Shown here one piece after another: positions 1-64,000 of a DNA stretch of 64,000 bases. Numbering within the stretch: the first letter of the stretch is position 1; every line of letters starts with the position of its first letter. Origin of the DNA: Chloroflexota bacterium (lineage in GTDB: Bacteria; Chloroflexota; Anaerolineae; Anaerolineales; Villigracilaceae); contig JACRBI010000043.1 in NCBI GenBank assembly GCA_016234495.1, positions 62,001 to 126,000 on the forward strand, read 5' to 3'. The notes below the pieces were generated by a model that saw only the letters and a list, made by a program, of their open reading frames with translations, was not told the origin of the DNA and did not search any database. The position numbers and the translations under genes are program-made.

Positions 1-786
1 TCGTTTTATCTGCCAACCGTCACGCCCAATCCGCGTTCGACGTTGATCGTTGTCCAAACGCTCACGCCTTTTGTACTTGAAAACGTCGCCATTCGCCCAA
101 GCGTGATCGGATATTCGGTTTCTGGGCGGCCGCTCGACGTGTACACATTTGGCAGCGGAGAACGTCAGCGCATGATCGTGGCGGGCATCCACGGCGGCTA
201 TGAATGGAACACCATCGCGCTCGCGGATGAACTCATCAAATACATTTACGAGCACCCTGAAGTCATACCCAGCGACGTGACGCTTTTTATCCTGCGCAAC
301 ATGAATCCAGATGGCGACGCGCGCGACCACGGAATTGACGGGCGCGTCAATGATCACGGCGTGGATTTGAATCGCAACTTCCCGACGAATTGGGCTGCCG
401 ACTGGGATCGTGACGGCTGCTGGAACTACGGTCCGACCACGGGTGGAACTGGTCCAGCCTCCGAGCCAGAGACTCGCGCCGTGATGGGATTCCTGCAAAA
501 TCATAGAATCGAAACGTTGATCAGCTACCACAGCGCGGCGCTCGGTGTTTTCCCGGGCGGCGAACCGTGGGAGGAAAGGTCAACTCAATTTGCAAAAGCG
601 CTTGGCAAAGCAACAGGCTATCCCTTTCCGCCGATCGATACAGGCTGCAAATTCACCGGCACGCTCGCAGACTACGCCGTGGAACTGGGCGCGGTTTCAG
701 TGGACATGGAACTTTCCACACACAAATCCACCGACTTCAAAAAGAATATAAAAGCTTTGAATATTTTGTTAAACTGGCAGAAATAA
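1..786 (+). CDS. M14-family zinc carboxypeptidase, 5' end missing
   Basis: The reading frame is open to the left edge, so the first TTG/ATG inside the window is not the real start and the N-terminus lies outside. The protein has the M14 zinc-site pattern: a His-Gly-Gly-Tyr-Glu motif (zinc His and Glu), then Asn-Arg-Asn-Phe-Pro (substrate-binding Asn/Arg), a Ser-Tyr-His-Ser motif with the third zinc ligand, and Asp-Met-Glu-Leu near the C-terminus with the general-base Glu. M14 enzymes remove C-terminal residues from peptides or cleave cell-wall peptide bonds. The visible upstream stretch reads TVTPNPRST, a linker typical of secreted proteins in these bacteria, so export is likely. Family call is firm; substrate is unknown. 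Confidence 0.85.
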   Translation, partial: SFYLPTVTPNPRSTLIVVQTLTPFVLENVAIRPSVIGYSVSGRPLDVYTFGSGERQRMIVAGIHGGYEWNTIALADELIKYIYEHPEVIPSDVTLFILRNMNPDGDARDHGIDGRVNDHGVDLNRNFPTNWAADWDRDGCWNYGPTTGGTGPASEPETRAVMGFLQNHRIETLISYHSAALGVFPGGEPWEERSTQFAKALGKATGYPFPPIDTGCKFTGTLADYAVELGAVSVDMELSTHKSTDFKKNIKALNILLNWQK

Positions 787-794
787 CCATTCGT

Positions 795-851
795 AGGGGC
801 GACCCGCCCACCGAGAGCCAACATACCGATTAATCATGAAGGGTCGCCCCT
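795..851. repeat. Intergenic palindromic repeat, family F copy 1
   Basis: Eleven-bp arms AGGGGCGACCC and GGGTCGCCCCT flank about 35 bp of unconserved sequence. A second copy with the same arms and the same CATGAA just before the right arm lies at 27820-27886. The repeat fills most of the gap before the deaminase gene. It could fold in RNA, but no T-run follows, so it is not an obvious terminator. Confidence 0.75.
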
Positions 852-884
852 TACTACTACATAATCAACAACAAAGGAGCATGA

Positions 885-2861
885 ATGACTCAAAACGCAA
901 ACACTCTTTTCACGAATGCCATCGTCCTCACAATGGACGGGAAATTAAATCAATACGACCGCGGAGCAGTTGCAGTCAAAGATGACCTGATCATCGCCGT
1001 CGGGCCAGAGCTGGAAATTACGAGCGAATATTCCGCCGAAGAAACAATTGATTGCGGCGGCAAAGTGCTCATGCCCGGGCTGGTAAACGCGCACACCCAT
1101 GTCCCCATGACCCTCCTGCGCGGGCTGGCCGATGACCTGCGACTCGATGTCTGGTTAATGGGTTACATGCTGCCTGTGGAACGCGAATTCGTCACACCTG
1201 AATTTGTGCGGCTGGGGACATTGCTTGCCTGCGCCGAACAAATCCGCAGCGGCGTGACCACCTTCAACGACATGTACTTTTTTGAAGACGCCATCGCTCA
1301 AGCCACCGCCGAGGCGGGGATGCGCGCAGTCTGCGGTCAGAGCGTGATGAAATATCCCGCGCCTGACGCGCCCTCGTTTGAAGACTCACTGGCAATGGCG
1401 CGCGAATTCATCAAGAAATGGAAAGACCATCCGCTGATCGTGCCTGCGGTCGCGCCGCACGCGCCCTACTCCACCACGCCCGAGATTCTTCGCACATGCG
1501 CCAACCTTGCCTGCGAATTCGATGTGCCTTTGCATATCCACATTTCCGAAACCGCGTTTGAAGTTGAAACCATGCGCAAGGAACAAGGCATGCCCGTCGT
1601 TCCTTATGTCAAAAAGCAGGGAATTCTCGAAGCCAAGGTAATCGCCGCTCATTGCGTCCACATTGACTTTGGCGAAATGAAAACGCTGCAGCACGTCAAC
1701 GCCGGTGTTGCGCACAATCCATCCTCAAATCTAAAACTCGCTTCGGGGTTTGCTCCCGTGCAAAAGATGCTCGAGATAGGACTCAATGTCGGCATTGGCA
1801 CAGACGGCCCCGCATCCAATAACGATCTCGATATGTTTGAGGAAGTGCGACTCGCCTCCTTCGTTGCAAAAGCCTCCAGCAATGACCCGACTGTCGTGCC
1901 AGCGGCGACCGCCCTCTTAATGGCTACCCGTATGGGCGCACAGGCGCTTCACATCGGACATTTGACAGGGTCGCTCGAAGCAGGCAAACGCGCCGACCTG
2001 ATATTGGTGGATACTTCGCCCGTGCATAACTCTCCGCGCTTCAGCCGTGACCCGAACAATGCCTACGCACAACTGGTGTTTGCGTCCAAATCGACCGATG
2101 TGACCGATGTGATGGTCAATGGCAGGTGGTTGATGCGCGCGCATGAACTGCTCACCGTCAATGAAGCTGACCTGCTCAAGCAGGCTCAGGAACTGGCTCA
2201 AAAGATAGACGCGTTCCTGATTCAACGCGAACAGTCTGTCCTCTCAAAATTGATTGCGCTGGGCGGTTCGATGGAACAGGAATCTTTCGAGGTGCAGGTC
2301 AAGGTCAAGGTGACAGAACCAGACCAATTAGTCCAGAACATGAAGCGGCCTGAAATCGAGATCAATGCGTACAAGCATTATCTTCAATATGATGAATATT
2401 ACATTTTCGAAGATCCAGCCCAGGGACGGCTGCGCTTCCGCGAAGATAATCTGATCAACCAAAAAGGCGACGTTGAAAATGTGCGCTCGCGGTTGACCCT
2501 GCTCGGCCAAAAACGCGAAGGCGAGATCGGGCATGATGTACTGCTTTCGCGCAGCCGCTTCCTTGCGCCCGCGGTGCATACTTCGCGTTTTTACCGCGAA
2601 TATTTCAAACCCAAACAGGTGAAGTCAATTGAAAAAGACCGCCTGCGCTGGCATATTAAATATAAAGAGACTGAATTCTTTATCAACCTCGACCACATGA
2701 AAGACCCGGCCATGGGATATTTCCTGGAGGTCAAGAGCCGCACCTGGAGCCGCAAGGATGCCGACTCAAAAGCTGAGCTGGTCAATGAACTGCTCAATCT
2801 GCTCGGCGTGGGCGAGGCCGAAACCGTGACCAAGGATTACATCGAGACCTTGCTTTCGTAA
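885..2861 (+). CDS. MTA/SAH deaminase-type amidohydrolase fused to a CYTH-like domain
   Basis: Residues 1 to about 445 are an amidohydrolase of the 5-methylthioadenosine/S-adenosylhomocysteine deaminase (MtaD/SsnA) group: His70-Thr-His72 metal site, His217/His219, Glu222 in HIHISE, His256, and Asp307 in GTDGPASNND. From residue 463 a second domain of about 195 residues begins with a charged beta strand (Glu469-x-Gln471-x-Lys473, close to the CYTH ExExK signature). It continues with LRFRED, RWHIKYKE and YFLEVKSRT, the alternating Arg/Lys/Glu strands of CYTH/triphosphate-tunnel folds. Stand-alone MtaD proteins are about 430-450 residues. The ATG follows AAAGGAGC. The fusion is one uninterrupted frame. 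What substrate the second domain acts on is unknown; the second Glu of ExExK is Gln. Confidence 0.8.
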   Translation: MTQNANTLFTNAIVLTMDGKLNQYDRGAVAVKDDLIIAVGPELEITSEYSAEETIDCGGKVLMPGLVNAHTHVPMTLLRGLADDLRLDVWLMGYMLPVEREFVTPEFVRLGTLLACAEQIRSGVTTFNDMYFFEDAIAQATAEAGMRAVCGQSVMKYPAPDAPSFEDSLAMAREFIKKWKDHPLIVPAVAPHAPYSTTPEILRTCANLACEFDVPLHIHISETAFEVETMRKEQGMPVVPYVKKQGILEAKVIAAHCVHIDFGEMKTLQHVNAGVAHNPSSNLKLASGFAPVQKMLEIGLNVGIGTDGPASNNDLDMFEEVRLASFVAKASSNDPTVVPAATALLMATRMGAQALHIGHLTGSLEAGKRADLILVDTSPVHNSPRFSRDPNNAYAQLVFASKSTDVTDVMVNGRWLMRAHELLTVNEADLLKQAQELAQKIDAFLIQREQSVLSKLIALGGSMEQESFEVQVKVKVTEPDQLVQNMKRPEIEINAYKHYLQYDEYYIFEDPAQGRLRFREDNLINQKGDVENVRSRLTLLGQKREGEIGHDVLLSRSRFLAPAVHTSRFYREYFKPKQVKSIEKDRLRWHIKYKETEFFINLDHMKDPAMGYFLEVKSRTWSRKDADSKAELVNELLNLLGVGEAETVTKDYIETLLS

Positions 2862-2881
2862 CAAAAAGGAGCGCAAATAAA

Positions 2882-3886
2882 ATGGACACGTTCAAAAAAA
2901 TTGTGGCGGGGATCTTTGCAACTTTATTCGTAATTACCGCCATCCTTGCGCTCATCCTTTTTAATTTTGACCGCAAAGCATTTACAGCAGACACATATCA
3001 GAAGGCTTTTGCGAACGCAAATTTTTACGATCAGTTGCCAGCCATCATGGCTGAAACATTAGTCTCTTCAACAGCAAACCAGGACCAGCTCCCGGTTGTG
3101 ATGCGCGGCATGTCGGCGCAGGCGTGGGAGGCTTTCTTCCGAACCCTGCTCCCGCAAAACGTTCTGAAATCCATGGGGGATGACGCGCTGAACGCCATCT
3201 TCTCATACTGGAATATGCAATCGAATTCGGCTGAACTTTCGTTGATGCCGCTCAAGGCAGCCATGCTCAGTGATGCGGGCGTGCAGGCGGCTTTCACACT
3301 TTTGAAGACTCAGCCAGACTGCACCTTGCGCCAGATCAGCCAAATGACGATTGACCTGCTCTCGAACAGTGAAATCCAGTTTTGCAATCCGCCCGTAGAC
3401 CTGTATCCCATGCTGACGCCGGTGATTCAGGGGCAAATGCAAATGACCGTGCTCGCGCTCCCCGACGAGTTCACACTCATCAGCGCCCCGCCCGAAAATG
3501 ATCCGCGCCAAAAGCTGCAATCGGCGCGGGTGATTCTGCGGTTAAGTCCCATCGTGCCGCTCGGATTATTGCTGTTGATGACTCTTTTTGCCGTCAACTC
3601 GCTCAAGAGCTGGTTGAATTGGTGGGGAATCCCGTTCATCATCAGCGGCGCGCTTGCAAGCCTGATTGCCCTGGGTGGCGCGCCCGTGATCGGAGCGCTC
3701 TTCCAGCGCATGCTTGTCAGCAAAATGCCTGCTTTCCTTCCCGTCATCCTGCTGGATTATGCGGGTGATCTGGCATCGGCGATGGTGCAGACTCTGCTTA
3801 ATCCCGTTTTATGGCAGGGAGCAATCCTTGCATTGACAGGTTTGGCGATGGTCATTGGAGCTTACTTTGTGACAGTGAATAAGTGA
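2882..3886 (+). CDS. Hypothetical membrane protein, 334 aa
   Basis: I do not recognise a family. One N-terminal hydrophobic segment (about residues 8-28) is followed by an extracytoplasmic-looking region of about 180 residues with two cysteines (TQPDCTL and IQFCNPP) that could form a disulfide. Three or four membrane segments follow between about residue 223 and the end. The ATG lies 20 bp after the deaminase stop, behind AAAAGGAGCG, so the two genes are probably cotranscribed. Function unknown. Confidence 0.6.
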   Translation: MDTFKKIVAGIFATLFVITAILALILFNFDRKAFTADTYQKAFANANFYDQLPAIMAETLVSSTANQDQLPVVMRGMSAQAWEAFFRTLLPQNVLKSMGDDALNAIFSYWNMQSNSAELSLMPLKAAMLSDAGVQAAFTLLKTQPDCTLRQISQMTIDLLSNSEIQFCNPPVDLYPMLTPVIQGQMQMTVLALPDEFTLISAPPENDPRQKLQSARVILRLSPIVPLGLLLLMTLFAVNSLKSWLNWWGIPFIISGALASLIALGGAPVIGALFQRMLVSKMPAFLPVILLDYAGDLASAMVQTLLNPVLWQGAILALTGLAMVIGAYFVTVNK

Positions 3887-3937
3887 GACGTTGTTGTTTA
3901 TTGGCAGGCTTGGCGGCAGGAATGAAAGCCTTAATCC

Positions 3938-5038
3938 CTACTGACATCCATTCGCAAGATGTTCTTCAAAAGTAGCCGCGAAGGTGTGATAGCCTGAGCC
4001 GTCACACCTGGCCTGGAAATAATAATAAGAAGAGGATTCGGGGAATGCCGCCGCGGTCAGCGCATCCAAACTGGGGTTTGAGATCGGCGCGGGCGGCAAG
4101 CCTGCGTAAAGATAGGTATTGTATGGGGAGTCAAATTTTAAGTGATCGAGGCTGAGGGGGTTTGTCCACCAGGTTTGGTTGAGCGAGTCGTAGCCAAGCG
4201 CGTATTGGATGGTGGGGTCACTGCCGAGGGTCATGCCGATGTTCAAGCGGTTGATGAAAACAGACGCGATCAAGGGCATCTCTTCATTTTGAATGGATTC
4301 TCTTTCCACGATGGATGCGAGGATAACGGCTTGATTTATATCCAAACCCTGCGCAGAAAAGCCTGCGCTTAATTCGTTTGTGATGTGCAGGGCGAAGTTT
4401 CGGGCAACAGTTTCGATTAATTGATTCACTGTAGTCGTGCGCGCTAGGAGATAGGAGTCAGGGAGGAAGAATCCTTCCATGGTGGCGGGAGATGCAAAAG
4501 CGAGGACTTGAGGCGGAGTCTGCGCGGCGGAGATCAATGCTTCGGGAGAAATATCCAGCCCGGAGGTTGGCAGCGAAGCGGCAATTTCCTCCATCCGCCA
4601 GCCGGGCAGAATGACAAAAGGAACTTCTTCCGGAGTCGCATCCTGCAATTCGCTGGCGATGTCGATCATGGAAAGCGCGGGGCTGAGGATGTAATCGCCT
4701 GCTTGAAGCGTCATGTCGAGACCTGTGTAAACGAGATAATCAAATAGATATTCTGCATTGCTGATAACGCCGTCTGCTTCGAGGCGGGCTGTGACAGAAG
4801 AAACCGATTCTCCCTGTTCAATTCGAAACGATCTTTCCAGCCCGTTGGGGTCAAGCGGAGTGATGAGTGCGTCGCCATGCAAAAGGAGCCGCGCGGAATA
4901 TTCGATGCGGTCTGATACAGAAAGCGGGCCTGCGGGCGGGCCGTACTTCAACGAGGCTTGCGCAGGGATGTAGCCCAGCGCGAGAAAGATGCAAGCAAAA
5001 ATTGCGAAAAGGAAAAGGAAGATATAAATTCGGCGCAT
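3938..5038 (-). CDS. mltG: Endolytic murein transglycosylase MltG (YceG-like)
   Basis: MltG cleaves nascent peptidoglycan strands at the outer face of the membrane and so sets glycan chain length. The 366-aa protein has one N-terminal membrane anchor (residues 4-22), a LysM-like region (about 70-115) and the YceG catalytic domain. Key motifs are ASIVERES with catalytic Glu245, DPTIQYALG, and the Asn/Tyr-rich SPYNTYLYAGLPPAPISNP signature. It starts 19 bp after ruvX on the same strand; this ruvX-mltG pairing is common in bacteria. Identification is confident. Confidence 0.93.
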   Translation of the reverse strand: MRRIYIFLFLFAIFACIFLALGYIPAQASLKYGPPAGPLSVSDRIEYSARLLLHGDALITPLDPNGLERSFRIEQGESVSSVTARLEADGVISNAEYLFDYLVYTGLDMTLQAGDYILSPALSMIDIASELQDATPEEVPFVILPGWRMEEIAASLPTSGLDISPEALISAAQTPPQVLAFASPATMEGFFLPDSYLLARTTTVNQLIETVARNFALHITNELSAGFSAQGLDINQAVILASIVERESIQNEEMPLIASVFINRLNIGMTLGSDPTIQYALGYDSLNQTWWTNPLSLDHLKFDSPYNTYLYAGLPPAPISNPSLDALTAAAFPESSSYYYFQARCDGSGYHTFAATFEEHLANGCQ

Positions 5039-5040
5039 TT

Positions 5041-5075
5041 GATTTTCGATTTTGGATTTACGATTTTGGATTTAC
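5041..5075. repeat. Short tandem repeat covering the ruvX 3' end
   Basis: The unit GATTTTGGATTTAC occurs about twice in tandem, with a degenerate third piece. It spans the ruvX stop codon and the gap to mltG, so the last residues of RuvX are encoded by the repeat. Confidence 0.6.
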
Positions 5076-5531
5076 GTTCGGTGGTTGAGTAGCCCGAATG
5101 CCTGTAGAGGGCGCATCGAAACCACGCTTCGCCTCAAGATAAGATTGCAGGATGACGACTGCGGCAAATGTGTCTTGATGGCCTGAGCGTTTCTTTCTCG
5201 AAACGCCAAGCTCGATCCGCGCAGAACGCGCATCTTGAGTGCTGAACGATTCGTCCCAGAGTTCAATTGGCAGGCTGGTTTGATTTTTCAATTCGTCGGC
5301 AAAGCGTCCCGCGCGGCGGCCTGCGGGGTTTGGCCTGCCATCCTCGTCGAACGATTGACCGATGACGATTAAGGCGGCATCGTTCTGCGCGGCAAGGTCA
5401 GCAACCTGGGCGGCATCAATGGCGCGCGAGACATGTTCAATTGTTTTCAACGGGCTGGCTATGGTTCCGGTCGCATCGCTGAGCGCGAGGCCGATTCTTT
5501 TTTCTCCGTGATCTACTGCAAGGATTCGCAT
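5058..5531 (-). CDS. ruvX: Putative pre-16S rRNA nuclease / Holliday-junction resolvase RuvX (YqgF)
   Basis: A 157-aa RNase H-fold nuclease. Acidic catalytic residues sit in the expected places: Asp7 in AVDHGEKRIG, Glu94 in LWDESFST and Asp120 in GHQDTFAAVVIL. The family matures the 5' end of 16S rRNA and was first described as a resolvase-like fold. The usual length is 135-150 residues; the extra C-terminal tail (about 20 residues) ends in the tandem repeat at 5041-5075 and is probably not functional. GGAG precedes the ATG. mltG follows on the same strand. Confidence 0.93.
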   Translation of the reverse strand: MRILAVDHGEKRIGLALSDATGTIASPLKTIEHVSRAIDAAQVADLAAQNDAALIVIGQSFDEDGRPNPAGRRAGRFADELKNQTSLPIELWDESFSTQDARSARIELGVSRKKRSGHQDTFAAVVILQSYLEAKRGFDAPSTGIRATQPPNVNPKS

Positions 5532-5580
5532 TTTTCTCCGGGTATCGTTATAGAATAGGGCTTACGCAGTTTAAAAGCTT

Positions 5581-5703
5581 TAGCCACGAACACTCCCTGG
5601 CACTGCCCGCCAGGGCAAGTGTGCGCCGCGCGCCAGTGCGGTGTTGCACGAATTTTCGCTAATTTTTAAATAATTCGTGTGAATTGGCGAAATTCGCGGC
5701 TTG
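5581..5703. repeat. Palindromic repeat, family D copy 1, with a family B element inside
   Basis: The outer element begins TAGCCACGAA and ends ATTCGCGGCTT, with internal TTTTCGCTAATTTTT and AATTGGCGAAATT, matching the related copy at 29431-29500. Within its left arm sits a 27-bp family B unit (5595-5621, starting CCCTGGCACTGCCCGCCAGG) plus a second GC-rich hairpin-like stretch. The copy fills the gap between ruvX and the next minus-strand gene; no gene is visible here. Confidence 0.7.
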
Positions 5704-5729
5704 CTCTTGGGGTTTTGCGAAAGTCCTGC

Positions 5730-7220
5730 TTATTTTATTTCCATCGAAATATTAAACGGAATGAGCGGAAGCCACGGCCACCATCTTGGAACCAATTCAA
5801 TTACGGGGTCATCGCGCAGGGATAGGCTTGAAGCTAATTCATCTTTAACGGTTTTCAACTGGCGTCCGCGCACAATGGAATAGACTTGCAGGGTATCCAC
5901 CTGGCGAAGCAAGTTACGCGTGACTTCAAGTTCAAAATGCGTCACGCCAAACTCGTCCGTGGACGGCTTTGTGAGCGTCTTCAAATTTGCCGCTCCATTG
6001 GGCATAAACCCCTCGGGCATGGACGTATCCAATGCGGCGGATGTAAGTTGGTCAAGGTCGTCAGCCGAGACATAACGCGCTGAAAACTCAACCTGCATGG
6101 TCAGGGTCAATGATTTACCGGGCTGCCCCGCCGCTGGATCAAAACTCTCTTCGGCAACCTTCAAAACTTCCAATGTATCCGCCAGTAAAAGGTCGGCTGG
6201 CGCGATCTGCGCAAGCAAATTGACTTCGGCATCGCGGAGCAAAATCTCCATGACCGTTGTGCGGAGTTTATCGCGATCGGCTTCTGTTGCGCCAGTCACT
6301 CTTGAATCTGCGCCGCCTGTGATCGGATTCAAATTGGCGACCGAAACAGAAAGCCCGAGCGGTCCTTCGACAATGCTGATCGATTCGCCGTCGATATTTC
6401 CGCTTGCACCGGATTGAAGCGCCTCAATCGGCACATCAACGATTTGATCCAGCCCGGGTTCAAGCAGCGCGTCATACAGGGTCGCAAATTTGACCGGCGG
6501 TTTATCTCCAGTTGAAACGACCGTACCCGCGCGGATTTTCACTTCAGTCTGCCCGAGATTTCTAAACTGCGCAATTCCCTGTGACCTGGACTTCGGCACT
6601 GATATGGCGCTAGTGACCGCAAGGGATTGCTGCGCCTCAACCGTGACCGATAATTCGCGCGCGGGAATCGCGCCGGTGACTGATACTGAATCAACAGACT
6701 GACTCGCCGCAAGCGGGATAACCACGCTTTGAGTCTGCGATTCGGGGAATAAGGTCAGCGAAACATGCGGGACGAAGAGGCCTGCCACTGTCAAAACGGC
6801 AATGACCCCCACTGTGAAAGCGATCACACGCCCGGGCAGTGACGTCCGCCATGGGGCTTCATTTCTGTAAACATGGTCGCGGATTCGGCGCAGGTCACGG
6901 CGGGGCGCTTTCGGGATGCGTCTGCTCCTCGGGGCAGAATCAGGCCACAGGTTGCGCTGAGCCGCGACAGTGGACTTGAAGACCGGAATCCCCAGCGATT
7001 CCGCATCGCGCCGGACGTTGGCGCGGCGGGTGACTAATCCCAATTGCGCGCCAAGTGAGTCCGCATGTCGCTGCAAAATTTTCAAGTCCAGCAAGCGCAA
7101 AACGACCTTCTCATACTTCGGCCACACGATTAAAATGCGCGGCGTTTTGGCCCACGAAAATTTATCGCGGACGGAGATGAGGTCATCGTGAGATTCGAGG
7201 GTGATAATTTGTGTTTTCAA
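5730..7220 (-). CDS. Baseplate J/gp47-like membrane protein
   Basis: The 496-aa protein has an N-terminal region of about 130 residues (basic after residue 100), one membrane segment at about 133-153, and a long extracytoplasmic part. A stretch reading GGADSRVTGATEADRDKLR resembles the baseplate J/gp47 family. Proteins of this layout recur as single chromosomal genes in Anaerolineae and are annotated as baseplate J-like, but no phage or contractile-injection genes occur nearby here. A structural or envelope role is plausible; the real function is unknown. It is divergent from the GntR gene, with a 125-bp gap. Confidence 0.6.
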   Translation of the reverse strand: MKTQIITLESHDDLISVRDKFSWAKTPRILIVWPKYEKVVLRLLDLKILQRHADSLGAQLGLVTRRANVRRDAESLGIPVFKSTVAAQRNLWPDSAPRSRRIPKAPRRDLRRIRDHVYRNEAPWRTSLPGRVIAFTVGVIAVLTVAGLFVPHVSLTLFPESQTQSVVIPLAASQSVDSVSVTGAIPARELSVTVEAQQSLAVTSAISVPKSRSQGIAQFRNLGQTEVKIRAGTVVSTGDKPPVKFATLYDALLEPGLDQIVDVPIEALQSGASGNIDGESISIVEGPLGLSVSVANLNPITGGADSRVTGATEADRDKLRTTVMEILLRDAEVNLLAQIAPADLLLADTLEVLKVAEESFDPAAGQPGKSLTLTMQVEFSARYVSADDLDQLTSAALDTSMPEGFMPNGAANLKTLTKPSTDEFGVTHFELEVTRNLLRQVDTLQVYSIVRGRQLKTVKDELASSLSLRDDPVIELVPRWWPWLPLIPFNISMEIK

Positions 7221-7323
7221 AAGTCTGACCGGGTTCTGATGCTTTTTTGAATTATAAACTGAGAGCGGCGAACATGGCGAGTAATATCCAATTCATGAAA
7301 AAAAGCACTTCCGAATACCGGGT

Positions 7324-7343
7324 CTATTATATATAATATATAA
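7324..7343. promoter_or_regulatory. AT-rich near-palindrome before the GntR gene
   Basis: A run of 20 A/T bases followed by C lies just before the ATG at 7346 and reads almost the same on both strands (TATATAATATATA core). It can serve as a -10 region and as a dyad operator. FCD-type GntR proteins often repress their own promoter, so autoregulation is plausible but not shown. Confidence 0.45.
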
Positions 7344-7345
7344 TC

Positions 7346-8089
7346 ATGGCATCGATTATGGAAAAAGAACTCACCCACAAACCACTAAAGGATGAAATTT
7401 ACGATGCGCTGCACCGTCAGATCATCGCTGGTAAATACGGACCCGGCGACTGGCTGCGGCAGGAGGACATCGCCACCCATATGGGCGTCAGTATGACCCC
7501 GGTGCGCGAGGCGCTGGATTTGCTGGTTGCCACCGGGCTGGCGGAACGCGTCCCGTATCGCGGGGTGCGTGTGCGTGAAATGTCGGTGAAGGATGTGGCG
7601 GATGCGTATGGATTAAGGCTGATGCTCGAAGCATTGATCGCGCGCGAAGCGGCGCTGCATATTACGCCAGAGCAGATCGCAAGCCTTGAGAAAAAAATGG
7701 ACGAGATGAAGAAGCGCGTCAAGCTGCACGATATGCCGCAGGAGCGGCAATTAAGCCGCGAGTTCCACGCGTCCATCGCCGAGGCTTCGGGCAATGACCT
7801 GCTGATTAAACTGTATGCTGTGGTCGCAAATGCATTTCCCGACTGGCTGCTGTACGAGGCAATATTCCGCAACCCTGAATTGCTTGCGGGCAGTGTGGCT
7901 CAAACATATGAAGAACACCGGGCGATCATGGATGCGCTGATCAAGGGCGATGCCGACAAGGCAGTGCAAACATCCATTGATCATGTTCTGGACTCTGGCA
8001 AATGGCTGGAAGAATACCTGAAAATCCCGTCGGAGTTATTAAGGGAAAAAGAGAAATTCGTTTCATCATTAATCAAGAAATCAAAATAG
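7346..8089 (+). CDS. GntR-family regulator with FCD ligand domain
   Basis: Residues 10-80 form a winged helix (LRQEDIATHMGVSMTPVREALDLL is the recognition region, and the VREAL motif is typical of GntR). Residues 90-225 are an all-helical FCD domain with metal-ligand histidines (EFHASI, EHRAIMDAL, DHVLDSG). FCD regulators sense small carboxylates or related metabolites. The gene is first in the methyltransferase cluster and its stop codon overlaps the ribosome-binding site of the corrinoid protein gene, so it very likely controls that operon. The start is set by the promoter-like AT run directly upstream. Confidence 0.88.
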   Translation: MASIMEKELTHKPLKDEIYDALHRQIIAGKYGPGDWLRQEDIATHMGVSMTPVREALDLLVATGLAERVPYRGVRVREMSVKDVADAYGLRLMLEALIAREAALHITPEQIASLEKKMDEMKKRVKLHDMPQERQLSREFHASIAEASGNDLLIKLYAVVANAFPDWLLYEAIFRNPELLAGSVAQTYEEHRAIMDALIKGDADKAVQTSIDHVLDSGKWLEEYLKIPSELLREKEKFVSSLIKKSK

Positions 8090-8097
8090 GAGGCTGT

Positions 8098-8754
8098 ATG
8101 TCGGAAGAACTTTATAAAGAAATGGCACAAAGCATCATTGACGGGGACTCGGATATCTCCACCGAGTTGGCGAAAAAATCCATCGAACTGAACATGCACC
8201 CGCTGGACTCGATCACAAAGGGGTTTGTGATCGGCGTGAATTACATCGGCGACCAGTTTGGCAAGGGCGAGGCTTTTCTTCCTGAATTGGTGATGGCTGG
8301 CGAGGCAATGAAAGCCGCTGTCGCTGTGCTCGAGCCGGAACTGATCAAGCTTGGTGGGGCGCGCGAGATGATGGGACGCGTAGTCCTGGCAACCGTCGAA
8401 GGCGACATTCACGAAATCGGCAAGACCCTCGTCGGCACGATGTTGAGCGCTTCCGGCTTCGAGGTCGTTGACCTGGGCGTGGATCAGCCCGCAGACAAGA
8501 TCATTGGCAAGGCGCTCGAGATCAACGCCGACCTGATCGGCATGAGCGCCCTGCTAACCACGACCATGGTGCGTCAGCGCGAAGTGATCGAAGAACTGGA
8601 TAAGGAAGGTCTGCGCCCGCGCATTAAAGTGATGGTCGGCGGCGCGCCAATCACCCGTGACTGGGTCACCAAGATCAAGGCCGACGGCTACTCTGAAGAC
8701 GCCATCGGCGCAGTGAAGATCGCGAAGGAATTGGTCGGAAAGGCAGATCAGTAA
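8098..8754 (+). CDS. Corrinoid protein, B12-binding methyl carrier (MttC/MtbC type)
   Basis: The ATG at 8098 is chosen over the earlier in-frame ATG at 8002 because AGGAGG lies 4 bp upstream and the earlier start would overlap gntR. The 218-aa product has the usual two parts: a four-helix methionine-synthase cap (about 1-90) and a Rossmann B12 domain (about 95-218). The cobalt-ligand motif is Asp-Ile-His-Glu-Ile-Gly in TVEGDIHEIGK, followed by the SALLTTTM and GGAPIT loops that hold the nucleotide tail. It carries the methyl group between the MttB-type donors and the MtrH-like acceptor encoded downstream. One carrier appears to serve three MttB proteins. Confidence 0.94.
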   Translation: MSEELYKEMAQSIIDGDSDISTELAKKSIELNMHPLDSITKGFVIGVNYIGDQFGKGEAFLPELVMAGEAMKAAVAVLEPELIKLGGAREMMGRVVLATVEGDIHEIGKTLVGTMLSASGFEVVDLGVDQPADKIIGKALEINADLIGMSALLTTTMVRQREVIEELDKEGLRPRIKVMVGGAPITRDWVTKIKADGYSEDAIGAVKIAKELVGKADQ

Positions 8755-8759
8755 GAAAA

Positions 8760-8842
8760 TGTCGTTGCGAGGCGGTTCTTCCGCCGAAGCAACCCCAATA
8801 ACGTACGGAGATTGCTTCGCAAAGCGCGCTCGCAATGACATA
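8760..8842. repeat. Palindromic repeat, family A, intergenic copy
   Basis: The ends are TGTCGTTGCGAG and CTCGCAATGACA, near-perfect inverted repeats, and the interior has GAAGCAACCCC and GGAGATTGCTTCG. The same ends and the same interior words occur inside the S9 peptidase gene at 12096-12214. It fills the gap between the corrinoid protein and the first MttB gene. Confidence 0.85.
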
Positions 8843-8886
8843 AAAACAACCAGAGAGAGCAGAGACATTTTAGCCTCGGAGGGCTT

Positions 8887-10338
8887 ATGTCTTCAAAGAA
8901 CATTAAGACCATCAGCAACCCAAAATTAAAACTGGAAGTGCTGACACAGGACGATATACAAAAAATCCACAACGCGACCCTGCACCTGATCGAGAAAGTC
9001 GGCGTGCGGTTCCCGTCCAAACGCGCGCTGGAATTGTGGAAAGATTTCGGCGCCGATGTTGACTTTACGAAAAAGATCGTGCGGGTAAAACCGCAGGTCA
9101 TCGAAGATGCGCTTAAGATGGCTCCGCCGGCCTACAAACTCGCGGCGCGCGACCCGCAGCAGGACCTTCAGCTTGACGGAAACCACGTTCATCTCGGCAC
9201 AGACGGCTGCGGCGTGGAAGTGATCGACATCCTCAGCGGCGAGAAGCGCACATCCTGCTTACAGGATGTGCGCGATATTGCACGCGTGGCAGATGCAACC
9301 GAGGAGGTTGCGTTCCATTGGGTGGCTGTTTCAGCACAAGACGCGGCAGTTGAAGCGCGCGGCCTGCATGAAGTAAAAGCCGTCTGGGATAATTCCACCA
9401 AGCACGTGCAGACCGAGTCCATTTACAACGTGGAGGAAGCCAAAGCCGCGATCGAAATGGCGGCGTTGATCGCTGGCGGGAGGGATAAACTGCGCGAGCG
9501 GCCGGTACTGTCGCTGATGCAATGTACCGCCCCCCCGCTCGGTCATGACGGCGGGAGTCTGGATGCTGCGCTGCTCGCCGCTGAAGTCGGAATCCCAACG
9601 GGGTTTATGACAATGGCGGCCTGCGCGACGACAGGCCCCACCACGATGGCCGGCAATATGACCGTCGGCAATGCGGAAGTGATCGCGGCAACGGCGATGC
9701 TGCAATTGGCTTACCCCGGCGCGCCAGTCTTTTATGCCGCAGCGATGACTGCTTCCGACCTAAAGACAGGCGCATACACTGGCGGCGGACCCGAAGATTT
9801 TCTCTTCGGCGCAGCGACCAACGCGCTGGCAGACTTCTATAACATCCCGCTTTCGATGGGGGCATTCGCCACAGGCGCGAAAGAACCAAACTGGCAGGCG
9901 GGAATTGAAGGAAGCCTTTCCAGTTTCATGGCGAGTGTGGTGATGTCCGATATGCTGCTCGGGTGCGGATTCCTGCACGGCAGCCGCATCTGGTCTTATG
10001 CAGAGATGATGATGGACTGTGAGATCTTCTCCATCGTCCACAAGATGATGCAGGGAATCGAAGTCAACGATGAAACGCTTGCGATGGAATCCATTGCGAA
10101 CGTCGGTCCCGGCGGACATTTCCTCGGGCAGAAGCACACCCGCAAACACATGCGCGAGTTGTTCATGCCGCAATTCATGGACAGGCGGCCGTACTCTGAG
10201 TGGGAAACAAAGAAAGACGACGCGCGCGACTGGGCGCTTGCCAAGGCACGCAGGATTTTAAAGGAACATCAGCCCGATCCGCTGGATGAAAAGGTCAGCA
10301 AGGAAATGGATCGGATCATCAAATCGGTAGAGAAATAA
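8887..10338 (+). CDS. MttB-superfamily methyltransferase 1 (non-pyrrolysine)
   Basis: A 483-aa TIM-barrel protein of the trimethylamine methyltransferase superfamily, which transfers a methyl group from a quaternary or tertiary amine to the corrinoid protein. The N-terminus DDIQKIHNATLHLIEKVG, the central GCGVEVID, CTAPPL and AACATTGPTT stretches and the C-terminal LGQKHTRKHMRE are typical. The frame has no internal amber codon, so this is the pyrrolysine-free MtgB-like type whose characterised members act on glycine betaine, proline betaine, carnitine or butyrobetaine. GGAGGG precedes the ATG. The substrate cannot be read from sequence alone. Confidence 0.92.
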   Translation: MSSKNIKTISNPKLKLEVLTQDDIQKIHNATLHLIEKVGVRFPSKRALELWKDFGADVDFTKKIVRVKPQVIEDALKMAPPAYKLAARDPQQDLQLDGNHVHLGTDGCGVEVIDILSGEKRTSCLQDVRDIARVADATEEVAFHWVAVSAQDAAVEARGLHEVKAVWDNSTKHVQTESIYNVEEAKAAIEMAALIAGGRDKLRERPVLSLMQCTAPPLGHDGGSLDAALLAAEVGIPTGFMTMAACATTGPTTMAGNMTVGNAEVIAATAMLQLAYPGAPVFYAAAMTASDLKTGAYTGGGPEDFLFGAATNALADFYNIPLSMGAFATGAKEPNWQAGIEGSLSSFMASVVMSDMLLGCGFLHGSRIWSYAEMMMDCEIFSIVHKMMQGIEVNDETLAMESIANVGPGGHFLGQKHTRKHMRELFMPQFMDRRPYSEWETKKDDARDWALAKARRILKEHQPDPLDEKVSKEMDRIIKSVEK

Positions 10339-10340
10339 AA

Positions 10341-10416
10341 TTTACAAGTTGGCAAGTTAATAAGTTTGCAGGTTATGACAAACAACAACCTGCAAACTTT
10401 CCAACCTTCAAACTAT
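10341..10416. repeat. Intergenic palindrome of degenerate TTTGCAGG-type words
   Basis: Perfect 13-bp arms AAGTTTGCAGGTT (10362-10374) and AACCTGCAAACTT (10387-10399) are surrounded by looser copies (ACAAGTTGGCAAGTT, CCAACCTTCAAAC). It lies between MttB genes 1 and 2 and contains the spurious upstream start of the next gene. Confidence 0.7.
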
Positions 10417-10431
10417 TTTTTGAGGTGCCCC

Positions 10432-11907
10432 ATGCAGCCAAAACTGTCCCTGCTTACTGAAGATTTAATCGAACGCATTCTGGATGAAGCTTATCAATTA
10501 TTGCTCAAGCCCGGCATCAAGGTACAAAATGAAGAGGCGCGTAAACTTCTCGCCAACGCCGGCGCACAGGTGGACGAAGAGACTCTGGTCGTTCGCATTC
10601 CCGCGCAAATTGCCAAAGCCGCCCTTAATACAGTCCCGCGCACGTTTCGACTTTACGACTATCAAGGCAACCCCGCAGTTGAATACGGCGGCGACACGGT
10701 TCACTTTGACCCTGGCTCCTCCGGCATCAGCGTGCTGGACCCGGAAACCCTTGAGCAAAAAACAGCCGAAACACCGGACTTGATCCGCTTGCTGAAAGTT
10801 GCCGAACAGATTCCGCAGTACGACGCGCAGTCCACAGCGGTGGTCTGCCACGATGTCCCCAAGGAAATCCACGACCTGTACCGGTTGTATCTTGTTTTGC
10901 TGCACTCAAAGAAGCCCATCGTCACCGGCGCGTTCACCAACAAGACCGTTCAGCACATGATAGACATGCTGGCCATCATGTCCGGCGGACTGGAAAATTT
11001 GCAAGCGAAACCGCGCGCCATCTTCGACGTCTGCCCGTCGCCGCCGTTGATCTGGTCCAACTTTGGGTCGGGCAATTTGATCGCGCTGGCGCGCGCGGGC
11101 GTCCCGGCTGAAATTGTGTCCATGCCCCTCGCAGGCGCAGCAGCCCCGGTCACGTTGATCGGCGCGGTCACACAGCACACAGCCGAATGTCTGGCCGGCA
11201 TCACCATCCACCAGCTTGCAAAAGCAGGCTCGCCCATCGTCTGGGGCGGCGCGCCTGCCATCTTCGACATGCGCAAAGGCGGCACGCCCTTCGGCGCAAT
11301 TGAAACCGCCATGATCGATTCGTCCTACGCACAGGTTGGAAAATTTTTAGGCCTGCCCACGCACGCCTACATGGGCGCCACCGATTCCAAACGGCTCGAC
11401 ATGCAGGCCGGGCTTGAAAGCGGCATCACCGCCATGATCGGCGCGTTGAGTGGCATCAACATGATCTCCGGCTCAGGTATGCTGGACTCATTGCTTTGCC
11501 ACAGCGCAGAAAAACTTGTCACCGATGCCGAAGGCGTTGCCATGGCGCAGCGCATGTTACAGGGCATGAAAATCCATACCGAGACTCTCGCCACTGGCTT
11601 TTACGAAGGCGTCAACTTCAAAGGCGGCGATTTCCTCAAACAGAAGATCACCATGCAGCTCTTTCAAAAGGAACAGAACATGCCGAGCGCAGTGATCGAT
11701 CGCAACTCGATGCGCGGATGGAAGGAAGGCGGATCGCTGGATATGTTCGAGCGGGCCAAGGTGCGCGTGAATCAACTGCTCGCATCCTACCGGCGACCTG
11801 AACTGGATCCTGCCCAAGAGAGACAACTCCACGCTTTTGTGCTTGACCTTGCCAAACAAGCCGGCGTTGAGGCGTTGCCTGTCATTGAAGATTTTCTGCC
11901 TGCCTAA
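10432..11907 (+). CDS. MttB-superfamily methyltransferase 2 (non-pyrrolysine)
   Basis: The ATG at 10432 is preferred to the in-frame 10366 because the first 22 codons of the longer form come from the palindromic repeat and TGAGGTG lies just before 10432. The 491-aa protein shares the superfamily layout (N-terminal EDLIERILDEAYQLL helix, GGDTVHFDPGSSG, core SGLESGITAMIGALSG) but ends differently from MttB 1 and 3, with DFLKQKITMQLFQ in place of FLGQKHT. It therefore belongs to a different subfamily. No amber codon interrupts the frame. Substrate unknown. Confidence 0.9.
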   Translation: MQPKLSLLTEDLIERILDEAYQLLLKPGIKVQNEEARKLLANAGAQVDEETLVVRIPAQIAKAALNTVPRTFRLYDYQGNPAVEYGGDTVHFDPGSSGISVLDPETLEQKTAETPDLIRLLKVAEQIPQYDAQSTAVVCHDVPKEIHDLYRLYLVLLHSKKPIVTGAFTNKTVQHMIDMLAIMSGGLENLQAKPRAIFDVCPSPPLIWSNFGSGNLIALARAGVPAEIVSMPLAGAAAPVTLIGAVTQHTAECLAGITIHQLAKAGSPIVWGGAPAIFDMRKGGTPFGAIETAMIDSSYAQVGKFLGLPTHAYMGATDSKRLDMQAGLESGITAMIGALSGINMISGSGMLDSLLCHSAEKLVTDAEGVAMAQRMLQGMKIHTETLATGFYEGVNFKGGDFLKQKITMQLFQKEQNMPSAVIDRNSMRGWKEGGSLDMFERAKVRVNQLLASYRRPELDPAQERQLHAFVLDLAKQAGVEALPVIEDFLPA

Positions 11908-11931
11908 CAGTTGAGTCTCTGCAAAAAAAAT

Positions 11932-11958
11932 GTAGGTCACGTCTAAGACGTGACCTAC
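11932..11958. repeat. Perfect 13-bp-arm hairpin between MttB 2 and the S9 peptidase
   Basis: GTAGGTCACGTCT and AGACGTGACCTAC surround a single A. A run of eight A precedes it, so it could terminate minus-strand transcription, but no minus-strand gene ends here. It starts with GTAGG like family F. Confidence 0.65.
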
Positions 11959-11968
11959 GAGGTTAAAT

Positions 11969-13831
11969 ATGCACAATCTCCCCCAACTCCTGCGCGTCCC
12001 GCATGTTGATAACGGCTTGAAATTTGACCTCTCTCCGGACGGACAGAGATTGGTTTTTTCGTGGAATAAAACGGGGAAGTGGGAACTATGGGAAATGTCA
12101 TCCCTGGCACCGCCCGCCAGGGCAGGTGTGCGAGGAGGGCGCTCTTCCCGACGAAGCAATCCCCAACACAACGAGGAGATTGCTTCGCTCGAAGAACACT
12201 CGCTCGCAATGACATTAGACATTGACGGCGCAAAATTCTCACCAAAATTTTCTCCGGACGGCTCGATGCTTGCCTTCGCTTTGGATTTGGACGGCAGCGA
12301 GTCGTATCACATCGCAGTTCACGATTTCACATCCAACATAACAACTGACCTGACACCCTCTATTGCCTACGCCCACCAGCCAAATATCAGCTGGTCGCCG
12401 GACGGAAAAATGCTGGCCGTGCTCTCAGACATGAAGGGACAGTTTGCCGCGTACCTGCTCCCCGTTGACGGAAGCCCAGTCCGATTGCTGAAGAATGTAT
12501 TTCGACCCTGCTGGGATGCGGTCTGGTCGCCGGATGGGCAGTGGATCGCCATCGAGTCTGAATCCACGGCGAGTGACAGGAGCATTTATTTGGTGCCGAT
12601 CAACCGTCCGCGAAAAGGCGTGAAAATAAATACGGTTCAACTTAAGATCAATGGACAGGTTTTGAACGCGCAAAATCCTGCCTGGTCGCCTGACTCTAAA
12701 TTTCTGGCATTCTCCGGCGAAAACGGAGAGTGGCATGACATTGGGTTGTTCAACGTGGAGACTCAGGAGATTTCATGGGTCAACGAATCCGCCGGGGATG
12801 ACAGTCAACCCGCATGGTCGCGAAGCGGAAAAATCATCGGGTGGATTCATTCCGACGGAGCAAAGACCAGTTTCCAGTTTAAAGAAGGAGGCGGTGAAAT
12901 TCGGGAGAATAAAGTCGGGGACGGAGTCCATTCCTTTCCACAGTTCACATCCGAGGATGTTGTAATTCTTTATGAAGATCCGAGTCATCCGTGCGATTTA
13001 TGGATGATGGATTTGAAAGACGGTTCATGCAAGCAATTGACAAAATCGTTGAATGAGGATGTAAATTTTACTCAACCCGAAGAGGTTTGGTACACCGGGA
13101 AAGACGGAGCGCAAATTCCCGCGTTGTTGTATCGCGCAAAAGATAGCACGCGCGCGGTGATCAATGTTCATGGCGGGCCAAACTGGCATTTTCAATTTTT
13201 GTGGCATCCGGTGATGAGCTACATGGCCTCGCTCGGCTGGACAGTGCTTGCGCCGAATTACCGCGGCTCGACCGGCTACGGAAAAAAATGGCAGAACGCC
13301 AGCCGCTACGATATGGGCAGCGTGGACACGGACGACTGCGCGGCGGGAGTGAATTATTTAATTGAAAACGGATTGGCTGAAAAAGATAAGATCGCGGTGA
13401 CTGGGCGCAGTCACGGCGGCTTTTTGACGATGTCCTGCCTGACGAGGTATCCTGAATTATTCGCAGGCGGCTCGGCGGTGGTGCCGTTCTTGAATTGGTT
13501 CAAATCGCACAAGGATTCGCGTGAAGACTTGCAGCATTGGAACATCGAGAACATGGGTTACCCTGAAGATAACCAGGAATTGTGGCATTCACACTCGCCG
13601 TATTTCTTTTTGGATAAAGTCAACGCGCCTGTGCAAATGATCTGCGGCGGGAATGACCCGCGCTGTCCTGCATCTGATTCTATGGACGCGCGTGATAAAC
13701 TTGTCGAGCTTGGTAAAGAAGTTGAGCTATTGTTGTATAAAGATGAAGGTCATTCGTTTTTGGATTTGGAAAATATAATCGACTCGGAAGTGAAACGCAT
13801 GGATTTTTTGCGAAGACTCTTAAATAATTAA
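11969..13831 (+). CDS. S9-family (prolyl oligopeptidase type) peptidase with an in-frame repeat insertion
   Basis: Residues 1 to about 360 are a WD40/TolB-like beta propeller with repeated WSPDGK and FSPDGS motifs; residues 380-620 are the alpha/beta hydrolase. The catalytic triad is visible: Ser481 in GRSHGG, Asp563 in GGNDPRC and His595 in EGHSF. Such enzymes cleave short peptides or remove N-acylated residues. Residues 43-82 (rich in Arg, Ser, Gly) are encoded by a family A repeat that itself carries a family B element and interrupts the first propeller blades. The frame stays open through the insertion. The gene sits inside the methyltransferase operon, which suggests a role in releasing a methylated substrate or recycling peptides; that is inference. 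Confidence 0.9.
   Translation: MHNLPQLLRVPHVDNGLKFDLSPDGQRLVFSWNKTGKWELWEMSSLAPPARAGVRGGRSSRRSNPQHNEEIASLEEHSLAMTLDIDGAKFSPKFSPDGSMLAFALDLDGSESYHIAVHDFTSNITTDLTPSIAYAHQPNISWSPDGKMLAVLSDMKGQFAAYLLPVDGSPVRLLKNVFRPCWDAVWSPDGQWIAIESESTASDRSIYLVPINRPRKGVKINTVQLKINGQVLNAQNPAWSPDSKFLAFSGENGEWHDIGLFNVETQEISWVNESAGDDSQPAWSRSGKIIGWIHSDGAKTSFQFKEGGGEIRENKVGDGVHSFPQFTSEDVVILYEDPSHPCDLWMMDLKDGSCKQLTKSLNEDVNFTQPEEVWYTGKDGAQIPALLYRAKDSTRAVINVHGGPNWHFQFLWHPVMSYMASLGWTVLAPNYRGSTGYGKKWQNASRYDMGSVDTDDCAAGVNYLIENGLAEKDKIAVTGRSHGGFLTMSCLTRYPELFAGGSAVVPFLNWFKSHKDSREDLQHWNIENMGYPEDNQELWHSHSPYFFLDKVNAPVQMICGGNDPRCPASDSMDARDKLVELGKEVELLLYKDEGHSFLDLENIIDSEVKRMDFLRRLLNN
12096..12214. repeat. Family A repeat inside the S9 peptidase gene, with nested family B unit
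   Basis: The ends are TGTCA and TGCGAGGAG on the left, CTCGCAATGACA on the right, with GACGAAGCAATCCCC and GGAGATTGCTTCG inside, as in the intergenic copy at 8760-8842. A 27-bp family B unit at 12102-12128 splits the left terminus; removing it restores TGTCAT-TGCGAGG exactly. B adds nine codons and keeps the frame. Confidence 0.85.
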
Positions 13832-13872
13832 CCACAAAGGAGACAAAAGGTCACAAAGGAAACCTTTGTGGT
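13831..13872. repeat. Palindromic repeat, CACAAAGG type (family C)
   Basis: ACCACAAAGG (13831-13840) pairs with CCTTTGTGGT (13863-13872). It overlaps the last base of the S9 peptidase stop and sits before MttB 3. Related CACGAAGG/CACAAAGG palindromes lie at 16556, 37079 and 57787. Confidence 0.65.
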
Positions 13873-13892
13873 CAAGATTTAAAGGAGAGCGT

Positions 13893-15311
13893 ATGGAAAA
13901 ATTAAAGTTCTTATCAGACGACGACGTAAAAAGAATCCACAATGCAACCCTGCGCATCCTGAACGAAGTCGGGTATGTGTGGACGCACAAGCAAAGCCTT
14001 GAGATATTGACTGGCGCGGGCTGCAAGGTGAAAGGCAACCGCGTATATTTTCCGCCGGAACTGGTGGAAGACAGCATCCAGAAAGCCGGGAAGCGCACGG
14101 CCATCCGCGGGCGCGGCGGTGTGACCAAGACTCTCGGCGACGGCAATTTATATTTCCACAACCTCGGCGGCGCGCGCGATATTTACGACGCGAAGACCGG
14201 CGGTCATCGCATTGCTGAATTACAGGACGTGCGCGACTCGACGCGCCTGCTGGATGCGCTGGAAAACTGCAACACCATCACGCCGTTCTTCACGCCGCAG
14301 GATGTGCCCGGCGAACTGATGTCGCTGGCCATGTACCGCCACGCGCTCCCGTTCACCACCAAGCCGCTGCAGGGTCCCGGCGTGCAATATGGACCTGAAA
14401 CAAAATTTGCAGTGCAAATGGCCGAGGTGATTGGGAATCCAAAAGAGGTGCTGACCCTCGCGCTATCGCCCGTTTCACCGCTCACCATCCCAGACCATGA
14501 AGCGGAAGCCGTGATCGAAATCGCCCGCGCAGGAGTCGCCTTCGGCGCGCTGCCCTGCCCGACAGCAGGAGCGACCGGCCCAATGACCATCAGCGGGTCG
14601 ATTGCCCAGCAAAACGCAGAGACGCTGGCGGTGGTGATTCTCGCCCAGTTGGTGAATCCCGGCCTGCCGATCATCTACTGCGGACGGCTGGCCATGATGG
14701 AGCCGCGGCTGGGTTCGTCTGTTTGGGGCGGCGTGGAATTGGCGCTCGCTTCGGCTGGAACGATTCAGATCGGACACCATTACGGGTTCCCCGTCAACGT
14801 GTACGGATTCTCCACGAACGCGCACGTCCTCGACGCACAGGATGGATTCGAGCGCGGACTCAACGCGGCCATCCCCGCCCTGGCTGGGGCAGACGAACTC
14901 TCGGGCATTGGCGAAATGGAAGCAGGCGTGATGGGTTCGTACGCGCAAATGGTACTGGATAATGAACTCGCCGACAGCATCCAAAGGCTGAGGCGCGGGT
15001 TCAGCGCAGACGAAGATGCACTGGGCGTGGACGTGATCGCAGCCATTATGGACGGCTCGCGCAACTTCCTCGGCCAGAAACATACAATGAAATACCTCAA
15101 GGCCGGCGAAGTACAATTGACGAAACTTGCAGAACGAAATTCCTGGGAGACCTGGGAACGCAAGGGCAAACAAGGCATGGTGGAACGCGCCGTTGATGAA
15201 GCCGAAAGGATTTTGCGCGAACATCAAGTTGAGCCATTGGAGCCACAGCAGGAAAAAGAACTTGATACAATCATGGCCGCGGCTGAAAAGGAATTGGTGA
15301 AGAAGAGATAG
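13893..15311 (+). CDS. MttB-superfamily methyltransferase 3 (non-pyrrolysine)
   Basis: The ATG at 13893 follows AAAGGAGAG; an earlier in-frame start at 13866 lies in the repeat and is rejected. The 472-aa protein resembles MttB 1 more than MttB 2: DDVKRIHNATLRILNEVG at the N-terminus, PTAGATGPMTISG in the core, NFLGQKHTMKYLK near the end. It would transfer a methyl group from an amine donor to the corrinoid protein. No amber codon is present. Having three divergent paralogs with one corrinoid carrier suggests use of several methylated donors or successive demethylation steps. Confidence 0.92.
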   Translation: MEKLKFLSDDDVKRIHNATLRILNEVGYVWTHKQSLEILTGAGCKVKGNRVYFPPELVEDSIQKAGKRTAIRGRGGVTKTLGDGNLYFHNLGGARDIYDAKTGGHRIAELQDVRDSTRLLDALENCNTITPFFTPQDVPGELMSLAMYRHALPFTTKPLQGPGVQYGPETKFAVQMAEVIGNPKEVLTLALSPVSPLTIPDHEAEAVIEIARAGVAFGALPCPTAGATGPMTISGSIAQQNAETLAVVILAQLVNPGLPIIYCGRLAMMEPRLGSSVWGGVELALASAGTIQIGHHYGFPVNVYGFSTNAHVLDAQDGFERGLNAAIPALAGADELSGIGEMEAGVMGSYAQMVLDNELADSIQRLRRGFSADEDALGVDVIAAIMDGSRNFLGQKHTMKYLKAGEVQLTKLAERNSWETWERKGKQGMVERAVDEAERILREHQVEPLEPQQEKELDTIMAAAEKELVKKR

Positions 15312-15362
15312 TCATGTAGTCAGCTAGTCTCGTAGTCTTTTAGTCCATTAGTCAAGCAGTCA
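15308..15362. repeat. Degenerate TAGTC direct repeats
   Basis: TAGTC occurs six times within about 45 bp, the first overlapping the MttB 3 stop codon, separated by 2-3 variable bases. A shorter related stretch lies at 42308-42342. The units are far too short for a CRISPR array. Nothing else is visible in this gap apart from the AAGGAGAAG ribosome-binding site for the next gene. Confidence 0.55.
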
Positions 15363-15392
15363 AATAGTTTGATAAATACAAGGAGAAGTTTA

Positions 15393-16550
15393 ATGTTAAA
15401 ACAGGCACATGCAATTTCAGAGGAATTGATCGAATGGCGGCGTGATTTCCACATGCACCCCGAAACGGGTTTCGATGTGTACCGCACGGCAGGAATCGTA
15501 GCCGATGAACTGGAGAAGATGGGCTACCGAGTCAAACGCGGAATCGGGAAGAGCGGCGTGGTGGCAGACATTGGCGAAGGCGGAAAAATGGTCGCCATCC
15601 GCGCAGACATGGACGCGCTGCCGCTGCAGGAATTGAACGAGTCGGAGTTCAAATCCAAAGTGGATGGGAAGATGCATGCCTGCGGGCATGACTCGCACAC
15701 GGCGATGGCTCTCGGCGCGGCGCAAATCCTTGCCAAAGAAAATCTCAACGGGCGAATCCGCTTTCTGTTCCAGCCCAGCGAAGAGTCAGCAGATGAGGAA
15801 GGCAAGAGCGGCGCGGTGCGTATGTCGGAAGACGGCGCAATGGACGGTGTGGATTATGTCATCGCGCAGCACGTGGATCCGAGCAAGCCGGTCGGGAGTA
15901 TTTACATCAGTTCAGGACCATGCTCCGGCGGAGTCGATTCGTGGTTCGGCGTCATTCAAGGCAAGGGCGGGCATGGAGCATATCCGCACCATACGGTTGA
16001 TCCGTTTTATCTGCTGTCGCACGTTATATTTGCGTTGAATGCAATGATCTCGCGCAGGCTCGACCCGTTCGCGCCGGCAGTCGTGAGCATTGGTTCGGTC
16101 AACGGTGGGTTTACTGAAAATGTAATCCCCGACAGCATCAAGATCACCGGCACATTGCGTTACACTACGCATGAAACCCAAAAGAAGGTGCATGAAGAAA
16201 TCAAGCGCGCCTTTGAAACCGTGAAGGCACTCGGCGGCGATTACACACTTAAACTTGAGATCGGCGCCCCACCGATGATCAACAATACAGAAGTGACAGG
16301 GATGATTCAAACTGTTGGAAAAGATCTGCTCGGCGCGGAAAATGTCCACCCTGGCGAGAAGACTTTAGGCGCGGAGGATTTTGGCTCATTCATGGAACAT
16401 GCGCCGGGCGCAATGTTCATGCTTGGAACACGAAAGGAAGGGCATGAAGAGTATCCGTTCCATCACCCGAAGTTTGATATTGAAGAACGCGCCTTTCCGC
16501 TTGGCACGGCGATATTGGCGGAAACGGCGCTGCGGTTTTTGAAAGGATAA
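15393..16550 (+). CDS. M20-family amidohydrolase/peptidase (M20D, hippurate-hydrolase type)
   Basis: The start at 15393 is set by AAGGAGAAG. The 385-aa protein carries the two-metal M20 site: MHACGHDSHTAMALG (Cys-Gly-His and Asp/His), FQPSEES (Glu pair), AQHVDP, a dimerisation domain around residues 185-300 and GAEDFGSFM near the C-terminus. M20D enzymes hydrolyse N-acyl amino acids or amides (hippurate, indole-3-acetyl amino acids, N-acetylated amino acids). Lying between MttB 3 and the pterin methyltransferase in one transcription unit, it may free a methylated amino compound from an acylated precursor before demethylation; this is inference. Confidence 0.92.
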   Translation: MLKQAHAISEELIEWRRDFHMHPETGFDVYRTAGIVADELEKMGYRVKRGIGKSGVVADIGEGGKMVAIRADMDALPLQELNESEFKSKVDGKMHACGHDSHTAMALGAAQILAKENLNGRIRFLFQPSEESADEEGKSGAVRMSEDGAMDGVDYVIAQHVDPSKPVGSIYISSGPCSGGVDSWFGVIQGKGGHGAYPHHTVDPFYLLSHVIFALNAMISRRLDPFAPAVVSIGSVNGGFTENVIPDSIKITGTLRYTTHETQKKVHEEIKRAFETVKALGGDYTLKLEIGAPPMINNTEVTGMIQTVGKDLLGAENVHPGEKTLGAEDFGSFMEHAPGAMFMLGTRKEGHEEYPFHHPKFDIEERAFPLGTAILAETALRFLKG

Positions 16551-16555
16551 ATTTT

Positions 16556-16646
16556 TTACCGCGAAGGGCACGAAGAAGCGCCAAGGAAAAACCAAGGCTT
16601 TTTCTTTAACCTTTGTGTACCTCGTGTCCTTTGTGTTTATTTTTTA
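16556..16646. repeat. Imperfect long palindrome, family C
   Basis: The left part contains GGGCACGAAG and CCAAGGAAAAA; the right part contains TTTTTCTTTAACCTTTGTG and CTCGTGTCCTTTGTG. The two halves are complementary with gaps. It fills the gap between the M20 and pterin methyltransferase genes. Confidence 0.6.
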
Positions 16647-16658
16647 ATTGGAGAGCAC

Positions 16659-17531
16659 ATGCACACTATTTTGAAATCGGAAAAGAAGGAAGTCATCATC
16701 GGCATTGACAAGCCGTTCGTCATCATCGGCGAGAAGATCAACCCGACCGGCATAAAGAAACTTGGGCAGGCGCTGGTCGAAAACAACATGGACTACGTCA
16801 AGCAGTTGGCGCTGAGGCAGGTGGCCTGGGGCGCGGATGTGCTGGATGTGAATGTGGGGCATCCGCAGATTGACGAGGCGGCTGTGATTCCCATCGTGGT
16901 CGAAGCGGTTCGTTCGGTGGTGGACGTGCCGCTGTGCATCGACTCGAACGACCCGAAGATTCTCGCTGCCGGACTCAACGCGGCAACTGGCAAGCCGCTC
17001 GTGAACTCTGTCAACGGGGAGGAAAAGCAATTGGCGAGTGTCCTGCCGCTGGTTAAAGACAGAGGCGCAGCAGTCCTCGGGTTGACCATCGGCGAGGAGG
17101 GCATCCCCGCCACAGCGGAAGAGCGGCTCAAGGTGGCTGGGAACATCATCGAGCGCGCCGCAAAGATGGGCATCCCTGTTGAAGACATCATCATTGACCC
17201 GCTGGTTATGACCGTGGGACATAACAGCATGGCCGCGACGGTAACGCTCAAGGCCATTGAGTTGATCCGCAAAGAATACGGCGTGAATATGAGCCTCGGC
17301 GCAAGCAATGTTTCGTTCGGGCTGCCAGACCGTCATTCGGTGAACAGCTCGTTCCTGTCGCTGGCGATGCAGGCCGGCGTGACCTGCTCGATCACCGACC
17401 CGATCAAACTCGGAAGTTCGATCCGCGCCACCGACCTGCTGCTGGGCAAGGATGCGAATTCAATGCGCTATCTGAAATATTTCCGCGCGACGGAAAAACT
17501 GCGGGAGGCAGAAGCTGCGGCGAAGACATAG
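16659..17531 (+). CDS. Methyltetrahydrofolate:corrinoid methyltransferase (MtrH/MtgA/AcsE type)
   Basis: A 290-aa pterin-binding TIM barrel of the dihydropteroate-synthase-like group. Visible motifs are IIGEKINPTG at the start, ADVLDVNVGHPQ and LCIDSNDPK (the conserved Asp/Asn residues that hold the pterin), and LGASNVSFGLP. It moves the methyl group from the corrinoid protein to tetrahydrofolate (or the reverse), feeding the C1 pool or a Wood-Ljungdahl pathway. It closes the cluster and is followed by a strong terminator. GGAGAGCAC precedes the ATG. MtgA-like activity fits the non-pyrrolysine MttB partners best. No corrinoid-reactivating (RamA-like) gene is in the window. Confidence 0.92.
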   Translation: MHTILKSEKKEVIIGIDKPFVIIGEKINPTGIKKLGQALVENNMDYVKQLALRQVAWGADVLDVNVGHPQIDEAAVIPIVVEAVRSVVDVPLCIDSNDPKILAAGLNAATGKPLVNSVNGEEKQLASVLPLVKDRGAAVLGLTIGEEGIPATAEERLKVAGNIIERAAKMGIPVEDIIIDPLVMTVGHNSMAATVTLKAIELIRKEYGVNMSLGASNVSFGLPDRHSVNSSFLSLAMQAGVTCSITDPIKLGSSIRATDLLLGKDANSMRYLKYFRATEKLREAEAAAKT

Positions 17532-17560
17532 GGCTTTGAACAGTGAACAGTGAGCAAGTG

Positions 17561-17596
17561 ACAGGAGGCAGTAATAAACTGCCTCCTGTTGTTTTC
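17561..17596 (+). terminator. Rho-independent terminator of the methyltransferase operon
   Basis: A perfect 12-bp stem ACAGGAGGCAGT / ACTGCCTCCTGT with a 5-nt loop is followed by TGTTTTCTT. It lies 30 bp after the last gene of the operon. Confidence 0.88.
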
Positions 17597-17618
17597 TTAA
17601 TTAGCAAGGAACCTCATA

Positions 17619-18692
17619 ATGAAAAAGACTTTATTGGTTTTGATAACTATCTCCATATTTGTTACAGCCTGCGCGACACAAGCCGTTGCTCCCTTCGCCC
17701 CCATCCTGCCGACCATAATTCCAAGCTCGACAAACTCCTTCATCCCCGAGGCAGCGCAAACCCTCACGCCGCCGCCAACACCGACAGCCACCCCCATCCC
17801 CCACCCGCTGAGCATTATCGGCATGAGGGCAGGGAATTATCCCGGCAGCCCGGTCACGATCGTCAGTGAATTGGCAAAAGGCTCGAATTACAAACGCTAT
17901 TACGCTTATTATCTTTCAGAGGGATTGAAAATTTACGCGCTGCTGACCATCCCCGACAGCGAAGCACCTGCAGGCGGATTCCCTGCCATTGTTTTTAATC
18001 ACGGCTACATTCCGCCCAATGTTTACAAAACGACCGAGCGTTACATCGCCTATGTGGATGAAATTGCAAAAGCGGGCTATGTCGTCTTTCGCATTGACTA
18101 TCGAGGGCATGACGCCTCCGAAGGCGAGGCGACCGGCGCGTATGGCAACCCCGGCTATCAGGTCGATGTGCTGAACGCGGTGTCGTCCATCAAGCAATTG
18201 CCGGAAGTGAATCCCGAACGAATCGGCATGTGGGGACATTCGATGGGCGGTTATCTCACCCTGCGCACAATGGTCATTTCAAAAGATGTGAAAGCCGGCG
18301 TGATCTGGGCAGGCGTGGTCGCATCGTACCCCGACTTGCTTTACAACTGGCGGCGCACCGGCTCGTTCACCCCGTCGCCAAGCTCGCGCGGAGTTGGCTG
18401 GCGCACAGGCTGGATCGAAGCATACGGCACGCCAGAAGAGAATCCTGATTTTTGGAATTCTGTTTCCGCCACAACATACCTTGCCGATCTTTCTGGACCG
18501 TTGGAACTGCACCACGGAACCGCAGATGAAGACGTCCCTGTGGAGTTTTCCATCCGCCTCGCGGAACAAGCCCGCAACGCTGGTCAGATCGCCGACCTGT
18601 ACACTTACGAAGGCGACAACCATAATATTTCAAATTATTTTTCAACAGCCATGCAGCGAACAATCGCCTTCTTTGATTTGAATTTGAAATGA
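17619..18692 (+). CDS. Secreted alpha/beta-hydrolase lipoprotein (S9-like)
   Basis: The 357-aa protein has a lipoprotein signal (FVTAC lipobox at about residue 19) and a Pro/Thr-rich linker to residue 65, then an alpha/beta-hydrolase domain. Ser208 lies in GHSMGG, with the acid in HGTADEDVP and the His in GDNHNIS. The oxyanion strand is FNHGYIPP. It would act outside the membrane as an esterase or dipeptidyl-peptidase-like enzyme. It sits just after the operon terminator, so it is probably a separate unit. Substrate unknown. Confidence 0.82.
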   Translation: MKKTLLVLITISIFVTACATQAVAPFAPILPTIIPSSTNSFIPEAAQTLTPPPTPTATPIPHPLSIIGMRAGNYPGSPVTIVSELAKGSNYKRYYAYYLSEGLKIYALLTIPDSEAPAGGFPAIVFNHGYIPPNVYKTTERYIAYVDEIAKAGYVVFRIDYRGHDASEGEATGAYGNPGYQVDVLNAVSSIKQLPEVNPERIGMWGHSMGGYLTLRTMVISKDVKAGVIWAGVVASYPDLLYNWRRTGSFTPSPSSRGVGWRTGWIEAYGTPEENPDFWNSVSATTYLADLSGPLELHHGTADEDVPVEFSIRLAEQARNAGQIADLYTYEGDNHNISNYFSTAMQRTIAFFDLNLK

Positions 18693-18742
18693 TGGAATTA
18701 CCCGCCCAGTATTGGCCAAGAATATGCCGGCCGATTCCATCG

Positions 18743-18748
18743 TATAAT
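18743..18748 (+). promoter_or_regulatory. -10 box TATAAT directly before the HAD gene
   Basis: Consensus TATAAT ends 9 nt before the ATG at 18758, with no ribosome-binding site between, so the transcript would begin at or next to the start codon (leaderless). Confidence 0.55.
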
Positions 18749-18757
18749 CCCGCTCCT

Positions 18758-19414
18758 ATGAAAACAAACTCCTCCTTCGATCTCGTCATTTTTGATTGCG
18801 ACGGCGTGCTGGTAAATAGCGAACCGCTTGCCAATCAGGTTTTTGTCGAATTGCTTGCAGAACATGGGCATCGCGTTAACGCTCATGAATATCAGCGGGA
18901 ATTTTCAGGCGCGGCGATCAACGAAAGGCTGGCTGTCACTTCGCATAAATTGAAGTGGACTCCGCCAGAAAATTTTTACTCAGTTTTCAATGAACGGTTA
19001 TCAGATTTGACCGAGCGGGAACTTACGCCCGTCTCAGGGATTCATGACCTGATCCGCAGCATTACCGCGCCGATCTGCGTCGCATCAAACGGAAGCCGTG
19101 AGGAGATTCTGCTCCGATTAAAAATTGCCCGGCTGACAGAGTTCTTTGATGGCGCAATTTTCAGCGGATTGGAAGTGGCGCATCCCAAACCAGCGCCGGA
19201 TGTATTCCTCGAAGCTGCAAGATCATTCAACGCAACTCCGGCCCGTTGTGTCGTGATCGAAGACAGCATTCCCGGAGTAACCGCGGCTGTCCGCGCGGGG
19301 ATGAAAGTATTTGGTCACGCCGCGTACACGCCGAGCAAGTCGCTGTTGGCGGCCGGCGCAATCCCTTTTGATAACATGATGGAATTGCAATCGATTTTAA
19401 ATCGGAATAATTAG
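18758..19414 (+). CDS. HAD-superfamily phosphatase (beta-phosphoglucomutase-like)
   Basis: Start 18758 is chosen because the N-terminal FDLVIFDCDGVL motif (nucleophile and acid Asp) begins a few residues later and a TATAAT box lies directly upstream; the earlier in-frame ATG at 18689 would include that promoter. The 218-aa protein has motif II VASNGSRE, the Lys in AHPKPAPDVF and the acidic ED in VVIEDSIPGV. Members dephosphorylate sugar phosphates or 2-phosphoglycolate, or isomerise beta-phosphoglucose. It converges with the LCP gene. Exact substrate is open. Confidence 0.88.
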   Translation: MKTNSSFDLVIFDCDGVLVNSEPLANQVFVELLAEHGHRVNAHEYQREFSGAAINERLAVTSHKLKWTPPENFYSVFNERLSDLTERELTPVSGIHDLIRSITAPICVASNGSREEILLRLKIARLTEFFDGAIFSGLEVAHPKPAPDVFLEAARSFNATPARCVVIEDSIPGVTAAVRAGMKVFGHAAYTPSKSLLAAGAIPFDNMMELQSILNRNN

Positions 19415-19418
19415 GGAT

Positions 19419-20309
19419 TCATTTCCCAAACATTTCATCGAGCAATGGGTTGATTGCCTCCCAGTTTGGCCCCAAAACCTGTGCCCCGCCAGATGTCTGA
19501 AACGGCGTTACCATCTCAGGCGTGATCGCGCGGCTGTCTATCCCAAAGAGGGGAATCCTCACAACGACAAAGGCCATTCGCGGCCATTGCCAGAGCGGGA
19601 TGTTGGTCTCCACCGACTTTGCAAGCGATGTGATGAACTTTGACATTTTAGGCCACGAAGATGGGGTCAAGCCTTTGTCCAGCAGGGCGGTCACCAGGAT
19701 TTGCGTGCGCTGCATTCGGGAAAAGTCACTGCTACCGGCACGGTCACGCGCAAATGCCAGGGCTTCGACTCCGCTCAATTGGTGGATTCCAGCCGGGTAC
19801 CCGCCTGACGCCGCATCCAATTGAATTTCGACTCCGCCCAAAGCATCCACAGCATCCACAAGCCCGGTCATGTGAATGACCGCATAATATCGGGCGGGAA
19901 TACCAAAGTTCTCGCGAATTGTCTGACCCGCTGCGTCGCCGCCTGTGCCAGGCTCATTTGCCTCTGCAAAGAAGTAGGCGGTGTTGATGCGCTGCTCGCC
20001 GACATTTGGAATCGTCACCCACAGGTCGCGCGGAATGGACAACATGCCGACATATGGCTTGAGTGGAATGATCGTGGTTAGGATGATCGTATCTGTTCTG
20101 CCCAATGTTCCCCGCTCGGGAGAGTCGTCGGTGCCGAGCAGCAGGATATTCGTCCGCAGGGGAGCGATAAAGTAAAGCAGGATCAAGAAAAGGGAAAACA
20201 GGAATCCTCTTTTGAGCAAACCTCGTTTTCTTTTCTTTTTTCCAGCAGGGGATTGAATCGAGATCGACTGGAACGCATCAAGCGAACGACTAAGTTGGGT
20301 TTCTTCCAT
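19419..20309 (-). CDS. LytR-CpsA-Psr (LCP) family protein
   Basis: LCP proteins attach teichoic acids or other glycopolymers from lipid carriers to the cell wall. The 296-aa protein has a short basic cytoplasmic tail (KKKRKRG at about residue 25), one membrane helix (31-48) and the LCP domain. Motifs seen are LLLGTDDSP, GRTDTIILTTI, the Arg/Asp site in LSIPRDLWVTIP and INTAYFF, and FARDRAGSSDFSRMQRTQ. It lies 47 bp after malQ, separated by a terminator, so it is probably transcribed on its own. Confidence 0.92.
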   Translation of the reverse strand: MEETQLSRSLDAFQSISIQSPAGKKKRKRGLLKRGFLFSLFLILLYFIAPLRTNILLLGTDDSPERGTLGRTDTIILTTIIPLKPYVGMLSIPRDLWVTIPNVGEQRINTAYFFAEANEPGTGGDAAGQTIRENFGIPARYYAVIHMTGLVDAVDALGGVEIQLDAASGGYPAGIHQLSGVEALAFARDRAGSSDFSRMQRTQILVTALLDKGLTPSSWPKMSKFITSLAKSVETNIPLWQWPRMAFVVVRIPLFGIDSRAITPEMVTPFQTSGGAQVLGPNWEAINPLLDEMFGK

Positions 20310-20314
20310 ATTTA

Positions 20315-20346
20315 AAAAATAACGGGACTGTTCTGGCAGTCCCGTT
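20315..20346 (-). terminator. Terminator after malQ
   Basis: AACGGGACT and AGTCCCGTT form a 9-bp stem with an 8-nt loop; read on the minus strand it is followed by ATTTTTTAAA. It lies between the malQ stop and the LCP start. Confidence 0.8.
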
Positions 20347-20356
20347 GTGATTTCGA

Positions 20357-21853
20357 TTAGCGATTGAACAGCCAGTTCATCTCACGAATTTTACCTGCCA
20401 GGTCTTCGCGCAGATCGCTTTCGGTGATTCGCCAATGCCAGTTTCCGCCCAGCCTGCTCGGAAAGTTCATGCGCGCTTCAGCGCCGCAATTGAGCAAATC
20501 CTGCATGGGAGTGATGGCAATGTCTGCGACAGAACCCCAGACGGCGCGGATCAAGTCCCAGGCGAAGTCGCTGCCATCCACCCGCAGGTAACGCTGGGCA
20601 AACTCACGCTCGTGCGGCTCGGCAGATTCGAGCCAGCCGCGGGCTGTGTTGTTGTCGTGCGTGCCGGTATATGCCACGCAATTGGGAACGTAGTTATGCG
20701 GCAGGAAGGGATTATCGGGGCCGGAAAACCCGAATTGCAAAACTTTCATGCCGGGCAAATTGAACGCCTCAAGCAATTCGATCACATCCGGCGTGACCAG
20801 ACCCAAATCTTCTGCGATGATGGGCAGGCCAGTTCCATGCGCGCCGCTGAGATTCTCGTCGATTGCACTGAACAGGTCTGCGCCCGGGCCTGTCACCCAG
20901 CGGCCAAACTCAGCAGTTTTATGGTCGGCGGGAATTTCATAGTAGCCGGCAAATCCGCGGAAATGGTCAAAGCGCAGGATGTCAAATACCTGCAACGAGG
21001 CGCGCACGCGCGACAACCACCAGGCGTATCCATCCTTTTTGTGAATTTTCCAATTGTAAAGCGGGTTGCCCCATAATTGCCCTGTGGCGGAAAACCCGTC
21101 CGGCGGAACTCCAGCCACGACAGTCGGGTTGCCCTGCTTGTCCATGAAGAATAATTCGGGGTGCGCCCAAACGTCTGATGAGTCGTACGAGACAAAAATG
21201 GGAATATCGCCGATGATCTGAATGGCGCGTTCGTTTGCGTACGCGCGGAGCTTGTTCCACTGGCGGAAGAAAATAAATTGATAGAACGCGTAACGTGTTA
21301 CGGTTTCGGCGAGTTCGTTCTGCGCTTTCCGCAATGCGGCCTTCTTGCGCGTCCGCAAAGGCTCAGGCCAGCCGACCCATGAACCACCGCCATTGGCTTC
21401 TTTCAACGCCATGAAGAGAGTATAGTCATCGAGCCAGGCAGAATTCTCGGCGCAGAAATTGTCAAAAGCGGGACGCAAATTTTCGGGGTGGGATCGGTAG
21501 TTGGAAAATGCCTGTTGCAAAAGACTCAGTTTGCGGGGAATGAACAGGCCAAAGTCCACGTGTGAAGCGGGCAGGTCTTTCATCCCATTTAAATCATCTT
21601 GAGTCAGTAAGCCATCTTCATGCAGGTCATCCGGGCTGATCAAATATGGATTGCCTGCGAAAGCCGAAAAACACTGATAGGGAGAATCGCCGTAGCCGGT
21701 TGGGCCAAGCGGAAGCACCTGCCAGAGTTTGCAGCCGGTGGACGCGAGCCAGTTGACGAAATGATAGGCCTGCGGACCGAGGTCGCCAATTCCATAGGGC
21801 GAGGGCAGGCTGGAGGGGTGAAGAAGAATTCCGGAGGAGCGTTTGAAGGTCAT
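20357..21853 (-). CDS. malQ: 4-alpha-glucanotransferase (amylomaltase)
   Basis: A 498-aa GH77 enzyme that transfers alpha-1,4-glucan segments during glycogen or maltodextrin metabolism. It begins RSSGILLHPSSLPSPYGIGDLG, the family signature. The catalytic nucleophile lies in ILRFDHFRGF, the acid/base Glu in IIAEDLG and the stabiliser Asp in YTGTHDNNT. Its start overlaps the glgA stop by 4 bp, so the two are translationally coupled. Length is normal for bacterial MalQ. Confidence 0.97.
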   Translation of the reverse strand: MTFKRSSGILLHPSSLPSPYGIGDLGPQAYHFVNWLASTGCKLWQVLPLGPTGYGDSPYQCFSAFAGNPYLISPDDLHEDGLLTQDDLNGMKDLPASHVDFGLFIPRKLSLLQQAFSNYRSHPENLRPAFDNFCAENSAWLDDYTLFMALKEANGGGSWVGWPEPLRTRKKAALRKAQNELAETVTRYAFYQFIFFRQWNKLRAYANERAIQIIGDIPIFVSYDSSDVWAHPELFFMDKQGNPTVVAGVPPDGFSATGQLWGNPLYNWKIHKKDGYAWWLSRVRASLQVFDILRFDHFRGFAGYYEIPADHKTAEFGRWVTGPGADLFSAIDENLSGAHGTGLPIIAEDLGLVTPDVIELLEAFNLPGMKVLQFGFSGPDNPFLPHNYVPNCVAYTGTHDNNTARGWLESAEPHEREFAQRYLRVDGSDFAWDLIRAVWGSVADIAITPMQDLLNCGAEARMNFPSRLGGNWHWRITESDLREDLAGKIREMNWLFNR

Positions 21854-23274
21854 GGTTTAATAATGGATTGATAGAGTTCGAGATATTTTTTGGCGGAGTT
21901 TTTCCACGAGAAGTCCTGAGCCATGCCACTGCGCTGCATGGCCTGCCATTTTTCCTTGTCGCCATAAATTTTGAACGCGGTTTTTATAGCGCCCATCAGG
22001 GACATGTGATGGATCTTTTCAAAAATAAAGCCTGTTTTCCCGTGGACAACTGTATCGTTCAATCCGCCTGCGGCGCGGACAATGGGAACACAGCCGTAAT
22101 GCATCGCGATCATTTGCGAAAGACCGCAAGGCTCGTAACGCGAAGGCATGAGCAGCATGTCGGCGCCGGCATAGATCTGACGGGCAAGGCCGGCGTCGTA
22201 ACGTGTTTGGACTTTAACGCGGTCGGGATACGAGGCCTGTAAATTCAGCGCAGCTTCTTCAAGTTTGGGGTCGCCTGTCCCCAGAATGACAGCCTGCCAA
22301 TTTAATTTTTTCATGCTTTTGAGGGCAGTGAAGGCAAGGTCAACCCCTTTTTGCACGTCCATGCGCGAGACCATTGCCAGCAGAGGCGTATCGGACTCAC
22401 GCGCCAACCCAAGCCGTTCTTGAAGCAGTCCCTTGTTTATGGCACGCTTTTCCAGCGAAGTAATGTCAAAATTAACGCCAAGCGCGGCATCCTCGGCGGG
22501 GTTGAACGATGTTTCGTCCAGCCCGTTTATGATGCCGTGCAAAGTTTCGCGGCGCGATTGTAAAAACTCATTCAGGCCGCATCCATATTCAGGCTGTAAC
22601 AATTCACTGGCATAGGTCGGCGAGACAGCCACGATCGCATCTGAAGCCCAAAGTCCCAGCGGCATGGGCATGACCCGCGCCCAGTCCGGCAGGTCAGTCT
22701 GTGCGAGCTTCAATCCGTAACTTTCCAAAATTGTGCTCACATCAGGTCCCATGAACGGGAGGTTATGCACCGTAATGACAGACGCAACGTGCCGCGCCCC
22801 CTCCTCCCAGCGCTTCGTGAGCGAGCCATAGACGCTCAAAGCTGTGTGCCAGTCGTTCCCATGAATCACGTCCGGAAGCCAATTAATCTGTCGCGGAAGT
22901 TCCAAAGCGGCAAGGGAAAAGAAAGCGTATTTTTCAGAATCAAGTTTTGAATTGGATGAATAAACAGAGCCGTTCGCCTGAATCGGGTCGCCATTTATGA
23001 AATAAACGGGCATCCCTTTCAGCACGGTTTCAAACGCCTCCACTTGAATTTCAGCGTCACCGCGCTTCAACGAAAATATTCCCACAGGCTTGAGGTTATC
23101 CGCCTTCACAACGGGATGGTACGGCAAGACCAGCCGCACATCCAGCGTAACGTCCTCATTGGAAAGGGAACGCAAAGCATACGGCAAGGAACCCGCCACG
23201 TCGCCCAATCCGCCTACTTTTACAAACGGTTCGGCTTCCGCCGCGAGGAATAATACGTTGATTGTTTTTGGCAT
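21850..23274 (-). CDS. glgA: Glycogen (starch) synthase
   Basis: A 474-aa GT5 glycosyltransferase that uses ADP-glucose to extend glycogen. The N-terminal KVGGLGDVAGSLP motif (Lys19 binds ADP-glucose), HGNDWHT in the N-terminal Rossmann domain, and the C-terminal PSRYEPCGLSQMIAMHYG with its Glu are diagnostic. It shares an operon with malQ. The upstream 60 bp hold a 14-bp-stem hairpin and the tRNA-His gene. Confidence 0.97.
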   Translation of the reverse strand: MPKTINVLFLAAEAEPFVKVGGLGDVAGSLPYALRSLSNEDVTLDVRLVLPYHPVVKADNLKPVGIFSLKRGDAEIQVEAFETVLKGMPVYFINGDPIQANGSVYSSNSKLDSEKYAFFSLAALELPRQINWLPDVIHGNDWHTALSVYGSLTKRWEEGARHVASVITVHNLPFMGPDVSTILESYGLKLAQTDLPDWARVMPMPLGLWASDAIVAVSPTYASELLQPEYGCGLNEFLQSRRETLHGIINGLDETSFNPAEDAALGVNFDITSLEKRAINKGLLQERLGLARESDTPLLAMVSRMDVQKGVDLAFTALKSMKKLNWQAVILGTGDPKLEEAALNLQASYPDRVKVQTRYDAGLARQIYAGADMLLMPSRYEPCGLSQMIAMHYGCVPIVRAAGGLNDTVVHGKTGFIFEKIHHMSLMGAIKTAFKIYGDKEKWQAMQRSGMAQDFSWKNSAKKYLELYQSIIKP

Positions 23275-23293
23275 ATGTTTATTTTCTATTATT

Positions 23294-23326
23294 AGACCCT
23301 AAAGGTTTTGATAACCTTTAGGGTCT
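23294..23326. repeat. 14-bp perfect hairpin between tRNA-His and glgA
   Basis: AGACCCTAAAGGTT and AACCTTTAGGGTCT surround the loop TTGAT. It may end the tRNA transcript, but no T-run follows on the minus strand, so it may instead be another dispersed palindrome. Confidence 0.6.
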
Positions 23327-23333
23327 GGGAATG

Positions 23334-23406
23334 GGAGCCTGAAGGGTTTCGAACCCTCAACATCTACAGCCACAGTGTAGCGCTCTGCCGTTGAGCTACA
23401 GGCTCC
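23334..23406 (-). tRNA. tRNA-His (GTG)
   Basis: On the minus strand GAGCCTG pairs with CAGGCTC. The D arm is GCTC-AACGGCA-GAGC, the anticodon arm CTACA-CTGTGGC-TGTAG gives anticodon GTG, and the T arm is GAGGG-TTCGAAA-CCCTT. An extra G at position -1 pairs with C73, the identity mark of tRNA-His, and here it is encoded in the genome. The 3' CCA is not encoded. It lies 27 bp after hisS on the same strand. Confidence 0.95.
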
Positions 23407-23433
23407 ATATTTGAAGCGAGCGACATTATATCA

Positions 23434-24717
23434 TCAGGATATGACACTCGCAAGGATATTTTGAATTGTACTCACAACCGCTTCGCGCTTAACTGAGACC
23501 TGCCCGCCATTAATCAGGTTTTTCACTGCAACCTCGGCATTTGCGGCCTCATCTGGCCCAACCGTGAGCACGACCCGTGCCTTCATCTTGGCTGCAAATT
23601 TGAACTGCTTCTGCAATTTGGCAGGTTCTGGATAACACAACACATTCAAGCCAGCACGGCGTAACTCTGCAGAAAGTGAAAATGATTGCTGCATCAGACT
23701 CTCATCGAAGATTGTCACAAGGATCGGCGCGGGGCTGGGAGTGAACTCGGGCAGGAGGCCTTTTTCCTGCAGAACAATGCCCATCACCACGTCACCCATT
23801 GCGAAGCCCACGCCTGAAAGCGGCTGCCCGCCCACGTCGGCGAGCAGGTTGTCGTAGCGGCCGCCGCCGAGAATGGCGCGTTTGACAGAACCGCTGGTTT
23901 CAAAGGCTTCAAAGACTGTGCCGGTGTAATATAAGAGTCCGCGCATGATGTTGGGGTCAAACTTGACGTAGTCTTTCACGCCCAGGGCTTCGAGCGCAGC
24001 GAACAGGCGCACAAGTTCATCGCTCTTTTTCCACAAGTCAAAATCAGCGAGGATGTTTTTCAAGCCGTCGAGTTGCGTTTGCGAAAGTCCAGAGTCAAGC
24101 ACGTAGGCGTCCCATTTGGCTGACTCCATTTTTGAACGGCGGTCTACCATGTTCGAGACTTCGAGGCGTTTTTCCTGCGGGATGCCCAAGGCGTCGAACT
24201 CCGAATCCATCAGCCGCCGATTGTTCACGTAAACAGTAGCCTGCCCGGGGTTAAGTCCGACCGAGCGCAGGAATGTCGCGCCGACTGCGATCAGTTCCGC
24301 ATCCGCTTCGGGCGAGGAAACTCCGAGCATGTCAATATTCCATTGAAAGAATTCGCGGCTGCGTCCCTTTTGCGGCTGCTCGTAGCGCCAGAACGGACCG
24401 AAGGACCACCAGCGGACGGGGAAAGTCAACTCGCCTTGTTTGGCGGCGATCATGCGCGCGAGGCTCGGCGTGAGTTCGGGGCGCAGCGTGACAAAATCGC
24501 CGCCGCGATCGGTAAAGGTGAAGGATTGCTTCTTCACCAGTTCTTCGCCGGACTTGGCGGCGTAAAGATCGATCGGCTCGATGAACGGCGCGTCCCATTC
24601 CTGATAGCCGAAGGAACGCGATGCCGCGCCGACTTTCTCATAAATGAAATTGCGCAGCGCCATTTGTTCGGGATAAAATTCGCGCGTGCCTTTTACGGGT
24701 TGAATTTTGCTCGCCAT
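23434..24717 (-). CDS. hisS: Histidyl-tRNA synthetase
   Basis: A 427-aa class II synthetase. It starts IQPVKGTREFYPEQM, has motif 2 around WSFGPFWRYEQPQKGRSREF and the histidine-binding loop RGLLYYTGTVFE, then LGGGRYDNLL and an anticodon-binding C-terminal domain from about residue 330. A GGAG stretch lies upstream of the ATG, with TAGAAT as a possible -10 at 24737-24742. The cognate tRNA gene follows directly, so both probably come from one transcript. Length and motifs are normal. Confidence 0.97.
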   Translation of the reverse strand: MASKIQPVKGTREFYPEQMALRNFIYEKVGAASRSFGYQEWDAPFIEPIDLYAAKSGEELVKKQSFTFTDRGGDFVTLRPELTPSLARMIAAKQGELTFPVRWWSFGPFWRYEQPQKGRSREFFQWNIDMLGVSSPEADAELIAVGATFLRSVGLNPGQATVYVNNRRLMDSEFDALGIPQEKRLEVSNMVDRRSKMESAKWDAYVLDSGLSQTQLDGLKNILADFDLWKKSDELVRLFAALEALGVKDYVKFDPNIMRGLLYYTGTVFEAFETSGSVKRAILGGGRYDNLLADVGGQPLSGVGFAMGDVVMGIVLQEKGLLPEFTPSPAPILVTIFDESLMQQSFSLSAELRRAGLNVLCYPEPAKLQKQFKFAAKMKARVVLTVGPDEAANAEVAVKNLINGGQVSVKREAVVSTIQNILASVIS

Positions 24718-24800
24718 AGGAGACTCCAGTGCGCGAATTCTATCATGAGTTTAAGACGCTACTTTGGTGCAGAGATAAAAGATAGAGGTTCTACTGTTTT

Positions 24801-26201
24801 TCATAGGAAAAGAAAAAACACAGCGGCACTAGCTGCAGTACCAGGTATCACCAAATATCTATTTAGTGCAGTGACACTAGATGGTATTGTCGAGCGAATC
24901 ACATCTCCACCTGCAGTTGATCCTGCATATACCCCAGCTCCTATCCCCTGCCACCATGCCTCACGATTTTGTGTGAGATAAAAATAGTTGTTGTTTGAAG
25001 GTGAGATGATCCCAGTTTTACTACATCCATTGGCACAGGTCGCACCAGTTGAACATACATAGCCTGTGGGTATCGCGATGTCTAGACTATGTGAACTAGC
25101 TGTATTTGCGCTAAAACTATAACTACCATCAGCCCCACTCACTGCAGCGACAGAGGAATCCATAGTCACGCTCTGCCCCGACATCGGCGTATCTACAGCA
25201 CAACTATTGGCAGTATCTAAGTAGACAATTCCAAATATTTGGTCATTTGGAGTGGTAAAACTAGTGACTGCAGCTGCATAGCAAGTAGCATCGCTATATG
25301 TGACTATTCGTACATGATAAGTAGTATTTGGCAAAAGTCCGATCACAGGCTCACTAGTATCTAGTGTAGTGAGTGTAGCTGCCGCCTCACAGTCCCCAGG
25401 TGTAGGACATCCATTTTCCACTTCCCACAAATCCTCATCTACCCTTATCAGTTGCGAAGAACCGCCAGTCCCCGGCGTCCACGTGATCGTCGCGGTAGTA
25501 CTAGTAGTAGTGCAGGCAAGATTTGTAGGAGCAGTATCATCACATGTTGAAACGCATTGATACTCGACCACATCCCAACCCACACACTCGATCACTTCTT
25601 CCGTACAGTCTCGACACATTTTGTCTGGATTGCTAGGAGTGGGACACTTATACCAATCTCCGCAAACTCTAGGCTCTGTAGTACGCATATCACAACATGC
25701 TCCTTGCACCTCGGCGTTCCCCATACTATACAATGTCCCACTTTGCCAGTTGATACCATGTCCACAAGATCCTCCGCGATTTATCCCAACCACAGCACTA
25801 CTTCTGACTTCATTTGCACCACAGTTTGGACCATACGACCACTGTCTATTGCCACCTCCACCTCCACTCCCACACGCACGTATTTGCAGTTGTGGCGGAT
25901 TTGCACATGTTCTAGTCTCATAACCCCCACTACAACTCGACCATGCCGGCCAGCCTGAGTTGCATGTTGCATTTGGGATTGTGTACGTCCTCGCACAATA
26001 GCCATAAACTCTAGGATTTCCTCCCCCACAATTGGCTGGGACATCGGCACAAGTATCTGTACAAGTATTGTCACTAGGCGGGCAACCACCAGACCAATTG
26101 TTACACTCTGATGTCTGGCAGCAGTCTGCTGCTTTTATTTGTATCACAGTTAAAAAGGCGCTACACAGCAAAAGTAACATCGCCACAAAAATCTTCTTCA
26201 T
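24801..26201 (-). CDS. Cys-rich secreted protein, foreign-looking, C-terminus apparently cut
   Basis: A 466-aa protein with a signal peptide (about 1-24) and a very Cys-rich N-terminal 220 residues. A fibronectin-III-like domain (about 225-320) and a carboxypeptidase-regulatory/SdrD-B-like beta domain (about 325-400) follow, then a WWQGIGAGVYAG...GGDV stretch. That last pattern resembles surface proteins I associate with Patescibacteria (Microgenomates). The frame ends in AAVFFLFL right after the region begins, which looks like a truncated C-terminus. Base composition is visibly AT-richer, and codons such as CTA and ACT are frequent, unlike hisS next door. Function unknown; adhesion or surface coat is possible. 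Confidence 0.6.
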   Translation of the reverse strand: MKKIFVAMLLLLCSAFLTVIQIKAADCCQTSECNNWSGGCPPSDNTCTDTCADVPANCGGGNPRVYGYCARTYTIPNATCNSGWPAWSSCSGGYETRTCANPPQLQIRACGSGGGGGNRQWSYGPNCGANEVRSSAVVGINRGGSCGHGINWQSGTLYSMGNAEVQGACCDMRTTEPRVCGDWYKCPTPSNPDKMCRDCTEEVIECVGWDVVEYQCVSTCDDTAPTNLACTTTSTTATITWTPGTGGSSQLIRVDEDLWEVENGCPTPGDCEAAATLTTLDTSEPVIGLLPNTTYHVRIVTYSDATCYAAAVTSFTTPNDQIFGIVYLDTANSCAVDTPMSGQSVTMDSSVAAVSGADGSYSFSANTASSHSLDIAIPTGYVCSTGATCANGCSKTGIISPSNNNYFYLTQNREAWWQGIGAGVYAGSTAGGDVIRSTIPSSVTALNRYLVIPGTAASAAVFFLFL

Positions 26202-26239
26202 GCTTTCATACTACACTATTTCCCCTTTTTGCGAGAGTG

Positions 26240-26245
26240 TATACT
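26240..26245 (+). promoter_or_regulatory. -10 box TATACT before the small Cys-rich gene
   Basis: TATACT ends 6 nt before the ATG at 26252, with no ribosome-binding site, which suggests a leaderless transcript. No good -35 is seen. Confidence 0.45.
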
Positions 26246-26251
26246 GATATT

Positions 26252-26536
26252 ATGAAAGTCATTGCACTCGCTCTATTGATCTTTTTTGGCACGCTTTCAG
26301 CGATCACCTATTCCCTTTTCTATCTCGATACTCACAATCATAATTTGTCTGGGTATGTCAGTGATACGCTTCGCAAAGGATTTGGCTATTGTCTAGATGG
26401 GGGCAAAGTTTATTATGCCAAAAAGCCTTTTGTCACAGAGGGTGGTTGTCGCGTCTGTGTCTGTGCGCCAGAGCTAGGAGGGGTATCATGCAAATACAAC
26501 TCTACCGCACCCATATGCATTTCAAACCTCAACTAA
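26252..26536 (+). CDS. Small Cys-rich secreted or membrane-anchored protein
   Basis: Start 26252 is chosen because a signal-like hydrophobic segment (residues 3-23) follows it and TATACT precedes it; the longer frame upstream runs through the promoter. The 94-aa product has six Cys (47, 66, 69, 71, 80, 89) in a GC-x2-C-x-C-x8-C-x8-C arrangement, like VWC or pacifastin-type modules. It is divergent from the larger Cys-rich gene, and both sit in the AT-rich island. Role unknown. Confidence 0.6.
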   Translation: MKVIALALLIFFGTLSAITYSLFYLDTHNHNLSGYVSDTLRKGFGYCLDGGKVYYAKKPFVTEGGCRVCVCAPELGGVSCKYNSTAPICISNLN

Positions 26537-26566
26537 TACAGTAGCATTTTTCAAATTAACAATTTA

Positions 26567-27688
26567 TCAAAATTGAACCAAACATTTTTCCAGCTCCTCT
26601 GGCAAAATATCGGTATCTGCCCACCTCTGTCCCCACTCTTCGATGTCTGGCGTCATTCCTATTATTACTCTTTTTTCTGGGTATGCAACATCATTCATTA
26701 TTTCTTCAGTCGTTACTCCAAAAAATCTATTACCTTCTAACACTAAAAATTTATTTAAATCTTCTGGTCTTGTCCATCCATGCAAAAATCCAATAGTTCT
26801 ATCTTTGTTGAGATTGGCTACCCCGATCAAAATATAAGGCATCTCCCCCCGTCCCAGGTCCATGGTGATCTCACTAAAAGAGCAATACTTTTGAGGTTTA
26901 GTAGCAGGATCAGAATAATCCTCTGGTTGATTATATGCCATTACACGAGTGTAATATCCTTCTGCAGTCACGTACCGCCAGTCTATAGGCATTGCCGTAT
27001 CAGGAAATCCAGGACACTGTAGATGCTCGCTCATCGCCAGTTTGCCGCTCTCTACATCTGACAGGGTGATCTTGGTAGGTTTCTCTGGATCGGTCGAGAC
27101 ATGGATCACGTCCACCATTTCTTTAGTCAGCAAGTTGTAGGCTTGGGTGTATTGCTTCTCACCGTTTCGGTACAGCACTATATGTTTGCCCGCAGGACTG
27201 ATGAATTTTTCAAGTCCATCCACATCTACTGCTGCATTTAGGATTTCAGTATTCGACATAGCCTTGATCTGTTCAGTAGTATAGGTGGTGATTTTTTCGT
27301 AATTATCATCCCCGTCCGCATTTTGGTAGCCCTTCACCTGCACACCATTTTCGTCGGTTATAGTCACATCATTTGCGTCTATGGTGACTGCTTGCCCGCC
27401 CACCATGATGGTGTATCCCTTGCCGTCTGGGTTTAGTCTGATGCCTGGGACTACTCCTGTTGTGCCGTCAGGCATAGGTCCATAAATCCCCTCTGGTGCG
27501 ATGGTGTAATTCTCTGTGCTTCCCGCAATAAATTCCTGTAGGGCGAGGAAGGCGGGATTTACAGTTGGAGTAGGGATGATCGTCGCTGTCGGCGGCGGCG
27601 GCAAAGTGACAGTTGCCGTCGGAACAGCCGTCGTTTGCGGGGCGCAAGAAGCAAGAATAATTACAACAAGAAAGTACAGCTTTTTCAT
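26567..27688 (-). CDS. Lipoprotein of unknown function, 373 aa
   Basis: The ATG at 27688 follows GGAGGTAAC. A lipobox (ILASC) is followed by a Pro/Thr linker of the kind seen in the other lipoproteins of this window. Then come about 320 residues with no family I recognise; a segment near residue 80-130 (ITDENGVQVKGYQ) looks beta-rich. Two TATAAT-like boxes lie upstream on the minus strand (around 27711-27736). Base composition is AT-richer than the flanks. The linker suggests a native Chloroflexota gene, in contrast to its Cys-rich neighbours. Confidence 0.65.
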   Translation of the reverse strand: MKKLYFLVVIILASCAPQTTAVPTATVTLPPPPTATIIPTPTVNPAFLALQEFIAGSTENYTIAPEGIYGPMPDGTTGVVPGIRLNPDGKGYTIMVGGQAVTIDANDVTITDENGVQVKGYQNADGDDNYEKITTYTTEQIKAMSNTEILNAAVDVDGLEKFISPAGKHIVLYRNGEKQYTQAYNLLTKEMVDVIHVSTDPEKPTKITLSDVESGKLAMSEHLQCPGFPDTAMPIDWRYVTAEGYYTRVMAYNQPEDYSDPATKPQKYCSFSEITMDLGRGEMPYILIGVANLNKDRTIGFLHGWTRPEDLNKFLVLEGNRFFGVTTEEIMNDVAYPEKRVIIGMTPDIEEWGQRWADTDILPEELEKCLVQF

Positions 27689-27819
27689 GTTACCTCCTCT
27701 TTCGATAAGCACATTATACCCATCACGGGCATTATATAACCGTATTCGTTAATTACGCCCCTCAAAATTCAGTCGGTGAATTTTGATTTGGATTTGGTAT
27801 AATGTTCAAAGAAATCAGC

Positions 27820-27886
27820 AGGGGCGACCCGCTTTGATTAGTGAACGCTCACAACAAACCATGAAGGGTCGCCCCTACCCATTATC
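27820..27886. repeat. Intergenic palindromic repeat, family F copy 2
   Basis: The arms AGGGGCGACCC and GGGTCGCCCCT match the copy at 795-851, as does CATGAA before the right arm. A TATAAT box (27798-27803) lies just upstream and may drive the methyltransferase gene; the repeat would then be in its 5' leader. Confidence 0.75.
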
Positions 27887-27898
27887 AAGGAGAGACAA

Positions 27899-28699
27899 AT
27901 GAAAATTGATTATCAGGAACCGAGCAAAGACCTTCTCATGCGAATTGACATTCACGAAAAATACGGCTCCGCCAATATTGACATATGGACGAACGACCTG
28001 CTCAAGCCACAGGCTGAAATGAACATCCTCGACGTCGGCTGCGGCGCGGGAAAACTTTCCTTCCTTTTTAACGAATACACCAAAGGCGGCGCAAAAATCA
28101 CCGGCGGCGATTTCTCGGAAGAACTGCTCGACAAGGCGCGCGAGAAAAACAAGAAGATCGGCGCGAACATTGATTTCCAATTTTTGGATTTCAACCAGCC
28201 GTTCAATTTCCCCGACAATACATTTGACCTGTGTACCAGCGCCTTCGCCATCTATTACGCATCAGACCTCGACTTTACATTTGGTGAGGCTTATCGGGTG
28301 CTCACACCCGGCGGACGGCTTTTCGTCTCCGGTCCATTGCCTGAGAACAAGCAGATGTTCTACGACATCATCAAGGAAGCCACCAACGCGACGATCCCGC
28401 CTATGCCGGGTTCTTCGCGCTTCAAGGGTGACATCTTCAACACCATCAGTAAAATTTTCGCCAAGACCGAGTTACATAAGTTTGAAAATCACCTCACCTT
28501 CCCGGAAGTCGCGCCGTTCATTGACTACGTCCGCGCTTCGCTGGGTGAAGACCGCAAACTGTGGACTTCGATGTTCAATGGTAACGATGAATACGAAGCC
28601 TTGATCGGCAAGATCACCGACGTGGCTACGCGCTGGTTTGAGCGTGACGGAAAACTAGTCATGACCAAGGTCGTCGGTGGGATTCTGGCGACAAAATAG
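27899..28699 (+). CDS. Class I SAM-dependent methyltransferase
   Basis: A 266-aa protein with the SAM-binding motif I ILDVGCGAGKLSF, then GGDFSEELLDKA (acidic residue binding the ribose), FQFLDFNQPFNFPDNTFDLCTSAFAIYY (motifs II/III) and the post-motif RVLTPGGRLFVSGP. It is of the UbiE/type-11 kind. Substrate is not predictable. AAGGAGAG precedes the ATG. PIG-L, DinB and sulfatase genes follow on the same strand. Confidence 0.88.
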   Translation: MKIDYQEPSKDLLMRIDIHEKYGSANIDIWTNDLLKPQAEMNILDVGCGAGKLSFLFNEYTKGGAKITGGDFSEELLDKAREKNKKIGANIDFQFLDFNQPFNFPDNTFDLCTSAFAIYYASDLDFTFGEAYRVLTPGGRLFVSGPLPENKQMFYDIIKEATNATIPPMPGSSRFKGDIFNTISKIFAKTELHKFENHLTFPEVAPFIDYVRASLGEDRKLWTSMFNGNDEYEALIGKITDVATRWFERDGKLVMTKVVGGILATK

Positions 28700-28765
28700 A
28701 CCGCAGACGGTCGAGGATGGACAATAAAACCATCGTCGACTGTCTTTCGTCCATCGTCCAAACCT

Positions 28766-29398
28766 ATGAACTTCTTCGGCAAAAGAGTCCTCTTCCTCGG
28801 CGCGCACCCCGATGACATCGAGATCGGGTGCGGCGCTTTGATCCATCACATCGTCCAGCAGACGGAAATTTTGTGCGTCACGCTTTCGGACAATCAAAAA
28901 AATCCCGACCTGAAGGATGTAAAAGGCGAGCATCTCAAGTCCATGCAAGTGCTGGGCGTGCCTGAAGACAAGGTCGTCTTCGGCCCGTTCATCACACGTG
29001 TTTTCCCCGATGCGCGGCAGGAGATCCTTGAATATTTCCTGAAACTTCGCCGCGACTTCCAACCGGACTTGATCTTCGTCCACTCGAAGCAGGATGTGCA
29101 TCAGGATCACCTGACCATGACCGACGAAGCCCTGCGCGCCTTCCGCGGAATTACCGTTCTAGGCTTCGACGTGGTGCGTTCATCCTATGGATTTTTCCCT
29201 CACTTTTTAGTGGAAGTCACCGAAGAGGATGTGAACAGGAAGATCGAGGCGCTCTCACAATATGAAACCTACCGCGACAAATATTACTTCAACAGCGAGT
29301 TGACTCGCTCCATCATGGTGCGGCATGGCGCGCTGGCTGAAATCGCTTTTGCCGAAGGCTTTGACATTTTGAGAATCGTCGGCAAGTTTGAAGGTTGA
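28766..29398 (+). CDS. PIG-L family zinc deacetylase
   Basis: A 210-aa LmbE-like protein. The zinc motif His-Pro-Asp-Asp is in FLGAHPDDIEIGCG, and the distal zinc His is in VHSKQDVHQDHLTM. These enzymes remove acetyl groups from N-acetylglucosamine-type substrates (sugar lipids, thiol cofactors such as bacillithiol, or antibiotics). The gap before it holds short word-like repeats (GGATGGACAATAAAACC, CGTCCATCGTCC). The substrate is open. Confidence 0.88.
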   Translation: MNFFGKRVLFLGAHPDDIEIGCGALIHHIVQQTEILCVTLSDNQKNPDLKDVKGEHLKSMQVLGVPEDKVVFGPFITRVFPDARQEILEYFLKLRRDFQPDLIFVHSKQDVHQDHLTMTDEALRAFRGITVLGFDVVRSSYGFFPHFLVEVTEEDVNRKIEALSQYETYRDKYYFNSELTRSIMVRHGALAEIAFAEGFDILRIVGKFEG

Positions 29399-29430
29399 AA
29401 GTTGCTTGAGTTTAGAGTTCCAAAACCATA

Positions 29431-29500
29431 GCCGCGAATTTCGCTAATTCACGCGGATTTTTATGGGAAAATTAGCGAAAATCCGCGCAATTCATGGCAA
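29431..29500. repeat. Palindromic repeat, family D copy 2
   Basis: It begins AGCCGCGAATTTCGCTAATT and ends GAAAATCCGCGCAATTCATG, with AAAATTAGCGAAAATCCGCG complementary to the left half. It is related to 5581-5703. The remaining gap up to the DinB gene shows nothing else. Confidence 0.7.
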
Positions 29501-29566
29501 AATAAAACGCTTTTTCGAACTCACTACATGAACTCTAAACACAAAAGGTTAAGAAAAGAGATAAAA

Positions 29567-30076
29567 ATGAAATTTACAGAGTTGTATCAGGAACTGGTCA
29601 ACAGCACCGAGATCATCCGCGCACTAACCGCGAACATTTCACAGGAGGAGGCGCAGGTCAAGCCGTCGCCTGAGGCATGGTCAATGTTGGAAGTGATCTG
29701 CCACCTTTACGACGAAGAACGCGAAGATTTCCGCGAGCATCTGGACTTCATCCTGCATCGTCAACATAAAGAATGGCGCCAGATCGATCCGCAGGGCTGG
29801 GTGGCATCACGAAAATATAACGAACAGGATTTCGTTGAAATGCAAATGAAATTCTTTGAAGAGCGCGGCAAATCACTTGATTGGTTGATCGACCTGTCTG
29901 AAGTAGACTGGGATATTACTTACACCTCTGAATATGGATCAGTTCCGGCCGGCGAAATGTTCGCCGCATGGGTCGCGCATGACAACCTGCATATCCGTCA
30001 ACTAGTGGAATTAAAACGTTTTCACATCGGGCGGATCACACAGCCTTATGGGATCGGTTACGCGGGAGATTGGTAG
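29567..30076 (+). CDS. DinB-like four-helix metalloprotein
   Basis: The start at 29567 is preferred over the in-frame 29528 because a GAGAT-like site lies just upstream and the protein homologous part begins here. The 169-aa protein has the DinB/YfiT layout: KPSPEAWSMLEVICHLYDEERE with the first His, and AAWVAHDNLHIRQLVEL with the second and third metal-binding His. Such proteins are thiol-dependent transferases or stress-linked enzymes of unclear substrate. Its stop is directly followed by the sulfatase start. Confidence 0.82.
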   Translation: MKFTELYQELVNSTEIIRALTANISQEEAQVKPSPEAWSMLEVICHLYDEEREDFREHLDFILHRQHKEWRQIDPQGWVASRKYNEQDFVEMQMKFFEERGKSLDWLIDLSEVDWDITYTSEYGSVPAGEMFAAWVAHDNLHIRQLVELKRFHIGRITQPYGIGYAGDW

Positions 30077-31408
30077 ATGATAAAGCAGCGTTTAAATGCG
30101 TTTGCCCTGGTGTTAATCTTGTCGCTACAGTCATGCAGTGCCATGCCCCGCTTCAACGACCAGCGTCCGAACTTCCTGATCATTATTACCGATGACCAGC
30201 GCTATGACACGATGGAATACATGCCGAACACCCAGCAATTCATCTTCGACCAGGGTGTCACTTTTTCAAGCGGATATGTCACCACACCGTTTTGCTGTCC
30301 GAGTCGGTCCAGCATCCTCACTGGCATGTATGCCCACAATCACAACGTTTACGTAAACGAGGACAAGCTCAACTTCCCGACAATGATCGTTGATCTCCAC
30401 AAAAACGGATATTACACCGGCATTGTGGGGAAATATTTAAATTCGTGGAAGGGCGAACCCAGACCTGAGTTTGATTATTGGGTTTCTTTTTTTGGCGGTA
30501 CAGTCCCGAACTATTATGACCCCAATCTCAACGTCAATGGAAAATGGGAAAAGAAAACAGGTTATATCACCTATCTTTTCAAAGATTACGTGTTCGAATT
30601 TTTAGAAGGCGCTGCCGCCCAAAGAAAACCGTTCCTGCTTTATTTCGCGCCGAATGCGCCTCATGCGCCATACACTCCACTCAAAGAAGATAAGGGACTT
30701 TATGCCGACCTGCCCCCCGTCAGTTATCCAAACTACAACGAAGCGGATATTTCCGACAAGCCTGCATCCATATCCAACAAGCCTTTGTTGACCGGGGAAG
30801 ACGCAGCTCAGATCGAAAATACCCGCCTGAGGCAGATACAAACTCTTGTCTCATTGGATCGCTCAATCGGCGAGATCATCCAAAAACTGAAAGACACGGG
30901 CGAATTTGACAATACGGTCATCATCTTTATTTCCGATAATGGCAAACACTGGGGCGAGCACAGGATGGACTCCAAATCCACTGCATACGAGGAATCCGTC
31001 AAGGTCCCATTTGCGATGCGATACCCGGCTTTAATTCCAACGCCTTACATCGAAAGCCGCCTTGCCGCCAATATTGATATTGCTCCCACGATTTATGAAT
31101 TATCCGAAACAAAAATGCCCGGGACAGTGGACGGGCTTTCGCTCGTAAAGCTGTTCACACCCGACGCGGTTTGGCGAACAACGCTTCTGCTCGAAGCCTG
31201 GCCTGATCGCGGCCATTGGACAGCCATCCATACCGGACAGTACGTTTACATCGAAACTGATAACGACCTGTCTGAGTTTTACGATTTAACAATCGACCCC
31301 TATGAAATGGACAGCAGGATCAATGACCCCAAGTATCAAGACATCATCCAAGAATTGAAATCCATTCTCGCAACAGAAAAAGTACCAAGAAATGTAGCTC
31401 AGCCTTAA
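30077..31408 (+). CDS. Sulfatase, secreted lipoprotein
   Basis: A 443-aa arylsulfatase-family enzyme. A lipobox (SLQSC, Cys20) implies anchoring outside the membrane. The metal site begins IIITDDQRYDTM (Asp39, Asp40), and the formylglycine motif is Cys73-Cys74-Pro75-Ser76-Arg77 followed by SSILTG, so Cys73 would be converted. FISDNGKHWGEHR carries further metal ligands. No sulfatase-maturing enzyme gene is visible in the window. It starts immediately after the DinB stop codon, which indicates coupling. Confidence 0.92.
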   Translation: MIKQRLNAFALVLILSLQSCSAMPRFNDQRPNFLIIITDDQRYDTMEYMPNTQQFIFDQGVTFSSGYVTTPFCCPSRSSILTGMYAHNHNVYVNEDKLNFPTMIVDLHKNGYYTGIVGKYLNSWKGEPRPEFDYWVSFFGGTVPNYYDPNLNVNGKWEKKTGYITYLFKDYVFEFLEGAAAQRKPFLLYFAPNAPHAPYTPLKEDKGLYADLPPVSYPNYNEADISDKPASISNKPLLTGEDAAQIENTRLRQIQTLVSLDRSIGEIIQKLKDTGEFDNTVIIFISDNGKHWGEHRMDSKSTAYEESVKVPFAMRYPALIPTPYIESRLAANIDIAPTIYELSETKMPGTVDGLSLVKLFTPDAVWRTTLLLEAWPDRGHWTAIHTGQYVYIETDNDLSEFYDLTIDPYEMDSRINDPKYQDIIQELKSILATEKVPRNVAQP

Positions 31409-31413
31409 TCAAC

Positions 31414-31454
31414 ATAAATTCCCTGCAATCCAATCTGCAGGGAATTTATATTTT
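31414..31454. terminator. Bidirectional terminator between sulfatase and the SUF operon
   Basis: A perfect 14-bp stem (ATAAATTCCCTGCA / TGCAGGGAATTTAT) with an 8-nt loop is followed by ATTTTGTG on the plus strand. It serves the sulfatase and, from the other side, the end of the suf operon. Confidence 0.82.
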
Positions 31455-31475
31455 GTGTGACGTAAATACTGAAAT

Positions 31476-31820
31476 CTACTTCGGAACTCCAATAAAAATT
31501 ATCCCGTCCCTGACCTGCACCGGATAGGCAGGGATATCCACCACGGCGGGCATTTGCATGGCTTGGCCAGTTCTCACGTCAAATTCTGCGCCGTGCCGCG
31601 GACAAACGACATGATGGCCTTCGATCACCCCGTCGCCGAGGGGGCCGTCATCGTGAGAGCAGACATCGCCAATTGCAAAAAACTGCCCCGCGATATTAAA
31701 GATGACAATCGGCTTGTCGCCCATGTCAACGAATAACCGCTCGCCGTTTGGCAGTTCGGCGGCAGGCGCGATCTCAACAAATTCAATTTTTGATTCTTCG
31801 ATTTGGGCGTAGTTGAACAT
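31476..31820 (-). CDS. Rieske-type [2Fe-2S] ferredoxin
   Basis: A 114-aa Rieske domain with cluster ligands in VCSHDDGPLG (Cys-x-His) and VVCPRHGAEFD (Cys-x2-His). It resembles the small ferredoxins of non-heme dioxygenases and the Rieske proteins often found in SUF operons. It is the last gene of the sufCBDSU unit, 6 bp after sufU. It could supply electrons to Fe-S assembly or be a client; the exact role is not established here. Confidence 0.9.
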   Translation of the reverse strand: MFNYAQIEESKIEFVEIAPAAELPNGERLFVDMGDKPIVIFNIAGQFFAIGDVCSHDDGPLGDGVIEGHHVVCPRHGAEFDVRTGQAMQMPAVVDIPAYPVQVRDGIIFIGVPK

Positions 31821-31826
31821 ATCCGC

Positions 31827-32222
31827 TTATTCCACGAGGTCGTCGCCAGCTTCGCCAAGTCCATACACACCGGCTTTCAAGACCTTGAGCGAGAGAAGCG
31901 CGCACTTCAAGCGCACCGGCCCGAGGTCAATGCCCAACAGTTCAAGCACCGAGGCTTTATTGAGCTTCTTCACTTCTTCAAGCGGCTTGCCAATAATGGA
32001 TTCTATTAACAAGTCTGCAGAGGCTTGCGAGATGGCGCAGCCATGACCATCGAATCGCGCATCAGACACGCGGCCATCAGCATCCACTCGCAGGTCAATT
32101 TGGATGTGGTCGCCGCACAACGGGTTATTATCCGCGAATGAAATGTCATGCGGGTCAAGCTTGCCGCGGTAGGCTGGGTTTTTGTAGTGTTCAATAATGA
32201 CTTCGCGATAAAGATCGTCCAT
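31827..32222 (-). CDS. sufU: Fe-S cluster scaffold / sulfur-transfer protein SufU
   Basis: The start at 32222 (GGAGCAATC upstream) is preferred to a longer frame reaching into the repeat. The 131-aa protein has Cys in NNPLCGDHI, GHGCAISQAS and VRLKCALLSL, with an Asp in LCGD, the zinc/cysteine set of SufU. Together with SufS it accepts persulfide sulfur. The longer insertion before the third Cys, typical of SufU as opposed to IscU, is present. It is in the suf operon. Confidence 0.94.
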   Translation of the reverse strand: MDDLYREVIIEHYKNPAYRGKLDPHDISFADNNPLCGDHIQIDLRVDADGRVSDARFDGHGCAISQASADLLIESIIGKPLEEVKKLNKASVLELLGIDLGPVRLKCALLSLKVLKAGVYGLGEAGDDLVE

Positions 32223-32236
32223 GATTGCTCCGCAAT

Positions 32237-32306
32237 AAAGTGTCAAAGTATCAATGTTTCCAAAGTGTCACTGACACCTTGAAACTTTAGACACCTTTGA
32301 CACTTT
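32237..32306. repeat. Palindrome between sufU and sufS
   Basis: Perfect 12-bp arms AAAGTGTCAAAG and CTTTGACACTTT enclose a second inverted pair (AAGTGTCA and TGACACCTT). It fills the whole gap inside the operon and overlaps nothing coding. Confidence 0.7.
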
Positions 32307-32308
32307 TA

Positions 32309-33535
32309 TTATCCAAACATTTCCTTCACTTTATAAATCCCATTCACGAGCAGATCCACTTCTTCCTTGGTGTTGTACAAATAAAAGGATGCGCGACTCG
32401 TGGCTGGGATTCCAAATTTTTCATGCAGCGGCTGCGCGCAGTGATGACCAGCCCTGACGGCGATCCCGTCTTTATCCAGAATCTGCGCCACATCATGCGG
32501 ATGCACACCGTCAAGGGTGAACGCCGCCACCCCGCCCTTTTTATCACTGGATGGGCCGAATAATTTCACGCCAGGGATTTCCTCCAGCCGTTCAAGCGCG
32601 TAATCGGTGATCTCATGCTCGTGCGCTGCGATATTCTCCATGCCCATCTTTGTCAGGTAATCGACAGCGGCGCCAAAACCGACAGCCTCTGCAATGGCGG
32701 GAGTGCCGGCCTCGAATTTATGCGGCAATGTATTCGGGCGGAACGATCGCAGTTTCACTTCCTTGATCATGTCGCCACCGCCCAGGAACGGGGGCATGGA
32801 TTCGAGCAATGCGGCTTTCCCGTACAATGCGCCGATGCCTGTCGGGCCGCACATTTTGTGCGCGGAGAATGCGTAAAAATCCGCGTCGAGGGCTTGCACA
32901 TCGACTGTCAAATGCGGAACGGATTGCGCGCCGTCCACCAGCGCGATTGCGCCTGCCTCGTGCGCCAGGCGGATGATCTCAGCTGTTGGGTTGATCGTCC
33001 CCAAAACGTTGGACATGTGCGTAAACGAGGCCAGCTTCGGGCGGCGGTCAAGAAGCGATTTGTACGCCTCAAGATCGAGCAGACCGTCTTCCGTCACAGG
33101 GATAAATTCCAATTCGATGCCGCGTTCCGCTTGAAGCATGTGCCACGGGACAAGGTTGCTGTGATGTTCCATCTCTGTCAGAATAACAAGATCGCCTTGT
33201 TTTAAGTTTGCACGCGCCCAGCTATAAGCCACAAGGTTGATCGACTCGGTTGTGTTGCGGGTGTAAATGATCTGCCGCGCAGATTCAGCGTTGATGAATT
33301 TCGCGATCTTTTCACGCGCCTCTTCATACATCGCAGTCGATTCCTCGGCAAGCGTGTGAACGCCACGATGAATGTTCGCATTGGACATGCGATAAAAATC
33401 ATCCATGGCTTGAATTACTGCCAGCGGCTTTTGCGATGTAGCTGTTGAATCCAAATACGTCAGGCGCACACCCGCGCTGGTTTCGCGTTCGAGGATGGGA
33501 AAGTCTTTTCGTATTTCAGCAACGTTAAGTTTCAT
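32309..33535 (-). CDS. sufS: Cysteine desulfurase SufS
   Basis: A 408-aa PLP enzyme that takes sulfur from cysteine for Fe-S assembly. The PLP lysine is in YAFSAHKMCGPTGIG, with TRNTTESINLVAYSW near the cofactor phosphate. The active-site Cys is in VRAGHHCAQPL, the type II (SufS/CsdA) form, and the C-terminus has ASFYLYNTKEEVD. Its start abuts the stop of the basic protein upstream in the operon. Confidence 0.96.
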   Translation of the reverse strand: MKLNVAEIRKDFPILERETSAGVRLTYLDSTATSQKPLAVIQAMDDFYRMSNANIHRGVHTLAEESTAMYEEAREKIAKFINAESARQIIYTRNTTESINLVAYSWARANLKQGDLVILTEMEHHSNLVPWHMLQAERGIELEFIPVTEDGLLDLEAYKSLLDRRPKLASFTHMSNVLGTINPTAEIIRLAHEAGAIALVDGAQSVPHLTVDVQALDADFYAFSAHKMCGPTGIGALYGKAALLESMPPFLGGGDMIKEVKLRSFRPNTLPHKFEAGTPAIAEAVGFGAAVDYLTKMGMENIAAHEHEITDYALERLEEIPGVKLFGPSSDKKGGVAAFTLDGVHPHDVAQILDKDGIAVRAGHHCAQPLHEKFGIPATSRASFYLYNTKEEVDLLVNGIYKVKEMFG

Positions 33536-34141
33536 CTAATAATCAGGAATAAAATCTTTTTTGGCAGGCTTCTTGCCGGGCACAGGGCGGATATGTTCGG
33601 AGATGAGCGGAAACCACAAAATGCGGTCAGGCACCATCCAGCCGTCGGTGAGATACACGTTTGAGCGGAATTGCACCGCCACCAATTTATTATCCACCTG
33701 CACGACGATACCCTTCACCCAGCCGCGGATTCGTTCACGGCTTTTTTCATGGTCGCAAAAAACTTCGACCGTGTCGCCCACTTCAAAAGCATGTTCATGC
33801 CCGGGCGCTTTCATGAAAGCAAATTGATTTACACGCAGCGAACGCTTTATCGGGCGGCGGCGTTCGAGGAGCGGATTAACGATGCGCTTTACGACCACCG
33901 CAACTTTTGGCGCCCGCTTCGGCAGTGTCTTGGCCGCGCTGGCCGACTCGACAACCGGCTCAATTTTTACTTCGGGCCTGGCTGAAAGCCTGACTGCGGT
34001 TTTTGATCGTTCACCTTGTCTTGACGCTGGTTTTTTCGATGCCTGCACTTTTACGCTCGGTTTTGATGTCAATTTCTTTGCCCTCACCACTGATTTGGAT
34101 TTGACTTTCGACTTTGGCTTTACTTTGGATTTAACTGCCAT
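33536..34141 (-). CDS. Basic-tailed protein of unknown function in the SUF operon
   Basis: The 201-aa product has a Lys/Ser/Pro/Ala-rich N-terminal tail (about residues 1-95, with many KPKSKVKSK-like units) and a compact C-terminal part. That part reads as five or six beta strands (EVGDTVEVFCDHE, RGWVKGIVVQVDNK, VAVQFRSNVYLTDG, RILWFPLISEHIRPV), like an SH3 or tudor-type barrel. I know no named family. It lies exactly between sufD and sufS, so a link to Fe-S assembly is plausible. TATAAAAT with AGGAAGTGAG upstream suggests an extra internal promoter. Confidence 0.6.
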   Translation of the reverse strand: MAVKSKVKPKSKVKSKSVVRAKKLTSKPSVKVQASKKPASRQGERSKTAVRLSARPEVKIEPVVESASAAKTLPKRAPKVAVVVKRIVNPLLERRRPIKRSLRVNQFAFMKAPGHEHAFEVGDTVEVFCDHEKSRERIRGWVKGIVVQVDNKLVAVQFRSNVYLTDGWMVPDRILWFPLISEHIRPVPGKKPAKKDFIPDY

Positions 34142-34224
34142 GACTCACTTCCTATCTATTTTATAGAGACGCCCTCCGCCTCTTTTTTTAACTTTCAAAC
34201 TGCTTCAAAATAAATCGGCATTTT

Positions 34225-35556
34225 CTACGCCGACAGTTTTTCCTGTATCGCCTGCTGGAATCTTTCTCGCACACCTTCAAATGGGATGCGCTGCATGATC
34301 GGGTCGAAGAAGCCCTCCACCACCAAGCGTTCCGCATCGGCCTGAGGAATGCCGCGGCTCTTGAGATAGAACAATGGCTCTTTTTCCAACTTGCCAACTG
34401 TCGCGCCATGTGTACAGCGGACGTCATCTGCAAGAATCTCCAGGCCGGGAATCGAATCAGCGCGGGCTTGATCGTCCAGCACAAGATTGCGGTTAGCCTG
34501 ATAGCCGTCTGTTTTTTGCGCACCCGGGGCAACATAGATCATCCCCTGCCACACGGAACGGCTTTTGCCTTTCAACGCGCCTTTGAACAACAAGTCGCTG
34601 GTGGTGTGCGGAGCGAGGTGATTCTGCTGGGTATCGTGGTCGAGGTGCTGGAGTCCGTCTGTGAAGTAGAAACCTGACATGCGTCCCTGCGCCCCTTCGC
34701 CAGCGAGATCGAGGTCTGAGAAATTTTTCGTCAGCCGCGAGCCAACTGCGCCGAAGATCCAATCGAGATTTCCGCCACGCTCAACACGGGCGCGTTCATG
34801 CGAGAAGTTCCAAACATGGCGTCCCCACGACTGCAATTCCACAAAGCGCAGGCTCGCATTTTGTCCAACGGAAATTTCAACAATGCCGGCGTGCATGGCA
34901 TGGCCGGTCTCATTTGGTGAAGCGGCTTCGTGGACGTAGGTCACGGATGCACCATCTTCCACATGGACAATCAAGTGGGAAAGGTGAGCGATGTCAGCGC
35001 CCGGTCCCCACAGCACGGAGTGAAGCGGAGTTTCCACCTGCACATTCTTTGGCACGTAGAGCAAAACGCCGTTGCCAGCCAAAGCAGATGCCAGCGCGGC
35101 AAATTTTCCGTCTTCGGGTTTGACAACTGCGCCAATCAATTTGTGGAGCAGTTCAGGGTGCTCACGCTCGGCGGTACGGATGTCAGTGAAGATTACGCCC
35201 TTCGAGACCAGAGCAGGATCGAGGTCCACGCGTGAGCCGCCAGGCATGAGGGTAATTTGTCCACCGTGCTGTTCACCCGTCAACGGCTGGAGCAGGTGGT
35301 CAGGCACGGCAGGCAAATCTTCGAATGCGCCTTCTTTCGGAATCTTAAAATCAGATGCGGGCAATAATCTTAAGTCGGTGCGGCGCCAGGCTTCATCGGT
35401 GGTGATGGGCATGGAAAATTTTGCAAACGCCTCCCAAGCCTTTACGCGGACATCGTTCAATACGCCGGCAGGAATGGAATCAGCGGTAAATAAAAATTCT
35501 TTTGTGGCTGAATCGCGCCGCGCGCGTGTGACTGTTACTTTTGGTTTCTCTTGCAT
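34225..35556 (-). CDS. sufD: Fe-S assembly scaffold subunit SufD
   Basis: The ATG at 35556 follows GGAAGAGACA; the longer frame is encoded by a repeat. The 443-aa protein has the SufBD right-handed beta helix, with HVEDGASVTYVHEA and TSDLLFKGALKGKSRSVWQGMIYV. The C-terminal CTHGATVGKLEKEPLFYLKSRGIPQADAERLVVEGFF matches SufD. With SufB and SufC it forms the scaffold complex on which clusters are built. Confidence 0.93.
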   Translation of the reverse strand: MQEKPKVTVTRARRDSATKEFLFTADSIPAGVLNDVRVKAWEAFAKFSMPITTDEAWRRTDLRLLPASDFKIPKEGAFEDLPAVPDHLLQPLTGEQHGGQITLMPGGSRVDLDPALVSKGVIFTDIRTAEREHPELLHKLIGAVVKPEDGKFAALASALAGNGVLLYVPKNVQVETPLHSVLWGPGADIAHLSHLIVHVEDGASVTYVHEAASPNETGHAMHAGIVEISVGQNASLRFVELQSWGRHVWNFSHERARVERGGNLDWIFGAVGSRLTKNFSDLDLAGEGAQGRMSGFYFTDGLQHLDHDTQQNHLAPHTTSDLLFKGALKGKSRSVWQGMIYVAPGAQKTDGYQANRNLVLDDQARADSIPGLEILADDVRCTHGATVGKLEKEPLFYLKSRGIPQADAERLVVEGFFDPIMQRIPFEGVRERFQQAIQEKLSA

Positions 35557-35564
35557 TGTCTCTT

Positions 35565-35622
35565 CCGTTTGAAAGTTTACAGGTTGAAAAGTTGGAACGT
35601 TCAAACCTGTGAACGTGATAAC
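35565..35622. repeat. Palindromic word repeat between sufB and sufD
   Basis: ACAGGTTGAA (35579-35588) pairs with TTCAAACCTGT (35600-35610), with further GTTTGAAAG and ATAACTTGC words at the edges. It accounts for the gap between the genes. Confidence 0.55.
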
Positions 35623-35625
35623 TTG

Positions 35626-37053
35626 CTAACCGATCGAGCCTTCCATTTGAAGTTGAATCAAGCGATTCATTTCGACGGCATATTCCATCGGCAGTTCCTT
35701 GACGAGCGGCTCGATGAAGCCAGAAACCACCATGCCCGTGGCTTCCTCTTCGGAAAGTCCGCGTGACATAAGATAGAAAAGCTGTTCCTCGCCGACCTTC
35801 GAGACCGATGCCTCGTGACCGATGGTGACATCATCTTCATCAATTTCAATGGACGGATAGGTGTCCGAGCGGGATTTCGGGTCGAGTAAAAGCGCATCGC
35901 AAACCACGTTGGATTTGACGCCCTTCGAGCCTTTGTACACTTTGACCAGTCCGCGATAGGAAGCGCGCCCGCCGTTTTTTGAAATGGATTTGGATGTGAT
36001 CTTGCTGGTGGTGTTCGGCGCGAAATGCACCATCTTCGAGCCCGCGTCTTGAATTTGACCTGCGCCAGCGAACGCCATCGAGAGCATTTCGCCGTGAGCG
36101 CCGGGTTCCATCAAATAGCAGGATGGATATTTCATTGTAAGTTTTGAGCCGAGGTTGGCATCCACCCATTCGTGCGTGCCGTTTGCAAATACTTTTGCGC
36201 GCTGGGTTACAAGGTTGAAGACGTTGGTTGACCAGTTTTGAATGGTCGAGTAACGCGAGCGAGCGCCCTGCTTGACCACGATCTCGATCACACCGGAATG
36301 GAAAGAGTTGGTTGTATATTGCGGCGCGGTGCAGCCTTCGACATAATGTACAGAAGCGCCTTCATCAACGATGATGAGCGTGCGCTCAAATTGACCGACA
36401 TTGGCGGTGTTCAACCGGAAATACGCCTGCAAGGGCAAATCTACTTTGACGCCTTTGGGGACGTACACGAACGAACCGCCTGACCAGACTGCGCTGTTCA
36501 ACGCGGCAAATTTATTATCTTCGATCGGGACAACAGTGCCAAAATACTCGCGGAACAGATCAGGGTATTGCTTGAGTCCATCTTCGATTGAAAGGAAGAT
36601 CACGCCCTGCTTTTCAAGATGCTCCAGAATGGAGTGATACACCATCTCTGATTCATATTGAGCGCCAACTCCCGCTAAAAATTTCTGCTCAGCTTCGGGA
36701 ATGCCTAATTTATTGAAGGTGTTCTTGATGTCATCGGGAACATTGTCCCAATTCTTTTCGCTTTTCTCGGTCGGCTTGACGTAATAAAAAATATTATCGA
36801 GGTCAAGGTCGTTTAGTTCCGGCCCCCAGTTCGGCATGGGTCGCGCCATGTAATGCTCGAAAGCCTTTAAGCGAAAATCAAGCATCCACTGCGGCTCACC
36901 CTTCATGCGCGAAATATTTTCAACAACCCCGCGGCTCAAGCCTCTTTCTGACTTGAAAACATAATTGTCATCGCGGTCGTGGAAACCGTATTTGTAATCG
37001 CCAATTTCATCGAGGATTTTTGCGTCCTCATTAAGTTTAGTATCTTCAGCCAT
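35626..37053 (-). CDS. sufB: Fe-S assembly scaffold subunit SufB
   Basis: A 475-aa scaffold protein. It shows YKYGFHDRD near the start, [48 protein letters not shown], and the C-terminal [34 protein letters not shown], all typical of SufB. Clusters form at the SufB-SufD interface. It follows sufC in the operon with a palindrome in the 75-bp gap. Confidence 0.97.
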
Positions 37054-37078
37054 TTATTTCACCATTTTTAAACAATAA

Positions 37079-37131
37079 GTACACCAAGGGCACGAAGGAA
37101 AGTCATTTAACCTTTGTTTACTTCGTGTTTA
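37079..37131. repeat. Imperfect palindrome, family C, at the sufC 3' end
   Basis: GTACACCAAGGGCACGAAGG is complementary with gaps to CCTTTGTTTACTTCGTGTTT. It overlaps the sufC stop codon and fills most of the gap to sufB. Confidence 0.6.
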
Positions 37132-37899
37132 AACAACCTCTTCGTACTTCTCGCGCACCCAATCATAGCCGTGTTCTTCGAGATGCAGCGCAAGGTCAGG
37201 TCCGCCCGATTCGACGATCCGCCCATCGAGCATGATGTGGACAAAATTCGGTTTGATGTAATTCAACAGACGCTGATAATGCGTGATGACCAGCACCCCA
37301 AGATCAGGTCCAGAAAGAGCATTGACTCCTTCGGAGACGATCCGCAGGGCGTCGATATCCAGCCCTGAATCTGTCTCATCCAAAATGGCAATCTCAGGCT
37401 TGAGAGCAGCCATCTGCAAAATTTCGGCGCGCTTCTTTTCGCCGCCGGAGAAGCCGTCATTCAGATAACGCCCGGCAAAAGCATGATCCATCTTGAGCGT
37501 ATCCATCTTTTCCTTGAGCATCTTGCGGAACTCGAGGATGGGCAGACCCTTATCTTCGGGGTTGACCGCGCGGCGGCGGGCATTTAATGCCGAACGCAGG
37601 AAGTTTGCCACGGTCACGCCCGGAATGGCGACGGGGTACTGAAACGCCAAAAATATGCCGGCGCGTGAGCGTTCGTCTGGTTCGAGTTCCAGGACATTTT
37701 GCCCCTTGAAAACGATCTCGCCTTCGGTTACTGTGTAATTCGGATGCCCCATGAGTGTGTAAGCCAGCGTGGACTTCCCCGTTCCGTTCGGCCCCATGAT
37801 GGCGTGGATTTCGCCCTGTTTAATGGTCAACGAGAGACCTTTGAGAATTTCCTTGTCTTCAATGCTAACGTGCAAGTTCTTTATTTCAAGCTGCGACAT
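37129..37899 (-). CDS. sufC: Fe-S assembly ATPase SufC
   Basis: A 256-aa ABC-type ATPase. Walker A is GPNGTGKST, the signature is [13 protein letters not shown], Walker B is [12 protein letters not shown] with the Asp of the D-loop, and the H-motif His lies in VITHYQR. It powers the SufBCD complex. First gene of the minus-strand suf operon; a consensus promoter lies about 55 bp upstream of the ATG. Confidence 0.97.
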
Positions 37900-37954
37900 A
37901 CCTTGATTGCTCCTGGAATTTACCGTTTATGCGTTTTTTTATCTTTAGGTTGGC

Positions 37955-37983
37955 ATTATAGCAAGGAAGGGCTGAATTGTCAA
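37955..37983 (-). promoter_or_regulatory. Consensus promoter for sufC
   Basis: On the minus strand TTGACA (37978-37983), a 17-bp spacer and TATAAT (37955-37960) match the sigma-70-type consensus exactly. A leader of roughly 45-50 nt to the sufC ATG would follow. The -35 touches the operator-like sequence at 37983-38010. Confidence 0.85.
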
Positions 37984-38010
37984 ATATTTATGATATTTTT
38001 CTAGTATATT
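37983..38010. promoter_or_regulatory. Putative SufR operator, copy 1
   Basis: A 28-bp AT-rich sequence (begins AATATTTATGATATTT, ends CTAGTATATT) with imperfect dyad symmetry. It matches 27 of 28 positions with the copy at 41255-41282, in the same orientation. It abuts the sufC -35. The SufR-like regulator encoded nearby is the obvious candidate binder. Confidence 0.7.
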
Positions 38011-38121
38011 CAAGGTGGATGGCTTTTCCGCTCGCGTTTAACCCACTTTCGCAATGGCAATCTGCCGTAAATGCACTAAACTTGGGCTGGTTATAAGCCA
38101 AATTTTACAACAGGTGAACAA

Positions 38122-41100
38122 ATGAAATTGCCCCGCTTCCAAATTAAACTCCTTCACTGGCTTGCCATTATTTCGGTCTGGCTCACCGGCACAGCCCTGC
38201 TTGCCCGCTCATCGAGCAATGCCGCCGCCCAAACATCAAACATCGTCTTTGCGGTGATCGGCGATTTTGGCGACGCAGGGCAGCCGGAAGCGGACGTTGC
38301 CAGCCTCGTAAAAAGCTGGAATCCGAGTTTTATCATTACGGTCGGCGACAACAACTACCCAGACGGAGCCGCCAGCACAGTTGACCAAAACATCGGGCAG
38401 TATTATCACGATTATATTTTTAAATACAGCGGCAAGTTTGGAAGCGGCTCGGCAGTGAATCGGTTTTTCCCCGCGCTGGGCAACCATGACTGGGATCAAA
38501 ACAACGGCAGGCAGCAGGAACTCTACTTCACATTGCCCGGCAACGAAAGGTATTATGACTTTACACAGGGACCGCTGCACTTCTTCGTCCTCAACAGCAA
38601 TGCCACGGAGCCGGATGGGATCACCGTCGATTCAAAACAAGCCAAATGGCTGAAAAGCGGACTGGCAGCTTCCACGTCAAAATTCGATATTGTCGTTATG
38701 CACCACCCGCCTTATTCGTCAGGCAGGCACGGCTCCACCAAGGCGATACAATGGCCGTTCAAACTCTGGGGCGCAGAAGCAGTCCTCGCGGGGCATGACC
38801 ATCTTTATGAAAGGCTGCTTGTTGACGGGTTGCCTTATTTCGTGAACGGGATCGGCGGGGCAGAGAAATTATATTATTTTCAAAGCGCGCTGCCCGAAAG
38901 CAAAATCCGCTATAACCAGGATTACGGAGCCATGCGGGTTGAAGCCAGCAGCCAAAGCATGAAGTTTCAACTTTACACGCGGGCGGGAATTCTGATCGAC
39001 GAATACACGATCGGGACTACGCCGCCAGTTGTCTCGTCCATCCTGCGAGTCAACGCCAACCCGGCAAACTCTCCCAGCGTGGATTTTGCCGTCACATTTT
39101 CAGAAGCAGTTAGCGGCGTGGATGTGACCGACTTCAATCTCACTGCGACAAATCCAACAGGCGCATCAATCCTGACTGTGAGCGGGTACGGCAGCCGGTA
39201 CATTATCTCCGCTGCTACCGGCCCCGGCGACAACAGCCTGCGCCTCGACCTGGTGGACAATGACAGCATCACGAACAGCCTCGGCGTAAAACTGGGCGAT
39301 GCGGGAATTGGAAATGGCAATTATGCGAGCGGCGAAACTTACTCAATTGATAAAACGCCGCCATCTGTGATTTCGATCATACGCGCAAGCGCCAGCCCCA
39401 CCAACGCCGCGAGTTTGGATTTCGCTGTCACTTTTTCAGAATCAGTCTCAGGCGTGGATGTTTCCGACTTTAACCTCCTCAGCAATTCCGGGGCGTCCAT
39501 TAACGGAACCAGCGGCACGGGAAATATTTACACTGTCAGCGTAAATACTGCCATCAGCACCGACTCGCTGCGGCTTGATTTTGCTGACGACAATAGCGTG
39601 GCCGACCTTGCAGGAAATAAAATGGGCGGCGCGGGAAACTTTTCGAGCGGCGAAACCTACACAGTAGACAGAACTGCTCCCAGCGTGACATCCATCGTGC
39701 GCGCGAGTCCCAGCCCGACCACTGCCTCAAGTGTTGATTTTCTTGTCACATTCTCCGAGCCAGTATTGGGGCTGGATTCATTCGATTTTAAATTGACGGC
39801 GGAAAATTTAAGTGGAGCAAGCAAGGCTTCGATCGGCAGTGTGAACGGCGCCGGGAACGCTTTCACCGTCACCGTGAACACCGACCTGACCGACGACACA
39901 CTTCGGCTTGATTTGACTGACAATGACAGCGTCACTGATTTGTTGGGCAACGCCCTGGGCGGCTCTTTCAGCAGCGGCGAAATTTACCAAATGGATAAAT
40001 CTGCGCCGAGCGTGACCTCGATCATTCGTGCCAGCCCAAACCCATCCAGCTCAACGAGCGTGGATTTCATCGTCACGTTCTCTGAATCTGTTGCTGGCGT
40101 GGATGTTTCAGATTTCAATTTGAGCACATCGAATATCAGCGGCGCATCGATCAGCGGCGTGGACAGTTTCGATCCATTTTATGTTGTGTCTGTCAACACC
40201 GGAAATGGCGATGGCACACTGCGGCTCGACCTGATTGACGATGACAGCATTGTCCACGGGAACAGCCTCGGCGGCGCAGGCTTGGGAAACGGAAATTTTG
40301 TCAGCGGCGAAATCTATACGATCGACAAAACTCCGCCGGTCGTTACTTCGATCATTCGCGCGAGCGCAAACCCATCCAACTCTGTCAGCGTGGATTTCAT
40401 CGTCACTTTTTCAGAATCAGTTTCAGGCGTCGACTCGACCGATTTCAGTGTGACCGCTGAAAATATCAGCAGGGCATCCATCCTCGGCGTGAAAGGATTC
40501 GATCCGTTTTATATCGTCTCGGTCAATACAGGTATCGGCACAGGGACTCTCCGCCTTGACCTGGTGGATGATGACAGCATTGCGGATAAGGCAAATAACA
40601 AAATAGGCGGCAGCGATTCTGGCAATGGGGCTTTCACCGCTGGAGAAATTTTCAACATCGCGAAAAGCCCGGTCAATTTCCCGCCGCCTATCAATCGCGA
40701 ACCCCGTAAAAACCTGCTGACAAACAACTCCAATATTTCTTTTTCCTGGTCGCCAGTTCGAGGCGCGCTGGCATATGAACTGATGCTCGCGTCGGACGCA
40801 AATTTCAATAATTTGATTTTTAGCCGCGTGGTCGACGGGTCATCCTTCACCGCATCCGCGCCATTTGACGGGAAATTTTTCTGGCATGTCCGCGCTTACA
40901 ATTCAAGTTTCCAGGCGGGCAGGTTTAGCGCGACACAATCTTTCACTGTGGATACAACCCCGCCGGCAGCGCCGACCCTTGTCAGCCCAACCAACAACAG
41001 CATAACCAGCAGAAGACCAAATCTCAAATGGAATGCGGTCGGAGAGGCGGTAAACTACCAGGTCGAAGTTGACGATAACCCAAATTTCAACAGTCCCGAA

Positions 41101-41238
41101 TTTACTTCCATTAAGCGCGGCGTTTCTATTCGGACATCGTCACTCGCAAAAAAGGTTTATTTTTGGAGGGTACGCGCAAAAGATGCAGCTGGAAATTGGA
41201 GCGATTGGTCTGAAATTTTTACATTTATAGCGCGATAG
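38122..41238 (+). CDS. Secreted purple-acid-phosphatase-like metallophosphoesterase with Ig-like repeats
   Basis: The 1038-aa protein has a signal peptide (to about residue 36). A calcineurin-like phosphoesterase domain (about 40-295) has all metal motifs: GDFGD, GDNNYPDG, GNHDWD, MHHPPYS and GHDHLYER. Then come five tandem beta-sandwich repeats of about 105-110 residues, each opening with an I-R-A/V-x-x-x-P-x segment and VDFxVTFSExVxGxDxxDF. A C-terminal fibronectin-III-like pair follows from about residue 875 (SFSWSPVRGALAYEL, RPNLKWNAVGEAVNYQVEV). It acts outside the cell, probably on phosphate esters. AGGTGAACAA precedes the ATG. It splits the suf locus. Confidence 0.88.
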   Translation: MKLPRFQIKLLHWLAIISVWLTGTALLARSSSNAAAQTSNIVFAVIGDFGDAGQPEADVASLVKSWNPSFIITVGDNNYPDGAASTVDQNIGQYYHDYIFKYSGKFGSGSAVNRFFPALGNHDWDQNNGRQQELYFTLPGNERYYDFTQGPLHFFVLNSNATEPDGITVDSKQAKWLKSGLAASTSKFDIVVMHHPPYSSGRHGSTKAIQWPFKLWGAEAVLAGHDHLYERLLVDGLPYFVNGIGGAEKLYYFQSALPESKIRYNQDYGAMRVEASSQSMKFQLYTRAGILIDEYTIGTTPPVVSSILRVNANPANSPSVDFAVTFSEAVSGVDVTDFNLTATNPTGASILTVSGYGSRYIISAATGPGDNSLRLDLVDNDSITNSLGVKLGDAGIGNGNYASGETYSIDKTPPSVISIIRASASPTNAASLDFAVTFSESVSGVDVSDFNLLSNSGASINGTSGTGNIYTVSVNTAISTDSLRLDFADDNSVADLAGNKMGGAGNFSSGETYTVDRTAPSVTSIVRASPSPTTASSVDFLVTFSEPVLGLDSFDFKLTAENLSGASKASIGSVNGAGNAFTVTVNTDLTDDTLRLDLTDNDSVTDLLGNALGGSFSSGEIYQMDKSAPSVTSIIRASPNPSSSTSVDFIVTFSESVAGVDVSDFNLSTSNISGASISGVDSFDPFYVVSVNTGNGDGTLRLDLIDDDSIVHGNSLGGAGLGNGNFVSGEIYTIDKTPPVVTSIIRASANPSNSVSVDFIVTFSESVSGVDSTDFSVTAENISRASILGVKGFDPFYIVSVNTGIGTGTLRLDLVDDDSIADKANNKIGGSDSGNGAFTAGEIFNIAKSPVNFPPPINREPRKNLLTNNSNISFSWSPVRGALAYELMLASDANFNNLIFSRVVDGSSFTASAPFDGKFFWHVRAYNSSFQAGRFSATQSFTVDTTPPAAPTLVSPTNNSITSRRPNLKWNAVGEAVNYQVEVDDNPNFNSPEFTSIKRGVSIRTSSLAKKVYFWRVRAKDAAGNWSDWSEIFTFIAR

Positions 41239-41254
41239 CCCAAGTCCCACATTC

Positions 41255-41282
41255 AATATTTATGATATTTATCTAGTATATT
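41255..41282. promoter_or_regulatory. Putative SufR operator, copy 2
   Basis: The second 28-bp copy, differing from copy 1 by one base (ATCTAG for TTCTAG in the centre). It overlaps the sufR -35 by two bases, so binding would affect sufR transcription (autoregulation). Confidence 0.7.
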
Positions 41283-41309
41283 GACAATCCATATTGATTT
41301 GAGTATACT
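41281..41309 (+). promoter_or_regulatory. Consensus promoter for sufR, leaderless
   Basis: TTGACA (41281-41286), a 17-bp spacer and TATACT (41304-41309). The ATG at 41317 is 7 nt beyond the -10, where transcription would begin, and no ribosome-binding site fits. Confidence 0.82.
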
Positions 41310-41316
41310 CTTCGGC

Positions 41317-41943
41317 ATGAAATCAACGCGAGACAGGATTTTACAAACTTTATTGCACAAACCACGCTCCACCATCAATGTACTAGCTGAAGCTGTGGGC
41401 ATAAATCCCATTTCTGTGCGCCATCACTTGACGAACCTTCAAATGGAAGGTTTGGTTGAAGGTCAGGAGGAAAGGCACGGCGTGGGACGTCCACGCCTGG
41501 TTTATGTTCTGACCAACGAAGGTATGGAGCGCTTCCCGACACGGTACATGCAGTTGACGACACGGTTACTGTCACAGATGAAGGAAACCATGTCCGGGCC
41601 GGTTGTGGCGAATTTGTTCAACCAGATCGCCGAAGACCTTGCCAGTCATTACTCCAGTGATTTGCAGGGGTTGAGCATGGAGGAACGCCTTGATCTCGTT
41701 CAGGAAATGCTGGCGCAGGAGGGTTTTACTGTTGAATGGGAAAAAAAGGGTGGTCAATATGAAATACGCGAAATCTCCTGCCCATACTATCAAATCGGCG
41801 TGGCGCACCCTGAAGTCTGCACAGTTGACCAGACCCTGATCTCCAAGATGCTGGCGCTGCCTGCCAATAAAGTCCAATGCATCTTAAGCGGCGGCGCACA
41901 TTGTACCTACGTTGTCTCGCCTGTGGAAGTAAAAACCAATTAA
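41317..41943 (+). CDS. sufR: SufR-like Fe-S-sensing transcriptional regulator
   Basis: The start at 41317 is chosen because the TTG at 41281 lies in the promoter. The 208-aa protein has a winged helix at residues 1-65 (TINVLAEAVGINPISVRHHLTNL, RHGVGRPRLVYVLT wing) and four Cys in the C-terminal half (155, 168, 188, 196: C-x12-C-x19-C-x7-C), suited to bind a [4Fe-4S] cluster. SufR proteins repress suf genes when they carry a cluster. It is followed 17 bp later by sufT, and its operator-like copy is shared with sufC. Confidence 0.88.
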   Translation: MKSTRDRILQTLLHKPRSTINVLAEAVGINPISVRHHLTNLQMEGLVEGQEERHGVGRPRLVYVLTNEGMERFPTRYMQLTTRLLSQMKETMSGPVVANLFNQIAEDLASHYSSDLQGLSMEERLDLVQEMLAQEGFTVEWEKKGGQYEIREISCPYYQIGVAHPEVCTVDQTLISKMLALPANKVQCILSGGAHCTYVVSPVEVKTN

Positions 41944-41960
41944 CAAAAAGGAATCACAAA

Positions 41961-42308
41961 ATGAGTGACTCTGAAGTAAAAGAAATCCAGTGGACGATCC
42001 ACACAACTCATCCAGAACGCGTGCAGGAAGTGCGCGCAAAACTTTCCGAGGTGGTGGATCCTGAAATTGGAATGACCATCATTCAGCTGGGACTGATCCG
42101 TGATGTCGAAATCGAAAATGGGATCGGCAGAATCAAGATGATCCTCACCACGCCGTTCTGCCCTTACGGCCCCGCAATGATTGAGATGACAAAAGCAAAG
42201 GCTGTGGAAGGACTCAACATGCCGGTCAATATTGAAATGGGCATGGAGATGTGGGATTTTTCGATGATGGAAGATCCGTCTGCTTTGGATTGGGGAATGT
42301 ACGCGTAA
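41961..42308 (+). CDS. sufT: SufT-like Fe-S maturation factor (DUF59/MIP18 family)
   Basis: The ATG at 41961 follows AAAAGGAATC. The 115-aa product has the MIP18 core VRAKLSEVVDPEIGMTIIQLGLIRDVEI with the DPE motif and LTTPFCPYGPAM with the reactive Cys. SufT proteins help transfer Fe-S clusters to clients. Cotranscribed with sufR and closed by a terminator. Confidence 0.93.
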   Translation: MSDSEVKEIQWTIHTTHPERVQEVRAKLSEVVDPEIGMTIIQLGLIRDVEIENGIGRIKMILTTPFCPYGPAMIEMTKAKAVEGLNMPVNIEMGMEMWDFSMMEDPSALDWGMYA

Positions 42309-42345
42309 ATAGTCTTGTAGCCCCGTGCAGTCTAATAGTCAAAGC

Positions 42346-42382
42346 AAAAGACGCCTATCCAAATGGATGGCGTCTTTTTTTG
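42346..42382 (+). terminator. Terminator after sufT
   Basis: AAAAGACGCC pairs with GGCGTCTTTT, extended inside by ATCC/GGAT with one unpaired T, and followed by seven T. It may also serve the converging XRE gene. Confidence 0.88.
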
Positions 42383-42405
42383 TTTTCTGCTTTCTGCTTT
42401 CAGCG

Positions 42406-43017
42406 TTATTCCCCTTTTTTCCAGTGCATGGCGTGGGGCTGTTCACCTTCTGCAAAACCTGAGATGACGACCAATGCGCTTACAACATTCCCCGAGGAAT
42501 TCCTCCAGCGATGCTGAAGCTTTGATGCGAATAACAAACTATCGCCGGCGGAGAGGTTGAAAACCTGTTTTTCCACATGGTACTCGAGATGGCCGCGCAA
42601 ACAAAAAACGAACTCATGCCCTGTGTGAACGATACTGTGTGGACCGCTCGATGCGCCCGATTCCAGTGTCAGCATGAAAGGCTCAACCCGTCCGGAAAAC
42701 TGCTCCCCGCCCAGCGCCTCGAACACTCCGCGTGTAAATGACATGCGAACACGTTCGTCTGATTTTAGAAAAACGACCTGCTTCTTTTCAGTCTCCGGGC
42801 CGAAGAAGGCCGTGATCGAAACCCCCAAGGCATCTGCCAACTTATAAAGAGTGCTGACCGAAGGCGAAGTCTTTCCGCGTTCAATCATGCTGAGCGCATT
42901 AGCAGACAGCCCGCTTTTAGTGGCAAGCGTCCGCATGGATATTCCGCGCGCCTCGCGTAATTGACGCAAACTCGAAGCAACATCGACTGACATCGCCTCT
43001 CTCTGAAACGATTCCAT
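42406..43017 (-). CDS. XRE-family regulator with cupin sensor domain
   Basis: The 203-aa protein has a helix-turn-helix at residues 15-70 (LRQLREARGISMRTLATKSGLSANALSMIERGKTSPSVSTLYKLADAL) and a C-terminal cupin (about 115-195: HTGHEFVFCLRGHLEYHV, LSAGDSLLFASKLQHRW). This PuuR/SutR-like architecture senses small ligands. GGAGGCTAT precedes the ATG. It is divergent from the ArsR gene, and the shared region contains repeated CAAGT half-sites. Confidence 0.88.
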   Translation of the reverse strand: MESFQREAMSVDVASSLRQLREARGISMRTLATKSGLSANALSMIERGKTSPSVSTLYKLADALGVSITAFFGPETEKKQVVFLKSDERVRMSFTRGVFEALGGEQFSGRVEPFMLTLESGASSGPHSIVHTGHEFVFCLRGHLEYHVEKQVFNLSAGDSLLFASKLQHRWRNSSGNVVSALVVISGFAEGEQPHAMHWKKGE

Positions 43018-43042
43018 ATAGCCTCCATGATATTTCTACTAA

Positions 43043-43098
43043 ACTTGCCTGAATTATAACTCAAGTATATGTGACATTAAACGCAAGTAAACATGACA
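43043..43098. promoter_or_regulatory. CAAGT half-sites around a TATAAT box
   Basis: ACTTG (43043-43047), CAAGT (43062-43066) and CAAGT (43084-43088) surround the minus-strand TATAAT (43053-43058). The last two are part of a longer direct repeat, CAAGTATATGTGACA and CAAGTAAACATGACA, 22 bp apart. The position suits autoregulation of the XRE gene; no binding is shown. Confidence 0.45.
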
Positions 43099-43145
43099 CA
43101 TCCCACTATTGTGCAAACCGTCACAAGGGTATCATGGGAATGCAA

Positions 43146-43165
43146 ATATGCGTTCATGCGAATAT
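43146..43165. promoter_or_regulatory. Possible ArsR-type operator
   Basis: ATAT-N12-ATAT with further partial symmetry (ATATGCG and CGAATAT), lying 13 bp before the ArsR start. ArsR-family operators often have this form. Confidence 0.35.
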
Positions 43166-43178
43166 AGGTAAGGACAAC

Positions 43179-43514
43179 ATGGTCAACCAAACCCTTAAAC
43201 AAGAAATCTCCCAGCTCGAAGCCGACTTCTGCTTCGCCCTCTCTGACCCGAACCGCATCCTCATGCTGTACGCCCTCAGCGAGAAACCTCTCAATGTAAC
43301 CGAACTCACCAATGATCTCGGGCTGAACCAGCCCACTACATCGAGGCATCTCAAAGTCATGCGTGACCGGGGTTTGGTCCACACTGTCCGCACAGGCACC
43401 ACCGTCACCTATCACCTTACCGACCAAAGGTTAATTCAGGCGCTTGATCTTCTGCGATCCGTTATGCGGGATCGTCTGACCCAGCGTGCAAGCCTGATAA
43501 ATGAAATCGCATAA
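43179..43514 (+). CDS. ArsR-family transcriptional regulator
   Basis: The ATG at 43179 follows AAGGACAAC; earlier in-frame starts would overlap the operator region. The 111-aa protein has the ArsR winged helix (FALSDPNRILMLYALSEKPLNVTELTNDLGLNQPTTSRHLKVMRDRGLV). Only one Cys (residue 18) is present, so the two-Cys redox mechanism of BigR/SqrR is not supported. It directly precedes the multiheme genes (12-bp gap) and probably controls them. Signal unknown. Confidence 0.9.
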   Translation: MVNQTLKQEISQLEADFCFALSDPNRILMLYALSEKPLNVTELTNDLGLNQPTTSRHLKVMRDRGLVHTVRTGTTVTYHLTDQRLIQALDLLRSVMRDRLTQRASLINEIA

Positions 43515-43526
43515 GGAGAATGTTTG

Positions 43527-44960
43527 ATGAAGAACCGCTTCCCTTCCTGGACTTTGGGACTGCTCGGCATTTTGCTGCTGATTCTCGTCCCCGTCCTGTA
43601 CTACCTGCCCCGCGCCCAATCCAAGAACAACCCTGCGGCGCACATCCCCACCAAAGCCGTGCATGTCGATCATAAAGACATCGTCAAAGGCGAATTCAAA
43701 ACCGGACAGGACGTGACCCGCGCCTGTCTCGAATGTCATGAAGACGCCGCCGCCCAATTGATGAAGACCACGCACTGGACATGGGAATCAAAAGCCTTCG
43801 ATGTGCCCTGGCGCGAAGATGACGTGACCATTGGCAAAGCCAACCAGATCAATAACTTCTGCATCGGTTCGCAAGGCAATGAAAACAAGTGCATGTCCTG
43901 CCACGCCGGCTACGGCTGGGAACAGGGACGTGAAACCCAGCAAGCCAACCCCGAAAACGTGGATTGTCTCGCCTGTCACGCCGACCCTGCGTCTTATGGC
44001 AAAGGTCTGTTCGGCAACCCCGCTGAAAGCGTTGACCTGCTCGCCGCGGCACAAAGCGTACGCGCTGTGACTCGCGAAAACTGCGGAAAATGTCACTTCG
44101 ACGGCGGTGGCGGCAACGGCGTCAAACACGGCGACCTCGATGAGAGTTTATATTTCCCCGATCAAAATCTCGATGTTCACATGGGCGGCGACCTGAACAT
44201 GCAATGCACCGACTGCCACGTTACCAAAGATCACCAAATCCTCGGCCGCATGCTCGCCGACAATTACACCATTGACCCACAGGAACAAGTCTCCTGCGAG
44301 CAATGCCATGTAAATCAAAAGCATGAAGATGAACGCATCAACACCCATCTTGCGTCTGTCGCATGTCAAACCTGCCATATCCCGGCCATTGCCCTCGAAG
44401 ACCCAACCAAAGTCACATGGGACTGGTCACAAGCGGGTCAGGAAGGCCGCGAAGACGATCACTTCACCTACCTCAAGATCAAGGGTGAGTTCACCTACGA
44501 CAAAAACTTCGCCCCCACCTATCTGTGGTTCAACGGTAACAACGAATACCGCTACATCCTCGGTGACCCAATCGGCGCGGATGGGGTCACCTACATCAAC
44601 AAGCCTGCTGGCAGCATCGAAGATCAAAACGCGAAGATATTCCCCTTCAAAGTTCACATCGCCAAACAACCCTACGATGTGAAAAATAATTACCTGCTTC
44701 AACCCGTCACATCTGGCAAAGACGGCTTCTGGACAACCTTCGATTGGAACAGCGCCTTTGAGCTTGCCGCACCCATCACAGGTCTCGCATACAGCGGCGA
44801 ATACGGCTTCACCGAAACCTACATGTACTGGACAACCACGCACATGGTTCAGCCCGCCAAAGACGCCCTGCAATGCGACTCATGTCACGGCGACTCCGGC
44901 CGCATGGATTGGGCTGCCCTCGGCTATCCCGGCGACCCAATCGAATGGGGTGGAAGGTAA
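43527..44960 (+). CDS. Octaheme c-type cytochrome, tetrathionate-reductase (OTR) family
   Basis: The 477-aa protein has one N-terminal membrane anchor or signal (residues 9-27) and exactly eight CXXCH heme sites: Cys67, 122, 147, 186, 227, 257, 280 and 450. Spacing and the C-terminal WTTTHMVQP...CDSCHGDSGRMDW resemble octaheme tetrathionate reductases. That family can reduce tetrathionate, nitrite or hydroxylamine in vitro. It lies before the seven-heme/cytochrome-b fusion and two sulfur-compound transporters, which supports a sulfur substrate. GGAGAATG precedes the start. Direction of the reaction in the cell is not settled. Confidence 0.9.
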   Translation: MKNRFPSWTLGLLGILLLILVPVLYYLPRAQSKNNPAAHIPTKAVHVDHKDIVKGEFKTGQDVTRACLECHEDAAAQLMKTTHWTWESKAFDVPWREDDVTIGKANQINNFCIGSQGNENKCMSCHAGYGWEQGRETQQANPENVDCLACHADPASYGKGLFGNPAESVDLLAAAQSVRAVTRENCGKCHFDGGGGNGVKHGDLDESLYFPDQNLDVHMGGDLNMQCTDCHVTKDHQILGRMLADNYTIDPQEQVSCEQCHVNQKHEDERINTHLASVACQTCHIPAIALEDPTKVTWDWSQAGQEGREDDHFTYLKIKGEFTYDKNFAPTYLWFNGNNEYRYILGDPIGADGVTYINKPAGSIEDQNAKIFPFKVHIAKQPYDVKNNYLLQPVTSGKDGFWTTFDWNSAFELAAPITGLAYSGEYGFTETYMYWTTTHMVQPAKDALQCDSCHGDSGRMDWAALGYPGDPIEWGGR

Positions 44961-44980
44961 GGGCGCAGCATGCTGCGCCC
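44961..44980. repeat. Perfect 20-bp palindrome between the two cytochrome genes
   Basis: GGGCGCAGCA followed directly by TGCTGCGCCC, immediately after the stop codon and 14 bp before the next ATG. It can form a strong RNA hairpin and may tune expression or stability between the genes. Confidence 0.75.
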
Positions 44981-44994
44981 CTACGGAGAACAAC

Positions 44995-47691
44995 ATGAAA
45001 AAATATTCCTATTTCACACTTGCTGGATTCATCATCCTTGTCCTCGCCTTCGGAATTGGAACGGTTCTTGCCTCGCCGGAGCCTGCTCCTGAACAACAGG
45101 CATCTGTCCTGCACCCGAACTTTGCCCTGCTCGACGCCGACGGCGTGAACGTACTCGAAAGCAACAACGCAGTCTCAACCATGCAAACCTGCGGACAATG
45201 CCACGACACCGAATTCATCGCATCCCACGCATTCCACTCTGACCTCGGGCTGACAGATTACACAGCCTCCAAAGATTCATGGGACGCCAGCACTGGCACA
45301 TTCGGTCAGTGGAATCCGCTCACCTACCGCTACCTCACACAGAACGGCGACGAACGGCTTGACCTGTCCACCGCGGAATGGTTAATGCTCAACGGCGATA
45401 GAGTCGTCGGCGGCGGACCAGCTACAACGTCACGCACCGATGCGCCGCTTGCAGATGTAAAAGTCAGCAAGGAGAATCCCGAAACATCCATCCTGAAAAA
45501 TGGCAGTCCCACAGCTTGGGATTGGGACGCTTCCGGCACGATGGAAATGAATTGCTTCCTGTGCCACCTCGAAACACCGAATACCGCCGCCCGCGCAGAC
45601 GCGATCCGTGCGGGTGAATTTGGCAATGCCAACACAGCGACATTGCTTGGTTTGAACATCGTCAGCGATTCTGCGGACGGCTGGGCATGGAACGCAGAGG
45701 CCTTCAGCGAAGCGGGCGAACTCAAGAGCGAGACGCTTGGTATTCAAGACCCGACCAATTCAAATTGCGCAACCTGCCACGGCGAAGTACATCCCTCAAC
45801 CGAAGAACCGCTCACCTTCAACGCCTGTGATTTGAATTACCCGCAGACCGCCACAACGGGACAGGTGATCTCGTCACAGCGCATCAACGAATCCGGCGTA
45901 AACCTGGCGGGCAAGGACAACCTCGACCGTTCTTGGGACATCCATGCGGAACGCCAGTTGAAATGCACCGACTGTCATTACGCGCTGAACAATCCCGCGC
46001 ACGTCAGCGAAGCGCAAAGCAGCAACCCCGAACATTTAATTTATGACCCGCGCTCTTTGGAGATCAATGAATATCTCCAAAGACCCGACCATAATTTTGC
46101 GCGCGGGCAAAGCGCTCAATTCAACGCCGCACCCGAGTACAAAGGCACGATGCGCCGCTGCGAAAACTGCCATGACTACAACAAGGGTCACGCCGACTGG
46201 CTGCCATATGTGCAAACCCACATTGACGCAGTCGCCTGCGAAACCTGCCACATCCCGCAGATGTACGCGCCCGCCATTCAAACTTATGATTGGACAGTCA
46301 TCACCAAAGACGGCGGCGCGGTCAAATCCTGCCGCGGTGTGGAAGGCTCGCCCAACTCTGTGACCTCGCTTGTCACCGGTTATGAACCCGTCCTGCTTAA
46401 CCGCACCAACATTGACGGCAAGACATTGCTCGCGCCGTACAATTTGATCACCTCCTTCTATTGGGTCTATGACGATGCCAATGGGAATAAACGCCCGGTT
46501 CGCCTCGCAGACCTCGAAGCTGCGTACCTCGACAATGGAAATTACGCCGCTGACATCGTTGCCGCATTCGACGGAAACAATGACGGCAAATTAAGCAATT
46601 CAGAACTGGTCATTGAAAATTCCGCGCAGGAAGAAGCTGTCAAATCCAAACTGCTCGCGCTCGGTTTGAACAATCCGCGCATGGAAGGCATGGCTCAACC
46701 GTACAGCATCAATCATAATGTCACTCGCGGCGAGGATGCCCTCAACGACTGCAAAGCCTGTCACAACGAAGGCTCGCGCATTTCACAGCCGATTAAACTG
46801 GCAGCCAATGCGCCGGTCATGCCTGCCTTCGATGCAGAAAACAACGTCAACGGCACAGGCGAAATCGTCACAGGCGCGGACGGCGCGTTGTATTACCAGC
46901 CGATGCCCGCCAACGATGACATGTATGTCTTCGGTTCCAGCCGCGTGAGTTGGATCGACTGGCTCGGCGCGTTGATGTTCGCGGGCTCGCTTTTAGGTGT
47001 GATCGGCCACGGGACGCTGAGATTCGTCTCGTCGCGGAAGCAGGCCAAGGGTCAGGTACGAACCGAGCGTGTTTACATGTACGAACCGTATCGCAGATTC
47101 TGGCATTGGCTGCAGACCTCGTCCATTGTCATCCTGTTGTTTACCGGGCTGATCATCCACAGACCGGACATCTTCGGCGCGTTCTCGTTCCGCGGTGTAG
47201 TGACCGTGCATAATGTGGTGGCGGTCATCCTGGTGCTGAATGCCGCGCTCTCGTTGTTCTATCACATCACAACGGATCGCATCCGCGAGTTCATCCCGCA
47301 CCCTTACGGTTTCTTCGATGACGCGATCGTTCAAGCAAAATATTACGTGAACGGAATTTTCAAAGGTGAAGGTCACCCGTTTGAGAAGATACCGACCAGC
47401 CGCATGAATCCGATTCAGAAGGCAACCTATTTCGCGATTTTGAATGTACTGCTTCCGCTTCAAATCATCACCGGCGCGTTGATGTGGAGCGTGCAGAAGT
47501 TCCCGCAATTTGCGAACGCGCTGGGCGGGCTGCCCTTCCTGGCTCCGTTCCATTCGCTGGTGGCGTGGACGTTTGGGACATTCATCGTGGTGCATGTTTA
47601 CATGACGACCACCGGCGCAACTCCGCTAGAAGCCATGCGCGGCATGGTGACCGGCTGGGAGGAAGTGGAAGTGCATGAAGAACAAGGATGA
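44995..47691 (+). CDS. Seven-heme cytochrome c fused to a cytochrome b membrane domain
   Basis: The ATG at 44995 (GGAGAACAAC upstream) starts a signal peptide (residues 1-27). Seven CXXCH sites follow: Cys66, 187, 258, 324, 389, 415 and 586. Residues 526-538 (DGNNDGKLSNSEL) read as an EF-hand calcium loop. From residue 653 there are five membrane helices with paired His (His704 in FWHW, His722, His739, His756, His853, His867), as in formate-dehydrogenase/thiosulfate-reductase cytochrome b. The protein could take electrons from quinol in the membrane and hand them to its own c-hemes and on to the octaheme protein, or the reverse. Such a one-chain fusion is unusual. Confidence 0.85.
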   Translation: MKKYSYFTLAGFIILVLAFGIGTVLASPEPAPEQQASVLHPNFALLDADGVNVLESNNAVSTMQTCGQCHDTEFIASHAFHSDLGLTDYTASKDSWDASTGTFGQWNPLTYRYLTQNGDERLDLSTAEWLMLNGDRVVGGGPATTSRTDAPLADVKVSKENPETSILKNGSPTAWDWDASGTMEMNCFLCHLETPNTAARADAIRAGEFGNANTATLLGLNIVSDSADGWAWNAEAFSEAGELKSETLGIQDPTNSNCATCHGEVHPSTEEPLTFNACDLNYPQTATTGQVISSQRINESGVNLAGKDNLDRSWDIHAERQLKCTDCHYALNNPAHVSEAQSSNPEHLIYDPRSLEINEYLQRPDHNFARGQSAQFNAAPEYKGTMRRCENCHDYNKGHADWLPYVQTHIDAVACETCHIPQMYAPAIQTYDWTVITKDGGAVKSCRGVEGSPNSVTSLVTGYEPVLLNRTNIDGKTLLAPYNLITSFYWVYDDANGNKRPVRLADLEAAYLDNGNYAADIVAAFDGNNDGKLSNSELVIENSAQEEAVKSKLLALGLNNPRMEGMAQPYSINHNVTRGEDALNDCKACHNEGSRISQPIKLAANAPVMPAFDAENNVNGTGEIVTGADGALYYQPMPANDDMYVFGSSRVSWIDWLGALMFAGSLLGVIGHGTLRFVSSRKQAKGQVRTERVYMYEPYRRFWHWLQTSSIVILLFTGLIIHRPDIFGAFSFRGVVTVHNVVAVILVLNAALSLFYHITTDRIREFIPHPYGFFDDAIVQAKYYVNGIFKGEGHPFEKIPTSRMNPIQKATYFAILNVLLPLQIITGALMWSVQKFPQFANALGGLPFLAPFHSLVAWTFGTFIVVHVYMTTTGATPLEAMRGMVTGWEEVEVHEEQG

Positions 47692-47783
47692 ATGGTGAAG
47701 GATGAGGGATGAATAAAACCCACCCCCATCCTCACCAATTACCTGTTTACCTGTGTACTTGTTTACTAAAAAAGGAGTATCAA

Positions 47784-48329
47784 ATGACTACTCAAACTAG
47801 AAAATCTTTTTTCAAGCGACCTGAAAAAAATTATGTCCATCCGTACTTTGGCGGGGTGGTGCTGGGAATCGTTTTATTCCTCGCATTCTTCCTGACCGGT
47901 AACGGACTCGGCTCATCGGGCGCAACCAGCCGCCTCGACGCGGCGCTCGTGGACGCGATCTCCCCCTCGCACGTGGACAATACGCCCTACCTTTTGAAGA
48001 TGGCCGGCGGAGACAAAAATCCGCTCGATGATTGGATCGTGCCCGTCTTCTTCGGCGCATTGCTCGGCGGCTTTTCATCGGGCTTCTTCAACGGACGGCT
48101 CAAGATCATGACGACCAAAGGCCCGAACATCTCAGACCGCACCCGCTGGCTGATGGCTTTCCTCGGCGGTGTGATCTTCCTCTACGGCGCTCGCCTCGCA
48201 CGCGGATGCACATCCGGTCAGGCGCTCTCCGGCGGCGCGACTCTCTCCGCTGGCTCATGGGTGGTGATGTTTGCCATCTTCGGTGGAGCGTACGGTGTCG
48301 CATATTTTGTAAGGAAGTTTTGGAATTAG
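47784..48329 (+). CDS. YeeE/YedE-family transporter subunit, short
   Basis: The ATG at 47784 follows AAAGGAGTATC; the longer frame begins in a word-like repeat. The 181-aa protein has about four membrane segments and the family motif RLARGCTSGQALSGG with the conserved Cys. YeeE/YedE proteins (TsuA, PmpA/B) bring thiosulfate or other reduced sulfur into the cell. The pair with the next gene resembles two-part YedE systems. Confidence 0.88.
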   Translation: MTTQTRKSFFKRPEKNYVHPYFGGVVLGIVLFLAFFLTGNGLGSSGATSRLDAALVDAISPSHVDNTPYLLKMAGGDKNPLDDWIVPVFFGALLGGFSSGFFNGRLKIMTTKGPNISDRTRWLMAFLGGVIFLYGARLARGCTSGQALSGGATLSAGSWVVMFAIFGGAYGVAYFVRKFWN

Positions 48330-48411
48330 CTAGTGAATAGAGAATAGAGAATTAGTGAACAGTTACCAATCTCTAATCACTAATCTCTAGTCTCTAATAC
48401 AGGAGTCTCAC
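48330..48411. repeat. Palindromic word repeat between the YeeE genes
   Basis: AGAGAATTAGTGAACAG on the left and AATCACTAATCTCTAG on the right are largely complementary, with the words AGAGA/TCTCT repeated. It fills the gap apart from the AGGAGTCTC ribosome-binding site. Confidence 0.55.
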
Positions 48412-49713
48412 ATGAACTTTCCCCTCCCCTCTCTCATAGCAGTCAGCGCAGCCAACCCGTGGACATACGTGCTCTTCGCCGCGATCGGCTTCGCCTTCGG
48501 CTACACACTTGAAATGTCCGGTTTTGGCGACTCGCGTAAACTCGCCGCGCAATTCTATTTCACAGAACTGACTGTGCTCAAGGTCATGTTCACTGCCATC
48601 ACCGTGGCGATGGTGCTGCTCTTCGGCGCTGTCGGGCTTGGCTTGCTGGATTTCAGCCAGGTCTGGGTCAACCCGACCTATCTCGCCTCAGGCATCGTCG
48701 GCGGACTCATCATGGGCGTTGGCTTCATCGTCGGCGGCTTCTGCCCCACTACTTCGCTCGCATCCGCTTCCACAGGCAAAATTGACGGTATGTTGTTCAT
48801 GCTCGGCGGATTTGTCGGCGCGTTCCTGTTCGGCGAAACCGAAAAATATTTTGACGGCTGGTACACAAACGCAGGTTATTTTGGGCGTGTTACCCTCGAC
48901 CAGGTCTTTGGCATTCCTGTCGGCGCAGTGGTTGTGATCGTCATCCTAATGGCGCTCTTCATGTTCTGGGGCGGCGAACAACTCGAGCGCATCTTCGGCA
49001 AAAAGGATTTGAGCAAGGAACCGAAAATCCGCGTGGCCGGCGCAGTGGCATTATTCGCCGCAGCCGTCACCGTGCTGGCGCTTGGCAGCCCCTCGCTCGA
49101 AGAAAAATATAACAAGGTCAAATTCACGCGCACCGAAACCATCGAGCAGTTGAATGCCGACCCCATCGTCAACACATTAACTTACACAGCAGACGATATG
49201 CTGGCTAACAGACTGGTGTTCATCACCCCCGCCGAAGCCTTCAAGGCAAAATACAACCAGTCCATGAATCCTGTTTATCTTGATGTGCGCTCCGAGGCCG
49301 ATTACAATCTGTATCACATCGAAGATGCGGTCAATGTCCCACTGGAACGCCTCGCAGAAGTTATCCCTGTTCTGCTCAGCGAACCGCCTGCCAATACAGT
49401 CTTCATGTTGATGAGCAACGACGAAACCGCCGCAGTTCAAGCCTGGAAAATTTTAGTCGGATCGAGTGTGCAGAATGTATACATCCTCGAAGGCGGAGTC
49501 AACAACTGGATCGCATTTTTCGGCGCGGAGGATAAATCGCTTCAACCCAAGCCGAATGCTGGCGACGACCAATTGGGCTATCTCTTCCCTGCAGCATTGG
49601 GCAGCCGTTACGAGTCCTGCTCGCCCAGCCCTATAGAATATGAAGCCCTTGAATTCGAAGCCAAGATCATCCTGCAACTCAAACGGGATAAATCCGGCGG
49701 TGGCTGCGGATAG
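48412..49713 (+). CDS. YeeE/YedE transporter fused to a Cys-less rhodanese domain with a GGGCG tail
   Basis: The 433-aa protein has six or more membrane segments in residues 1-225 with Cys111 in VGGFCPTTSLASAS (substrate path) and an earlier GYTLEMSGFGDSR. A rhodanese-like domain follows (about 263-372: PVYLDVRSEADYNLYHIEDAVNVPLERL, VYILEGGVNNWIAF). The active-site loop at about 329-340 (VFMLMSNDETAA) has no Cys, so it cannot form a persulfide there. The extreme C-terminus is SGGGCG with Cys432 next to last, much like the sulfur-carrying GGCGG arm of SoxY; Cys403 is the only other nearby Cys. Last gene of the cytochrome operon. Confidence 0.85.
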   Translation: MNFPLPSLIAVSAANPWTYVLFAAIGFAFGYTLEMSGFGDSRKLAAQFYFTELTVLKVMFTAITVAMVLLFGAVGLGLLDFSQVWVNPTYLASGIVGGLIMGVGFIVGGFCPTTSLASASTGKIDGMLFMLGGFVGAFLFGETEKYFDGWYTNAGYFGRVTLDQVFGIPVGAVVVIVILMALFMFWGGEQLERIFGKKDLSKEPKIRVAGAVALFAAAVTVLALGSPSLEEKYNKVKFTRTETIEQLNADPIVNTLTYTADDMLANRLVFITPAEAFKAKYNQSMNPVYLDVRSEADYNLYHIEDAVNVPLERLAEVIPVLLSEPPANTVFMLMSNDETAAVQAWKILVGSSVQNVYILEGGVNNWIAFFGAEDKSLQPKPNAGDDQLGYLFPAALGSRYESCSPSPIEYEALEFEAKIILQLKRDKSGGGCG

Positions 49714-49744
49714 GTCAGTAAACAGTTTTTAGAAATCAGTAAAA

Positions 49745-49775
49745 AATCGCGCGAGATAATTCGCGCGATTTTTTT
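49745..49775 (+). terminator. Terminator of the cytochrome/transporter operon
   Basis: AATCGCGCGA and TCGCGCGATT with a 6-nt loop, followed by TTTTT. It converges with the S1P-lyase-like gene. Confidence 0.9.
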
Positions 49776-49800
49776 CATCTTTCAACCTTCAACCTTGTTT

Positions 49801-51303
49801 TCAAGCCTTGAAGATCACATCCAAATACCGTTTCAACAAATCACTGACCATACCACGCAAAGGAAGCGTCGCCGCCATGCCGTAGACAGGCGCCATCGTC
49901 CCTTTTTCGTCGGGATGAGTCTTCACGTGAGCCACAGCCTCGCTCAGGTCAGAAATGAAGCGCTCTGCCACGCCGGGCTGGGTATGCCGCAAGGTGACGC
50001 AGATATGCACGCAGGCCGGTTTGTGCAGTCCGTTCAGGCTCCACTTTTTATGCGACATGAAATCCAGTACTTTGTAAATATCCAAAGAGTCAGAATCAAA
50101 AGCGATCACAAAAAGCGGATCGCCGAGCACACGCAATTCTGGAATTTCGCGAATCCCCTGCTTGATTGCGCTAGCAGTTTCGAGAATTTTTTTCGTGGCA
50201 GCAAGATACCCTTCTGCGCCAATGGATGTCAACGCCGCCCAACAAGCCGCGCTTAATGCGCCCGGTCGGCTGCCCGCAAAGGTCGGAGAAAAATACAATC
50301 CGCCGGGCCAGTCGGTGGCGGTGTAATACTGAAAGTGGCGCAGTTCCTCGCCGCGATACAAAATGACCGATGTGCCCTTGGCAGCATACCCGTATTTGTG
50401 CGTATCGGCAGACATGGAAGTCACGCCAGGCAGGCGAAAATCAAACGGTGGGACAGGGTAACCGAGTTTCTCTGCCCATGGTAAAACAAACCCTCCGAGA
50501 CATCCATCCACGTGACAGCCGATCTGATTCTGCCGTGCAAGCTCGGACAATTCCGCGATTGGGTCAATTGCACCATGCGGGAAAGACGGCGCAGAGCCGA
50601 CAATCACGATTGTGTTTGGTGTAACCGCATTTCGCGCGGCTTCCACGTCCGCGCGAAAATTTTCATCCACTGGAATATGGATGGTCTTGATATTAAAGTA
50701 TTGACTGGCTTTGTCGAAGGCAGCGTGCGCCGTTATGGGAACGATCATCTCAGGCTTCGTGATGCCCTTCTTCTCGCGCGCCCAATCACGGTAGGTTTTC
50801 ATCGCCAGCATGATACTTTCCGTTCCGCCGGATGAAATCGTGCCGCACACATCCTGCCCCGCTCCGCCAAGCATGTCTGCGGTCATCGCCACGATCTCAG
50901 CTTCGAACTTGGTCGTGCTAGGCCAAACATCTGCGTGGAGCGGGTTGCTCTGCGAGTTGACAGCGTACACCTGGTTCAGAAAGTCTATGTGTTCCTGGTC
51001 GCCGTGATAGACCGCGCCGGAGACAAAACCGTCCTTCCACTGCGATTCTTCCTGCGCGCGCATGGACTGCATCTCGCTCAAAATTTCGGCGCGGCTGCGG
51101 CCTGATTCGGGGATTCGAGTGAATGTGGCGAATTTATTTTTATACGGCTTGGCTGAACTTTCCAACTCAACCATGATGCCGGCATATTCGGCGTCTATCT
51201 TGCGGCTGACGGCAGGGATGGCTTTCATCCTTTTTTCAACCGAAGCCAGAAACCTCGGGTTCAACTTTCCGATTTGCTTGATGATGTCGTCTTTCCAACT
51301 CAT
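49801..51303 (-). CDS. PLP-dependent sphingosine-1-phosphate-lyase-like enzyme
   Basis: A 500-aa type II PLP decarboxylase-fold protein. [12 protein letters not shown] binds the cofactor phosphate, His193 in TAHAAFDKA stacks on the ring, Asp266 in CHVDGCLGG pairs with the ring nitrogen, and Lys303 in [13 protein letters not shown] holds PLP. These match S1P lyases rather than glutamate decarboxylase. In bacteria such enzymes cleave long-chain-base phosphates or act on unknown amines. Neighbour on the same strand is an FGGY kinase 31 bp upstream, so the two may act in one pathway. Confidence 0.85.
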
Positions 51304-51334
51304 GAATGATTCTCCAAAACTACAAAGAGGGGAG

Positions 51335-52918
51335 TTATTGCTGTCGATTCAACCGCGCATGGATCTTGCGGTTACTTTCGTAAATCGCCACAAACTCGCT
51401 GAACAGTTCATCGTAAATTTTTCGGTGACCGGGGTTGGGCGTGTAAGTCTGCGCGATCTTCACGTGCGTGCCGATCTCGTCATAATGCATGTACCCCAGC
51501 GATGCCGAAGCCAGCAATGCTGCGCCGCGCACATTGACCTCAATCGGGTCCCTGACCTGTCGAATCGGACGGTTCAACACATCCGCATGGATCTGACACC
51601 AGATGTTGGACCTCGCGCCGCCGCCAACAATATTGATGGCATCAACAGGCTGTTTATTGAATTGCTCCACATACTTCAACAGCCAGCGCGAGTTAAACGC
51701 CACACCTTCAAATACAGCCCGCACCATGTCGGCGCGGGTGGTATTCAACGACTGGTTATGGAATCCCCCGCGCACAAGATGATCGTCCACGGGGGTTCGC
51801 TCGCCGTACAGCCAGGGAGTAAAGATCAACTTGCCGGAGCCGGCCGGGGTTCGTTCGGCGATCTGGTCAAAGAGCTGATAAGCATTTGACGGTCTGCCCC
51901 CCAATGCCAGTTCATCATCGGGGAAGAAGACGTTGTTGCGCAAATACTGCAATGCGCCGCCGGCACATTCCTGCTCATTGGTCAGCAGGTAACGCCCGGG
52001 GATGGCCGATGGCAGCGCCGCCAGGTTATGGAACAGGTCGGTCTTTTTGAACGGGACATGACAAGTCAGCCAGCCGGAGGTGCCGATGTAAAGATGCGGC
52101 TCAAAATCGCGTACCGCGCCAGACCCGACGGCTGCGGAGTGGACATCCGGCGAACCCATCAACACTTTGACATCTTCGCGCAGGCCCCAGGTGCGGGCTA
52201 TGTCGGGGCGTAGATTTCCCAGAATCGCATTGGCAGGTTTCAGGTCGGGTAGTTTCGCGCGGTCTATCGTCGAGAGTCTGACCAGCCCGTCGTCATAGGT
52301 CACGTTCGCGATGTCTCGATTATCCGTCAGCCAATTCAAAGTAATGGAATTGTACGACGCGGCAAAATTTCCGGTCAGGCGCAGACCGATGTAATCCAGC
52401 GGTTCAAGAAATTTAAAAGCGCGGTTGTAAATTTGCGGGTGTTCGTGTTTGAGGTACAAAATATGCGCGATCGGGTCTTTGCCGGAATTTGCGGGCACGC
52501 CGCCGGTTAATCGAATCCAATTTAACAGTTTGGCAAGCCCGTAGCCCTCAACCTTGAACGCGCCGTCCACCAATTTGTGAATGTACGGAGCGCCGCGCGC
52601 GTCCATCCAAATGATGGCGTTGCTCAATGCATTGCCGTCCGCATCCACAGCCACTGTGCCCGACCATTGCGCAGTGGATGCGATCGCGATGATGTCATCA
52701 GTATTCACCAATTTTTTTGCAAGAAGTCGTTTGCCTGCGGTTTCGATGGCGTCCCACCAAACTTGCGGAGATTGTTCCGCGCCACCGCCGGGCAGGAGCA
52801 GCACGGGCGTTTCTTCGAATTCGCTTCCGATAAGTTCCCCTTGCGTGGAGAAAACAGCCACCTTGGGGCCGGAAGTTCCCAGGTCTATGGCAAGTATGAA
52901 TTTATTTTCTGTGGTCAT
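51335..52918 (-). CDS. FGGY-family carbohydrate kinase (xylulokinase-like)
   Basis: The ATG at 52918 follows GAGGCGG; the TTG at 52930 is rejected. The 527-aa protein begins [18 protein letters not shown] (ATP phosphate loop 1). It has IWMDARG with the substrate Asp, [14 protein letters not shown], and the C-terminal [25 protein letters not shown] signature. It phosphorylates a sugar or polyol. Xylulose is the nearest guess, but FGGY specificity is poorly readable. Confidence 0.88.
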
Positions 52919-52932
52919 GAACCGCCTCAATA

Positions 52933-53448
52933 TTACGGATGTGGAGTTTGTGTTGGGGTAGGCGTTCTGGTAGGAATGAGCGAAGCCGTTGGCGTGGGCG
53001 TTGGCGGCGGGGTAAAAATCGGCAGCACGGCAAAATCAGTGCCCGGGTCAAATTGCAGGTAAATATCCTGCACCCAGCAAGGGACGTGATAAGTAGGGTT
53101 GTCCACCAGCAGCCAGCCGGGGATGCTCCCGCGGCCAACCAACCTTACGCGGATTCCCTCCTTCAGGGAACTGATCACATCGTAGACAGGTCCCGGCCCC
53201 CACCAGCAGAGCGCGGCGCGAGAAACAAGCGGATCTTGCAACACTGGGGTTGGAGAGGCCGTCTCGGTCATTGTCGGCGCTGACGTGAGCGTGGCGTCCG
53301 GCGCAGGCGTTGCAGTATCGGTCAGCAGCCCGCCAACAGTTGGAGTCTGCGCCGCTGGTGTTGCAGTGGTTCGAGGCAGGTTGCAGGCGAGTATCGCCAG
53401 AACCAGCATTAGCAAGGCAGGGACGAATCCCAAAATAGGCTTTTTCAT
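52933..53448 (-). CDS. SH3-like lipoprotein
   Basis: The 171-aa product has a lipobox (LAILAC, Cys22), a Thr/Ala/Pro linker to about residue 70, one small SH3-like domain (about 73-133: ALCWWGPGPVYDVISSLKEG, GWLLVDNP, CWVQDIYL) and a Pro/Thr tail. The two Cys of the domain may pair. It resembles the lipoprotein at 61911. It probably binds a cell-wall or surface ligand. Same strand as the kinase with a 14-bp gap. Confidence 0.75.
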   Translation of the reverse strand: MKKPILGFVPALLMLVLAILACNLPRTTATPAAQTPTVGGLLTDTATPAPDATLTSAPTMTETASPTPVLQDPLVSRAALCWWGPGPVYDVISSLKEGIRVRLVGRGSIPGWLLVDNPTYHVPCWVQDIYLQFDPGTDFAVLPIFTPPPTPTPTASLIPTRTPTPTQTPHP

Positions 53449-53460
53449 TTTTCACTCCTG

Positions 53461-53700
53461 TTAATCATCATCCTCGTGTTGGGCATCATAAGCCCGCGCA
53501 ACGGCAGACTCAATCTCCGCATCTGTGTGATTTTCGCAGGCCACCAGCGGACGGGACGCGTGAGGAACGATCTTTCCGCCCGCGCTCATTACGATCGCAT
53601 CCACAAATTTTCCGCTCGCGTCATTGACCACATAAAGCTGAAACAGTTTTCCGCACACGATGCATCCGTGCATTTCACCTTTGGTAAATTTCTCGGCCAT
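53461..53700 (-). CDS. Small conserved-looking protein, 79 aa
   Basis: It carries MHGCIVCGKLFQLYVV with two Cys three apart and VACENHTD with a further Cys and His, a possible zinc site, and an acidic C-terminus (QHEDDD). GGAGGTTCCC lies upstream of the ATG. The family is not known to me. It sits 12 bp before the lipoprotein start on the same strand. Confidence 0.6.
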   Translation of the reverse strand: MAEKFTKGEMHGCIVCGKLFQLYVVNDASGKFVDAIVMSAGGKIVPHASRPLVACENHTDAEIESAVARAYDAQHEDDD

Positions 53701-53756
53701 GGGAACCTCCAGAAGTGAATTAACTATACAACAGTTTGCAGCAACTTGGGATAAGT

Positions 53757-53762
53757 TACAAT
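53757..53762 (+). promoter_or_regulatory. -10 box TACAAT before the small acidic-ended gene
   Basis: TTTGCA (53735-53740), a 16-bp spacer and TACAAT (53757-53762), which ends 6 nt before the ATG at 53769. No ribosome-binding site, so probably leaderless. Confidence 0.5.
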
Positions 53763-53768
53763 ACCCGC

Positions 53769-54038
53769 ATGGACAAGATCAAACCCTTCGAAAAAATAGC
53801 ATCACGTTTTCAAATGTCGCAGGAAAGCGCCAAATATTTTCTGGGCCGCATCCAAAAGAGCTTCAAAAAGGAAAGACCTCCGCACAAATTGATCGTGGAT
53901 TTCATCGACGCGCAGAATTTTGAATTTCTGCTCACCCCTTATGAAATCGCCGCGTTGATGAATGAAAGCGGCACATGGGCTTTTGCATTGAACGCCGAAC
54001 CTCCCATCATTGTGGATGATGAAGACATTGAATTGTAA
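53769..54038 (+). CDS. Small hypothetical protein, 89 aa
   Basis: Start 53769 is set by the promoter directly upstream; the longer frame would pass through it. The protein is basic in the first half (KSFKKERPPHK) and ends strongly acidic (VDDEDIEL). It looks helical, with no family I recognise. A strong terminator follows, so it is a one-gene unit. Confidence 0.6.
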   Translation: MDKIKPFEKIASRFQMSQESAKYFLGRIQKSFKKERPPHKLIVDFIDAQNFEFLLTPYEIAALMNESGTWAFALNAEPPIIVDDEDIEL

Positions 54039-54041
54039 ACA

Positions 54042-54081
54042 AAGAAGAAGGATGAAGCCCCAACTTCATCCTTCTTCTTTT
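54042..54081 (+). terminator. Terminator after the 89-aa gene
   Basis: A perfect 16-bp stem (AAGAAGAAGGATGAAG and its complement) with a 6-nt loop CCCCAA, followed by TT. The stem itself ends in a T-rich strand. Confidence 0.82.
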
Positions 54082-54118
54082 AGGCATCATATCTGATTGC
54101 CTTACACTTTCAGAATCG

Positions 54119-54190
54119 GGACGCTGATTGACGCTGAAAACGCAGATTTTTTCTTTTTGAATCAGCGAAAATCAGCGTTTTTCTGCGTCC
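54119..54190. repeat. Palindromic repeat, family E copy 1
   Basis: The ends are GGACGC and GCGTCC; inside are ACGCTGAAAACGCAGATTTT and AATCAGCGAAAATCAGCG. The second copy is at 61816-61885. Apart from this element the 190-bp gap holds nothing visible. Confidence 0.75.
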
Positions 54191-54229
54191 AAAAAGCATT
54201 GTGTAAGTTAATCAAGATCATCCTCCCAA

Positions 54230-54955
54230 TTATTTCTCCGTGATCGTAATCGACTCGATCACATCACCCTGATAAGTGGGGTTTTGCTCCGGGTTACGAA
54301 GCGTAATCGAGCTCAACACACCCATACCCTCAACCACCTGCCCGAAGATGGTATATCCGCCGTTCAGGTAATCCTGCGAAGCAAATGTGATGAAGAACTG
54401 GCTGCCGTTGGTGTCGCGCCCTGCATTCGCCATGGCAAGCACGCCTGCTTTATCAAACAAAAGGTCATTGTCTTCATTCACAAACTGATAGCCCGGTCCG
54501 CCCATGCCTGTGCCATCCGGGTCGCCGCCTTGCGCCATAAAATTCGGCAGCACACGATGGAAGGTCACGCCGTCAAAGAATCCCTTGCAGCCAAGAAAGG
54601 CAAAGCTATTAACCGTGATCGGCGCCTTCGACGGGAACAACTCTGCAACGATCTGTCCGCCCTTGGCGAGTTTTATGGTCGCGTAATATTGCTTCGACTC
54701 GTCGATCAGCATAGGCGGCGCTTCGTCGTATCGGTTCGCCGCGGGGATCGAATCAAAGACCGCACAGGCAGATGTGGTCTCATTCACCACGCTGTTGGCG
54801 TTTGGGTCAGTCTCGGTTTCAGCAACTGGCTTTGGCTTTGACAACAAATACCAGGTAAACAATCCAACCAACACAAGCACCACAGCCAGCGCGGCGTATT
54901 GCATCGTCATATCTGGTTTCCTGGGGGCTTTTTTAACGGGTTTCTTTTTAGCCAT
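54230..54955 (-). CDS. Membrane-anchored cyclophilin-type peptidyl-prolyl isomerase
   Basis: The 241-aa protein has a basic N-terminus and one membrane helix (about 17-36), then a cyclophilin domain (about 90-241). It has FHRVLPNFMAQGGDPDGTGMGGPGYQF with the catalytic Arg/Phe/Gln set, GVLAMANAGRDTNGSQFFIT, and GYTIFGQVVEGM. It helps fold proteins outside the membrane. AAGGAGAAG precedes the ATG. Confidence 0.93.
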   Translation of the reverse strand: MAKKKPVKKAPRKPDMTMQYAALAVVLVLVGLFTWYLLSKPKPVAETETDPNANSVVNETTSACAVFDSIPAANRYDEAPPMLIDESKQYYATIKLAKGGQIVAELFPSKAPITVNSFAFLGCKGFFDGVTFHRVLPNFMAQGGDPDGTGMGGPGYQFVNEDNDLLFDKAGVLAMANAGRDTNGSQFFITFASQDYLNGGYTIFGQVVEGMGVLSSITLRNPEQNPTYQGDVIESITITEK

Positions 54956-55020
54956 AATTCACTTCTCCTTGAAAAATTTGCCCACATTATAACAACCTTG
55001 CGCGTACAGCGGTTTTCTTG

Positions 55021-55026
55021 TATGCT
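55021..55026 (+). promoter_or_regulatory. -10 box TATGCT before the YwiC-like gene
   Basis: TTGCGC (54998-55003), a 17-bp spacer and TATGCT, which ends 9 nt before the ATG at 55036. No ribosome-binding site, so the transcript may be leaderless. Confidence 0.45.
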
Positions 55027-55035
55027 TGCCGCAAC

Positions 55036-55872
55036 ATGCGCGACTATTTCAAAAAACAGATCGCCCTTCCGCAGGACCACGGCTCATGGGTATTCATCTT
55101 AAGCCCATTGCTCATCGGAATTTTCGCAGGCGGAAAATTCAATTCAGCAACACTCTATCTTTTTATTACAGCGATGTCTGCATTCATGATTCGCCAGCCG
55201 ATGGCGGTCATCGTCAAAGCAATCAGCAACAGACGCCCAAAAACGGATCTTATCCCCGCCCGCTTCTGGGTGCTGATCTATGGCAGTATCGCCGCCCTGT
55301 CATTGACCGCGCTCGTCCTCAAAGGATTTGGCTACATCCTGTTCCTGGCAATCCCCGGCGTGCCCGTCTTCGCGTGGCATCTATGGCTGGTGAGCCAGCG
55401 CGCCGAACGGAAACAAGTCAGCGTGGAAGTCATCGCGACGGGCGTGCTTTCGCTCACCGCTCCCGCAGCATATTGGGTAGGCCTTGGCCGGTACGACCCT
55501 TCCGGTTGGTGGTTGTTGGTCTGGGTCTGGCTGCAATCTGCCGCAAGCATCGTCTATGCCTATCTCAGGTTGGAGCAACGCGAATTGAAACAGGAGCAGG
55601 TATCGGGTCAAGACAGAAGCGCGTTCTGGCAGATGGGTAAACGCTCCCTGTTATACACGTCGTTCAATCTGGGGCTGTCGCTTATACTCGGCTGGGTAAA
55701 TATCACCCCACAACTTATTTTCATTCCGTTTTTGTTACAGTGGCTTGAAACACTTTGGGGCATCACTCACCCATCCATAGGCTGGAAACCGACTCGCATC
55801 GGCGTGCGCCAGTTAATCGTCAGCACACTTTGGACAATTTTATTCATCGCGGCTAATAAAGGAGTAATATGA
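55036..55872 (+). CDS. YwiC-like integral membrane protein
   Basis: The 278-aa protein starts with the family signature QIALPQDHGSWVF and has about eight to nine membrane segments, with PAAYWVGLGRYDPSGWWLLVWVWLQSAASIVYAYLRL in the middle and GVRQLIVSTLWTILF at the end. YwiC-like proteins are of unknown function; in Bacillus ywiC lies near nitrate-respiration genes. The next gene overlaps its stop by 4 bp. Confidence 0.85.
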   Translation: MRDYFKKQIALPQDHGSWVFILSPLLIGIFAGGKFNSATLYLFITAMSAFMIRQPMAVIVKAISNRRPKTDLIPARFWVLIYGSIAALSLTALVLKGFGYILFLAIPGVPVFAWHLWLVSQRAERKQVSVEVIATGVLSLTAPAAYWVGLGRYDPSGWWLLVWVWLQSAASIVYAYLRLEQRELKQEQVSGQDRSAFWQMGKRSLLYTSFNLGLSLILGWVNITPQLIFIPFLLQWLETLWGITHPSIGWKPTRIGVRQLIVSTLWTILFIAANKGVI

Positions 55873-56207
55873 AAGACAGCGTCATCCTCGTCACAAGCGA
55901 TGGCATGGGAAAAGCGGATCTAATCTTGCAGCAAAAACTTGCCGCCAAGTACTTTGAATTACTTCTTCAAAATGGCAGCCTGCCCTCCGCCATTTGTTTT
56001 TATACCGATGGCGTAAATTTAACTGTGTCTGGCTCGCCAGTGCTCGAACAATTGAAATCATTAGAGTCGAAAGGCGTGCGCTTGATCATTTGCTCGACCT
56101 GTCTTGATTATTTTGGCATCAAAGACAAGGTGCAAGTCGGCATCATCGGCGGCATGCCCGATATCATCGAAGCGCAAATAAAGGCATCCAAGGTAATAAC
56201 AATTTAA
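55869..56207 (+). CDS. DsrE/YedF-like sulfur-relay protein
   Basis: The 112-aa DsrE-fold protein has GVRLIICSTCLDYFG with two Cys three apart, as in the C-terminal half of YedF-like proteins and close to the TusD/DsrE active-site Cys. Such proteins carry persulfide sulfur or act in selenium/sulfur metabolism. It overlaps the YwiC-like stop by 4 bp, so translation is coupled, and AAAGGAG lies before its ATG. The window also has two YeeE/YedE transporters, the usual partners of YedF. Confidence 0.85.
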   Translation: MKDSVILVTSDGMGKADLILQQKLAAKYFELLLQNGSLPSAICFYTDGVNLTVSGSPVLEQLKSLESKGVRLIICSTCLDYFGIKDKVQVGIIGGMPDIIEAQIKASKVITI

Positions 56208-56220
56208 CTGGAGTGGAAAA

Positions 56221-57372
56221 ATGAATTTTGATCTAAGCGAGGAACAAAAAGTATGGAAGAAGACCGTCCACGATTTTGTGGCGAAGGTGGTGAAGCCCAA
56301 AGCGCGCGAAGTGGACGAGACCGGCGAATTCAACTGGGAGGCGGTTCGAAAGGGCGGGCCGATCGGTCTGCTGGGCATGAACATCCCAGAGGCGTACGGC
56401 GGCTCGGGCGTGGACATGATCTCATCCGCCATCGCCATGGAGGAATTGGGCTGGGGCTGCGGCTCGACCGCGCTGGCGTTTACTGCACACAACGGGCTGG
56501 GCACTGCGCCGCTTGCCTTATATGGTTCGGAGGAATTAAAAGCCAGATGGCTGTCGTTGGTTGCTGAAGGAAAAAACAAACTCGGAGCGCTGGCATTGAC
56601 CGAACCCGGCGCAGGCTCAGACATTCAAGGCGGCGTGATCACCAAAGCTGAAAAGCGAGGCAACGATTGGGTCATCAACGGCGCGAAGATGTGGTGTACA
56701 AATGCCAGCATCGCGGAATATATCATCACCCTCGTCCGCACCGACCCGAAAGGCGGATCAAAGTCGTTGAGTATGATTCTCGTGCCGACAGATTCGAAGG
56801 GTTTGAAAATCGGCCCGGCTGAAAAGAAAATGGGACTGCACGGCTCGCCCACGCACGCTGTCAGCTATGACAATGTCACAGTACCGCTGGGCAACCTTAT
56901 CGGTCCGGAGGGACGCGGACTCCAACAGACGCTCGCCACGCTGGACGGGGGGCGAATCAGCATCGGGGCGATCTCGGTCGGGTTGGCGCAATCCGCAATG
57001 GAAGCAGCAGTGGATTATGCCCGTCAGCGTAAGGCGTTTGGTCAGTCTATCGCGGAATTTCAGGCGATCCAATTTAAATTATCGAACATGGCAACCGAGA
57101 TCGAAGCGGCGCGGACGATGCTTTACAAGGCGGCCTGGCTGAAAGACCAGAGACGCCCCTTCAACAAGGAAGCCGCCATGGCAAAACTTTTCGCGACCGA
57201 AATGGCGGAACGCGCCTGTTATGACGCGATCCAGATTCATGGCGGGTTTGGCTACAGCAGTGAATACCATGTTGAACGCATGTACCGCGACGCGCGCCTG
57301 ATGACCATCGGCGAAGGGACGAGCGAGATACAAAGGCTGGTCATCGCAAGGCATGTGCTGGCGAGCGAGTAA
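56221..57372 (+). CDS. Acyl-CoA dehydrogenase
   Basis: A 383-aa FAD enzyme of standard length. ALTEPGAGSDIQGGVITKAEK and WVINGAKMWCTNASIA contact FAD and substrate; QAIQFKLSNMATEIEAARTML, YDAIQIHGGFGYSSEYHVERMYRDARLMTIGEGTSEIQRLVIARHVL is the conserved C-terminus. The catalytic Glu lies in IGEGTSEIQ, at the short-chain position. It oxidises acyl-CoA, passing electrons to ETF. The start is 13 bp after the DsrE gene. Confidence 0.95.
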   Translation: MNFDLSEEQKVWKKTVHDFVAKVVKPKAREVDETGEFNWEAVRKGGPIGLLGMNIPEAYGGSGVDMISSAIAMEELGWGCGSTALAFTAHNGLGTAPLALYGSEELKARWLSLVAEGKNKLGALALTEPGAGSDIQGGVITKAEKRGNDWVINGAKMWCTNASIAEYIITLVRTDPKGGSKSLSMILVPTDSKGLKIGPAEKKMGLHGSPTHAVSYDNVTVPLGNLIGPEGRGLQQTLATLDGGRISIGAISVGLAQSAMEAAVDYARQRKAFGQSIAEFQAIQFKLSNMATEIEAARTMLYKAAWLKDQRRPFNKEAAMAKLFATEMAERACYDAIQIHGGFGYSSEYHVERMYRDARLMTIGEGTSEIQRLVIARHVLASE

Positions 57373-57399
57373 AAGCTCTTGAATTAACAGGGACATCCC

Positions 57400-57759
57400 A
57401 TGGCAAAAATCCTGATCGTTGACGATGATAGTGAGATCACATCTTTATTTGAAAGATTTCTCTCGCTTGAAGGATACGAGACAACCTCGTTGAATGAAAG
57501 CGCTCAGGCGCTGGATGTAGCCAATTCAATTGTCCCCGACTTGTTCATTCTTGACTTGATGATGCCGCCGCCCGACGGTTTTAAGTTGTGCAGGCTGCTG
57601 CGCGCAGATCCAAAATTTGAACTTACGCCCATTATCATTATCACCGCCCTCGGCGACAGCGACAGCAAGGCGGTTGCCTACGGCGCCGGCGCGACAGATT
57701 ATTTGATAAAGCCGTTCCACATAAATGAACTGGCGGCTAGAGTGAAATCGCTGCTTTAA
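57400..57759 (+). CDS. Stand-alone response-regulator receiver domain
   Basis: The 119-aa receiver has acidic Asp pair in LIVDDDSE, phosphoacceptor Asp in LFILDLMMPPPDG, Thr/Ser in IIIITALGDS and Lys in DYLIKPFH. There is no output domain and no kinase gene nearby, so it would work through protein contact (CheY/Spo0F style). It follows the acyl-CoA dehydrogenase by 27 bp. Confidence 0.92.
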   Translation: MAKILIVDDDSEITSLFERFLSLEGYETTSLNESAQALDVANSIVPDLFILDLMMPPPDGFKLCRLLRADPKFELTPIIIITALGDSDSKAVAYGAGATDYLIKPFHINELAARVKSLL

Positions 57760-57786
57760 ATTTGGCTATCGTACAAATTGTGAATT

Positions 57787-57889
57787 CTCACCGCAAAGCC
57801 CGCCAGGGCAGCCAAGAAAACCTTTAAAAACTTTGCGTTCTCCCTGGCACCGCCCGCCAGGGCAGGTGTAGCGCTCTTCGCGGTAAAAG
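57787..57889. repeat. Family C palindrome carrying a full and a partial family B unit
   Basis: The outer element begins TCACCGCAAAG and ends CTTCGCGGTAAAAG, with CCTTTAAAAACTTTGCG inside. A full 27-bp family B unit sits at 57842-57868, identical to the one in the S9 peptidase gene, and a 14-bp fragment (GCCCGCCAGGGCAG) at 57798-57811. It accounts for most of the gap. Confidence 0.78.
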
Positions 57890-57915
57890 AAAAAAATTAC
57901 GGTAGAGAACTTTAA

Positions 57916-57955
57916 AATAAAAATCGACGCACCTTTCGGTGCGTCGATTTTTATT
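57916..57955. terminator. Bidirectional terminator
   Basis: A perfect 18-bp stem from AATAAAAATCGACGCACC with the 4-nt loop TTTC and T-rich flanks on both strands. It serves the response regulator (+) and the cytochrome c gene (-). Confidence 0.92.
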
Positions 57956-57967
57956 TACCTTGCTTCC

Positions 57968-58369
57968 TTATTTGATCGTGCGAAGGAATGCGACAGTCTG
58001 CCAGATCTGTTCATCGGTCAGAACACCCTTCCACGCAACCATGGAAGTGCCTTCCTTGCCCGTGTTAATGCGCCAGTAGAGATAGTCATCACCAACTGTT
58101 GGGGCAAATGTAGCGAGGTTCTTCGGTTGAGGATCAAGCGCCACACCGGCAGGGCCATCACCATGACCTTGCGGGCCGTGACAGGATTCGCAATTCACCT
58201 TGAACACTTCCGCACCGGCGGTTGCGGCATCCGCGCCAAGCGGATTCGTTGCGCCTGCATATTCAGCAGGAACAGGAGCTATTGTAGCGACAGCATTACC
58301 GCCGCCGCAGGCTGCCAAAGCGAGGGCAACCAAAACTAATAGTACAAACAAAACTTTCTTCATCATCAT
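57968..58369 (-). CDS. Lipoprotein cytochrome c, class I
   Basis: The 133-aa product has a lipobox (LALAAC at about residue 21), one heme site CESCHGPQGHGDG and an axial Met in GTSMVAWKGVLT. It would sit on the outer face of the membrane as a small electron carrier. GGAGGATG lies before the ATG. A small membrane protein gene lies just upstream on the same strand, so the two may work together. Confidence 0.92.
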   Translation of the reverse strand: MMMKKVLFVLLVLVALALAACGGGNAVATIAPVPAEYAGATNPLGADAATAGAEVFKVNCESCHGPQGHGDGPAGVALDPQPKNLATFAPTVGDDYLYWRINTGKEGTSMVAWKGVLTDEQIWQTVAFLRTIK

Positions 58370-58435
58370 CCTCCGATAGTATATAGTCGAAATGCGACCT
58401 GAATTATATACATATTGTGAATTTATGTACAGGCA

Positions 58436-58612
58436 TTATTTCTCTGAATTACCCGCCTCATGCCCAGCTTCGGCCTGCTCCTGTTTTCTGCTGCTTGTCA
58501 GCCACCCGACGATGACCATCAGCAGAAAGAACGCGATTCCCGCAAACAACAATCCCTGTAGACTCGTATTTATTCCTTCCCCGCCTTCTGATAACAAAAG
58601 CATTGCAAGCAT
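58436..58612 (-). CDS. Small membrane protein, 58 aa
   Basis: On the minus strand GGAGGCAAAA is followed by an ATG and 58 codons. The product is an N-terminal short segment, one strong membrane helix (about residues 20-38, LLFAGIAFFLLMVIVGWL) and a hydrophilic, charged tail ending AGNSEK. It lies 66 bp before the cytochrome c gene on the same strand. The antisense frame over the same bases has no ribosome-binding site and looks like a shadow. No family known. Confidence 0.65.
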   Translation of the reverse strand: MLAMLLLSEGGEGINTSLQGLLFAGIAFFLLMVIVGWLTSSRKQEQAEAGHEAGNSEK

Positions 58613-58724
58613 TTTTGCCTCCGTGTGATTATTTTATGCCGCACTTATACGTGAAAAGGGAGTGCATGTCAAATGGAAAATCGAGTAGGGTAAAATTCGA
58701 GCATCTTATTTTTGGAGAACCTGA

Positions 58725-59606
58725 ATGATCCTCAAAACCTGGCATAAAATCATGGCCTTATTTGCCATTGCCATCATCGCGTCTTTTCGCCTTGCATCCC
58801 TGCCTGCAATGGAACACCCATATTATTCGAGCGACTTGAAATACCCGCTCGTCATTGCCCACCAGGGCGGAGATGGTCTCTGGCCCGGCGACACGCTCTT
58901 CGCCTACCAGAATGCCGTCGAACTTGGCGTGGATGTTCTCGAAATGGACATTCACATCACCAAAGACGGCGCGCTTGTCCTCATGCATGACGAAACCGTT
59001 GACCGCACCACAGACGGCACAGGCGAAATCGAATCCATGACTCTGGCTGAGCTCAAACAGTTTGACGCAGGCTACGACTGGACTCCCGACGAAGGCAAGA
59101 CCTTCCCCTTCCGCGGTCAGGGCATCACAATCACCACGTTGGAAGAAATATTTCAAACCTTCCCGGACATGCACATGACCATTGAAATCAAAAAGTCAAA
59201 CGCCTCGATGATCAAGCCGTTCTGCGACTTGATCCGTCAGCACAACATGCAGGAAAAAGTGCTGGCCGCATCCTTCTACGATGACAAGCTAAAGGAATTT
59301 CGTGCCGAATGTCCCGAGGTCGCCACATCCAGCGCAAAACAGGAGACAACTCAATTCGTTTTGATGAGCAAGGCATTTCTCGCGGGGTTTTATTCACCTG
59401 AATTTTTGGCATTGCAAGTCCCCGAAGAGTCAGGCGGGATCACAGTCATGACCGAATCATTTGTCAAGGCTTCACACTCGCGCGGACTCGCCGTCGAAGT
59501 GTGGACGATCAACGATGCCGAAACCATGCAGAAACTCATCGGCTGGGGCGTGGACGGCATCATCACCGACAGACCGGACTTGATGCTGGAATTATTGGGA
59601 AGATAA
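58725..59606 (+). CDS. Glycerophosphodiester phosphodiesterase, membrane-anchored or secreted
   Basis: The 293-aa GDPD protein has an N-terminal hydrophobic segment (8-27), then IAHQGGDGLWPGDTLFAYQNAVELGVDVLEMDIHITKDGALVLMHDETVDRTT. That stretch holds the catalytic His pair and the metal-binding Glu/Asp (Glu-Met-Asp). EIKKS and the C-terminal VWTINDAETMQKLIGWGVDGIITDRPDL complete the barrel. It cleaves glycerophosphodiesters to glycerol 3-phosphate. GGAGAACCTGA precedes the ATG. Confidence 0.94.
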   Translation: MILKTWHKIMALFAIAIIASFRLASLPAMEHPYYSSDLKYPLVIAHQGGDGLWPGDTLFAYQNAVELGVDVLEMDIHITKDGALVLMHDETVDRTTDGTGEIESMTLAELKQFDAGYDWTPDEGKTFPFRGQGITITTLEEIFQTFPDMHMTIEIKKSNASMIKPFCDLIRQHNMQEKVLAASFYDDKLKEFRAECPEVATSSAKQETTQFVLMSKAFLAGFYSPEFLALQVPEESGGITVMTESFVKASHSRGLAVEVWTINDAETMQKLIGWGVDGIITDRPDLMLELLGR

Positions 59607-59608
59607 AA

Positions 59609-59642
59609 AAGCAGCCAATCCAAAGTTGGGCGGCTGCGCTTA
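59609..59642 (+). terminator. Weak terminator-like hairpin after the GDPD gene
   Basis: GCAGCC and GGCTGC pair over a 15-nt interior that has a further CCAA/TTGG possibility. Only a short T stretch follows. Confidence 0.4.
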
Positions 59643-59681
59643 TACGGTTTCACACACTGGATTAAGGTCAAGGAGATAAAT

Positions 59682-60107
59682 ATGAACCAACAATTAAAGG
59701 CGAATTTGGATCGGGCATTCAAACTAACCTATGATCTCGTAGTACATCTTGACGAAACATCCTTGAACCTGGATTTACCAAGCCTGCCATCCAACCGAAT
59801 CGCAGGGCAATTGTGGTGCATTATCGGTGCTCGTGAGAGTTATACCAAAGCAATTGAAATGGGCGGTTGGAAAGGCTTCTCGTGCAGTCTCACAACGCCG
59901 CGTGTTAAGGAATCTGTTCTTGCTGTCTTGGAAGCAACCTATAAGCAATTAAATAAAATTGACTTCGGAGATTTGACTGACCTACAGATCGAGCTTGCGT
60001 TCACGCTGCTTGAACACGAAATTCAACACCACGGGCAGCTTATTCGCTTTGTGTACGGAAATGGGCTTACCTTCCCAGCCAGTTGGAATAAGCGATATAC
60101 AGTGTAG
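59682..60107 (+). CDS. DinB-like protein
   Basis: The 141-aa four-helix protein has IAGQLWCIIGARESYTKAIEMGGW and EHEIQHHGQLIRFVY with two or three of the metal-site His; the first expected His (after helix 2) seems replaced in CIIGARES. It is divergent in sequence from the DinB protein at 29567. Function not known; probably a metal-binding stress-type protein. AAGGAGATAA lies before the ATG. Confidence 0.7.
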   Translation: MNQQLKANLDRAFKLTYDLVVHLDETSLNLDLPSLPSNRIAGQLWCIIGARESYTKAIEMGGWKGFSCSLTTPRVKESVLAVLEATYKQLNKIDFGDLTDLQIELAFTLLEHEIQHHGQLIRFVYGNGLTFPASWNKRYTV

Positions 60108-60145
60108 TTGAAGAATTATTTTCGGTATTATGGCAGCTGCTTTAT

Positions 60146-60703
60146 TCACTCCATCCAGGTGGTTCTATCTTCGAAGGATGGTTTCGCAGATGGCTCAAAA
60201 ACAACATCCGGGTAGCCAATATAGATAAACCCTGAAACCTGTTGATCTTCTGCCAAGCCAAAAAACTCTTTTACCTTCGCATCCCGCGCCCACTCACCTG
60301 TCCGCCAGACCGCGCCAAGCCCTAAAGCATGTGCCGCCAGCAAAATATTCTGGCATGCGGCTGAGACAGCGGCAACATTCTCCATCTCGATCACTTTTGA
60401 TTCAACAGGCTCATCCACCCCAACCGCAATGATGACGGGAGCGCGGAGCGGCAATAACCGGGTTTTGTCCAATGCCTCTTGCGGCAGATCAGGCAGACGG
60501 TCACGCTGCGATGCGGCCATTACATCCCCAAGTTTGTTGCGCGCATTTCCAGTCAACACAAAAAATCGCCACGGCCTTACTTTAAAATGGTTCGGCGCAT
60601 GGTTCCCCGCATCCAATATTTTTTCGATCATCTCGCGCGGCACAGCATCGGTCTTCACCGTCTTCACGGAATACCTTGTTTTGATTGCTTCGAATAGTTC
60701 CAT
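60146..60703 (-). CDS. Nitroreductase-family flavoprotein
   Basis: The ATG at 60703 follows GGAGGTACG; the longer frame would run into the divergent promoter. The 185-aa protein has IKTRYSVKTVKTDAVPREMIEKILDAGNHAPNHFKVRPWRFFVL (FMN contact Arg/Ser/Arg and APN motif) and ACQNILLAAHALGLGAVWRTG. It uses NAD(P)H and FMN to reduce nitro groups or quinones. It is divergent from the deacetylase gene. Confidence 0.93.
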   Translation of the reverse strand: MELFEAIKTRYSVKTVKTDAVPREMIEKILDAGNHAPNHFKVRPWRFFVLTGNARNKLGDVMAASQRDRLPDLPQEALDKTRLLPLRAPVIIAVGVDEPVESKVIEMENVAAVSAACQNILLAAHALGLGAVWRTGEWARDAKVKEFFGLAEDQQVSGFIYIGYPDVVFEPSAKPSFEDRTTWME

Positions 60704-60733
60704 CGTACCTCCGTCCGCACTGACGCTTGCGGG

Positions 60734-60739
60734 TAAAAT
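60734..60739 (+). promoter_or_regulatory. -10 box TAAAAT before the deacetylase gene
   Basis: TAAAAT ends 9 nt before the ATG at 60749, with no ribosome-binding site; probably leaderless. No good -35 is visible. Confidence 0.4.
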
Positions 60740-60748
60740 TATCTTACT

Positions 60749-61786
60749 ATGAAAATATTTTACTCCGACGCGCATCGCAAACATTATCCGCCTTTTGAAG
60801 TTTTCGACGGCGGCAAACGTGTGCCGTATCTTGAAAACCCAGATCGCATGGATCGAATTTTATCCGCGCTCAAAAAAACAGATTGGGCGGAATTTTCTGA
60901 GCCGACAGATTTTGGACTCGAACCGATTCTTGCGGTACATGAAAGGGGTTACATCGCCTTCCTCGCTTCGGCATGGACCGAGTGGCTGGTCTCTGATTCT
61001 GATGCAGCCTCCTCACCCGAGACTCACGCCTTCCTGCCCGCAACGTTTGCATTGCGCCGCACGCCGCGTGTGCCAAGCACCCTGCTCGGCAAGGCAGGCT
61101 ACTACATGATGGACTTATCTGCCTGCATCGTGGAAGCGACATACACCACCGCGCTTGCTTCTGCCAATTGCGCGCTTTCCGCTGCAGACTCTGCATTCTG
61201 CACTCAGCATTCCGCCTTTGCCCTCTGCCGTCCACCCGGGCATCACGCCGGCAAGGATTACGCGGCTGGGTATTGCTTTATCAACAATGCGTCTGTCGCG
61301 GCGAATTGGCTATCGTCAAAAGGGAAGGTTGCCCTGCTCGATATTGACTATCACGCCGGCAACGGCACGCAGGACATTTTCTACGAGCGGAATGATGTGT
61401 TGACCATTTCAATTCACGGCGACCCGGACTACGAGTATCCGCACTACATCGGCTTTGCGGATGAGACCGGTTCAGGCGCGGGTCTTGGCTTTCACCACAA
61501 TTTTCCGCTGCCAGCCGGCACCGACGACGCGAGCTATTTGTCGGAGCTGGACGAGGCGCTTGAATTGATCACGGCTTATCAACCATCCTGCATCGTCATC
61601 TCAGCCGGCATGGACACCTTCGACGGCGATCCGCTTGGCAGGTTCAAAGTAACCCGCAATGGATTTGCAGAAATCGGGAAACGCATCGCCGCATTGAATC
61701 TTCCATCTGTGATCGTGATGGAAGGCGGATACGCCAACGAAGCTCTCGGCGAAAATGTTGTTACTTTATTGGAGCAGTTCAAATGA
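60749..61786 (+). CDS. Class II histone-deacetylase-like (acetylpolyamine) amidohydrolase
   Basis: The 345-aa zinc enzyme has CRPPGHHAGKDYAAGYCFINNASVAA with the catalytic His-His pair, LLDIDYHAGNGTQDIFYER with zinc Asp/His, SAGMDTFDGDPLGRFKVT with zinc Asp, and EGGY with the catalytic Tyr. It probably removes acetyl from polyamines or related amines. Residues of about 143-160 (ADSAFCTQHSAFALC) are encoded by repeated CTGCATTC/CAGCATTCC words unlike the surroundings, though the length fits the family. Confidence 0.92.
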   Translation: MKIFYSDAHRKHYPPFEVFDGGKRVPYLENPDRMDRILSALKKTDWAEFSEPTDFGLEPILAVHERGYIAFLASAWTEWLVSDSDAASSPETHAFLPATFALRRTPRVPSTLLGKAGYYMMDLSACIVEATYTTALASANCALSAADSAFCTQHSAFALCRPPGHHAGKDYAAGYCFINNASVAANWLSSKGKVALLDIDYHAGNGTQDIFYERNDVLTISIHGDPDYEYPHYIGFADETGSGAGLGFHHNFPLPAGTDDASYLSELDEALELITAYQPSCIVISAGMDTFDGDPLGRFKVTRNGFAEIGKRIAALNLPSVIVMEGGYANEALGENVVTLLEQFK

Positions 61787-61815
61787 ACAAATTTCTTGCT
61801 CTCATCCTAAGATCA

Positions 61816-61885
61816 GGACGCAGAATACGCTGAAGAACGCAGATTTTTTCTTTCTTGTCAGCGAAATCAGCGTTTGTCAGCGTCC
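61816..61885. repeat. Palindromic repeat, family E copy 2
   Basis: The ends are GGACGC and GCGTCC; the interior has AACGCAGATTTTTTCTTT and TCAGCGAAATCAGCG, as in 54119-54190. It fills the gap before the lipoprotein gene. Confidence 0.78.
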
Positions 61886-61910
61886 AGGAAGAATCTTTTA
61901 AGGACACAAA

Positions 61911-62684
61911 ATGAAAAAACAATTGCCAATTTTATTGGCCGCGCTCTTCATCCTCACAGCCTGCGGACCTTCGCCCGAGGAACAGGCGGCTTTGACAGCC
62001 ACATCCATCACCGCCACTGCCGCTTCGTGGACGGAAACTCCTACTCTGACGCCCACACCAACCGTCACGCTCACCCCGACAGTCACATCCACACCCACGA
62101 TCACATTTACCCCGACTGTCACGGCCACCCCGACCTTTGCCTTCCCGGCCGTCACCGTCAACAAGCAGGCGCATTGCCGCTATGGGCCTGCCGTCGCCTA
62201 CCTCCACGCCGCTGACTTATTCGCCGGTGACGTTGGCACCGTGCGCGGACGGGCTGTTTACAGCAACTGGCTGTTCATCAAATTCGACAAGTTGAATTAT
62301 TTCTGCTGGGTCGCGCCTTCGATTGTGGATGTGACCGGCGACATTGGCAATATCAACAAGATCACGCCCGACCTGCAATCCATTGGCAGTAATCAATACG
62401 GTCCGCCGCATAACGTGGCCGCCATTCGCAATGGCGATGAAGTCACCATCAGTTGGGATCAAATGAAAATGACCAAGGACAAGGATCGCGGCTACTTTAT
62501 CGAAGCATTTGTTTGCCAGGATACCTATTTGCTGTGGTGGACTTTTTCATACCCCGATCAATTCACCACGAGTTACACGGTTCGGGACGAAGCCGGTTGT
62601 GCCGCGCCTTCGTATGGCCAGCTGTACACGGTTGAAAAACATGGCTATTCACAGCCCGTGGACATCCCCTGGCCTGCGCCATAA
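61911..62684 (+). CDS. SH3-like lipoprotein, 257 aa
   Basis: The lipobox ILTAC (Cys18) is followed by a long Thr/Pro linker (about residues 38-75), an SH3-like domain (about 80-140: VNKQAHCRYGPAVAYLHAADLFAGD, SNWLFIKFDKLNYFCWVAPSIV) and a fibronectin-like or beta domain (about 160-250, ISWDQMKMTKDKDRGYFIEAFVCQ). It is related in layout to the lipoprotein at 52933. It probably binds surface polymers; no enzyme motif is seen. Confidence 0.78.
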   Translation: MKKQLPILLAALFILTACGPSPEEQAALTATSITATAASWTETPTLTPTPTVTLTPTVTSTPTITFTPTVTATPTFAFPAVTVNKQAHCRYGPAVAYLHAADLFAGDVGTVRGRAVYSNWLFIKFDKLNYFCWVAPSIVDVTGDIGNINKITPDLQSIGSNQYGPPHNVAAIRNGDEVTISWDQMKMTKDKDRGYFIEAFVCQDTYLLWWTFSYPDQFTTSYTVRDEAGCAAPSYGQLYTVEKHGYSQPVDIPWPAP

Positions 62685-62710
62685 CAGGCAACGACATCAG
62701 AACCTACGAA

Positions 62711-62737
62711 AAAACGCCCTGACAAAAAGGGCGTTTT
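62711..62737. terminator. Bidirectional terminator
   Basis: AAAACGCCCT and AGGGCGTTTT around a 7-nt loop, with A-rich and T-rich flanks. It lies between the lipoprotein (+) and the pentapeptide gene (-). Confidence 0.85.
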
Positions 62738-62771
62738 GATTCTTTGGATGAAGCAATTTAACAACGATATT

Positions 62772-63170
62772 TCACGGTATCAGATTTGCGCCAGAACCGT
62801 TCGGCTTGTAACCTTTCGGCCATCTTGTGTCTTGAGTATAAACAGCCTGATTCAGATTGGCTCCGTCGAGGTTGAAAGCCCCAGTCAAGTCTGCCCCGCT
62901 GAGGTCGGCGCTGCTCAGGTCGGTTCCGCCCAAATTCGCGCCGTGCAGATTGGCGCCGGTCAAATTGGCCTTGCTCAGGTTCACCCCTCTCAGGTCAGCC
63001 ATGCTTAAATTTGCTTCAATTAGATTCGAGCCGCTCAAGTTGGCTTTAATTAAATTGGCCTTCTCCAGATCAGCCGCGATCAAGTCGGCATTGCTCAAGT
63101 CGGCGCCGACCAGCCAGCGCGGGCCGGGTTGATTTAGAAGTATATAAAGTTCGTTGCTTGTAAACTGCAT
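62772..63170 (-). CDS. Pentapeptide-repeat protein
   Basis: The 132-aa protein has about 16 consecutive A(D/N)LxX repeats between residues 22 and 110 (for example ADLSNADLIAADLEKANL), which form a right-handed quadrilateral beta helix. Such small proteins are sometimes DNA mimics but often have no known role. The 20 N-terminal residues (ELYILLNQPGPRW) are not repeat-like. It follows the response regulator by 21 bp. Confidence 0.9.
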   Translation of the reverse strand: MQFTSNELYILLNQPGPRWLVGADLSNADLIAADLEKANLIKANLSGSNLIEANLSMADLRGVNLSKANLTGANLHGANLGGTDLSSADLSGADLTGAFNLDGANLNQAVYTQDTRWPKGYKPNGSGANLIP

Positions 63171-63191
63171 GATGTTAATTCTCCGCGGTTT

Positions 63192-63563
63192 TTATGTGGT
63201 GATTATCCCGGCTTTATTCAACGCGTCTTCAAGCGCATCGATGGTGGCAGGTTTGATCAGCATGGCTTGCGCGCCGGCGCTCATCACATGCTGACGTGTT
63301 TCAGGCTGGTCGTCTGATGTGATCACGATCACAGGCACCTTCCTCAAGCGCGGGTCGCGGCGGATGAATGCCAGCACTTCGGTTCCATCGAGGCCGGGCA
63401 TGTTGATGTCGAGGCAGACAAAGCGTGGAATCATTTTTCCTAAAACTGTCATGGCCGGGCTGGAACCATAAGCGACACGCGTGGGCAGATCGAGCAGTTC
63501 CAACATTTGATGCAGGGCGTCTGCGGTCTGGCGGTTATCGTCGATGATCAAACCATCTTCCAT
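63192..63563 (-). CDS. Stand-alone response-regulator receiver domain
   Basis: The 123-aa receiver has the acidic pair in LIIDDNRQ, phosphoacceptor Asp in VCLDINMPGLDG, Thr in VIVITSDDQ and Lys in AMLIKPA. No output domain. The start lies directly beside the stop of the PBP-like regulator upstream, so the two are cotranscribed. Confidence 0.92.
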   Translation of the reverse strand: MEDGLIIDDNRQTADALHQMLELLDLPTRVAYGSSPAMTVLGKMIPRFVCLDINMPGLDGTEVLAFIRRDPRLRKVPVIVITSDDQPETRQHVMSAGAQAMLIKPATIDALEDALNKAGIITT

Positions 63564-64000
63564 TTAATCCTCCAAAATCAGCGTGCCCATCACAGACACG
63601 TCGTAACCCATCAGGTTGGATACTGCGTCTCGAAATGCCGAATCAGCCAGCAGGTCGAAGAGAGGCGCGAGCAGGGTATCATCCGTAAAAATTTTTGGAA
63701 TCACCAGATCATAACGTTCCTGAAAAAGCGGGATGAAATCCAAATCCAAGGCCTGCGCGGCGGCGGCAATTCCAAGCCCGCAGTCGGCGCGTCCAGATGC
63801 GATGGCGGCGGCGACTCCGAGATGGGTATATTCTTCACGAGTATAGCCGATTATGGAATCGGCAGACATTGCCAACGCGTTGAGATGATAATCGAGCAGG
63901 ACGCGCGTGCCTGCCCCGCGCTGTCGGTTCACAAACTGGACCTGCGGCCTGCTGAGGTCTCCCAAACTTTTGATTCCCTTTGGGTTTCCCTGCTTAACCA
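63564..64000 (-). CDS. PBP-like (molybdate-binding-type) substrate-binding regulator, 5' end missing
   Basis: The frame is open to the right edge, so the N-terminus is outside. The visible 145 residues begin VKQGNPKGIKSLGDL, then VQFVNRQRGAGTRVLLDYHL and SGRADCGLGIAAAAQALDLDFIPLFQERYDLVIP. These are hallmarks of the PBP-like domain found in MoeA-linked and helix-turn-helix molybdate regulators. The usual protein has an excisionase-like helix-turn-helix before this domain. It probably senses a small oxyanion; neighbours do not fix which. Confidence 0.85.
   Translation of the reverse strand, partial: VKQGNPKGIKSLGDLSRPQVQFVNRQRGAGTRVLLDYHLNALAMSADSIIGYTREEYTHLGVAAAIASGRADCGLGIAAAAQALDLDFIPLFQERYDLVIPKIFTDDTLLAPLFDLLADSAFRDAVSNLMGYDVSVMGTLILED

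Follow-up and report, generated by a model that had tools for sequence, protein, structure and literature searches.

At the suf locus of this genome a SUF operator under tight conservation occurs twice, on either side of a long-resident cargo gene, a metallophosphatase that stands between sufC and a divergent sufR-like gene. We consider it likely that a SufR-like operator, ancestrally shared by two promoters, was repeatedly doubled, that the space between the copies came to serve as a slot for cargo, and that copies have also re-fused. According to this account, both promoters would originally have been gated by a single operator lying between the −35 boxes of sufR and the sufC operon, which stand back to back. 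Within a family of Anaerolineales the operator would then have been doubled repeatedly, each core promoter keeping one copy, and the interval between the copies would hold other genes while leaving both promoters intact. The stretch of DNA analysed here (64,000 nucleotides, referred to as the window) would represent an opened slot, into which the metallophosphatase most likely moved in the genus ancestor. This cargo was most probably lost again from several compact congeners, recombination between the direct-repeat operators restoring the shared form exactly.

The suf locus and its repeated 28-bp element

SufC, SufB, SufD, SufS, and SufU were assigned by NCBIfam cut-offs. The features of the locus, in window coordinates, are as follows.

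31827–32246, minus strand: sufU, start codon uncertain (TIGR01994 above cut-off)
32309–33535, minus strand: sufS (TIGR01979 above cut-off)
34225–35604, minus strand: sufD (TIGR01981 above cut-off)
35626–37053, minus strand: sufB (TIGR01980 above cut-off)
37129–37899, minus strand: sufC (TIGR01978 above cut-off)
37955–37983, minus strand: sufC promoter, TTGACA-17-TATAAT (TTGACA 37983–37978, TATAAT ending at 37955), overlapping copy 1
37983–38010: candidate operator copy 1, sufC side, T at position 17
38011–38121, plus strand: spacer from copy 1 to the phosphatase start, outside the p < 0.05 set for a partner-promoter remnant
38122–41238, plus strand: phosphatase cargo, 1038 aa (Pfam Metallophos, Big_12, Big_5)
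41255–41282: candidate operator copy 2, sufR side, A at position 17
41281–41309, plus strand: sufR promoter, TTGACA-17-TATACT (TTGACA from 41281, TATACT ending at 41309), overlapping copy 2
41317–41943, plus strand: sufR-like regulator with winged HTH and Cys155/168/188/196 (TIGR02702 E 2e-22, below cut-off; Pfam HTH_24)
41961–42308, plus strand: sufT-like FeS_assembly_P gene, 3′ of sufR (PF01883; TIGR02945 below cut-off); its frame is open from 41877, and the conserved part starts near 41961 judging by the extent of matches in relatives

A re-check of the sequence bore out the original prediction that two 28-bp copies lie in the same orientation at 37983–38010 and 41255–41282 with 27 of 28 positions identical, and equally that a TTGACA-17-TATAAT promoter for sufC and a TTGACA-17-TATACT promoter for sufR abut them. 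The sole mismatch is at position 17, and both copies overlap the TT of the adjoining −35 box. The consensus of the 28-mer, AATATTTATGATATTTWTCTAGTATATT, is an imperfect palindrome, which in copy 2 takes the form AATAT NNNN GATA TT TATC NNNN ATATT and in copy 1 has TTTC instead of TATC. Shuffling the window 100 times gave zero matches to the 28-mer. When further copies were sought in the 4.1-Mb genome, just these two sites were found at ≤3 mismatches, and a looser pattern added none. The ATG of sufR lies 7 bases 3′ of the −10 box, which is why its mRNA is probably leaderless; in 50/50 members of the genus the start is 33–34 bp past the operator by alignment.

We call the regulator SufR-like because its match to TIGR02702, the cyanobacterial SufR equivalog (E 2e-22, 79.8 bits), does not reach the cut-off of 178.8, while it combines a winged HTH at the N-terminus (HTH_24, residues 7–48) with the spacing C155-X12-C168-X27-C196, features that place it among SufR-like proteins in the wide sense. 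The same C-X12-C-X27-C spacing is described for Rv1460 (SufR) of M. tuberculosis (C203/C216/C244; PMC6034842), for which the same source also describes a leaderless repressor transcript, as predicted for sufR here. In M. tuberculosis sufR heads the suf operon and runs in the same direction, whereas here it is divergent and has its own operator. All four cysteines taken together (155, 168, 188, and 196, giving X12, X19, and X7) depart from the C-X12-C-X13-C-X14-C pattern given for cyanobacterial SufR in PMC8593673. The 28-bp sequence is very probably the control site of the SUF genes, and the local SufR-like protein would be the one that binds it, repressing from one site where the operator is shared and from two where it is doubled.

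Shared and separate operators across the family

The family sample comprised 150 genomes, with SufR-family matches in 145 and strong SufC matches in 137. The counts draw on 130 of them, mostly draft MAGs; those left out had no orthologue, had partial genes, or were not fetched (e.g. G051, G061, G062, G068, G077, and G109). A site was accepted if it abutted the −35 box with ≤9 mismatches. By this rule the operator stands upstream of every gene examined (sufR 129/129, sufC 127/127), and letter-shuffled sufR upstream regions contained it in 0/645 cases. Mismatches numbered ≤5 at all sufC sites and ≤6 at 127/129 sufR sites, the others being G088 with 7 and G013 with 9, the latter a doubtful site. 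The consensus is matched without any mismatch at 51/127 sufC sites (W allowed at position 17) and 34/129 sufR sites. At a spacing of 17 the −10 box is TATACT for 128/129 sufR and TATAAT for 123/127 sufC promoters.

Both genes were available in 126 genomes, and these fall into two states: 47 have one operator shared between the −35 boxes and 79 have one operator per gene. The uninterrupted divergent promoter that the original prediction had expected to find in relatives is present in 47/126 family genomes, as well as in the 13/14 loci from outside the family that are described below, so that relatives do not always carry the phosphatase between sufC and sufR. Among the 79 separate cases, 34 have both genes within a single fetched stretch, the operator starts being separated by 44 bp to 18.3 kb, and 45 have the genes on different contigs or far apart. 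In many of these 45, which are draft MAGs, the separation may reflect a contig break. Twelve operator pairs are closely spaced (44 to 504 bp, start to start) and are possible intermediates or remnants. Of the family's 24 genera, 18 are exclusively separate, 2 exclusively shared, and 4 contain both states. The genus of the window, with 47 members that have both genes, is divided into 16 shared and 31 separate; among the near genera, every genome of g2, g8, and g14 is separate (5/5), and g17 is shared in 13/17.

These proportions bear on an alternative in which each gene has an operator–promoter cassette of its own, the cassettes have been moved apart by rearrangement, re-fusion never took place, and the differences within the genus reflect exchange of whole slots between species. 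Such a history would suit the 45/130 genomes with sufR and sufC on different contigs or far apart, the 18/24 genera that are separate only, and the discordant rows of the phosphatase tree (see below). We nevertheless regard it as somewhat unlikely, since in 47/47 compact promoters a single operator is flanked by the two −35 boxes, an arrangement that the mere reunion of two cassettes would not give.

The copies also differ in a systematic way, which counts in favour of an ancestrally shared and repeatedly doubled operator. Position 17 is A in 81/82 copies that serve sufR only (exception G082) and T in 78/80 that serve sufC only (exceptions G055 and G088); in shared operators T and A occur 31 and 16 times, and all 16 shared operators of the genus have T. 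Whatever direction the events ran, the contrast reflects either function or a strong bias, and it suggests that each operator, when no longer tied to the other, takes on a tuning of its own. Re-fusion at random points should often leave A at position 17, so that T in 16/16 compact congeners calls for selection.

Across the 150 whole genomes the 28-mer is nearly confined to suf at ≤3 mismatches, which speaks against wide occurrence of the motif at unrelated genes, and a reversed-pattern control at the same threshold gave 0 matches. Within the genus of the window, exactly one site was found in 16/16 shared genomes and exactly two in 31/31 separate ones. Of all 47 shared genomes, 43 have one site at ≤3 mismatches and 4 have none, their operator carrying 4–5 mismatches. 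Among the matches listed, at least five sites in five genomes lie away from suf: two precede a superoxide dismutase–ferredoxin pair (G019, identified by Pfam, and G006, by eye), one a lipoyl synthase gene (G003), and two an M50 protease with CBS domains (G098 and G057). G127 has a second site at ≤3 mismatches that is not assigned to a gene.

The distribution is relevant to whether the 28-mer might act as a promoter part resembling a strong UP element, or bind some other regulator (of iron or redox), instead of being a SufR operator. Its AT-richness and its position directly upstream of the −35 box would fit this, as would its difference from the cyanobacterial SufR site and its retention at sufC in G110, G051, and G005, near-complete genomes where a SufR orthologue was sought and not found, although the gene may simply be missing from these assemblies. 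Against it, the element is an imperfect palindrome as large as an operator, with conservation across 28 positions, it occurs almost exclusively at suf and at a few further genes, some with Fe-S or oxidative-stress functions, it stands at sufR itself in 129/129 cases, and the site differs in families whose SufR is 34–42% identical. Taken together, these features make a promoter part or a foreign regulator unlikely.

The cargo gene and the direction of change

The block between the two operators contains one long ORF of 1038 aa; its other frames are shorter and overlap it on the opposite strand. Within the 3.2-kb block the domain scan covered the phosphatase. The protein matches PF00149 (Metallophos) with E 8e-13 and has Ig-like domains (Big_12 and Big_5); its best PDB match is the purple acid phosphatase 1qhw (E 8e-8, residues 164–265). 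By its sequence it is a purple-acid-phosphatase-like metallophosphoesterase with Ig-like repeats, and it looks secreted, its hydrophobic N-terminus resembling a signal peptide by eye.

An orthologue of the phosphatase lies directly upstream of sufR in 19 of the 80 relatives covered by the first arrangement table; these 19 all belong to the window's genus and are spread over both deep clades. A tree of the phosphatase catalytic domain (28 rows) keeps many groups of the suf tree when the two are compared by eye; the discordant rows are G102, and G031 with G054, G122, and G123. Two compact genomes (G100 and G126) yet carry a full-length phosphatase copy elsewhere. Most simply, the genus ancestor acquired the phosphatase in the slot and the 16 compact congeners lost it, a course that on the 69-genome suf DNA tree would require about nine losses if regain is excluded, some of them on weakly supported branches. 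Exchange of the slot between species could possibly mimic both loss and gain, because of the discordance in the phosphatase tree and because G149 is placed differently in the two trees used to count state changes.

Other slots are filled by other genes. In fourteen larger gaps the ORFs were examined; the phosphatase is present in two of these gaps as well, and ten proteins from nine of the 14 were scanned with Pfam. In the same genus the cargo includes SLH/beta-propeller and SLH/GSDH (glucose/sorbosone dehydrogenase-like) proteins, and in other genera UbiA, subtilase, SH3, BNR, acyltransferase, ApbE, and MauE, with PMP/CARDB repeats also among the results. In the seven of the 12 close-double spacers that were compared by blastn with fetched family loci, cargo traces amounted to one weak match, from G009 to the G054 locus (E 0.008).

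The form of the locus in other families was examined in 20 SufR loci, picked by high score from the 93 non-family genomes with a match. Five have no sufC in reach and one has a 2.6-kb gap, leaving 14 usable loci. In 13 of these 14, from other families of the class, sufC and sufR are joined by a back-to-back GTCAA-(28 or 37 AT-rich bases)-TTGAC, a pattern scored without a shuffle control; all 14 have a divergent sufC within 503 bp. Based on these loci, the shared compact form is probably ancestral in the class. The ancestor of the family itself may already have been split, since 18/24 genera show the separate state only.

The two states alternate on both trees. A SufR+SufC tree (126 genomes, quick method) contains 15 state changes, at least nine of them forced by starred branches, and the suf DNA tree (69 genomes, of which 54 contribute sufB and 36 sufD) contains 10, at least eight of them forced; eight lie inside the genus. 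G149 takes different places in the two. Parsimony counts do not separate gain from loss. The compact congeners are nested among phosphatase-bearing ones, which points to repeated loss and re-fusion, or to slot exchange; the arrangement was probably opened several times in relatives and probably also closed several times.

The original prediction that a 3.2-kb phosphatase block was inserted at this place is borne out as regards the joined form, which is probably ancestral, but the insertion is not peculiar to this genome, given the orthologue in 19 congeners from both deep clades. Its structural inference stands overall, and its timing is most likely wrong. A recent duplication dated by the 27/28 identity is rejected: the same 28-mer stands at suf genes across the family, and since sites family-wide share this degree of identity, it reflects constraint on each operator and not recency. 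A lineage-specific insertion of the block with target duplication, or a transposition with a 28-bp target-site duplication, would explain why the copies flank the block exactly and why compact relatives exist, and would agree with a compact form that is probably ancestral in the class, but it is very unlikely, as the block offers nothing besides the phosphatase and the opposite-strand frames overlapping it, the same gene occupies the site in both deep clades and other genes do so in other genera, copies conserved as operators across the family date no event, and position 17 differs systematically.

Two particular routes to the doubled state were also rejected or found unsupported. Target-site duplication by a mobile element is rejected, as no mobility gene was seen in the block and the cargo varies between genera; a search for terminal inverted repeats at the block ends found none, the nearest pair (14 nt, at 38081 and 41002) being imperfect and well inside. 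A duplication that carried promoters along, such as a tandem duplication of the whole promoter, is unsupported, the inner flanks being without a clear remnant: partner-promoter remnants reached p < 0.05 on 6/162 inner flanks, and none, including the best (G009, p 0.0004; G099, p 0.003), remained significant after correction for 162 tests.

Relation to known systems and significance

In cyanobacteria sufR lies opposite to the suf operon and regulates both (PMC7058544), and the divergent sufR–sufBCDS region, where SufR is a [4Fe-4S] repressor and autoregulator, has the same opposed layout as the locus described here. The operator is different: for cyanobacterial SufR, PMC8593673 gives CAAC-N6-GTTG, which has 3 matches in the window, at chance level and none near suf, whereas the site proposed here is a 28-bp AT-rich palindrome that overlaps the −35 box or boxes and is shared or doubled in relatives. 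Synechocystis is reported to have two sites of unequal affinity, high for sufBCDS and low for sufR (PMC6034842), which fits two differently tuned copies.

Back-to-back divergent promoters with one shared operator allow a single repressor site to control both the regulator and its target. What sets the present case apart from this general design is that members of one family have the operator either once or twice, and that it has likely changed in both directions. Among the matches listed in literature searches (titles and abstracts), a SufR operator in Chloroflexota was absent from those on SufR and Chloroflexi, and the present case was absent from those on the evolution of shared operators.

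The operator makes up the whole space between the promoters and is tolerated as a direct repeat, and a slot of this kind would for that reason be reversible. We tentatively suggest, giving the idea somewhat less than even weight, that the SufR operator acts as a reversible slot that is repeatedly opened for unrelated genes and closed by recombination between its copies, SUF control passing back and forth between a shared state and a separately tuned one (A at position 17 for sufR, T for sufC).

Our analysis thus proposes a SufR operator in Chloroflexota and describes how divergent promoters of the shared and the split kind form a natural series inside one bacterial family. It further indicates that near-identical repeats around a gene can be conserved operators and need not be marks of recent insertion. 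The series makes it testable how one shared operator gives way to two while control is kept, and, as the two affinities in Synechocystis suggest, whether autoregulation is tuned against control of the target by one base.

The sufR start and the sites around it

Only 7 bases separate the −10 box from the sufR start codon (window 41304-41319), and the distance from the 28-bp operator to the aligned sufR start is 33-34 bp in all 50 of the 50 genus members. On both grounds the sufR mRNA is probably leaderless, and would in this be like that of Rv1460, which is reported to be leaderless. The spacer upstream of the phosphatase gene contains the stretch CTTTCGCAATGG (window 38046-38057), which, judged by eye, recurs in the same spacer of genomes G130 and G092 and, less exactly, in that of G082; it is possibly the phosphatase's own promoter or a leader element.

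In genera g5 and g8 the gene immediately before sufR codes for a 346-aa protein that is very similar in both, and the surroundings of the two loci differ:

L117, 2227-3264: gene of the 346-aa protein, UbiA by eye
L108, 5819-6856: gene of the 346-aa protein, UbiA by Pfam

Length of the operator-like stretch in other families

The shared operator-like stretch of family f35 measures 37 bp (L234, L235, L237, L238, L244, L246, and L247), 9 bp more than the 28 bp of families f11, f34, and the window's own, an excess of about one helical turn.

Operator-like sites away from suf

In G003, a lipoyl synthase (radical SAM) gene follows an operator-like site with three mismatches by about 20 bp (L254 1501-1528). 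G098 and G057, which belong to two genera, each have an operator-like site ahead of an M50 protease with CBS domains, with two and three mismatches respectively (L264 1501-1528 and L262 1501-1528). Two further sites, with two and three mismatches and again from two different genera (L258 1501-1528 in G019 and L261 1501-1528 in G006), are followed by a superoxide dismutase gene and then a ferredoxin gene, assigned by Pfam in G019 and both by eye in G006, with an EamA transporter gene divergent from the pair at both loci. This superoxide dismutase-ferredoxin pair is a candidate second target of SufR.
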